NCBI GenBank assembly: GCA_026416115.1
Contig: JAOAFU010000127.1
Location: 1 to 35,403 of the forward strand
Reading direction: 5' to 3'
DNA length: 35,403 nucleotides
DNA from: Bacteroidales bacterium
GTDB taxonomy: Bacteria > Bacteroidota > Bacteroidia > Bacteroidales > DTGW01
Shown: positions 1 to 35,403 of the stretch, piece by piece
Numbering within the stretch: position 1 is the first letter of the stretch
Layout: each line of letters opens with the position of its first letter
Position numbers and translations under genes: made by a program
The notes under the pieces: model-generated
The model's database searches: none
What the model was told of the DNA's origin: nothing
What the model saw: the letters and a program-made list of their open reading frames with translations, nothing else

Positions 1-632
1 ACCAGCGGCATAAGTAAACAGAAAGCTTCGACCGTTCGATCGAGTATATCGGGTACCAACACCTCCTCATCGGCAAGAGGGTGCGAAACGGTATAGCTTT
101 TATACTTGAGTAAATGGATAAAAGGAAAATCGGACGGAAAATCACGAGGTGGACGACTTAACACTGCATCCTCATCGAGTTGAGGAAAATATTGCTTAAA
201 AGCTGGATTATCGATGATGGCTACAAATTCTTCGATATTTTCGTAAATACCCCGCCGCACCTTTTTGAGCAGAGGGGGTTCGGGCATCCAAAGCCCGCCA
301 GCAATCATGCAATTGCCAGGCTCGATATGAAAATAGTATCCGGCTAGCTGACTTTTTTTACCCCCTTTGACCAAATAGGCTCCCATGTTGGTTTTGTATG
401 GAGTTTTGTCGGCCGAAAACCGAATATCGCGATAAATTCGATACGTACAGTCGCGTACCGTGAGATAGGCCAAATCGGCATCGTGTTCGACCATACGAAA
501 AATAAGCGCTTCGACAAAAGCATCGAACTGCGATTTAACCTGTTTGTACCAAAGCTTGTGGGTATCGAACCAAAGTTTATGGTTGTTTTCTTTTAGTTCG
601 CTTAAAAAATCAAATATTTCCTTGTTAATCAT
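1..632 (-). CDS. DUF2461 family protein (3' end cut by window edge)
   Basis: Partial gene of about 210 visible codons; the C-terminus lies outside the window. The translation begins MINKEIFDFLSELKENN, followed by a stretch with KLWFDTHKLWYKQVK, a central YRDIRFSADKTPYKTNMGAY and YYFHIEPGNCMIAGGLW. These are the hallmark segments of the DUF2461 / TIGR02453 family as I recall it; its biochemical role is unknown. The start ATG (632-630) overlaps the TGA stop of the upstream glycosyltransferase (631-629) as ATGA, so the gene is probably translationally coupled to it and is the third gene of an operon with the two glycosyltransferases. Family assignment is from motif recall; function is unassigned. 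Confidence 0.8.
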   Translation of the reverse strand, partial: MINKEIFDFLSELKENNHKLWFDTHKLWYKQVKSQFDAFVEALIFRMVEHDADLAYLTVRDCTYRIYRDIRFSADKTPYKTNMGAYLVKGGKKSQLAGYYFHIEPGNCMIAGGLWMPEPPLLKKVRRGIYENIEEFVAIIDNPAFKQYFPQLDEDAVLSRPPRDFPSDFPFIHLLKYKSYTVSHPLADEEVLVPDILDRTVEAFCLLMPL

Positions 633-1711
633 AATGCTAAAATTTCGATGTATCTTTTGACCATTGACTCGGGTGCAAATTGTTTAACATATTCGAGTGT
701 TTCGTTCCGCTTGGTTTCATCCTGTAACCTATGTTCTAAAGCCTCAATAATTTTTTGGGCAAAAAGCCGGGTATCGGTTACATCCACCAACGTGCCAAAT
801 CGGCCATTTTGTAATACCTCGCGACATGCAGGAATATCGGATGCCACAATTTGTAAACCTACGGCTAAAGCTTCGATAAGGACCGTACCGAAACCTTCGG
901 ACGTTGAGGGTAAGACAAAAATTTTTGCCTTCTGCAACAATTCGGGCACATCGTTGCGCTCGCCCCAAAAAACTACCTGCTGGCTCAATTTGTTTTGGCT
1001 ACAATAATCTTCGAGCATCGAACGTAACGAACCTCTTCCGACAATCCAAAGCTTAGCATTAGGAAGCTTTTCAACAACTAGCTTCCATGCTTTTAGCAGA
1101 GCAATATGGTTTTTTACCGGCTCAAGGTTCGCAACTACTATGGCTATGTTTTCTTGTTTGGGATAAACAGATTGTGAACATAGAAATTTTTGATATTGTA
1201 AACAGTTATATGCAAAGTGAATGTTCCTTTTAGGAAGTAACGGGATTCGTTTAAATGTGTCGTGTATGAACTGAGAGGCACAAATAAGCTTACTACCCAT
1301 AAGATATAGAGGCCAGTGCACATAGTAACTATATAGCAGGTTCTTGAAGCCTTTGGTCTGAGGCTCGCAACCACCATGAACTATGGTTTTGTTAACTCCT
1401 CCCAAACGTGCACCTAAAACTATCCAATGGCTATAACCTTGATTCCAGGATATTAAAATATCGGGTTTAAATTTTCGGCTAGCATGTCTTACCGTCAGGG
1501 TAATGTTTAAACATTTGCTCAAATAGTTTTTGCTATAGGTATCGTGCATTTCGATTTTATCGGTAGCCTCTCTGAATAAAGCTAATAAATCGGCTGGATT
1601 TGAATTAAGGAATAATACATATTGCTCGTGTTCCTTAACCGTAAGCCAGTCGAGTACCAGACGGGGTGTACCCTCGGCTCGAGGAGAAGTTAAAACATGA
1701 AGAATTCTCAT
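629..1711 (-). CDS. GT4-family glycosyltransferase
   Basis: A 360-residue GT-B fold glycosyltransferase of the GT4 type. It would transfer a sugar from a nucleotide-sugar donor to a cell-surface glycan or lipid carrier on the cytoplasmic side. The N-terminal half is an acceptor-binding Rossmann lobe (MRILHVLTSPRAEGTPRLVL). The C-terminal lobe carries a typical donor site: NIAIVVANLEPVKNH, LWIVGRGS, VVFWGERNDVPELLQKA, then FVLPSTSEGFGTVLIEALA with the E-x7-E pattern of retaining GT4 enzymes, and IVASDIPACREVL. Its ATG overlaps the stop of the preceding GT4 gene (ATGA, 1708-1711), and its own stop overlaps the DUF2461 start. Donor and acceptor cannot be read from sequence. Confidence 0.88.
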   Translation of the reverse strand: MRILHVLTSPRAEGTPRLVLDWLTVKEHEQYVLFLNSNPADLLALFREATDKIEMHDTYSKNYLSKCLNITLTVRHASRKFKPDILISWNQGYSHWIVLGARLGGVNKTIVHGGCEPQTKGFKNLLYSYYVHWPLYLMGSKLICASQFIHDTFKRIPLLPKRNIHFAYNCLQYQKFLCSQSVYPKQENIAIVVANLEPVKNHIALLKAWKLVVEKLPNAKLWIVGRGSLRSMLEDYCSQNKLSQQVVFWGERNDVPELLQKAKIFVLPSTSEGFGTVLIEALAVGLQIVASDIPACREVLQNGRFGTLVDVTDTRLFAQKIIEALEHRLQDETKRNETLEYVKQFAPESMVKRYIEILAL

Positions 1712-2997
1712 AGTTGCTGGTAAATTTCGAGTATTTGTCGAGTCATTTGCTTTATCGATGGCAGCTTTGAAATAGTAAAGCTCTCACCTTTTGATTTTTT
1801 TTCGTAAAAAAATTGTATGCAATCGGCCAACTCACTGGCATTACCCCACTCGAATAATAAACCATTTTCCATATGTTGCACTCGTTGGGCTATACCTGCA
1901 GCCCTTGAACCGATAACTGGGACACCCGCTCGAAAAGCTTCGAGCACTACAAAGGGACCCGTCTCGGGCCAAAGCGAAGGGACTACCACAGCATCCATCC
2001 TCCTCATATACGAGACGACCTCGTTGGGAGCTAAAAGTATAGGAGCTCTAAAACGGATGTCTCCACGTATTTTCTTTAGCATTTTACGCCCATAAGCTGT
2101 ATCTCCCCAATAGGGTCCCAAAAAGTGTACCTCGACCGGAAAATTTCGGGGTAACTTTTTAATTGCCTCAATTAAAATATGCACCCCTTTGATGTAGGTA
2201 CATCGACCAATAAATACCAATTTTAATTTACCCGAAAAAGAGATACCCGTTTTATTTTCAATCTCATTATCGGGAATAGTTAGTTCGGCATAATAAATTT
2301 TGTTTTTATCAACTTTATTCAACTTCAATACGTCCTTAACCCAATGGGCATGTACCTGAATGCCTTCGTGCAGTAAATAGGTTTCGTGAAAACTATCAAT
2401 AAAATTATGAACAAGCTTTGGTAACATAAAAAAACGTTTCAAAGCATTTGTCTCGATGTTATCGAACGAAAAGTGGGCTCGACTAAGTAATTGTGCTGCT
2501 ATTAAAGGTAATCCTCTACAAACATAAAGACACTCGCTACATCTTTGAATATCCAATCGGCCGTCGCACAAGTTTTTGCTACGATTGAGCAACGCTCTTT
2601 GCGGACAACTCTGTCCGGGCGAATGATAGGTAAGTAGCGTTTTATAACCCAAGCGTTTTACAATACGAAGATGCGATAGGCTCGCCCCTCCCGACTGATC
2701 GTGAAAATGAACCACATCGGGAGCAAATTCGATCAGCGTTTTTTCAAAAGAATCATCAAATGTTGCCTCATTTTTCCAGTATTGCTCGTGCGAGACCGAA
2801 ACCGAAGGGAGTACTTTAACCCTTATATTTCGATAGCTGTATTCTTTGATTTCTGAAGGAATCCTATCGTCGTGGTGAATCACTACCATGCAGTGGTGCC
2901 CCATATTTTGCAATTCTTCTGCAAGGTGCGCAACAAAAACCTCTTTTCCGCCCGTGTAATAGGGCAAAAAAGAAGCCGGAAGATGCATGATTCTCAT
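1708..2997 (-). CDS. GT4-family glycosyltransferase with a five-cysteine insertion
   Basis: A 429-residue GT-B glycosyltransferase and first gene of the minus-strand operon. The N-terminus MRIMHLPASFLPYYTGGKEVF contains the glycine-rich loop typical of GT4 enzymes. The C-lobe has LVFIGRCTYIKGVHILIEAI, VHFLGPYWGD, VVVPSLWPETGPFVVLEAFR (donor-site acidic motif) and PVIGSRAAGIAQ. Between the lobes sits a cysteine cluster, C131, C144, C153, C156 and C160 (C-x12-C-x8-C-x2-C-x3-C), followed by RGLP. I recall similar clusters in a subset of GT4 proteins; it looks like a metal site but that is inference. Likely role is surface polysaccharide synthesis. A possible minus-strand promoter lies at 3033-3040. 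Confidence 0.88.
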   Translation of the reverse strand: MRIMHLPASFLPYYTGGKEVFVAHLAEELQNMGHHCMVVIHHDDRIPSEIKEYSYRNIRVKVLPSVSVSHEQYWKNEATFDDSFEKTLIEFAPDVVHFHDQSGGASLSHLRIVKRLGYKTLLTYHSPGQSCPQRALLNRSKNLCDGRLDIQRCSECLYVCRGLPLIAAQLLSRAHFSFDNIETNALKRFFMLPKLVHNFIDSFHETYLLHEGIQVHAHWVKDVLKLNKVDKNKIYYAELTIPDNEIENKTGISFSGKLKLVFIGRCTYIKGVHILIEAIKKLPRNFPVEVHFLGPYWGDTAYGRKMLKKIRGDIRFRAPILLAPNEVVSYMRRMDAVVVPSLWPETGPFVVLEAFRAGVPVIGSRAAGIAQRVQHMENGLLFEWGNASELADCIQFFYEKKSKGESFTISKLPSIKQMTRQILEIYQQL

Positions 2998-3032
2998 TTA
3001 GTTTAAGTATAAATTGCACACAAATGAATTTT

Positions 3033-3040
3033 CAAATGTA
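3033..3040 (-). promoter_or_regulatory. possible -7 element (TACATTTG) for the glycosyltransferase operon
   Basis: On the minus strand the bases read TACATTTG, matching the Bacteroidota TAnnTTTG element, about 35 bp ahead of the glycosyltransferase start at 2997. No clear TTTG -33 element is found at the expected distance, so this is weak support. Confidence 0.3.
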
Positions 3041-3055
3041 GAAACTAATTTTCTA

Positions 3056-3087
3056 TTTGGCTTATGTAAAAAATAAAAATAACTTTG
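3056..3087 (+). promoter_or_regulatory. Bacteroidota-type promoter for the flavin reductase gene
   Basis: TTTG at 3056-3059 and TAACTTTG at 3080-3087 are separated by 20 bp, matching the -33 / -7 consensus of Bacteroidota housekeeping promoters (TTTG, about 20 bp, TAnnTTTG). The start codon at 3144 would give a leader of about 50 nt. Confidence 0.6.
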
Positions 3088-3143
3088 TTTGATAAAACTG
3101 AAAGTATCATTATATCAAATTTGTTATCTCTCACTTTGAGGTT

Positions 3144-3671
3144 ATGAGTAAAGAAAATACATCACTTTTCGAATCCATAGAAATTGAAGAAGTAAATGAA
3201 AATTTTTTCCAGCTTCTTAACCACGATTGGATGCTTGTAACAGCTGGTGTTTTAGACGATTTTAACACCATGACTGCCAGCTGGGGAACTTTCGGAATAC
3301 TTTGGAATAAACCAGTAGCTATAATTTTTATTCGTCCACACCGGTATACCTATAATTTTGTTGAGAAGTACGCTCATTTTACGCTCACCTTTTTCGATAC
3401 CCGTTACAAGGATATATTAAATTTTTGTGGTCAACACAGCGGAAAGGATGTAGATAAAGTGAAAGAAACCGGATTGATACCTTACGAGCTATCGTCGGGT
3501 GCAATAACTTTTGAGCAGGGTCGACTGGTTATCGAGTGTCAGAAAATTTACTTCGATGACCTGAAAAACGACCGATTTTTAGACAGGGAAATTATTCACC
3601 GGGCTTATCCTGCCAAAGACTTCCATCGTTTTTATATTGGCGAAATTACCCAGTGTTATAAAAAGCAGTAA
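3144..3671 (+). CDS. flavin reductase-like FMN-binding protein
   Basis: A 175-residue protein of the flavin reductase-like (split-barrel FMN-binding) superfamily, as judged from the early NHDWMLVTAGVLDDFNTMTA, the TASWGTFGILWNKPVA stretch that in this family precedes the FMN contact, FIRPHRYTYNFVEKY, and FTLTFFDTRYKDILNFCGQ. Such proteins bind FMN and carry out NAD(P)H-linked flavin reduction or related redox steps in the cytoplasm; the actual electron acceptor is not predictable. The length fits small family members. It has its own well-formed promoter (3056-3087). A separate promoter follows it for the ArsR regulator, so the ArsR-polA pair need not be co-transcribed with it. Confidence 0.8.
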   Translation: MSKENTSLFESIEIEEVNENFFQLLNHDWMLVTAGVLDDFNTMTASWGTFGILWNKPVAIIFIRPHRYTYNFVEKYAHFTLTFFDTRYKDILNFCGQHSGKDVDKVKETGLIPYELSSGAITFEQGRLVIECQKIYFDDLKNDRFLDREIIHRAYPAKDFHRFYIGEITQCYKKQ

Positions 3672-3676
3672 ACAGC

Positions 3677-3708
3677 ATTGCTGCATATGATATAATTTCA
3701 TAGCTTTG
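3677..3708 (+). promoter_or_regulatory. Bacteroidota-type promoter for the ArsR gene and polA
   Basis: TTG at 3678-3680, a 20-bp spacer, and TAGCTTTG at 3701-3708 match the phylum consensus. The element overlaps the TTG codon at 3706 that opens the longest reading frame, so translation from 3706 is unlikely; ATG 3739 is the better start (ATG 3718 would be almost leaderless). Confidence 0.55.
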
Positions 3709-3738
3709 CATAATCAGATGGTAGTCAAAAATTTAGAG

Positions 3739-4041
3739 ATGTCGTTTACTAATTTAGAACCAGAACAGCTTGTTTACGCCTCAGAAATGCTAAAAGCAAT
3801 GGCGCATCCGCTTCGTATTGCTATTTTAAAAGAACTGGAAAAAAAGCAAAAAATGACGGTTACCGAAATTTTTGAAGCACTTCAAATTCCTCAAGCTGTG
3901 GCTTCGCATCATTTGGGCATACTTAAGAACAAAGGAATAGTTGCTTCGAAACGTGAAGGTAAAAACATTTACTATTTCATTCGCTTGCAGCAGCTCAATC
4001 AGATGCTCGATTGTATTAGTCGTTGTGCTTGCCAATCTTGA
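3739..4041 (+). CDS. ArsR-family winged-helix transcriptional regulator
   Basis: About 100 residues from the preferred start MSFTNLEPEQLVYASEML. The frame extends upstream to 3706 (TTG) but that overlaps a good promoter. The core is a classic ArsR fold: LKAMAHPLRIAILKELEKK, then helix-turn-helix with MTVTEIFEALQIPQAVASHH and LGILKNKGIVASKREGKN, then wing YYFI. These proteins are homodimeric repressors released by metals, redox signals or other ligands. The tail CISRCACQS holds three cysteines, which could form a thiol or metal sensor, but the classic ELCVCDL arsenic site is absent. It lies 12 bp upstream of polA, so the two are probably one transcript and the regulator may autoregulate the pair; that link is inference. 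Confidence 0.82.
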   Translation: MSFTNLEPEQLVYASEMLKAMAHPLRIAILKELEKKQKMTVTEIFEALQIPQAVASHHLGILKNKGIVASKREGKNIYYFIRLQQLNQMLDCISRCACQS

Positions 4042-4053
4042 TGATACGAATTT

Positions 4054-6825
4054 ATGTTAAAGAAATTAGTTCTCATCGACAGCTATGCCCTTATTTATCG
4101 TTCTTACTATGCTTTTATTAGCCGACCGATTTTTGCCCCTAATGGCTTTAATACTTCAGTTATATACGGTTTTCTCCTGACTCTCGACGATATTTTGCGA
4201 AAAGAAAATCCTACCCATCTAGCTGCTGCTTTCGATGTAAGCGGTGTCGAAACGTTTCGACATAAACTTTATCCTGCCTATAAAGCCAATCGTGAAAAAA
4301 CTCCCGAAGAAATTCAAAAATCTGTACCCATCATCAAGGATATACTTCGGTTCATGAATATTCCCATCCTGGAACTGGAGGGATACGAAGCCGACGATGT
4401 AATTGGTACTATTGCCGAAAAAGCCAGGCTTCATAATTTTGAAGTGCTTATAGTTACTCCCGATAAAGACTATGCCCAACTCGTAAAAGAAGGAATAAAA
4501 ATATACAAACCCAAAAAATCGGGAAACGAGGGTGAAATACTCGATGTTGAGGCTGTAAAAAATATATTTTCTGTTGAGGACCCTTCTCAAGTAATCGATA
4601 TTCTTGCCCTGTGGGGTGATACAGCCGATAATGTGCCAGGTGTTAAAGGGATAGGGGAGGTTACAGCGAAAAAACTTATAGCTCAGTACCATTCGGTTGA
4701 AAATTTGCTTGAACATTTAAACGAATTAAATGCCTCCCAGCGCGAAAAAATAGCCGAAGCCGCCGATATGCTTAAACTTTCGAAAAAGCTTGTAACCATC
4801 GATACACAAGTTCCTGTCGATTTTGATGAAAACCACTTCGTCCGGAAACCTTTTGAAGAAAAAGAGCTGAAAAAAATATTCGAAGAGCTGAATTTTAAAT
4901 CTCTCATGCCGAAATTTTTTCCAAGCGAACAACAAACTACACCCAAAAAACAAACTTCGTACATACAAACCAGCCTATTTGATGCTCCAACAGCCGGCCA
5001 TACGCAAAGTTCTTTCGACACAGTATCTAATGTTCCTCATCAGTATTACCTCATCGAAAATGACGACCAAATCGAAAAACTTGTCGAAAAGTTGTCTGAA
5101 TGTCCAGAGTTTTGCTTCGATACAGAGACTACTGGCTTATCGCCCCATACCGATCAGTTGGCAGGAATTTCTTTTTGTTTAAAACCTCACGAAGCATATT
5201 ATTTGTCTTTGCCTCAAAATTTCTTCCATGCAAAAAGAATTCTTGAAAAATTTAAATTGATTTTTGAAAATCCTGCAATAGTCAAAATAGGGCATAACCT
5301 CAAATTCGATATTCTTTTCTTAAATCGTTACGAGCTTAATGTTAATGGTCGATTGTTCGATACCATGCTGGCTCATTATTTGATACAGCCCGAACAAAGC
5401 CATAAGCTCGATAATCTGGCTCGTAAATATCTCAATTATAGCCCAATACCTATCGAAAATCTTATAGGTAAGAAAGGAGTTGGTCAGCTTAAAATGACGC
5501 AGGTTCCCCTTAACCAGATATGCGAGTATGCCTGCGAAGATGCCGATATTTCACTGCAAATAAAGCCTTTTTTAGAAAAAGAACTCGATAGGCTTGGATT
5601 GTCGCATCTTTTTTACCAAATCGAATCGCGATTACTCGAGGTGCTTATCGATATGGAAAAAAATGGATTTGCGCTCGATGTCGATTATCTTAATCAATAT
5701 AAAATAACTCTTCAAAACGAAATTATTGAGCTGGAAAAAGAAATTTATACGCTTGCCGAAAGTACTTTTAATATAGCTTCACCACGACAGTTGGGCGAGA
5801 TACTTTTCGAAAAACTTAAAATACCCTACGAAGCAAAACTTACCAAAACCAAGCAATACTCGACTAATGAGGAAACCCTTCAACAGCTTATCGATAAGCA
5901 TCCCATTGTAGGTAAGATTCTCGATTATCGTGGGTTAACCAAACTGCTCTCAACCTATGTCGAAGCATTACCCAAACTAATTAATCCACATACAGGGAAA
6001 ATACACACCTCCTTTAACCAAACATTAACCGTTACCGGCCGGTTAAGTTCTAATAACCCCAATCTTCAAAACATTCCTATACGCGATGAAAAGGGACGCG
6101 AAATTCGCAAAGCCTTTATTCCTAGCCAAGGAAATATATTACTTTCGGCCGACTATTCGCAAATCGAACTTCGAATAATGGCTCATATGAGCGACGATCA
6201 AAATATGATAGATGCCTTTCTTAGCGACGCCGATATTCATGCTGCTACAGCAGCAAAAATTTTTAAAATACCACTCGAAGCTGTCGACCGAGAACAAAGA
6301 AGAAAAGCCAAAACGGCTAATTTCGGTATCATTTACGGCATATCAGCTTTTGGCCTTGCTCAACGTATGAATATTTCAAGAAAAGAAGCAAACGAACTTA
6401 TTACCGAGTATTTTAAAACTTTCCCCGGTGTCCAGCGCTATATGAATGATATAATACAATTTGCACGCGAAAATGGATATGTCGAAACGCTTTTCAAACG
6501 GCGGAGGTATTTACCCGATATTCATTCGCAAAACGCAACCGTAAGAGGTATGGCCGAAAGAAACGCTATCAATAGTCCCATTCAGGGTTCGGCAGCCGAC
6601 ATTATTAAGGTAGCCATGATTAATATTTTTGAAAAGCTACGACAACAAAACCTGAAAAGCAAAATGATTCTTCAGGTGCACGACGAATTGGTATTTGATG
6701 TAGTTACCGACGAACTTGAAACTGTTAGTACTTTGGTTAAATTTGAGATGGAAAATGCCTGTCAATTAAAGGTCCCTTTAAAAGTAGATATTGGAACCGG
6801 TAAAAATTGGCTTGAGGCTCATTGA
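4054..6825 (+). CDS. polA: DNA polymerase I
   Basis: A 923-residue three-domain DNA polymerase I for Okazaki fragment maturation and repair synthesis. The 5'-nuclease domain occupies about residues 1-290 (LVLIDSYALIYRSYYAF, LEGYEADDVIGTIAEKA, LWGDTADNVPGVKGIGEVTA). The 3'-5' exonuclease starts near residue 335 and keeps its catalytic set: FDTETTGL (Exo I), IGHNLKFDILF (Exo II), YACEDADISL (Exo III), so proofreading should be active. The polymerase domain carries motif A LLSADYSQIELRIMAHMSDD, motif B RRKAKTANFGIIYGISAFGL (phenylalanine at the ddNTP-discrimination position) and motif C ILQVHDELVFDV. Length is typical. It follows the ArsR gene by 12 bp. An 89-bp gap separates it from the response regulator downstream. 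Confidence 0.97.
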   Translation: MLKKLVLIDSYALIYRSYYAFISRPIFAPNGFNTSVIYGFLLTLDDILRKENPTHLAAAFDVSGVETFRHKLYPAYKANREKTPEEIQKSVPIIKDILRFMNIPILELEGYEADDVIGTIAEKARLHNFEVLIVTPDKDYAQLVKEGIKIYKPKKSGNEGEILDVEAVKNIFSVEDPSQVIDILALWGDTADNVPGVKGIGEVTAKKLIAQYHSVENLLEHLNELNASQREKIAEAADMLKLSKKLVTIDTQVPVDFDENHFVRKPFEEKELKKIFEELNFKSLMPKFFPSEQQTTPKKQTSYIQTSLFDAPTAGHTQSSFDTVSNVPHQYYLIENDDQIEKLVEKLSECPEFCFDTETTGLSPHTDQLAGISFCLKPHEAYYLSLPQNFFHAKRILEKFKLIFENPAIVKIGHNLKFDILFLNRYELNVNGRLFDTMLAHYLIQPEQSHKLDNLARKYLNYSPIPIENLIGKKGVGQLKMTQVPLNQICEYACEDADISLQIKPFLEKELDRLGLSHLFYQIESRLLEVLIDMEKNGFALDVDYLNQYKITLQNEIIELEKEIYTLAESTFNIASPRQLGEILFEKLKIPYEAKLTKTKQYSTNEETLQQLIDKHPIVGKILDYRGLTKLLSTYVEALPKLINPHTGKIHTSFNQTLTVTGRLSSNNPNLQNIPIRDEKGREIRKAFIPSQGNILLSADYSQIELRIMAHMSDDQNMIDAFLSDADIHAATAAKIFKIPLEAVDREQRRKAKTANFGIIYGISAFGLAQRMNISRKEANELITEYFKTFPGVQRYMNDIIQFARENGYVETLFKRRRYLPDIHSQNATVRGMAERNAINSPIQGSAADIIKVAMINIFEKLRQQNLKSKMILQVHDELVFDVVTDELETVSTLVKFEMENACQLKVPLKVDIGTGKNWLEAH

Positions 6826-6914
6826 AAAATATCTTATGCTTTTTACAAGAATTTTTTCTAACTTGCGTCTAACTTAAATGTTTACATACAAAAACTCCAA
6901 ATGCTACTACAAAA

Positions 6915-8060
6915 ATGAAAATACTGGTTGCCGATGACTCTAAACTCATTTTATCACTCATATCGTCCCTTCTTAAAACAGTCGATGAACACTGCCAGGT
7001 ACTAACTGCAATCAATGGTGCCGAAGCTATAGAACAGGCCGAAAAAGAAAAACCGGATCTAATCCTTATGGACTGGCAGATGCCGACTCTATCGGGGATA
7101 GAAGCCCTTAAAAAAATTAAAGAAACACCCCATACTCAACACATTCCGGTGATTATGCTTACAGCTTCCGAAAACACTGCTGAAGCTTTTCAATATGGTG
7201 CAACCGATTTTATTCAAAAACCTTTTCAGAAAGAAGAATTTCTGACCCGTGTTCGTAACATTATGGCCGCTTCTAAAGCTTCAAAAGAATCGGAAGAAGA
7301 TAAAATTAAAAACGAATGGCTGAATCTGGAAATAGAAAGAGACCGACTCCGAAATCTTAAAGAAACACTCATTAAGCAAAAAAAGGAAATTACCCAAGTT
7401 GTAGGAAAAATTAAATCTCTACATCAAAAATACTACATCGAATCTTCCAGTATTCGGGAAAATTTACTGCATCATTTCTTGATCTCATATCCCATGTTCG
7501 ATATCCCCTCTCATATGCTATGGGTAAAAAGACACGATAACCAAAACATTTGTATTGCCATATGCTTGTTCAAGATAAAAGGGATACCCGCTTTCCTCTC
7601 AGCATTCAATTGCGAGAAAATATTAGAATCGACTATTTTGTCCGATGAAATTGATATTAATTCAGTTTTTCGAACAGTTAGTTCTTCTTTGAGAACAGAA
7701 TTGGGTTCGGAGTTCTGTTTTTGCCTATTACGAATAAATACTAAAGATCATATACTTTCGCTACATACAGAAGGAGTTCCCTTATTTCTTTTCCAAAATA
7801 ATGAGTTTAAAAAAATTGACTCCGAAAATGCTCAAATTACCTACTCTTCTGATAATATTTTGTATGCTATTCAAAATGGTTTTCTCGAACAAACGGACAC
7901 ATCAAATTCACAAGATGTTTTTATAGAATATTTTCAACAACACGGAAATTTACCTTTCGACAAACAAAAAGCAACCATAGAAGATAACATTCGAAACTGG
8001 CAAAGAGAACTCCGTCAGGTTAATGATATCATGGTACTTGGATTAAAACTAGCATTTTAA
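6915..8060 (+). CDS. response regulator: receiver, coiled coil, degenerate SpoIIE/PP2C-like domain
   Basis: A 381-residue protein. Residues 1-120 are an intact receiver: acidic pocket D7/D8, phospho-acceptor D53 (LILMDWQMPTLSG), T83 (VIMLTAS) and K102 (FIQKPFQ). Residues 121-185 are charged and probably coiled coil (KIKNEWLNLEIERDRLRNLK). Residues about 188-381 follow the layout of Bacteroidota SpoIIE/PP2C phosphatase domains but have lost the metal ligands: DIPSHMLW where DxVSGDFYW is usual, ICLFKIKGIPAFLSA for ADVTGHGVPGAF, ILYAIQNGFLEQTD for LYTDGxxE, and a closing NDIMVLGLKL for DDITVLxxK. The phosphatase reading is my alignment by eye. It is probably a phospho-dependent binding module without catalysis. 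The GH105 gene begins 12 bp downstream, suggesting one transcript. Confidence 0.78.
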   Translation: MKILVADDSKLILSLISSLLKTVDEHCQVLTAINGAEAIEQAEKEKPDLILMDWQMPTLSGIEALKKIKETPHTQHIPVIMLTASENTAEAFQYGATDFIQKPFQKEEFLTRVRNIMAASKASKESEEDKIKNEWLNLEIERDRLRNLKETLIKQKKEITQVVGKIKSLHQKYYIESSSIRENLLHHFLISYPMFDIPSHMLWVKRHDNQNICIAICLFKIKGIPAFLSAFNCEKILESTILSDEIDINSVFRTVSSSLRTELGSEFCFCLLRINTKDHILSLHTEGVPLFLFQNNEFKKIDSENAQITYSSDNILYAIQNGFLEQTDTSNSQDVFIEYFQQHGNLPFDKQKATIEDNIRNWQRELRQVNDIMVLGLKLAF

Positions 8061-8072
8061 TTTTAGAAATTT

Positions 8073-9146
8073 ATGTTAGTTCGACTTGCAAGTATTTTAT
8101 TTGTTTGCATAATTACAAATCCATTATTTACCCAGTTCCCTAATCAATCCGATCGATTAAACATTGAAAAAGAGGGAATAAAAGCAACATTATATTTACT
8201 GTCGCAATCGGAATTTATTTTATCGACTACGGCGACTTATACTGGCTTGCATTATGCCGAGTCGGCGTTTGCTTTTGGTGCCCTTCGGTTTGCTGGTTTA
8301 ATAAACGATTCTTCGCTGGTTAACAAACTTGTCAATCGGTATACCCAAACAACCCGGGAATTTATACCCAATAGTGCTAATCATGTCGACGTAAACGTAT
8401 ATGGCATTGTACCACTTGAACTATACCTAAAAACCCGAAATTTATCCTTTTTAAAAGAAGGATTGGATTATGCCGATTTGCAATGGGACGATACCCTTTC
8501 TAATGGACTTACAAATCAAGCCCGCTACTGGGTTGATGATATTTGGATGATTAGCATCCTGCAAAAACAAGCATATCGTATTACACACAATGAGGTATAC
8601 TTAAATCGAGCAGCAAAAACTATTGCTTTTTATATGCAAATTTTACAACAGCCAAACGGACTTTTTTATCATGGCTCCACGGCCCGCTTTTACTGGGGAA
8701 GAGGTAACGGATGGGCAGCTGCTGCAATGGCTGAGATCTTAGAAGTACTCCCTCGTTCCAATTTATATTTCTCTAGCATTTACAAAGGTTACTCCAGAAT
8801 GATGAATGAACTATTGAAATGGCAGGATGAGGAAGGTATGTGGCATCAATTGATAGACAAAAAAAATTCATTCAAAGAATCGTCTTCAACTGCCATGTTT
8901 GCCTATGCTATGGCTGTAGGTATAAATAAAGGATTACTTCCGCGTAACAAGTATTTGAAATCTGTCCAAAAGGCTTGGATTGCCCTCGAATCTCGAATAG
9001 ACGAGAATGGAGTTCTTGCCGATGTATGTGCCGGTACTGGTCAAAGTTCTGATATTAACTATTATTTAAACCGTCCCAAAATTGCGGGCGATTATCATGG
9101 ACAGGCAGCCTTCTTATGGCTTGCCTATCAAATGCTTCTGTTGTGA
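8073..9146 (+). CDS. GH105/GH88-type unsaturated glucuronyl/rhamnogalacturonyl hydrolase
   Basis: A 357-residue secreted glycosidase. The N-terminus LVRLASILFVCIITNPLF is a signal peptide. The (alpha/alpha)6-barrel features of GH105 (YteR-like) enzymes are visible: HVDVNVYGIVPLELYLKT, the catalytic-region RYWVDDIWMISILQ (aspartate pair), FYWGRGNGWAAAAMAEIL, and SSSTAMFAYAMAVGI. Family members hydrate and cleave the unsaturated uronic sugar left at the non-reducing end of pectin or other polyuronide fragments by polysaccharide lyases. No lyase, SusC or SusD gene is in the window, so the substrate is open. It shares an apparent transcript with the response regulator (12-bp gap) and ends at a hairpin terminator (9198-9230). 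Confidence 0.85.
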   Translation: MLVRLASILFVCIITNPLFTQFPNQSDRLNIEKEGIKATLYLLSQSEFILSTTATYTGLHYAESAFAFGALRFAGLINDSSLVNKLVNRYTQTTREFIPNSANHVDVNVYGIVPLELYLKTRNLSFLKEGLDYADLQWDDTLSNGLTNQARYWVDDIWMISILQKQAYRITHNEVYLNRAAKTIAFYMQILQQPNGLFYHGSTARFYWGRGNGWAAAAMAEILEVLPRSNLYFSSIYKGYSRMMNELLKWQDEEGMWHQLIDKKNSFKESSSTAMFAYAMAVGINKGLLPRNKYLKSVQKAWIALESRIDENGVLADVCAGTGQSSDINYYLNRPKIAGDYHGQAAFLWLAYQMLLL

Positions 9147-9197
9147 AACCTTCATGTACATTATTTTATTTTCAAATTGTTGAATTAAAAAAAGTAA

Positions 9198-9230
9198 AAA
9201 GGCTGTCTTTTTAGGACAGCCTCTTTTTAA
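9198..9230. terminator. bidirectional intrinsic terminator between convergent genes
   Basis: An 8-bp perfect stem AGGCTGTC / GACAGCCT (9200-9207 and 9215-9222) with a 7-nt loop is followed by CTTTTT on plus and, on the reverse strand, by TTTTTAC and a further T-run. It sits between the GH105 gene (plus) and the GH13 gene (minus) and can serve both. Confidence 0.85.
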
Positions 9231-9247
9231 TGTCTAATACAATTTGT

Positions 9248-12200
9248 TCAATTCTTTACTACTTTCTTTCTATAAATATTCGATCCCTTTGAATCGGTAA
9301 TAGTCATAACATAAATACCTTTAGGCAAGATAGAAAGGTCGAATATGGTGTTATCACCTGAAGAAAATTTAGAATTATAAACCTTTTTACCCAAAACATC
9401 GGTGATTGATAGAATAAGTTCTTTTGGTCTATCTACCATAAGTTTTACTATCAACTTATCGGAAAAAGGATTAGGATATACCTCAATCGAACTGGCTGAT
9501 AAAACGGTAGAATTTGTCGCAAAATCGACATATGCCACTGCTGGTAAACCTTTCAATAGGCTTCCAGTTGTAGCATAGGGTACAACTTCTACAAAAATGT
9601 AGTATCCCTTATCGTTTTCGCTAAGAGTATATGTTTTATCTGTTGCACCGTTTATTGCAACCTTACCACCTCCCGATGTTGTTGTGCATCTATACCACTG
9701 AAACTTGGTAATTCCTTCTGGATCTCCATTGGCATCGAAATATTCATACTCGGTTTGTAAGGTATTCCCTTGTGCCACATTACCCAATATCTTTACATTC
9801 AGTGCTTGTGGTGCACTTATAATATTTGCTTTTGTTAAAGGCTTTGTACTATACAGTCTGTATTCTCCGGGCCGTAAAACGATTTGTCGATTCGTTTCGG
9901 AAATATTTATACTATCGCCGCTGAAGAATTCGTACCACCAACCAGCCTGGGTAAAGGTAACAGATGTTTCCTGCATAAACATATCGAAATTTCCGACGAT
10001 TATTACCTGCATATCTGCATCGCTCAAAACCATCCTTTTGACTTTTCCAGCAACATTGAGGGTAAAGTTGTTTGTATGAAAAATATCGAACCGATTGCGT
10101 AGACCATTAAGCAATGAGTAAAACGAATATAACCGATAACGATTTGGATTCAAATAGTAATCCCAACGAATGGGTTTATTACCAACACGTCCGTTATAAT
10201 CGATACTGTAGTCGTAACCCAGCTCGCCGAACTGCCATATCATCTTCGGGCCAGGCATAGTCAAAAAGAAAAGAGCACACAGCTCGGCTCGCGAAAGTGA
10301 AACTTCGAGATTGTTTTTTGGAGAATAAAAAGCATTTGCCGTATTTCCCCACGTTAAATTGCTATAAATCATCCGCTCTTCGTCGTGGCTTTCCATGTAA
10401 CTTACCAAAGCTGGCGACGAAAATCCTCTTACCTTATAACTTGCCCAAGAAAAATCGGATTTCGATGATTCGTTCCAACCCATCGAAGCTTCGCGGAAAG
10501 GGCTATTAGCATTTCCCCATACCATCATGCCATAGTCGGTTAATTCTTTCTCTTCTTTGTTTTCGGCAAAATGTTCAAGAATTACATAAGCTTGGGGGTT
10601 TATCTTCCAAATAGTATCAGCATATGCTTTAAGAATAGCAACACGAGAAGCATCGTACATGCCCCATGCACTAACATTACCCAATGTGTTTTTTTGTGTA
10701 AATCCTTTTGATAGGTCGAACCGATAACCATCTATACGATATTCGCTTAACCAATATTTTAAAACTTGAGAAGCAAACTGCTTGGTGTAAAGACTTTCGT
10801 GGTTAAAATCGTAACCTACATTAAATTCGTGCTTAGCCACAGGATTATACCATGGACTTTCGGCAGAAGGTCGATTATTTGTCTTGTCCCAATACAATTG
10901 AACCATAGGACACTGTCCAAAAGAATGATTAAGTACTATATCAAGTATTACCGCAATTCCTTGCGAATGCAAGGTATCTATCAGTCTCTTCAACGCCTCG
11001 GGTGTTCCGTAATATTTATCGGGTGCAAAATAAAATGCAGGATTATATCCCCAACTTTCATTCCCTTCAAATTCCATTACGGGCATCAACTCAATAGCAT
11101 TAATTCCCAAACGCTTGAGATAATTTAACGAATCTATTATAGCCCGATAGCTATGAGAGGAATGAAAGTCTCGTACCAGCAACTCATAGATGATTAATTT
11201 CGATTTTTCTGGAAGAGCTACATGGCTGTATTTCCAGTTATACATTTGCTGCTTCGATTGAAGTACCGACACAATGCCAGTTGTCTTTCCTTCGGGATAT
11301 GGCTTAAGATTGGGGTACACACTCGCAGGTATCGATTTATCATTCCATGGATCCAATATTTTACGTGCATAGGGATCGGCTATCGTTTGTCCGTCAACAA
11401 AAAACTGATAAGCATACTCTTTTTGCGGATCTAGTTTACTGAGAGTAATCCAAAATCGAGTACTGTCGGGGGTATATTTCATTTGATAAAGTGTATCGAC
11501 TTCCCAATAATTAAACTCACCTATAACAAAAGCACTATTTTTTTTAGGAGCAACAAAACACAGCACAACGGTAGAATCGTCTATAAAATTTATACCATCA
11601 GTGCAGCCTGTAGGCAAAGAGGCAATCGAAGTAGGGTAGGGTACAAAAAAATAAAAAGAGTCGTTGGCTACCTCAATTCCTTTAAATACTTTTATGTTTA
11701 CTCGGGTTTTACCCAGTTTTGTAACTTCTAAAGTGTCGAGATATTCGAAACTTTTTTGAAGAGTTTTATATTTATTCCCATCAATCAATATTTGTACCGA
11801 ATCGTTTTTTGAAAATACAGCCCAAACTGGAACTTTTTTCCCTACCTGAACTAGATTGCGAGAATTTGAGGGTGCAAGCAGTTTAATATGAATGAGAGTA
11901 TCATTTACTACGGGATAAAATATGTCGCCGTTAGATTCGGTTTTCCCTTCACGAGACTTATCAGCACTTCGAAAAACAAAAGCTAATTCAAGCACTTTTT
12001 CATTTGTAGTAATACCATAATACGCATTAATGGAAGGCTTTATAACGAGCTTGTAAAGGTCGGTTCCTATTCGAGTTAACTTGTATTTTGTAGAATTATC
12101 GCCCCAGGAGGGTGCATGTTTCCAGTCGCTTGGGCCACTGCTTAAATTGGTTATAACACCTGTATGAGCATAAACATCTCCAGCATAACCTTTTAAACCC

Positions 12201-12337
12201 CCATTCCCCAGAGCAGCATTGTAAATTACCACTACCGAGTCGGTAGGTGTGGGAAATGCAGGTTGGGTAACTATTATTTGCGCAGTTACAACAGCTGCAA
12301 TAAGTATACCCATAGCTGATAACAGTAGTCTTTTCAT
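9248..12337 (-). CDS. T9SS-exported GH13 alpha-amylase-family enzyme with CBM48-like domain
   Basis: A 1029-residue multidomain secreted glycosidase acting on alpha-glucan at the cell surface. In order: signal peptide (about 1-19); N-terminal beta domains; a CBM48/E-set-like domain about 258-330 (FVIGEFNYWEVD, YAYQFFVDGQTIADPYARKI); a GH13 (beta/alpha)8 barrel from about 380 with region I VILDIVLNHSF (H471), region II GYRFDLSKGF (nucleophile D541), region III YVILEHFAEN (acid/base E588) and region IV SYMESHDEER (D652), so it should be active; an Ig-like region about 830-935 (TKFQWYRCTTTSGGGKV); and a T9SS type A sorting domain at about 950-1029 (EVYPNPFSDKL, LPKGIYVMTITDSKG). Specific activity (amylase, pullulanase or other) is not certain. 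It lies downstream of the starch-binding-like gene but is separated from it by a terminator. Confidence 0.92.
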   Translation of the reverse strand: MKRLLLSAMGILIAAVVTAQIIVTQPAFPTPTDSVVVIYNAALGNGGLKGYAGDVYAHTGVITNLSSGPSDWKHAPSWGDNSTKYKLTRIGTDLYKLVIKPSINAYYGITTNEKVLELAFVFRSADKSREGKTESNGDIFYPVVNDTLIHIKLLAPSNSRNLVQVGKKVPVWAVFSKNDSVQILIDGNKYKTLQKSFEYLDTLEVTKLGKTRVNIKVFKGIEVANDSFYFFVPYPTSIASLPTGCTDGINFIDDSTVVLCFVAPKKNSAFVIGEFNYWEVDTLYQMKYTPDSTRFWITLSKLDPQKEYAYQFFVDGQTIADPYARKILDPWNDKSIPASVYPNLKPYPEGKTTGIVSVLQSKQQMYNWKYSHVALPEKSKLIIYELLVRDFHSSHSYRAIIDSLNYLKRLGINAIELMPVMEFEGNESWGYNPAFYFAPDKYYGTPEALKRLIDTLHSQGIAVILDIVLNHSFGQCPMVQLYWDKTNNRPSAESPWYNPVAKHEFNVGYDFNHESLYTKQFASQVLKYWLSEYRIDGYRFDLSKGFTQKNTLGNVSAWGMYDASRVAILKAYADTIWKINPQAYVILEHFAENKEEKELTDYGMMVWGNANSPFREASMGWNESSKSDFSWASYKVRGFSSPALVSYMESHDEERMIYSNLTWGNTANAFYSPKNNLEVSLSRAELCALFFLTMPGPKMIWQFGELGYDYSIDYNGRVGNKPIRWDYYLNPNRYRLYSFYSLLNGLRNRFDIFHTNNFTLNVAGKVKRMVLSDADMQVIIVGNFDMFMQETSVTFTQAGWWYEFFSGDSINISETNRQIVLRPGEYRLYSTKPLTKANIISAPQALNVKILGNVAQGNTLQTEYEYFDANGDPEGITKFQWYRCTTTSGGGKVAINGATDKTYTLSENDKGYYIFVEVVPYATTGSLLKGLPAVAYVDFATNSTVLSASSIEVYPNPFSDKLIVKLMVDRPKELILSITDVLGKKVYNSKFSSGDNTIFDLSILPKGIYVMTITDSKGSNIYRKKVVKN

Positions 12338-12432
12338 TTGTCAGAATTTATTTTATAATATCCGTTTAGGTATAATCGATTTGCCTCAAAGTATGGTAGG
12401 TTTAGCAATAAAATATTTTGGGTCTTATACGT

Positions 12433-12470
12433 AAAAAGAAGTCGAATGATACCACGTACCATCCGACTTC
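12433..12470 (-). terminator. strand-specific intrinsic terminator after the starch-binding-like gene
   Basis: Read on minus, bases 12470-12438 form a 15-bp hairpin with a GTG loop: arm GAAGTCGGATGGTAC pairs with GTATCATTCGACTTC, using two G-U wobble pairs, and is followed by TTTTT (12437-12433). On plus the same positions would be A-C mismatches, so the stable form is the minus-strand RNA. It lies about 50 bp past the stop at 12519. Confidence 0.85.
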
Positions 12471-12518
12471 GGGACACAACTGACCTAACTACTAATAACT
12501 AACCTACTTACAACTGGC

Positions 12519-13493
12519 TTAATATTTCATGATTTTTTCGACATGTTGTTTGCCGTTTCCGAATACGATGGTAACAAAATAAGTACCACGACTCAGATTG
12601 TTGAGAGCCAGCTGCATGTTGTTGGAATTAGCCAAACGAACCAGCACCTGACGGCCCGATAAATCGGCTACAATCACTTTATTTATCTTATCATTAGCTT
12701 GAATGTTCAAAACATTAGCTACAGGATTGGGGAAAATCGAGAATTGGTAGCTTGAAGTAGCAGCAATGATGCCTGTTTCTTCATCGTTGAAAAAGTAAGG
12801 ACCTGCTTCGTTTACTACACCACCTGCAGTATCCTGTACATTGAATTCACGATTGGGACCTCCGTTAGGAAATTCATGCTTATCGGCATCCCAGCTGTGA
12901 TTTATACGGAACTTAAATTGCATTACTTCGCCAGCTTTTGCTATAACTTTCCCTTTGTAAATTAAATCGCCTTCACCATGGAAAAGTTCAACAAAATTTG
13001 ACCAGTCCGAAAAATTTCCAATAATATCAACTACTTGAGTTGCAGGATCAAATTTTCCGGCTTGTTCCCATACCGACATGTTCACCGATACATTTACCGG
13101 TACATATCCAGGACGCGTGTCGTTGAAAACGCTGTAAGCTGTAATACCATCAATTGCAGTAATTTTACGATTAGGTCCACCATTGGGAAAATCGTGCTTG
13201 TCGGCATCCCAACTACCATTGATACGGAACTTATATTCGTAAATTGTCCCTGCTGTAAGGTCGCTCAAGGTTATACTGAAAGTAGAGTCGCCATTATCAG
13301 TTAAATGATCCGAACCACTCCAGTTGTTGAACGAACCAGCAACATCAACAAAATCGGATGAGGGATTAAACTTTCCAGCTTCAATGGCATACTTCATGTT
13401 TACCTTGAAAGTAACACTGGCTGTTTGAGCCTGCATGGTTGCAAAGATACCCATGAGGGCAACACTGATGACAAATAGTAATTTTCTTTTCAT
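12519..13493 (-). CDS. T9SS-exported protein with two starch-binding-like (CBM48/E-set) repeats
   Basis: 324 residues from ATG 13493; an in-frame upstream extension to 13580 is less likely because MKRKLLFVISVALMGIFATM is a clean signal peptide. Two tandem repeats, about residues 26-127 and 132-237, each carry VDVAGSFNNWSG or VDIIGNFSDWSN, a YKFRIN or FKFRIN strand, and SWDADKHDFPNGGPNR or its near copy. They resemble the glycogen/pullulanase-associated beta-sandwich domains that bind alpha-glucan. A T9SS type A sorting domain ends the protein (SIFPNPVANVLNIQ, LSRGTYFVTIVFGNGK). There is no catalytic domain. With the adjacent GH13 enzyme it likely forms a surface starch or glycogen capture and degradation pair. 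It has its own terminator, so the two genes can be expressed at different levels. Confidence 0.85.
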   Translation of the reverse strand: MKRKLLFVISVALMGIFATMQAQTASVTFKVNMKYAIEAGKFNPSSDFVDVAGSFNNWSGSDHLTDNGDSTFSITLSDLTAGTIYEYKFRINGSWDADKHDFPNGGPNRKITAIDGITAYSVFNDTRPGYVPVNVSVNMSVWEQAGKFDPATQVVDIIGNFSDWSNFVELFHGEGDLIYKGKVIAKAGEVMQFKFRINHSWDADKHEFPNGGPNREFNVQDTAGGVVNEAGPYFFNDEETGIIAATSSYQFSIFPNPVANVLNIQANDKINKVIVADLSGRQVLVRLANSNNMQLALNNLSRGTYFVTIVFGNGKQHVEKIMKY

Positions 13494-13766
13494 AGTTATT
13501 GAGTTTTTCGTTAAACAGTAAAGTAAAATTAGGCGGGCATAAAACGAAATACAAGAATAAACTATGAAAATTGAAATCAATATTACCCAAAAACTTCGAA
13601 TTTTTATTCGAAAAACCCTTATTTCAAACGTTTGCAGTAAGACTAATAAAACAAAAAAATATTTGCTAATTAATTGTATTTTATATATTTACAAAAAATT
13701 TTTTAAAAAAATTCCAACTCAAGTTCGAAAAAAACAAAATATATAAAATTGGTGTGCAAAAATCTG

Positions 13767-14639
13767 TTAGCCTAAAATCCTTTTAATCTCTTCCTCCACT
13801 CGCTGCATAATCCATTGGGGTGTTGAAGTAGCACCACAAATGCCAATTGTAACTGCATTTTCGAACCACTCGGGGATAATTTCATTTATTTGCGAAATAA
13901 AGTAGCTTCGCGAATTTACTTTTTTTACCTCTTCAAACAACAATTTGCCATTCGAACTTTCGGGACTACTTACAAAAATCACAACATCATTGCTATTGGC
14001 AAATTTCCGCAAATGTTCTGTCCTATTCGAAACTTGACGACAAACCGTGTCGTGAACATAAAGCGGTGGATTCTCAGCACCAATCGATTCAATCATTTTT
14101 TTCCGAATAATTTCGGTTATTTGTCTAAAGCCTTCGAGCGGCATAGTAGTTTGTGAAAAAATATGTACAGGTAATGAAAAATTAATAGCTTCTAACTCAT
14201 TAACCGATTGTACTACCAAAGCTTTGCCTCCAACCTGACCCTGCAATCCTATAACTTCGGGATGATTGGGTTTTCCGTATATTACTATCTGATTTTGTGG
14301 ATTTTCGAGAAATGTTTTTAAAAGTCTTTGCTGAATTTTAAGAACAACTTTGCATGATGCATCGATAAGACGAATATTATTTTCGGCGGCAATTTTGTAG
14401 GTTTCGGGTGGTTCGCCATGTGCACGGATGAGTACCGTTGAATCTTTTAAATTTCTAAACGTTTGATGATCTATTACAATAAGTCCCAAGTTTTTTAATC
14501 TTTCCACTTCTGCCCGGTTATGAACAATATTGCCCAAACAGAATAATTTTCCGGTTTTCGAAAGTTCCTCTTCAGCCAAGCGTATTGCATTAGATACACC
14601 AAAACAAAAACCCGACTGCTCGTCGATAGATATTTTCAT
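13767..14639 (-). CDS. ispH: 4-hydroxy-3-methylbut-2-enyl diphosphate reductase
   Basis: A 290-residue IspH, the last enzyme of the MEP isoprenoid pathway, reducing HMBPP to IPP and DMAPP with a [4Fe-4S] cluster. The three cluster cysteines are present in GFCFGV (C12), DASCKV (C96) and HDTVCRQV (about C198). Substrate-binding histidines are seen in IVHNRAEVE, RAHGEPPET and KPNHPEVIG, plus QTTMPLEGF and the SSPESSNG loop. Full family length. Its ATG overlaps the stop of cmk (ATGA, 14636-14639), so it is translationally coupled to it. As far as I recall, cmk and ispH are often found near porQ in Bacteroidota, which fits this order. Confidence 0.97.
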   Translation of the reverse strand: MKISIDEQSGFCFGVSNAIRLAEEELSKTGKLFCLGNIVHNRAEVERLKNLGLIVIDHQTFRNLKDSTVLIRAHGEPPETYKIAAENNIRLIDASCKVVLKIQQRLLKTFLENPQNQIVIYGKPNHPEVIGLQGQVGGKALVVQSVNELEAINFSLPVHIFSQTTMPLEGFRQITEIIRKKMIESIGAENPPLYVHDTVCRQVSNRTEHLRKFANSNDVVIFVSSPESSNGKLLFEEVKKVNSRSYFISQINEIIPEWFENAVTIGICGATSTPQWIMQRVEEEIKRILG

Positions 14640-15337
14640 GGTTTCCCAAAAATTTTCAATACAAGATTATCAAACCACTCCATTTGCTGTTGAGGGGTCA
14701 TGAAAGAGTTATCGAGAATATAGGCATCTTCGGCTTTTACCAAAGGACTCTCTTCTCGAGTTGTATCGTAATGATCTCTTTGTAACAAATTCTGATAAAC
14801 TTCATCAAATGCTGCTTTTTCGCCCTTAGCTAATAACTCATTAAGCCGTCTTTGCGCCCTAATTTTGGGATCAGCTGTCATAAAAATTTTTATATGAGCA
14901 TTGGGAAAGACTACCGTTCCTATATCTCTACCATCGAGCACTACACCTCCTTTTTCTCCCATTTTCCGCTGTAATTCAACCATTTTAGTGCGTACTTCTT
15001 TAACAGCACTTACCTGGCTCACATACGAAGCTACATGCAAATCGCGAATAGCTTCTTCAACATTTTCTCCATTAAGAAATGTTTCTTCCTTTCCCGTATC
15101 TTCATTTTTAACGAACTCGATATGTATTTTCGAAAGCATTTCAATAAGCCTTTCCACATTAAAAAAATTTGCACCTATAAAATTATTTCTCAATGCAAAA
15201 AGGGTCACCGCACGATACATAGCTCCTGTATCGATATAAGTCAAATGATACTTTCCTGCTATAGCTCGTGCAAAAGTACTTTTACCACACGACGAATACC
15301 CATCAATAGCAATTACAACATCATTAGGCAAAGACAT
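14636..15337 (-). CDS. cmk: cytidylate kinase
   Basis: A 233-residue (d)CMP kinase phosphorylating CMP and dCMP with ATP. It begins VVIAIDGYSSCGKSTFARAI, with the P-loop GYSSCGKS, then YIDTGAMYRAVTLFAL (CMP-binding), VVLDGRDIGTVVFPNAHIK and the lid-region arginines in KIRAQRRLNELLAKG. Length and motif order are typical of bacterial cmk. The start MSLPNDVV was kept because ATG 15337 stands just downstream of a TACCTTTG element (15354-15361). It ends with a 4-base overlap on ispH. The upstream porQ gene stops at 15379, 42 bp away. Confidence 0.96.
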   Translation of the reverse strand: MSLPNDVVIAIDGYSSCGKSTFARAIAGKYHLTYIDTGAMYRAVTLFALRNNFIGANFFNVERLIEMLSKIHIEFVKNEDTGKEETFLNGENVEEAIRDLHVASYVSQVSAVKEVRTKMVELQRKMGEKGGVVLDGRDIGTVVFPNAHIKIFMTADPKIRAQRRLNELLAKGEKAAFDEVYQNLLQRDHYDTTREESPLVKAEDAYILDNSFMTPQQQMEWFDNLVLKIFGKP

Positions 15338-15353
15338 GATTCTATTTTTGCCT

Positions 15354-15361
15354 CAAAGGTA
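15354..15361 (-). promoter_or_regulatory. possible -7 element (TACCTTTG) for cmk-ispH
   Basis: Minus-strand TACCTTTG matches TAnnTTTG, 17-24 bp ahead of the cmk start in the gap after porQ. No good -33 match is seen, as that position falls in or near the end of porQ. Confidence 0.4.
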
Positions 15362-15378
15362 ATGAAAGCTAGTAATGT

Positions 15379-16425
15379 TTATTGTTTAAATGTTAAATTT
15401 CCTAGCTTAATCAAAATAGAAAAATGATCTGACCCGCCAGTAGCATGGTAAACCGAATGACCATAACAAATAGAAAATCTCTGAGTACGAATACCTGCAC
15501 CAAAAGAAAAACCTACCATGCCCGGTGCATCTTGAAGCATCATCTCCTTTCGGCGTTGATGATTGTAGGCGGCTGAAATATAAAAAGTCTTTGAAGGCAA
15601 AAACTCTACACCAGCTATCAAGTGTCTTAATACATTTTCAATTAATTTGTCGGTTTTACCAATTGACGACGAACCTAAAGTTTCCTGTTCCAGCTGACTA
15701 TCGAAATAAAGATCGGGGGTCTCCAAATGTTGAACTGTAAGGGTAAACCGAAATGGAGCATATTGTAATTTTTGAGACAAGCCAAGCATAATTTCAAAAG
15801 GTAACGATTCGTGTGTCGTAGCATATTTTTTAATCTGGGTTCCCATGTTGCGCAATACTAAAGCAGCAGAAAAATTTCCACCATGCGAATGGTACAGAAT
15901 ACCAATATCAACAGCTATGCCCATCGAAACATATCGTTCGTATATACTATAGGCAGGCTTAATATTAAGACCAATTGCGACAATGCTATCAAATAAACGA
16001 GAATAGCTCAAATTAAGGGCAAAATCTTTTGCAAAAAAATCTCCCTGTATGTTTCCGTACGCATCGGCACCTCTGAAAGTACCATAATCAACATACTGAG
16101 CTCCAATACCCCATGTTCCAAATCCTGGTTTATCGAAAGCATAGGCAGCAAATCCATAACCTGCTCCTGCAAATAAACTATTGTAACTTAGTGCTATATT
16201 TTTATTCATCTCTCCATTTAATAAGGCCGGATTCTGCCATATGCTACTTAAATCGCCATTAGATGACGAAATGATTCGACCCCCCAGAGATGCTGTCCTA
16301 GCCGAAGTAACGAGATTTAAAAAATCGTAGGTCGAAGAGCCCCCTACTTGAGATTCTGATAATACAGATTTTAGCAAGAAAACAATAATAATTGTTAATC
16401 GTAAAAATATGATTTTATTCTTCAT
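15379..16425 (-). CDS. porQ: type IX secretion system protein PorQ
   Basis: 348 residues from ATG 16425; the frame opens 7 codons earlier, but MKNKIIFLRLTIIIVFLLKS is a normal signal peptide start. The mature protein begins QVGGSSTYDFLNLVTSARTA and continues SLGGRIIS, SIWQNPALLNGEMN, YNSLFAGAGYGFAAYAF, all typical of PorQ, an outer-membrane beta-barrel of the PorV/FadL-like group. Repeated amphipathic strands run to the C-terminus (GNLTFKQ). PorQ is thought to work with PorU, PorV and PorZ at the cell-surface attachment step of T9SS. Its presence agrees with the two T9SS sorting-domain proteins encoded at 9248-13493. Confidence 0.9.
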   Translation of the reverse strand: MKNKIIFLRLTIIIVFLLKSVLSESQVGGSSTYDFLNLVTSARTASLGGRIISSSNGDLSSIWQNPALLNGEMNKNIALSYNSLFAGAGYGFAAYAFDKPGFGTWGIGAQYVDYGTFRGADAYGNIQGDFFAKDFALNLSYSRLFDSIVAIGLNIKPAYSIYERYVSMGIAVDIGILYHSHGGNFSAALVLRNMGTQIKKYATTHESLPFEIMLGLSQKLQYAPFRFTLTVQHLETPDLYFDSQLEQETLGSSSIGKTDKLIENVLRHLIAGVEFLPSKTFYISAAYNHQRRKEMMLQDAPGMVGFSFGAGIRTQRFSICYGHSVYHATGGSDHFSILIKLGNLTFKQ

Positions 16426-16552
16426 AATAGAATAGATAGTCGACATTGATTATTTATCAGAACATCTCTTCTGAAAAAAGCAATCATAAGGATAATCAAA
16501 ATATTTCAGATTATTTTCAATAAACTATTAACGTGATAAGTAGAAAAAAATT

Positions 16553-17635
16553 TTAATCACATTTTGTTAGCAGTTCTATAAATCTGTCTTTTGACGAATC
16601 AGCCCACTGTCTGAAAGCAAACGAAACGTCTTTATGACGAGGCAAATACGCAACAAATGGGTCGAGGTCGAAAACTGTATTTTGAATACCTGCCCCGGCT
16701 AAAGTAGCATCGAGGGCGTTACAGGCTTGTTCAAAATGTCCATAGGTAGGTACCATCATAATAGGTTTGCCTAGGTACATTGCCTCGCAGATCGACTCAA
16801 ATCCAGCAGTCGAGCAATATCCTCCACACTTGCTCATCATTTCAAGAAACTTAACATCATTGAGACGATGGAACCAAAGATTTTCATCAATTTTTAAATC
16901 ATCTGGAACATCCTTCTTATCCCAAAAAAAATGAAGTTCATATTCGGGATGAAGTGCATGCCAACGTTCAATTTCTTCGGCATAACCAGCATTAAGCAAA
17001 TAGCCCAATATATAACCTCTATTCTGAGGGGTAAGTTTCCGTATTTCACTACGTAACAAGGGAGGAACAACAAAAAGCTTTTTTCGGGGTACATCGGGCA
17101 TCGGTCGAAACGAAAGGGCTAATTTTTTTTCGGCTCTTGCCGCAACTAACCATGAATTCAACGACATAAGCCTTTTATCAATCCAATAGCCTTTTGGAAA
17201 GACAAACTGCGGATGCTGCAAAAGATACTGATGTCCCACAACAACAATGTGAGCTTTTTTTCCATAAATGAGAGCATATAGCCCTCCCAATAATTCGTAA
17301 AAATTAACTATTACATCGGGTTTTGTCTCATCTACCATTTGTTTAATCATAGCAATGCTCCGCAAAAAGGTGGGTGCCATAAGCAGATTAGCCCAGATAG
17401 TTTTCCCAATATGAATTTTTTTGTTATTGCTATCTACTACAAAATTAGGACTTTCGAAAGTTGCTACGGGAGCTTGTATTTTTTCATAGAAGAAAGCTGG
17501 TACTTCTCTACGAGGACTCTTGCCAACCAGAACCTGAACGACCGAATGCCCCTCGCTCCTAAGAATTTCCGACAATGCAATGGCCTGAGTCATATGGCCC
17601 CTTCCTTCGCCTTGAACTATGAAGAAATATTTCAT
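16553..17635 (-). CDS. GT-B glycosyltransferase (MurG/GT28-like superfamily)
   Basis: A 360-residue putative glycosyltransferase. The N-terminus MKYFFIVQGEGRGHMTQAIA has the glycine-rich GRGHxxQ loop found in GT28/GT1-type enzymes. The middle DVIVNFYELLGGLYALIYGK and IVVVGHQYLLQHPQF belong to the acceptor lobe. The C-lobe has LHFFWDKKDVPDD, KFLEMMSKCGGYCSTAGFES and ICEAMYLGKPIMMVPTYGHF, where the conserved E and the HFEQ segment correspond to nucleotide-sugar binding in the superfamily. It stands alone, 106 bp downstream in transcription order of no same-strand partner, and is followed on minus by porQ. Donor and acceptor cannot be assigned. Confidence 0.8.
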   Translation of the reverse strand: MKYFFIVQGEGRGHMTQAIALSEILRSEGHSVVQVLVGKSPRREVPAFFYEKIQAPVATFESPNFVVDSNNKKIHIGKTIWANLLMAPTFLRSIAMIKQMVDETKPDVIVNFYELLGGLYALIYGKKAHIVVVGHQYLLQHPQFVFPKGYWIDKRLMSLNSWLVAARAEKKLALSFRPMPDVPRKKLFVVPPLLRSEIRKLTPQNRGYILGYLLNAGYAEEIERWHALHPEYELHFFWDKKDVPDDLKIDENLWFHRLNDVKFLEMMSKCGGYCSTAGFESICEAMYLGKPIMMVPTYGHFEQACNALDATLAGAGIQNTVFDLDPFVAYLPRHKDVSFAFRQWADSSKDRFIELLTKCD

Positions 17636-18053
17636 GATAGATAATTTTAAGTCGGCCTATACTTTATTAACGCTCTAAAATTAGCTAAATTTTCGATTTC
17701 AAGCTAATTAGCAACATTATGTAGGGAAATAAACTTCAAATTTAGTTCTCAGCGAGTTTTTAAATATTTAGAAACAAAAATTTTAAGAAAATTTTACCCA
17801 GCGAATGGGGATTAGAAAAATTTTTTTGATGATTTAAAAAATTAATTTAGATATAATAAATTTATCATACTTCATGTATAATATGTATTTTCTAACTTTT
17901 AAGGATATAAACTTAATTTCAGATAGTTATAGAAAATCGGACAATATAAAATAATGTACGAATGGGCTTGCAATTTTTTTAATTATTGTTATATTCGCTA
18001 CTGAATTTTTATCAACAATTATAGCCAACTTATTAACACCTAAAAAAAGAGCC
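17636..18053. other. 418-bp non-coding AT-rich divergent intergenic region
   Basis: It separates the minus-strand glycosyltransferase from the plus-strand conserved hypothetical. Very AT-rich with many A/T runs. I find no open frame of note, no tRNA, no convincing hairpin terminator and no exact TAnnTTTG element. It is long for a promoter region in this window and may hold a regulated promoter or leader for the gene at 18054. Confidence 0.5.
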
Positions 18054-18794
18054 ATGCCGTACCGTCGCCTACCCAACACCGATGCTGCTCGCCTTAAAGC
18101 TATGCGCACAGCATATGATAGAGGTAAAGAATTGCCTCCTTTTAAACTTGCTTTTTCGCAGTCAACTTTTCAAAAATTACAGTCGTTTCTACCTCTACTC
18201 GAGAAAAACATTGCTGAGAGTCGCTTTACCTACGAAAATCAAATAAAAAAGAGCAAGGAATATCAACAACACATGCGTAAAGCTAGAATTTATATTTCTC
18301 ACTTTTTACAGGTGATGAACATGGCAATAGAAAGAGGCGAACTTCCTGCAAATACTCGTTCTTACTTTGGCATTGAAGAATTCGACAATCGTTTACCTTC
18401 TCTTAATAGCGAAGAGGCTCTTCTTAAGTGGGGCGAAAATATACTTCAAGGTGAACAAGAGCGTATGCGTCGTGGATTATCTCCTATTACAAATCCTACT
18501 GTTGCTCTCGTTCGTGTTCGTTTCGAAAGATTTAAAGATGCCTATCTGGCTCAAAAAACTATGAAAAAAAATTCGTCTCGATATTTCTCGGAGCTCCCTG
18601 TTTTACGCAAAACGGCCGATGAACTCATCGCCCAGATTTGGGACGAAGTGGAAGACTACTTTAAAGATTTACCCGATGAGAAACGTCGTTCCGAATGCTC
18701 AAAATATGGCATTGTTTATGTTTTTCGAAAAAACGAGCTCAATCGTCTTTCTCTTCCTTTAAATCAGGAGGCAATGCCACAGTTGTTTGTCTAA
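18054..18794 (+). CDS. conserved Bacteroidota protein of unknown function
   Basis: 246 residues beginning MPYRRLPNTDAARLKAMRTA. I recognise this opening as one that recurs in uncharacterised Bacteroidota proteins, but I know no function. The protein is soluble, charged and apparently mostly helical (LPLLEKNIAESRFTYENQIK, AELIAQ-type stretches), with no signal peptide, membrane segment or known catalytic motif. It is arginine-rich and most arginines use CGT or CGC, unlike its neighbours where CGA and AGA are common; this suggests strong expression. A 418-bp non-coding region lies upstream and a GT2 gene follows after 88 bp, with no clear shared operon. A structural or nucleic-acid-associated role is possible but not shown. 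Confidence 0.75.
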   Translation: MPYRRLPNTDAARLKAMRTAYDRGKELPPFKLAFSQSTFQKLQSFLPLLEKNIAESRFTYENQIKKSKEYQQHMRKARIYISHFLQVMNMAIERGELPANTRSYFGIEEFDNRLPSLNSEEALLKWGENILQGEQERMRRGLSPITNPTVALVRVRFERFKDAYLAQKTMKKNSSRYFSELPVLRKTADELIAQIWDEVEDYFKDLPDEKRRSECSKYGIVYVFRKNELNRLSLPLNQEAMPQLFV

Positions 18795-18822
18795 TCAAAT
18801 TTCAATAAAATAGTATCTTCTC

Positions 18823-18857
18823 TTTGTTTAAGTTTTTAAAATTTTGTCTTATCCTTG
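18823..18857 (+). promoter_or_regulatory. possible promoter for the GT2 gene
   Basis: TTTG at 18823-18826 and TATCCTTG at 18850-18857 (one mismatch to TAnnTTTG) with a 23-bp spacer, about 26 bp before the start at 18883. Spacing is longer than ideal. Confidence 0.3.
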
Positions 18858-18882
18858 CACGGTAAGCAACTAATTTCTTGTT

Positions 18883-19644
18883 ATGCCTATTTCTTCAAAT
18901 TTACCCCGTGTAAGCATCATTACAGTGGTATTTAACGGCGAAAAATTTATTGAACGCACCATACAAAGCGTCATCAACCAAACCTATCCGGCAATTGAAT
19001 ATATTATCATCGATGGGGGCTCGACCGATTCAACAGTTTCATTAATTAAAAAATACGAAACACACTTAGCTTACTGGGTTAGCGAGCCCGACAATGGACT
19101 CTACGACGCTATGAATAAAGGTTTAGCTCGAGCTAGCGGTGATTATGTTATGTTTCTTAATGCTGGTGATACTTTTTATGACAATCATACTCTTACGATG
19201 GCTTTCGGCAATTGGAATCCGACTGTAGATATCTTATATGGCGAAACCTTGATTGTCGATCCAAAAAATAATATTATTGGAGATCGAAGGTTAAAAGCTC
19301 CACAAAAACTTACCTGGAAGTCTTTCCGCGATGGTATGCTAGTTTGTCATCAGTCGATTATCATTCGCCGAAGCATCGTAAAACCCTATAACCTCAAATA
19401 CAAAATTGCTGCCGATTTCGATTGGGTGCTTAATGCCTTGAAAGCAGCCAACAATATTGTTAATTGCAATATCTACATTTGTCGTTTTCTTGATGGAGGT
19501 TTAAATAAACAAAAAATACCCTTAGCCCTAAAAGAAAGATTTATGATTATGTCGAAAAACTATGGTTTTTTTCCAACACTTTTGCGTCACTTTATAATTG
19601 GTTTACGTTTTATTTTTTTCTGGTGGCGCGAAAAAAGATTTTAA
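18883..19644 (+). CDS. GT2-family glycosyltransferase
   Basis: A 253-residue GT-A fold glycosyltransferase, WcaA-like. The N-terminal nucleotide-sugar domain is clear: PRVSIITVVFNGEKFIERTI, QSVINQTYPAIEYIIIDGGS (acidic residue and GGSTD), EPDNGLYDAMNKGLARASGD, then YVMFLNAGDTFYD carrying the variant of the DxD metal site, and FDWVLNALKAAN with a probable catalytic acid. The C-terminal tail HFIIGLRFIFFWWREKRF is hydrophobic and basic and may associate with the membrane. It likely adds a sugar in exopolysaccharide or O-antigen assembly. It converges on the HD-domain gene, whose stop is 54 bp away on the other strand. Confidence 0.92.
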   Translation: MPISSNLPRVSIITVVFNGEKFIERTIQSVINQTYPAIEYIIIDGGSTDSTVSLIKKYETHLAYWVSEPDNGLYDAMNKGLARASGDYVMFLNAGDTFYDNHTLTMAFGNWNPTVDILYGETLIVDPKNNIIGDRRLKAPQKLTWKSFRDGMLVCHQSIIIRRSIVKPYNLKYKIAADFDWVLNALKAANNIVNCNIYICRFLDGGLNKQKIPLALKERFMIMSKNYGFFPTLLRHFIIGLRFIFFWWREKRF

Positions 19645-19698
19645 AAATTTGCAACTTCAAGAAAGCACATTAAACACAAATGATATTTAACTTCTTCA

Positions 19699-20940
19699 TT
19701 AAAGGTTTTTAGGGTAACATAGCGTGTATTTCTTCACAATTTTAGATAATACCTGTATGTTTAACATATCGGATGCTTCGGCTATATCAACCAAATGACC
19801 ATCGTTATACAGAATACTTATTCTGTCGTCGACAATATTATAGGTATCGCTCCATACCGTACCTTCAAAAACAAAATATTCGGCTTCTTCGTCTGTGAAA
19901 GCGTATTTCTGCGCCACACGCTTTCTTAGTTCCATAATACGCTGTGGGTCTATAGGTTTAGAATGAAGCTCTATTCTAAACAATCGACGGTTATTCATCT
20001 GCTGGCACAACATTGATAATACCTTATCGGGATGATGCTGCCAAACTTTTATGGCCGAAAGTATATCACTATCATCGAGAAGTAAAAAATTTTGAAGAAT
20101 TTCAGCCATTTCCTCGGATTTATTCTCATAGTTCTTTGAGTTAAATCGCCGAGTTAAAAAGAATTGTAAAGCAGGTGTTGCAAAAAGTTGTTCGCCTTGC
20201 AATGCTAAGTATTTAGCTCTTTTTAAAATATTAACCATAAGATTTTCGGCAGATAGCACCGTTTTATGCAAATATACTTGCCAATACATGAGTCGTCGGG
20301 CAATAAGAAATTTTTCTATAGAGTATATTCCTTTTGCCTCTACCACCAAATGGTCGTTTACCACATTGAGCATTTTAATGATTCGATCGGATCCAATTAC
20401 ACCTTCCGAAACACCAGTAAAAAAACTATCACGTCTCAGGTAATCGAGCCTGTCCATATCGAGCTGACCCGATACCATTTGGGTTAAAAACTTTTTAGGA
20501 TATTGATGCGTAAATATTTCTATTGCAGTTTGCAAACGTCCATTCATTTGCTCATTGAGCTGATGCATAATTTGCAACGAAAGATGTTCGTGGGTAAAAC
20601 TCTCGATAAGGCTATATTCGAGTGCATGTGAAAAAGGACCATGTCCTATATCATGAAGAAGTATAGCAATATTGGCAGCCTCTGCTTCACGTTCAGTTAT
20701 TTCGTGTCCTTTCGATCGGATTACTTCAATTGCTTGGTTCATCAAATGCATTGCCCCAAGTGCATGCTGAAATCTTGTATGCATTGCCCCAGGATAAACC
20801 ATATGGGTTAGTCCTAATTGCCGTATCCTGCGTAAACGTTGAAACCAAGGATGTTCGATCAAATCAAAAATTGTATCATGATAAATGTGGATAAAACCAT
20901 ATACTGGATCATTTACTATCTTTCGCTTATTGGTCGACAT
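19699..20940 (-). CDS. HD-domain phosphohydrolase (dGTPase/SAMHD1-like)
   Basis: A 413-residue HD-superfamily phosphohydrolase. The metal-binding HD motif is complete: HTRFQHALGAMHLMNQ (first H), LLHDIGHGPFSHALEYS (HD pair and following H), and SGQLDMDRLDYLRRDSFFTG (later D). The opening VNDPVYGFIHIYHDTIFDLI and WFQRLRRIRQLGLTHMVYPG are characteristic of this widespread family related to SAMHD1 and dGTP triphosphohydrolases. Family members hydrolyse deoxynucleoside triphosphates or other phospho-substrates, but the exact substrate of this bacterial clade is not known to me. It is monocistronic, with a 328-bp divergent gap to the metallo-hydrolase gene upstream. Confidence 0.9.
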   Translation of the reverse strand: MSTNKRKIVNDPVYGFIHIYHDTIFDLIEHPWFQRLRRIRQLGLTHMVYPGAMHTRFQHALGAMHLMNQAIEVIRSKGHEITEREAEAANIAILLHDIGHGPFSHALEYSLIESFTHEHLSLQIMHQLNEQMNGRLQTAIEIFTHQYPKKFLTQMVSGQLDMDRLDYLRRDSFFTGVSEGVIGSDRIIKMLNVVNDHLVVEAKGIYSIEKFLIARRLMYWQVYLHKTVLSAENLMVNILKRAKYLALQGEQLFATPALQFFLTRRFNSKNYENKSEEMAEILQNFLLLDDSDILSAIKVWQHHPDKVLSMLCQQMNNRRLFRIELHSKPIDPQRIMELRKRVAQKYAFTDEEAEYFVFEGTVWSDTYNIVDDRISILYNDGHLVDIAEASDMLNIQVLSKIVKKYTLCYPKNL

Positions 20941-21268
20941 ATCTAAAGTTCAAAATTTAGGTAAAAGTAGCTAAAATTTATTCTCGTTTTATGTAAATAG
21001 GATTGCTCATTTTTATAGTTTATATTTACAAATTCAATGTTTTTAGTCTGTTATCATTTAGATTTCTCATATTTAATAAATCTTTTTCCCTTTTAAATCT
21101 TAAATCAACCAAATTTAATAAATATCATGACCTACGATATAGGACTTAAACTATTATCCAAATCTTTTGTTTTTAAGAAAAACTTTTAACATTATAGGGG
21201 TTTCGTGCTTCGAAGTTGTTATTAAGAAAAATTTCTTAAAAAAGTTATGAACCTAAATTTAAGCACCT
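20941..21268. other. 328-bp non-coding AT-rich divergent intergenic region
   Basis: Lies between the HD-domain gene (minus) and the metallo-hydrolase gene (plus). It contains two small inverted repeats near its right end: GTTTTT/AAAAAC (21169-21183) and TTAAGAAA/TTTCTTAA (21222-21239). In such AT-rich DNA these may be chance. No RNA gene and no exact TAnnTTTG promoter element is seen for the plus gene. Confidence 0.5.
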
Positions 21269-22006
21269 ATGAAAACAAGAGTATTTGTAACTTTAATTTT
21301 AGTTACGTTGGGGCTATATTTGTTTTCTCAATGTAAGCAAAAGGAAATGGAACAGATCAGTTACACTGCACAAAGTGTGGCCGATAGCCTACACTGGATT
21401 AAACAATCGTGCATTAAGCTTCAAGTTTATGGAAAAACTATTTATTTTGACCCCCTTGGCATTAAAAAAGCCGACTCTGCCGACTTTATTTTCATCACGC
21501 ATCCTCATGGCGATCATTTTTCTCCAGCCGATATTGCTAAAATTGCAACATCCAAAACTGTAATTTATGGCCCGAAGGAATGCAGGTATACAGGAACATG
21601 CAAAGAATTTATCGAAGTTGTACCCGGTCAAACTATCAATGTTGCTGAAAATATTAGTATAACTACAGTACCTGCTTACAACGTTGTTAAAACCAATTTC
21701 CACCCCAAAGAAAAACAATGGGTAGGGTATTTATTAAAAATTGGTAATATAGTAGTGTATCATGCTGGCGATACTGAACGAATACCCGAAATGAAAAATT
21801 TTACAGCCCATATTGCAATGTTGCCTTTAGGTCAGACCTATACTATGAATTCGGTTGAAGAAGCTGCTGAAGCTGCAAAAGATGTTAAAGCCGAAATAGC
21901 TATCCCAATACACTGGGGGGCATATGAAGGTACTGCTGCCGATGCACAAAAATTCAAATCCCTTCTCGAAAATCAAATGAAAGTGATTATTAAATCTGTC
22001 GAATAG
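21269..22006 (+). CDS. UlaG-like metallo-beta-lactamase-fold hydrolase, exported
   Basis: A 245-residue MBL-fold protein. The N-terminus VFVTLILVTLGLYLFSQC is a hydrophobic export signal; the cysteine at its end could be lipidated, though Q at -1 is a poor lipobox. The metal site is present: FIFITHPHGDHFSPADI (HxHxDH), VVYHAGDTERIPEM (bridging D) and IAIPIHWGAYEGT (late H). The overall pattern, with IKLQVYGKTIYFDPLG at the start, matches the UlaG-like branch of L-ascorbate-6-phosphate lactonase relatives, but the substrate is probably different and unknown. A strong terminator (22035-22063) follows, separating it from lgt. Confidence 0.88.
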   Translation: MKTRVFVTLILVTLGLYLFSQCKQKEMEQISYTAQSVADSLHWIKQSCIKLQVYGKTIYFDPLGIKKADSADFIFITHPHGDHFSPADIAKIATSKTVIYGPKECRYTGTCKEFIEVVPGQTINVAENISITTVPAYNVVKTNFHPKEKQWVGYLLKIGNIVVYHAGDTERIPEMKNFTAHIAMLPLGQTYTMNSVEEAAEAAKDVKAEIAIPIHWGAYEGTAADAQKFKSLLENQMKVIIKSVE

Positions 22007-22034
22007 CTGTCATTTAAATTATACATTTTATCAT

Positions 22035-22063
22035 AAAAAAGCTGTCGAATGACAGCTTTTTTT
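22035..22063 (+). terminator. intrinsic terminator after the metallo-hydrolase gene
   Basis: A 12-bp perfect stem, AAAAAAGCTGTC / GACAGCTTTTTT, with a GAAT tetraloop (22047-22050) and a run of seven T at its 3' side. The A-tract on the 5' arm means it can also act on minus transcripts. It begins 29 bp after the stop at 22006. Confidence 0.88.
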
Positions 22064-22140
22064 AAACCAGCATGATTTCGGGTATGTGATTTTTAAAATT
22101 GACTTTATATTTTATTTACAGAAATTGATAAACATTTTTG

Positions 22141-22148
22141 TACTTTTG
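22141..22148 (+). promoter_or_regulatory. possible -7 element (TACTTTTG) for lgt
   Basis: TACTTTTG matches TAnnTTTG and stands 18 bp before ATG 22167, after a terminator. The nearest TTG upstream is only 13 bp away, so the -33 element is doubtful. If used, it excludes the longer upstream start at 22086. Confidence 0.35.
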
Positions 22149-22166
22149 AATGCAAAACTAAAAGTT

Positions 22167-22967
22167 ATGATGCTTCAATATATTCATTGGAATGTTAGTC
22201 CCGAAATATTCAACATCGGCCCGCTTGCTATTCGATGGTATGGATTACTTTTTGCAACTGCTTTTATTACGGGTTATTATATTTTTAAATATTTTTTCAA
22301 AAAAGAGGGGTATCAAGTTGAACTTCTCGATCAGCTGACTGTATATGTGGCTTTGGGTATTATCGTTGGTGCTCGATTAGGCCATGTTCTTTTTTACGAT
22401 CCTTCTTACTATTTTGCCAATCCTCTCAAAATTATTGCCGTATGGGAAGGTGGTTTAGCAAGTCACGGTGCGGCTATTGGTTTACTAATTTCTCTTTATT
22501 TATGGGTTCGCAAGCATAAAACAAATATTTTATGGTTGCTCGATCGAATTGCTGTAGTTGTTGCTCTTGGTGGCATGTTTGTGAGGCTTGGTAATTTAAT
22601 GAACTCCGAAATTTATGGTATTCAGACTTCTTTACCGTGGGGTTTTATTTTTGTACGTGAAGGTGAAACTGTGCCCAAACATCCTACTCAAATATACGAA
22701 GCACTTTCTTACTTTATGATCTTTCTATTGCTTTTTACTGCTTACCGGAAAAATTGGTGGTTCGAAAGCAAAGGCCTTGTCTTTGGTATCTTTCTCATCC
22801 TGCTTTTCGGTGCCCGTTTTATGATCGAATTTATTAAAAATCCCCAGGAAGAGTTTGAGACTTCACTCCCTCTCTTGATGGGACAAATTCTAAGTTTACC
22901 TTTTATTATCGCAGGAATTATCATTGTTATTTGGGTCTTAAGTAAAAAGCCATCATCCAAAAAATAA
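22167..22967 (+). CDS. lgt: prolipoprotein diacylglyceryl transferase
   Basis: 266 residues from ATG 22167; the frame opens at 22086 but that segment overlaps a likely promoter and carries no family similarity, while MMLQYIHWNVSPEIF is a normal Lgt start. It transfers diacylglycerol from phosphatidylglycerol to the lipobox cysteine of prolipoproteins in the inner membrane. Family signatures are LAIRWYGLLFATAF, IVGARLGHVLFYDPSYY, WEGGLASHGAAIGLL (the key GG-ASHG region), FVRLGNLMNSEIYG and HPTQIYEALSYF. About seven membrane helices are visible. Its 3' end overlaps the convergent hemW by 15 bp. It serves lipoproteins such as the one at 32409-32906. Confidence 0.95.
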   Translation: MMLQYIHWNVSPEIFNIGPLAIRWYGLLFATAFITGYYIFKYFFKKEGYQVELLDQLTVYVALGIIVGARLGHVLFYDPSYYFANPLKIIAVWEGGLASHGAAIGLLISLYLWVRKHKTNILWLLDRIAVVVALGGMFVRLGNLMNSEIYGIQTSLPWGFIFVREGETVPKHPTQIYEALSYFMIFLLLFTAYRKNWWFESKGLVFGIFLILLFGARFMIEFIKNPQEEFETSLPLLMGQILSLPFIIAGIIIVIWVLSKKPSSKK

Positions 22968-24080
22968 CTCCTTTGCAATAGTATCGGAAATAAACCATCC
23001 TTTTAAATTAAGCACAATTCCCTTCGTGTTTATGTCCAAATAGGAAGGATAGTATTTTTGTGCTCGAAGTTCGACTTTTTTGTAGTTTTCAATACCAAAT
23101 TGTCTTATAAACTTATCCTTTATCAACCCTTCTTTCCTCCTTATTTGCAACATAATAACTTCATTCATCTTATTCTCTGTAGAAATATTATCAATGATAA
23201 TCTGAGGTTGTCGTTTTCTTATTCCTTCAAAATAATGACTAAGGCTTCTAACATTTTCATATCGTAGAATTCCATCAAAAGAATGGGCTGAAGGGCCTAA
23301 TCCAAGGTATGGTTTATGTTCCCAATACGACTGATTGTGTCGTGATCGGTAACCTTTTTTTGCAAAATTGGATATTTCGTAATGTTCATAACTATCTGCT
23401 ATCAAAAGTTCGTGTAGTATTTTCATCTGGTTCCAACTCTGCTCTTCAGCTATCTCCGACAATTTTCCTCTTTCTTTTAAAATGCCAAATGTAGTCCCCG
23501 ATTCAATGGTTAAGTGATAGGCAGATACATGCTGAACAGAAAAACCGACTGCTGTTTTTATTGTCTTTTCCCATAGCTCTTCCGACATGCCAGGAATTCC
23601 ATAAATTAAGTCGATGCTTAAGTTTATTATACCAGCTTGATAGGCCCATTCAATACTTTGGCTCGAATGTTCTGAACCATGACGACGATTTAAATATTTT
23701 AATATCCAGTCGTCGAAACTCTGAACTCCAATACTCAATCTATTTATCCCAGCATTTCGAATCTGTCGATAGTACTCTTCCGAAACATCTTCAGGATTAA
23801 CTTCAATAGTTATTTCCAAATCATTTGACAGAGTAAATGTTTTGGAAATTTTTTCCAAAAGCAGTGCAATAGCATTCGCATGTAAAATGGATGGTGTACC
23901 ACCTCCAAAGTATATGGTTTCTATAGGGGTTTTTTCTAAAAAAAAATCCTTTCTAATTTCAATCTCCTCGAGCAAGGCACTATAAAAGTCCGATAATGAA
24001 GATAGATTAATCTGAGTATAAAAGTCACAATAATGGCATCTTCTATGGCAATATGGTACGTGAATATAAATTCCAGCCAC
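22953..24080 (-). CDS. hemW: radical SAM heme chaperone HemW
   Basis: A 375-residue radical-SAM protein of the HemN/HemW group. It begins MAGIYIHVPYCHRRCHYCDF with C-x3-C-x2-C for the [4Fe-4S] cluster, followed by DF instead of the extra cysteine seen in true HemN coproporphyrinogen dehydrogenases; that points to HemW, a heme-binding chaperone. Other signatures are ETIYFGGGTPSILHANAI, ITIEVNPEDVSEEYYRQI, NRLSIGVQSFDDWILKYLNR and IDLIYGIPGMSEELWEKT. Third gene of rpiB-rrf2-hemW, starting 5 bp past the Rrf2 stop. The 3' end overlaps lgt. Confidence 0.92.
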   Translation of the reverse strand: MAGIYIHVPYCHRRCHYCDFYTQINLSSLSDFYSALLEEIEIRKDFFLEKTPIETIYFGGGTPSILHANAIALLLEKISKTFTLSNDLEITIEVNPEDVSEEYYRQIRNAGINRLSIGVQSFDDWILKYLNRRHGSEHSSQSIEWAYQAGIINLSIDLIYGIPGMSEELWEKTIKTAVGFSVQHVSAYHLTIESGTTFGILKERGKLSEIAEEQSWNQMKILHELLIADSYEHYEISNFAKKGYRSRHNQSYWEHKPYLGLGPSAHSFDGILRYENVRSLSHYFEGIRKRQPQIIIDNISTENKMNEVIMLQIRRKEGLIKDKFIRQFGIENYKKVELRAQKYYPSYLDINTKGIVLNLKGWFISDTIAKELFFG

Positions 24081-24085
24081 TCTTT

Positions 24086-24520
24086 TTAGATAAATACTTT
24101 ATGAGCGTGATGATGTATTTCGTTAGCCAACGATTCAATATTTTGCTCATTAAAAAGTTTCTTTAGCTGCTCACGTATGGGGCTATAATGAGGATGGATA
24201 GGACAGTGTTCTTCTTCACTCGAACACGAAGCTACACCTATAAGACAAGAGTTAAAAAAATCTCCTCCGTCGATGATATTTACAATATCCATCATCTTAA
24301 TTTGACTTGGAGGGACAGCCAGTGTAAATCCCCCGTTTGGGCCTTTTATGGAACGCAAAATTTTATTTTTAGCCAAAACTTGTAAAATTTTACCAAGAAA
24401 TGGCGTTGGAATATTGAGCGCTTTTGAAATTTCTTTTATACCGATAATTCTGCTTCGGTTCTCTTCGAGTGCCAGAAAGATGCAGGCACGTATAGCATAT
24501 TTACAAGTGTTAGATAGCAT
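24086..24520 (-). CDS. Rrf2-family transcriptional regulator with three C-terminal cysteines
   Basis: A 144-residue Rrf2-family winged-helix regulator. The DNA-binding part is typical: MLSNTCKYAIRACIFLALEE, IIGIKEISKALNIPTPFLGK, ILQVLAKNKILRSIKGPNGG and FTLAVPPSQIKMMDIVNIID. C92, C99 and C106 form C-x6-C-x6-C (NSC, ASC, EHCPIH), close to the Fe-S ligand region of IscR and NsrR though with different spacing, so it is probably an Fe-S or nitric-oxide/redox sensor. It sits between rpiB and hemW with only 1 and 5 bp between genes, so it is co-transcribed. Linkage to a heme chaperone fits iron/heme-related control; which promoters it binds is unknown. Confidence 0.88.
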   Translation of the reverse strand: MLSNTCKYAIRACIFLALEENRSRIIGIKEISKALNIPTPFLGKILQVLAKNKILRSIKGPNGGFTLAVPPSQIKMMDIVNIIDGGDFFNSCLIGVASCSSEEEHCPIHPHYSPIREQLKKLFNEQNIESLANEIHHHAHKVFI

Positions 24521-24521
24521 A

Positions 24522-24968
24522 CTAACAGGTTTTAAGAGGTATTTTATTTATACGATTTAAATGGCGACCACCGTCGAAGGTCGTATGTAAAAAAATGTCT
24601 ACTATTTGTTTAGCTTCTTCAAGCGTTATAAATCGTGCAGGCAAAGAGCATATGTTTGCATCATTATGTGCTCTTGCTAATCTCGATATTTCTGTATTCC
24701 AACATAACGCTGCTCTAATTCCTTGATGTTTGTTTACAGTCATATTAATTCCATTACCACTACCACATAGCGAAATTCCAATATCCACAAGCTTATTCTC
24801 GACAGAGTCAGCTAGCTTATGTGCATAATCGGGATAATCGGCACTCTCTTCACTATAGGTCCCATAATCCACTATCTCATATCCTTGCTCGGCTAGCCAC
24901 GATTTTATCTCCTCTTTCATTTTATATCCTGCATGATCCGAAGCAATTCCTATTTTTCTAATGCTCAT
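24522..24968 (-). CDS. rpiB: ribose-5-phosphate isomerase B
   Basis: A 148-residue RpiB/LacAB-family sugar-phosphate isomerase interconverting ribose 5-phosphate and ribulose 5-phosphate in the pentose phosphate pathway. The family core is complete: IGIASDHAGYKMKEEIKSWL, VDYGTYSEESADYPDYAHKL, IGISLCGSGNGINMTVNKH (active-site cysteine and the GSGNG loop), RAALCWNTEISRLARAHNDA and NICSLPARFITLEEA. Full length. First gene of the operon, with a well-formed minus-strand promoter at 25049-25079, giving a leader of roughly 75 nt. Confidence 0.96.
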   Translation of the reverse strand: MSIRKIGIASDHAGYKMKEEIKSWLAEQGYEIVDYGTYSEESADYPDYAHKLADSVENKLVDIGISLCGSGNGINMTVNKHQGIRAALCWNTEISRLARAHNDANICSLPARFITLEEAKQIVDIFLHTTFDGGRHLNRINKIPLKTC

Positions 24969-25048
24969 ATTTTATTTTGTTAAATCAGTTGTTCATATTC
25001 TGTTTATAAAATTTCTATTACGAACTATAACTTCTTTGAATTGCGAAT

Positions 25049-25079
25049 CAAAATTAATCATATAATTATTTTACTCAAA
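25049..25079 (-). promoter_or_regulatory. Bacteroidota-type promoter for rpiB-rrf2-hemW
   Basis: On minus, TTTG (25079-25076) and TAATTTTG (25056-25049) are separated by 19 bp, matching the -33 / -7 consensus. It faces left toward rpiB, whose start is at 24968. Confidence 0.6.
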
Positions 25080-25284
25080 AATGCTTAATATTTTTTTTAC
25101 CTAATGTCCACAGTTTTATGCTATTTATTTAACAACAGTTATCTATAAAAAGATTAACAGTACTATAAAATATCTATCCTCAACAAATGTTGATAACTTT
25201 CACAAGTTATTTCTTTATCAGCAACTTTTAGAAATTTAATCTGTTAATATAAAGTTTACAATAGAAAAATGTTGTTAAATGCAC
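25080..25284. other. AT-rich non-coding core with DnaA-box-like words; candidate oriC
   Basis: This stretch lies between the rpiB promoter and the nadA -7 element and holds no gene. The 391-bp gap 24969-25359 as a whole is the largest gap at the point where gene polarity and base composition switch. DnaA-box-like words (consensus TTATNCACA or its complement) are TGTTGATAA at 25188 (8 of 9), and 7-of-9 matches ATGTCCACA at 25104, TTATCTATA at 25139, TTATCAGCA at 25215 and TGTTGTTAA at 25270. T-rich DNA at 25086-25100 could unwind. The 7-of-9 matches are expected by chance in such DNA, and dnaA is not nearby, so this is only a candidate. Confidence 0.3.
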
Positions 25285-25292
25285 TAATTTTG
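25285..25292 (+). promoter_or_regulatory. possible -7 element (TAATTTTG) for nadA-ruvB-osmC
   Basis: TAATTTTG matches TAnnTTTG and lies 68 bp before the nadA start. No clear -33 element at about 20 bp upstream. The predicted leader contains five CTT repeats (25321-25335). Confidence 0.4.
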
Positions 25293-25359
25293 ACAAAATT
25301 TTTCCAACCAATTAACAGTCCTTCTTCTTCTTCTTGTTTTAAATATAAATTAATAAATA

Positions 25360-26319
25360 ATGAATAATAAAGAGCTGTTAATATCGGAAATTAATCGATT
25401 ACGTAAAGAAAAAAATGCGGTAATAATGGCTCATTATTACCAGATTTCCGATATACAAGATATTGCGGATTTTGTTGGTGATAGTCTTGCATTAGCACAA
25501 CATGCCCTTAAAGTAAGCGCTGATGTTATAATTTTAGCAGGCGTTTATTTTATGGCCGAAACTGCTAAAATTATTAATCCCCATAAAAAAGTTATAATTC
25601 CCGATCCGTTCGCTGGCTGTTCTTTAGCCGATTCATGTCCAGCCGATAAATTTGCAGAGTTTCGTTCTAAATATCCTGATGCTGTTGTTGTATCTTACGT
25701 TAATACTTCGGCCGAAATTAAGGCTTTAACCGATATTGTTTGTACTTCGTCCAATGCTATCGATGTAATTAATGCTATTCCACGCGATCGAAAAATTATA
25801 TTTGCACCCGATCGTAATTTAGGCAATTACCTTGCTGCAAAGACTGGACGTGAACTCATAATTTGGGACGGAGCTTGCCATGTGCATGAGGATTTTTCAT
25901 TAGAACGTATTTTAGAACTTAAGACTATACATCCTGATGCGAAGATTATTGCGCATCCCGAATGTAAGAAACCTATATTATTAGTTGCTGATCACATCGG
26001 ATCAACCTCATCGTTATTAAATTTTGTTACTAAAGATAAGTCTACAAAGTATATTGTAGCCACCGAATCAGGAATTTTACATCAGATGCAATTGTATTGC
26101 CCTGAAAAACTTTTTATCCCTGCACCTCCTACCGATAGCACTTGTGGTTGTAATGACTGCAAATTTATGAAACTTATAACACTCGAAAAAATTCATCGTT
26201 CTCTCGTTACTCTTACACCCGAAGTTATTATTGATGAAAAGATCAGAGTGAAAGCTGAAAAGTCCATTAAAGCTATGTTAGAGTTATCTGAAGGTAAAAA
26301 TGTATTTCAGAAAGTATGA
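25360..26319 (+). CDS. nadA: quinolinate synthase A
   Basis: A 319-residue NadA, condensing iminoaspartate with dihydroxyacetone phosphate to quinolinate in de novo NAD synthesis, using a [4Fe-4S] cluster. Signatures are [96 protein letters not shown] and the C-terminal [20 protein letters not shown]. The usual cluster cysteines of the family are in the SLADSC, HPEC/CHVH and CxCxxC regions; the last is present. No nadB or nadC is in the window. The stop overlaps the ruvB start (ATGA, 26316-26319). Confidence 0.96.
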
Positions 26320-27332
26320 CTTTTGATATAAGAAAGGCTTCTTCAATTGCCGATATAGATTTTGAAAATCGTATTAGACCTACGTGTTTTGACGATTTTA
26401 CCGGTCAACAACATGTTGTCGAAAATCTTAAAATTTTCGTTAAGGCCGCATTAATGCGTTCAGAACCTCTTGATCACGTTCTTTTGCATGGACCTCCTGG
26501 ACTAGGTAAAACAACTTTAGCTAATATTATTGCCTCTGAAATGCGTGTAAATTTGAAGATAACGTCAGGTCCTGTTCTCGATAAACCCGGTGATTTGGCA
26601 GGAATACTCACTAGTTTAGAAGTTGGCGACGTTTTGTTTATTGACGAAATACATCGTATATCTCCAATTGTCGAAGAATACTTATATTCTGCCATGGAAG
26701 ATTATTTTATCGATATTATGATAGATAAGGGGGTAAGTGCTCGTTCCGTTCAAATTAAACTCAATCCCTTTACTTTAATAGGCGCAACAACTCGTATTGG
26801 TCTGTTAACTAGTCCTTTACGTGCTCGATTTGGAATTAATTTACATCTCGATTATTACAGTGTTAATTATTTAAAGTCTATAGTCGTCCGTTCTGCATCT
26901 ATATTAGGCGTTCAAATAGACGATGTATCAGCATATCAGATTGCTTCTAGGAGCAGGGGAACACCTCGAGTAGCTAATGCATTATTACGTCGTGTTAGAG
27001 ATTTTGCACAGGTACTTGGAAACGGTAAGGTTGACAGTGATATCACTCAATATGCTTTAGATGCTCTTCGGATCGATCCGAATGGATTAGATGAAACTGA
27101 TATACGCATTTTGAGAACTATAGTCGAAAAATTTAATGGTGGTCCTGTTGGTTTAAATACTATTGCTACTGCTATTGGTGAAGATCCCGGAACAATAGAA
27201 GATGTATTTGAACCTTTTTTAATTCAAGAGGGTTATATTAATAGAACCCCCCGTGGTCGTGAGGCTACACCTAAAGCCTTTTCAGTACTTGGATTTGATA
27301 AATTATTTCCCCGTCAGCAAACCTTATTTTAA
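26316..27332 (+). CDS. ruvB: Holliday junction branch migration helicase RuvB
   Basis: A 338-residue AAA+ motor that drives RuvA-RuvB branch migration at Holliday junctions. Visible are the N-terminal [20 protein letters not shown], Walker [39 protein letters not shown], Walker [21 protein letters not shown], sensor [21 protein letters not shown] with the arginine finger, and the C-terminal winged helix ([40 protein letters not shown]). Full length. ATG overlaps the nadA stop, so translation is coupled. It is followed after 11 bp by the OsmC-family gene; a shared transcript is likely though the functions are unrelated. Confidence 0.98.
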
Positions 27333-27343
27333 TTAATATTACT

Positions 27344-27754
27344 ATGGAATTAGGAATTAACTTAAAATGGAAAAGTAATTTAACATTTACTGCTAATGTC
27401 GATGGTCATGAGGTTATTGTCGATAGCCAAAAGGAGGATGAATTATCTAATGGTCCATCGCCAAAAAAGCTATTGATGGTCTCTTTAGCGGGTTGCACAG
27501 CTATGGATGTTGTTTCTATTCTTAACAAGATGAGGGTCAATTTTACTAATTTTTCAGTCAATGTTATAGCTCAGGTTGCTGATGATCATCCAAAAAAATA
27601 TCAAAATATATTACTGGAGTATATTTTGGATACCTCTCCAGATAATTTGGAAAAGGTTCAAAAAGCTATTGAGTTGTCAAAGGATAGATATTGTGGGATA
27701 TGGAATACGCTCGCACCCTCTTTACCTATCCTGTATAAGGTTACTTTAATTTAG
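27344..27754 (+). CDS. OsmC/Ohr-family peroxiredoxin-like protein
   Basis: A 136-residue OsmC-family protein. The two redox cysteines are in place: LLMVSLAGCTAMDVVSILNK (peroxidatic) and LSKDRYCGIWNTLAPSLPIL (resolving). Members reduce organic hydroperoxides with thiol donors in the cytoplasm and protect against oxidative stress; this sequence is the YhfA-like short type more than OsmC or Ohr proper, so substrate is open. Third gene of nadA-ruvB-osmC. Its stop is 13 bp from the convergent pheS stop, with no visible terminator between them. Confidence 0.88.
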   Translation: MELGINLKWKSNLTFTANVDGHEVIVDSQKEDELSNGPSPKKLLMVSLAGCTAMDVVSILNKMRVNFTNFSVNVIAQVADDHPKKYQNILLEYILDTSPDNLEKVQKAIELSKDRYCGIWNTLAPSLPILYKVTLI

Positions 27755-27767
27755 ATTACTTAATGGT

Positions 27768-28778
27768 TCAAAATTGTTCGAGAAATCTAATATCATTCTC
27801 AAAAAATAGCCTTAAATCTCTAATTGCATATCTCAACATTGTGATTCGTTCAATCCCCATACCAAAAGCGTATCCTGAATATTGTTCGGGATTGATATTG
27901 GTATTTTTCAATACATTGGGATGAACCATTCCGCATCCTAAAATTTCTAGCCAACCAGTGTATTTACAAACATTACAGCCTTTACCGTTGCATATACTAC
28001 AAGACACATCCATTTCGGCTGATGGTTCGGTGAATGGAAAGAATGATGGTCTAAGTCTGATATCGCTGTTTTTGCCAAAAAATTCTCTTGCAAAATATAA
28101 TAGTACTTGTTTCAAATCGGCAAATGATACGTCCGTATCGATATATAATCCCTCTATTTGGTGAAAAATGCAGTGTGCGCGAGCCGAAATTGCCTCGTTC
28201 CTGAAAACTCTCCCTGGCATAATAATTTTTAATGGAGGGGGTGTTTTTTCCATTGCCCTTATTTGAACGGATGAAGTATGGGTTCTTAATAAAATGTCAG
28301 GCATTTTTTCGATAAAAAAGGTATCTTGCATATCTCTTGCTGGATGTTCAGGAGGAAAATTTAATGCACTAAATACATGCCAGTCATCTTCAATTTCTGG
28401 ACCTTGTTCTATTGTAAAACCTAAATGCTCAAATATGTCACAAATCTCTTTACGAATAATTGATATTGGATGACGATTGCCAATAATTTCGTTGTATGAT
28501 GGTAGGGTAAAGTCTATTTCAAATCGTTCATTTTTATTTCTTTCCGATAACTTTTCTTGTTTCTCTTTAAAAATTTGCTCTGCCAAATTTTTAAGATCGT
28601 TAAGTGGTTTTCCTAAATTTTTTTTGTATTCAGGATCAAGTTTTCTAAATTCATCAAAAAGCTGAGAAATAATACCTCTTTTTGATAAATAATTCAATCT
28701 AAAGTTCTCTAATTCCTCGTTGTTATTTATTATTTTATGTTCAATCTCATCTTTTATTTTCTGTATTTTATCTATCAT
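27768..28778 (-). CDS. pheS: phenylalanyl-tRNA synthetase alpha subunit
   Basis: A 336-residue PheS, the catalytic class II subunit of the alpha2-beta2 synthetase. An N-terminal coiled coil (about 1-85, LENFRLNYLSKRGIISQLFD) binds the tRNA. The core has HPISIIRKEICDIFEHLGFT, LNFPPEHPARDMQDTFFI, LLRTHTSSVQIRAM, motif 2 MPGRVFRNEAISARAHCIFH, the four-cysteine CSICNGKGCNVCKYTGWLEI, and motif 3 YAFGMGIERITMLRYAIRDL. It is the only minus-strand gene in the right part of the window, and pheT is not adjacent. The region between its start and the flippase start is 85 bp and very AT-rich. Confidence 0.97.
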   Translation of the reverse strand: MIDKIQKIKDEIEHKIINNNEELENFRLNYLSKRGIISQLFDEFRKLDPEYKKNLGKPLNDLKNLAEQIFKEKQEKLSERNKNERFEIDFTLPSYNEIIGNRHPISIIRKEICDIFEHLGFTIEQGPEIEDDWHVFSALNFPPEHPARDMQDTFFIEKMPDILLRTHTSSVQIRAMEKTPPPLKIIMPGRVFRNEAISARAHCIFHQIEGLYIDTDVSFADLKQVLLYFAREFFGKNSDIRLRPSFFPFTEPSAEMDVSCSICNGKGCNVCKYTGWLEILGCGMVHPNVLKNTNINPEQYSGYAFGMGIERITMLRYAIRDLRLFFENDIRFLEQF

Positions 28779-28863
28779 CTTATTTTCTTTTAATTTTTTT
28801 TTTGATTTTATTGTCGTATAATTTGTTTTTCTTTGTGTTGCGAAGATATATAATTTTTTTTAC

Positions 28864-30342
28864 ATGTCTGCTTCTGTTCGAAAGCTTGCTAAGCAAACAT
28901 TAGTTTACGGTCTAAGTAGCATTGTACCCCGTTTTCTAAATTTTTTGTTGGTTCCGCTTTATACTTATTATTTTAAACCCGCTGAGTATGGTGTCGTAGC
29001 CGATCTCTACAGTTGGGCTGTTCTACTTAATATATTGCTAACTTATGGAATGGAAACTTCCGTTTTCAGGTTCTCAAAAGGTGGTAATTCTGTAAAGTCT
29101 TTGTCCACTGCTTTTTATTCCATTTTTAGTACCTCTTTAATTTTTTTGTTACTTGTTTTTTTATTTTCTTCTAAACTTTCTTCCTATTTAGGCTATTCTT
29201 CAAATCCACAGTATGTTTTATATTTTGCTTGGATAATTTTTTTCGATTCGTTGTCTGCTATTCTTTTTGTCAAGTTACGACTCCAAGAAAAAGCTCTTTT
29301 ATTCAGTCTTCTTAAAATTTTAAATGTTATTGTAAATATCTTATTAAACGTACTTTTTATAATACTCTTGCCTTATTTTAGTCAAAAACAAGTTTTAAAT
29401 TTTAATTTAACCGTCGATTATATTTTCATTGCCAATTTGTTAGCTAGTTTTTCAACACTATTGACTCTTTTTAGACATATTCCTTCACCTGTTTATTTTA
29501 GTTTTAATTTTTTAACTAACATGCTTCGTTATGGTATTCCATTGATGTTATCCGGTATTGTTGGAGCTATTAACGATGTTATCGATCGACAGTTCATAAA
29601 ATATCTTTCTCCAAAAGGCGTCGATTCTCTCGATTCCATGGGAATTTATTTTGCTAATTTAAAATTAGCGGTTATTTTACTTCTTTTTATTCAAGCTTTT
29701 AGGTATGCGGCTGAGCCCTTTTTCTTTCGTCATGCCGATGAAAAGGAAGGGCGAGAGATGTTTGCTCGCATCGGTCTGTATTATCTTGTTGTAAGTATGC
29801 TTGTATTTCTCTTTACATTTGCTAATTTGCCTGTTTTCAAGTTTTTTATCGGTTCGGAATATTGGAGAGGTCTTCATATAGTCCCAGTTGTCTTGTTAGC
29901 TAATGTTTTTTCTGGCCTTTATTTGAACTTTTCGATGTGGTATAAGTTAGCTGATAAAACATCATTTGGTCTATACATTATGCTAATAGGTTGTTTTTTC
30001 ACTGTAGTATTCGATTTCATTTTTGTGCCTGTTTATGGATATACTGCAGCAGCTTATGTTCGCCTTTTTAGTTATGTTATTATGACTTTTATTTGTCTTT
30101 TATATGGTCAAAAATTCTATAAAATACCTTATCGACTTATGACTATGCTAAAGTATTTTATTATAGCCCTCGCTGTTTACACAATCCAACAATTTCTCGG
30201 AAAACTTATAGATGTTCCATATTTGTTGATTGCTAATAACGCACTTTTAGTTGTATATTTGTTCTATATCTTTATATCTGAAAAATTATTTAATTCTTTT
30301 AAATGGAGTTTATGGTCGATAAAATCAAGGTTAAAATTTTAA
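28864..30342 (+). CDS. polysaccharide flippase (Wzx/MVF-like membrane transporter)
   Basis: A 492-residue integral membrane protein with about 12-14 hydrophobic helices. The N-terminus [20 protein letters not shown], followed by [20 protein letters not shown], is the classic start of Wzx-type polysaccharide biosynthesis proteins; [20 protein letters not shown] and DRQFIKYL match the mid-protein repeat. Such proteins move lipid-linked oligosaccharide repeat units across the inner membrane. It is consistent with the glycosyltransferases elsewhere in the window, but is not adjacent to them. The downstream dut gene starts inside its 3' end (40-bp overlap), so the two are co-transcribed. T-rich codons reflect its hydrophobic content. 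Confidence 0.9.
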
Positions 30343-30755
30343 ATCGTTCGAAGCATCCACTACCTCAATACCAAACTGTGCATAGTGCAGGGATGGATCT
30401 TCGAGCAAACATTGATGATAAAATTATTATTCCTCCTTTAGGAAGGGTTTTGGTGCCAACAGGTATATATATCGAACTACCTGAAGGTTACGAAGCACAG
30501 ATTCGTCCAAGAAGTGGTTTGTCGATTAAGCATGGAATAACCGTTTTAAATTCTCCTGGAACGATCGATGCCGATTATAGAGGGGAGATAAAAGTCATCT
30601 TAATTAATCTTTCCGATACATATTTCGAAATAAATGATGGCGACAGAATATGTCAAATGATTGTTTCGAAATATTCTATGGTCGAATGGGAAGAAGTTGA
30701 GTTATTAGAAGAATCTAAAAGAGGCGAGGGTGGTTTTGGTCATACTGGAAAATAG
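30303..30755 (+). CDS. dut: deoxyuridine 5'-triphosphate nucleotidohydrolase (dUTPase)
   Basis: About 150 residues; hydrolyses dUTP to dUMP and pyrophosphate, keeping uracil out of DNA and feeding dTMP synthesis. All five trimeric-dUTPase motifs are present: [10 protein letters not shown] (1), [12 protein letters not shown] (2), [14 protein letters not shown] (3), [14 protein letters not shown] (4) and [11 protein letters not shown] (5, H in place of the common S). Starts at ATG 30303 or ATG 30312; both overlap the flippase 3' end. The TPR gene begins 4 bp after its stop. Operon flippase-dut-TPR-lipoprotein-EnvC is likely. Confidence 0.96.
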
Positions 30756-30759
30756 AATT

Positions 30760-32421
30760 ATGAAAAATCTTATTGTTCTTATTTCTCTTATATTTATTTC
30801 GATTGAAGTATTTTCTATTGAACGAAATTATGATGTAGAGTATTCATATATTGAGTCTATTCGAAATCGTACTTCAGGTAATATTAATACCTCTGCAATT
30901 ATTTTGCATTCGATTATTCGCGTTGACAGTACGTGTGGGTCTTGTTATTACGATTTGAGTAATATATATTTTCAATCTGGTCAGCTCAATATAGCGCTTA
31001 AGTATGCCCAAAAAGCTTATTTTATCGATACATCAAATTATTGGTTTGCTCTAAACTATGCTAATTTTCTTCTTTATGCTGGCGATTCTATCAGTTCTTT
31101 ATCAATCTTTCGAAAAATTATCCTATTACCTGAGCACACCTACGATGATGTTTTAACTTTTGCCGAATTAATACTTTATGATGGAAGCAATTTACTTGAG
31201 GGATATAATGAACTCTTAAAAGTTTTTACCGAGACTCAGTTACCTGAAGCGATTAGATTAATGTTCTTTTATAAAGCTAAACTCGGATATACTTTTAATG
31301 AGCTAATTTCATTTATCGATTCTTCGTTGAGTCTACACCCAAATGATACAAGTCTATTAGTTATTAAAGCCGAACTTTATGCTAAAAATAATAATTTTAG
31401 AAAGTCAAAAACTATCTTAAAATCTTTGATAAATTATAATAATCTGAATTTATATGCTGTTAAAGTTTTTGTAACTTACCATAATAAATACCGTGATCGT
31501 ATTTACATATACAATACTCTCGATTCATTCTTTTTCTCTACAACTGATCTTAATTATAAGAGCAATATTCTATCTCAATTTTTAAATTTTAATAATCCTG
31601 TTCTTGCATCGTATTTAAAGCAAAGGTTAATAAAAATTCTCAATAGTGATAGTTATTCCGAAACTATATATGATTTATCCTTTAATTATTTATCTAATCT
31701 AAATATGATGTCTATTTTGCTCGAACTCGGAAAAATCTTCGTTTCTAAATATCCCGATAATTCCTCAGCTTGGGGAAGATATCTTTTACCTTTGTTTGTC
31801 CTTGAAAAGTTCGATATAATAGATTCATTGCTTGTATATCAACCCGATGCTTTTAAATCACCTTTTGGATTATATGTTGCTGGTGTGGCCTATTATAGAA
31901 ATAAGGATGAAAAAAATGCTGTTCCTTATTTAATTGGTGCTTTGCGTAGTAGTGGAAATTTCCTTTTTAAAACTTATGCTACTAATCTACTCACTGATAT
32001 CTACTATAAAAAAAATTTGCTTGACAGTGCATTCTACTTCTTTGAATTGTCACTCCGAGAGGGTTATGCTGATGAGGTGACTATGAATAATTATGCTTAT
32101 TATTTAGCCTTACAAGGAAAAGCACTTGCTAAAGCTGAATTTTTAGCTAAATCTGCACTTCAAAAAGATCCTAAAAACTCTTCATATCTTGATACGTACG
32201 CATGGGTTCTTTACAAGCAAAATAGATACAACGAAGCTTTAGCTGCAATAAAAAAAGCAATTAAATACCAAAAGGAAGACAATCGTGAAATTATGGAACA
32301 TTATGCAATTATACTATATTGTTTAGGAAAAAAAGATAAAGCTAAAAGAATTATCCGAAGGTTCTTTACTGATGATAAGCTTTATTCTATTTTTTTTAAC
32401 AGCGTTGAATGCAAAAGATAA
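30760..32421 (+). CDS. secreted TPR-repeat protein
   Basis: 553 residues from ATG 30760, preferred to 30730 because MKNLIVLISLIFISIEVFS is a signal peptide and follows the dut stop by 4 bp. The rest is tetratricopeptide-like helical repeats: YDLSNIYFQSGQLNIALKYA, YWFALNYANFLLYAGDS, SLHPNDTSLLVIKAELYAKN, and near the C-terminus NNYAYYLALQGKALAKAEFL, YLDTYAWVLYKQNRYNEALA. It should be a periplasmic or outer-membrane-facing scaffold. In Bacteroidota a TPR protein commonly lies between dut and the DUF4292/M23 gene pair, as here. Partner proteins are unknown. It overlaps the next gene by 13 bp. Confidence 0.88.
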   Translation: MKNLIVLISLIFISIEVFSIERNYDVEYSYIESIRNRTSGNINTSAIILHSIIRVDSTCGSCYYDLSNIYFQSGQLNIALKYAQKAYFIDTSNYWFALNYANFLLYAGDSISSLSIFRKIILLPEHTYDDVLTFAELILYDGSNLLEGYNELLKVFTETQLPEAIRLMFFYKAKLGYTFNELISFIDSSLSLHPNDTSLLVIKAELYAKNNNFRKSKTILKSLINYNNLNLYAVKVFVTYHNKYRDRIYIYNTLDSFFFSTTDLNYKSNILSQFLNFNNPVLASYLKQRLIKILNSDSYSETIYDLSFNYLSNLNMMSILLELGKIFVSKYPDNSSAWGRYLLPLFVLEKFDIIDSLLVYQPDAFKSPFGLYVAGVAYYRNKDEKNAVPYLIGALRSSGNFLFKTYATNLLTDIYYKKNLLDSAFYFFELSLREGYADEVTMNNYAYYLALQGKALAKAEFLAKSALQKDPKNSSYLDTYAWVLYKQNRYNEALAAIKKAIKYQKEDNREIMEHYAIILYCLGKKDKAKRIIRRFFTDDKLYSIFFNSVECKR

Positions 32422-32906
32422 TTTTTTATATTACTATATTTGTCTGTGTGTGTTGTTCTAGAGGTCCTCAAACACACATTGGTGAATCAAACCGATATAC
32501 GGTTTGTTCTTCAAATAATGAATGTCTTACAATAGTTCTAAAGCCCGATACTTCCGCTGTTATGCTTTCAATTTATGGAATTGTCGGTATTAAACTATTT
32601 CAGGCCAAATTTTATTCCGATTCGTGCGAAATACTCTATATTTACAATGAAAAGTATCTCTCTTATTTTTATCGCTTTTATAATTTAAATAAAAAGAAAT
32701 TTTATGATTTGTTTAATTCAGGTTTATACGGTATCGAAATATCCTCTTATAACAACGATTCAATAGCATTTACGAGTCAATTTTGCGATAATTTTTCATG
32801 TTTTAATATCACTTTTGATAAATTTAATAAAAAAAGAACTCATTATTATTTCAACGAGGGTCGTTTAATATATGAAGGTACGACGTATTTTATTAAAAGA
32901 ATTTAG
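32409..32906 (+). CDS. small lipoprotein, probable shortened LolB/DUF4292-like protein
   Basis: 165 residues. The N-terminus MQKIIFYITIFVCVCCSRG is a lipoprotein signal with cysteine(s) at the cleavage region. The middle, CLTIVLKPDTSAVMLSIYGI followed by VGIKLFQAKFYSDSCEILYI, resembles by eye the LolB-like strand pattern of DUF4292 proteins (DSxxxxLS, Dsvxiln). DUF4292 members are, as I recall, roughly 250 residues; this one is clearly shorter. The position between the TPR gene and the M23 gene is where DUF4292 is expected in the phylum. A role in lipoprotein or lipid handling in the outer membrane is inference. It overlaps both neighbours (13 bp and 35 bp). Confidence 0.6.
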   Translation: MQKIIFYITIFVCVCCSRGPQTHIGESNRYTVCSSNNECLTIVLKPDTSAVMLSIYGIVGIKLFQAKFYSDSCEILYIYNEKYLSYFYRFYNLNKKKFYDLFNSGLYGIEISSYNNDSIAFTSQFCDNFSCFNITFDKFNKKRTHYYFNEGRLIYEGTTYFIKRI

Positions 32907-34086
32907 ATTTTTTATACTACTAAATTCTTTACTTATCATAAATTATTCTAATCTTTTTTCTGCATCGAAGGACGATCTGTTTAAAAAGCGAGATAAAATT
33001 TTGAAAGATATAACGCTAACAGAGACACTCTTAAAGAAGGCAAATGAAGGAAAAAATGAGGTACTCAATTCGTTATCTTTAATTAATAAAAAAATTCAAT
33101 TAAGAAGGGAATTAATTGAAAATCTTAATTTGGAATTATCAAACCTCGAGCATGCTGTAGATTCATTGTCAATGCTTATCGAATCTAATTCTCATTCAAT
33201 CGACAATATTAAAAAAGAGTACGCGCAAATTATTTATCGATCGTATTTTTATTTTAAACCTGCTAATATTTTAGTTTTACTTTTATCAGCACCTAATGTT
33301 TCTGTTGGCTATAGAAGAATTATATATTTAAAACAGTATCATAACCATCGTAAAAATTTGATAAATAATCTAAGAACTGAAATTGAAAGACTATACTCAA
33401 TTTCTTTAATTATAAATCGAAAACGCAATGAAAAATTAAGAATACTTGAATTAAAGTCAAAGGAAGTTGAAATATTGAATGATGATTTGATTAGAGCACA
33501 GAAATCACTTAAAGAATTTCAAAAACGATCAAAAGAATTGCAAGCATCATTAGAGCAGTTAAAATCAAATGCAAAAAAAATCGAGAACGAAATTCGGAAT
33601 TTAATCGAAACAGAGGTAAAGAATGCAAAAAAGACTGGATCAAATGTTAATCTTCGTAAAATTTCTCAGCTCTCTGCGAGGTTTGAGCAAAATAAAGGAA
33701 AATTGCCGTTTCCCGTCGAAAAGGGTATTATTGTATCCGATTTTGGTGAGCAACCTCATCCAATGTATCGCGGTATAAAAATTAATAATAATGGTATTGA
33801 TATTTCTACAGATTGTAATGTCCCTGTTATGTCGGTTTTTGATGGTGTTGTTTCAAAAATATTTTTCATTAAAGGTTCAAATTACGCTATAATTTTGAAA
33901 CATGGAGATTACTATACTGTATATCAAAATTTATCATCTGTTAGCGTTAATGTTGGAGCAGAGGTTAAAATAAATACTGTTTTAGGTTATTTATCGTGCC
34001 CTGAAAATGAACAGGTAAGTAGGCTTCACTTCGAATTATGGCAAGATTTACAAAAATTAGATCCTTCTGTATGGCTATCGAGATAA
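32872..34086 (+). CDS. EnvC-like murein hydrolase activator (degenerate M23 domain)
   Basis: 404 residues. A signal-like N-terminus (EFRFFILLNSLLIINYSNLF) is followed by a long coiled coil (about 35-265, SKDDLFKKRDKILKDITLTE through KSNAKKIENEIRNLIETEVK). The C-terminal LytM/M23 fold starts near residue 280 (GKLPFPVEKGIIVSDFGEQP). Key metallopeptidase residues are lost: NNNGIDI in place of HxGxDi, YQNLSS in place of YaHL, and SRLHFELW in place of HLHFE; the aspartate and one histidine remain. That matches EnvC-type proteins that activate cell-wall amidases during division instead of cutting glycan-peptide bonds. It is last in the dut-TPR-lipoprotein operon, overlapping the lipoprotein gene by 35 bp. 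Confidence 0.85.
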   Translation: MKVRRILLKEFRFFILLNSLLIINYSNLFSASKDDLFKKRDKILKDITLTETLLKKANEGKNEVLNSLSLINKKIQLRRELIENLNLELSNLEHAVDSLSMLIESNSHSIDNIKKEYAQIIYRSYFYFKPANILVLLLSAPNVSVGYRRIIYLKQYHNHRKNLINNLRTEIERLYSISLIINRKRNEKLRILELKSKEVEILNDDLIRAQKSLKEFQKRSKELQASLEQLKSNAKKIENEIRNLIETEVKNAKKTGSNVNLRKISQLSARFEQNKGKLPFPVEKGIIVSDFGEQPHPMYRGIKINNNGIDISTDCNVPVMSVFDGVVSKIFFIKGSNYAIILKHGDYYTVYQNLSSVSVNVGAEVKINTVLGYLSCPENEQVSRLHFELWQDLQKLDPSVWLSR

Positions 34087-34132
34087 TTTTAAATTTTATT
34101 GCTTTATCTATTTTTATAATTAAATAATGTAT

Positions 34133-34140
34133 TAAATTTG
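34133..34140 (+). promoter_or_regulatory. possible -7 element (TAAATTTG) for the RsbW-like gene and ybeY
   Basis: TAAATTTG matches TAnnTTTG, 56 bp before ATG 34196. No -33 element is found at the usual distance. Confidence 0.35.
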
Positions 34141-34195
34141 GTAACCTATTTAAGCAAACCTCAGTATACATGTTATAGTTTAATTGTTGAGGACA

Positions 34196-34591
34196 ATGAA
34201 AAATCAGTTGGTCATTAATTCCAAAATTGAAGAATTAAGAAAAGTAGAAAAGTTTGTTGATGAAATTTCTTCTACTTGTAAGTTAAATTCAGAATTATAT
34301 GGAAATTTACTCATTGCTGTTTTAGAAGGAGCTAATAATGCTATAGTCCATGGAAATAAGCTTAAAGAAGAACTACCTGTAACATTAGAAGCTGAGTACG
34401 ATGATAAATTACTAAAAATTACAATTAAAGATTGTGGAAAAGGATTTGATTATAATAATGTACCAGATCCGACAGCACCCGAAAATATCGAGAATGTAAG
34501 TGGTCGTGGTATCTTCTTAATGAGAAAGCTATCTGACAATACTGAATTTTACGATAATGGATCAAAAGTTGTTCTGACTTTTAATTTATAA
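34196..34591 (+). CDS. RsbW-like histidine-kinase-fold ATPase (anti-sigma factor/serine kinase)
   Basis: 131 residues from ATG 34196, which has an AGGA just upstream; the in-frame TTG codons at 34184 and 34187 are poorer starts. It is a stand-alone GHKL ATPase domain: N-box ALLxG-type segment IAVLEGANNAIVHGNKLKEE, G1 box ITIKDCGKGFDYNNVPD and G2 box ISGRGIFLMRK-like sequence VSGRGIFLMRKLSDN. RsbW/SpoIIAB relatives bind sigma factors or antagonist proteins and phosphorylate the latter on serine. Partner-switching phosphatases for such proteins are SpoIIE-type, and a degenerate SpoIIE-like response regulator is encoded at 6915-8060. A functional tie is speculation. It is followed by ybeY after 2 bp. 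Confidence 0.87.
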   Translation: MKNQLVINSKIEELRKVEKFVDEISSTCKLNSELYGNLLIAVLEGANNAIVHGNKLKEELPVTLEAEYDDKLLKITIKDCGKGFDYNNVPDPTAPENIENVSGRGIFLMRKLSDNTEFYDNGSKVVLTFNL

Positions 34592-34593
34592 CA

Positions 34594-35022
34594 TTGGGAA
34601 TTCGTTTTCACTCAATTTATCCTAGTAATATACATTTTTCAAAAAGTAGATTCAATTTTACCCTTAATCAGCTTTTGAGATATGAAAAAAAGACACTGGG
34701 TGAAATCAGTGTAATTTTTTGCGATAATCGATATATACTTCAAATAAATATCGATTATTTGAAACATTATTATCCTACCGATGTTATTACTTTTGATTAT
34801 TCTTTTAATTCTGTAATTTCTGGAGATATATTTATTGGAGTTGATGTGGTAAAACAAAATGCAAAAAAGTATCATACAACTTTTCAGAATGAACTAATAA
34901 GGGTAATTTTGCATGGGATTTTACATTTATGTGGATATAAAGATAAAACTAATATCCAGAAGCAATTAATGCGTAAAAAAGAAAATTTTTATTTAAAGAT
35001 TTATACAGGTTATGCAAGGTAA
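34594..35022 (+). CDS. ybeY: endoribonuclease YbeY
   Basis: A 142-residue rRNA maturation and quality-control RNase. The start appears to be TTG 34594, just after the previous stop (TAA 34589-34591); no ATG is available near it. The metal site reads [17 protein letters not shown], i.e. H-x3-H with aspartate where most bacteria have the third histidine (HGxLHLxGYDH). As I recall, this is common in Bacteroidota, so it is probably functional. The typical YbeY stretch with VITFDYS and [14 protein letters not shown] precedes it. It overlaps mnmG by 11 bp. Confidence 0.9.
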
Positions 35023-35403
35023 TTTTTTTGATTACTACGATATAATTGTTGTGGGAGCTGGCCATGCAGGTTCAGAAGCGGCTGCTGCAGCAGCAAACAT
35101 GGGGGCAAAAGTCCTACTCATTACTATGGATATGACGAAAATTGCTCAAATGAGCTGTAATCCTGCAATGGGTGGTATAGCAAAAGGTCAAATTGTACGC
35201 GAGATCGATGCCCTAGGTGGTTATTCAGCAATTGTTACTGATCGTTCTATGATTCAGTTTCGAATGTTAAATAGGTCGAAAGGACCCGCTATGTGGTCTC
35301 CTAGGGCACAGTGTGATAGAATAAAATTTTCTCTTGAATGGAGAAAAATTTTGGAGTCTTTACCCAATCTATCTTTTTGGCAGGATACTGTAACCCGACT
35401 TAT
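35012..35403 (+). CDS. mnmG: tRNA uridine-5-carboxymethylaminomethyl modification enzyme MnmG (5' part)
   Basis: The first 130 codons only; the gene runs off the window end. Begins [20 protein letters not shown], with the GxGxxG FAD-binding loop, and continues [20 protein letters not shown] and [19 protein letters not shown], all diagnostic of MnmG (GidA). With MnmE it installs the cmnm5 group on wobble uridine of certain tRNAs. Starts 11 bp before the ybeY stop, so it is in the same operon. In many bacteria mnmG lies near the replication origin, which is of interest given the candidate origin at about 25.1 kb. Confidence 0.95.

Follow-up and report, generated by a model that had tools for sequence, protein, structure and literature searches.

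The intergenic region between rpiB and nadA

The window, which is the whole stretch of DNA analysed here, is the entire contig C15 (35,403 bases) of a 3.08-Mb Bacteroidales draft genome that comprises 252 contigs and is 92.4% complete. Within it, divergent rpiB and nadA genes are separated by an intergenic gap that is a candidate for the chromosomal replication origin. The genes and sites of this region are as follows.

22953–24520, minus strand: hemW and the gene for an Rrf2-family regulator, part of a conserved setting
24522–24968, minus strand: rpiB, left neighbor (TIGR01120, 159 bits; cut-off 138.65)
24969–25359, no strand assigned: AT-rich gap between rpiB (minus) and nadA (plus), the oriC candidate on the basis of composition, skew and boxes
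25049–25079, minus strand: possible rpiB promoter, a Bacteroidales-type promoter word
25360–26319, plus strand: nadA, right neighbor (TIGR00550, 361 bits; cut-off 262.9)
26316–27332, plus strand: ruvB, part of the same conserved setting

The gap has a G+C content of 21% compared to 35.4% across the window, as AT-rich as originally described, and thus has the composition of the unwinding region that typifies a bacterial oriC. Scans of the window for RNA families at the gathering threshold and for tRNA genes found none. Divergent promoters also had been proposed at the two sides of the gap, of which at most half was recovered. The minus-strand word at 25049–25079, detected with a pattern that we take to be of the Bacteroidales type, is a weak match as three such words occur in the window against 2.2 expected, and the plus strand of the gap yielded no promoter word. 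A sigma-70 promoter scan yielded two sites, fewer than the 4.7 in shuffled sequences.

When genes truncated at the contig ends were included, a recount placed 11 of the 12 genes to the right of the gap on the plus strand and 13 of the 22 to the left on the minus strand, the same values on which the original prediction of a polarity switch was founded. The 12th gene on the right is mnmG, truncated at the contig end (35012) and ~10 kb from the gap as had been noted. The centered cumulative GC skew, calculated for 70 blocks of 500 bases, reached its minimum at 25.5 kb (P 0.0005, 20,000 block permutations), so that the skew switches in the direction predicted for an origin; the raw per-base curve was lowest at 26,220. 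Third-position GC skew, from which the two contig-end genes were excluded, was −0.132 for plus-strand genes on the left (n = 9) and +0.032 for those on the right (n = 10). Minus-strand genes on the left gave +0.060 on their own coding strand (n = 12), and the sole minus-strand gene on the right gave −0.106. Thus, the switch follows the side of the gap and not gene direction alone. Unlike GC skew, TA skew does not turn at the gap: its minimum is at 18,341, ~7 kb left of the GC-skew minimum, and that of the summed GC and TA curve is at 21,982. Within the window, the cumulative-skew check suggested in the original prediction agreed for GC and failed for TA. As the 252-contig draft is too fragmented for a global curve, the skew of this genome was read within the window only.

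Putative DnaA boxes and a conserved box-plus-triplet element

The strongest sequence evidence at the locus is an element at 25299–25338 that the original prediction did not name. It reads TTTTTCCAAC-CAATTAACAG-TC-(CTT)5-GTT and is accompanied by a cluster of boxes of a type characteristic of the lineage (TATTAACAG).

25299–25338, plus strand: putative core unwinding element of tandem box-like words, spacer and triplet tract, oriented towards nadA
25299–25308, plus strand: weak box-like word that opens the tandem, TTTTTCCAAC; it aligns with TTTTnnAACA in relatives
25309–25318, plus strand: second box, CAATTAACAG, of the lineage type and the highest-scoring of the ten boxes (13.7 bits)
25321–25338, plus strand: triplet tract of five CTT and one GTT; 3′-GAA-5′ repeats on the opposite strand, DnaA-trio-like
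25336–25374, no strand assigned: AT-rich stretch, the likely duplex unwinding region, which extends into the first nadA codons
25241–25250, minus strand: strong lineage-type box with the same 10 bases as the facing box (repeat D5; 12.6 bits)
25375–25384, minus strand: box within the first nadA codons, ATATTAACAG, that faces the core element (12.6 bits)
24977 (minus), 25000 (minus), 25126 (plus), 25129 (plus), 25151 (plus), 25187 (minus) and 25272 (minus), spanning 24977–25281: seven more boxes of at least 5 bits

The element was characterized with a matrix and a model built from the gaps of 31 of 44 relatives. Most gaps of the relatives share the consensus TTTTnnAACAnTATTAACAGnnTATyATCATCATT in a single orientation. 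The element lies 55–223 bases before the start of the NadA match in the 31 relatives used and 47 bases before it in the window. The triplets (CTT) and the first box (AACC) of the window are unlike those of most relatives. Ten picks with scores below 7 were omitted from the matrix (L004, L028, L031, L033, L034, L092, L118, L120, L130, G141), along with L007 (score 7, judged on inspection to be a wrong site) and L052 and L097 (scores of 7 and 8, CAA-type triplets). L113, which has the same site as G163, was for that reason retained at a score of 6, an author's choice and not a strict cut-off. Two gaps longer than 1,000 bp among 38 (L043 and L054) were left unaligned. The first automatic choice of elements picked wrong sites in several gaps and was replaced, and a self-refining matrix that drifted to a different, palindromic box pair was dropped.

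With the window excluded from the 31-relative matrix, the window element ranked first of 70,702 positions, with 17.6 bits compared to 7.8 for the next. Among 79 stretches located away from nadA in four relatives the best score was 15.5, on a scale that gives the window site 17.7. A scan of the 13 omitted gaps and seven other loci found 15 of the 20 at 17.6 bits or above; 13 of the 20 loci are short and so offered a small search space. The misses were L028, L031, L159, L162 and L164, the last of which (from G251) has its element at rpiB, away from nadA. Some genomes contributed loci to both collections, so that the locus counts are not all independent. The model search missed the window site with default filters. 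With filters off, its top window match was 25295–25340 (E 0.011), and the runner-up was at the facing box (25351–25383, minus strand; E 0.089).

Ten lineage-type boxes of at least 5 bits, scored with the second-box matrix, occupy the gap and the first nadA codons. Shuffled sequences have 2.09 (none of 500 reached ten), the remainder of the window predicts 1.62, and the densest 400 bp for boxes in the window begins at 24976. The gap thus carries the box cluster expected of a bacterial origin, in the form of lineage-type boxes. From its conservation we infer that the word at 25309–25318 serves this lineage as a DnaA box. Of the 31 relatives, 8 have facing boxes against 1.6 expected, seven of the eight at a like distance, and none has same-direction boxes; this modest evidence hints at a two-sided opening site.

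Boxes of the E. coli type are few in the gap because its boxes have the lineage form, and for the same reason they are weak evidence. The exact box TTATCCACA is absent from the gap. The best word of the original prediction, TGTTGATAA, is present at 25188, but the single box with up to one mismatch is not unusual, since 11.5% of 400 Markov shuffles reach one (mean 0.14). With up to two mismatches, eight boxes were counted in the gap against 1.83, and none of 400 shuffles reached eight. On these counts TTATCCACA was rejected as the main key to the gap. The plain words TTATTAACA, TTGTTAATA and TGTTAATA were mostly near chance, and the ten-column matrix performed better.

The E. coli-type oriC is AT-rich, carries a cluster of boxes and lies near gidA/mnmG. 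The gap likewise is AT-rich with a box cluster, but it is ~10 kb from mnmG and without the exact TTATCCACA. The predicted oriC on the first chromosome of Prevotella intermedia OMA14 is described as similarly box-bearing, placed at a GC-skew transition and far from dnaA (PMC4755523). It was located with E. coli boxes by Ori-Finder (PMC4755523), which are few in the window where the lineage form dominates. The basal unwinding system of B. subtilis and others also combines tandem boxes, a short spacer and at least three triplets, in which A recurs regularly on one strand; the search rule is a minimum of three 3′-NAN-5′ triplets no farther than 16 bp from a DnaA box (PMC8287927). The window follows this rule: the tract begins 2 bases past the box at 25309–25318 and has seven consecutive triplets with the regular base. 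It differs in its box, which is TATTAACAG-like, and in its triplet, which is 3′-GAA-5′ where the commonest one given in that source is 3′-GAT-5′ (PMC8287927); most relatives have TATCATCAT on the top strand.

Gene order, chromosomal skew and dnaA in relatives

The divergent rpiB–nadA pair was present at 38 of 132 nadA loci, the window's own included, and was lacking at the other 94 partly through contig ends or moved genes. The gaps in 36 of the 38 pairs span 364–852 bp, and the remaining two are 1,790 and 2,565 bp. The pair often is surrounded by hemW, the Rrf2 gene, ruvB, osmC and pheS in the same order. The locus accordingly has the conserved position expected of a bacterial oriC. In G163 and a sister (L114, L117, L137) rpiB is inverted relative to nadA, and the long gap before nadA is kept.

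Of the 17 genomes searched with the model, four (G004, G163, G177 and G352) had contributed a sequence to it and 13 were held out. The top match had E ≤0.003 in seven of the held-out genomes and in six of these seven it was beside nadA, rpiB or dut: adjoining nadA in G322, G205, G225 and G241, between rpiB and ruvB in G251, and before dut in G303 (L278). The clear match in the seventh, G122 (L276), is between genes that resemble, by eye, those for a small exported protein and a phosphatase. The element may have changed neighbors in G303 and G122. No clear match (E >0.02) was obtained in the other six held-out genomes. Two of these are the window's own genome and its congener G001, whose assembly is 83% complete and yielded neither nadA nor rpiB. 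In the own genome the default-filter search that missed the window site gave a weak best match on contig C222 (E 0.135). In G241 the second match was nearly as strong as the first, and several places in this genome were matched over the same model span (18–48) with the same or similar scores, a pattern that resembles a repeat family.

Chromosome-wide GC skew was sampled in five relatives as 20 stretches of 18–20 kb each; G163, G177, G322 and G205 are single-contig assemblies and G352 has 5.93 Mb in one contig. The expected sign was observed in 92 of the 100 stretches. In G163, G177, G352 and G205 the element beside nadA is unsurpassed as an origin by any other position, and the best-fit intervals have widths of 30–55 kb. 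G322 is the exception: 5.4% of its positions surpass the element, and the best-fitting interval (2,655–2,810 kb) includes rpiB and is ~130 kb or more from the element. A better skew origin elsewhere, which would have counted against the original prediction, hence did not emerge in four of the five relatives. The sign of the 2-kb skew profile changes at the gap in G177 and G352. Among draft genomes, GC skew on the nadA and rpiB sides, respectively, was +0.167 and −0.042 in G011, +0.124 and −0.034 in G033, and +0.047 and −0.001 in G003. In G323, which is read on the opposite strand, it was −0.190 on the nadA side and −0.018 on the rpiB side, the latter from 5.8 kb only and without clear opposite skew.

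The dnaA gene of the own genome is on the 6.2-kb contig C246. It encodes a full-length DnaA (TIGR00362) that was the only DnaA match in a search of the genome, and none was found among the open reading frames of the window, so that the candidate is not linked to dnaA. The highest element score on C246 was 9.2 bits, where the window site reaches 17.7 by the same measure; the dnaA-linked origin that the original prediction had named as a possible refutation thus was not detected. In all five relatives (G163, G177, G352, G322, G205) dnaA is on the terminus side, at 63–97% of half a chromosome from the element. As several of these records start at dnaA, the record start is not the origin.

A candidate oriC and its proposed mechanism

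Taken together, the skew switch, the skew of relatives at the homologous site, the conserved element and the box cluster argue that the gap at 24969–25359 is the chromosomal replication origin, with a probability of about 0.93 on this sequence evidence. The original prediction of an origin thus is supported.

The origin instead might lie within ~10 kb of the gap and not inside it, in which case the gap would serve only to control the two divergent genes and its words would be the sites of a regulator. Both rpiB and nadA need promoters, and between 26 and 32 kb the window has a flat skew curve, so that the point is not sharply fixed. Nevertheless, the gap holds both the top element site and the densest box stretch of the window, the 2-kb skew of G177 and G352 switches sign at the gap itself, and where genes have moved the top match remains at one or other neighbor, all of which makes this explanation improbable. 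It is still less likely that the switch is the edge of a horizontally acquired or rearranged block. The G+C content does fall from about 0.36–0.39 on the left to 0.27–0.32 at the right end, but gene order across the gap is conserved and synteny is shared in relatives, whose chromosome-wide skew supports an origin at the homologous site. An origin that adjoins dnaA, with the switch at the gap a local accident of gene order, is a common arrangement in other phyla. It is highly implausible here given the lack of the element on C246, the distance of dnaA from the element in the five relatives, and the failure of any position to surpass the element in four of these. Moreover, oriC commonly is distant from dnaA in Bacteroidetes (PMC4755523).

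If the gap is the origin, DnaA produced from the distant gene would bind the array of TATTAACAG-like boxes. A DnaA filament then could grow from the tandem words at 25299–25318 along one strand of the triplet tract at 25321–25338 and open the AT-rich DNA that reaches into the first codons of nadA. The opened stretch would be loaded with helicases, and two forks would depart from it in opposite directions; the action of these opposite forks over evolution is proposed to have left the changes of GC skew and of gene polarity at the gap. An oriC of this kind is known and ordinary in bacteria; here it would be far from dnaA, and its conserved opening element would be a marker of origins throughout the order. 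Neither the rpiB–nadA setting nor the element consensus was found in the mostly open-access literature searched, and both may be recorded elsewhere, DoriC included. The assignment would pin down where replication begins in a draft with contigs of undefined order, and so would allow growth-rate estimates from read coverage and the correct assignment of leading strands. The element also would provide a small, testable origin core for a group in which oriC is distant from dnaA.

The recognition helix of DnaA in E. coli is DHTT. All 15 proteins examined from the order (L001 and L235–L248), the own protein included, have DHAT at this position, where the aligned chain 8btg, presumably from a B. subtilis-like species, has DHTT. 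Thr follows the conserved pair in most DnaA sequences studied, and variation at positions 435 and 438–439 could alter box recognition (PMC5043019). The DHAT change may explain the lineage box. More broadly, the origins of the order may share a signature in which a DHAT DnaA is matched to tandem TATTAACAG-type boxes and a triplet tract, in many cases with a facing box at the very start of the adjacent gene, box and protein having changed together, a proposal that we rate at slightly under even odds. If correct, the signature would locate the origin in drafts even where flanking genes have moved, and Ala or Thr in the recognition helix would correspond to a preference for TATTAACA or TTATCCACA, respectively. 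The DnaA family search yielded 20, 18 and 5 matches, dnaA included, in G177, G352 and G251, respectively, many of them near-identical short ATPases that probably are helper ATPases of insertion sequences.
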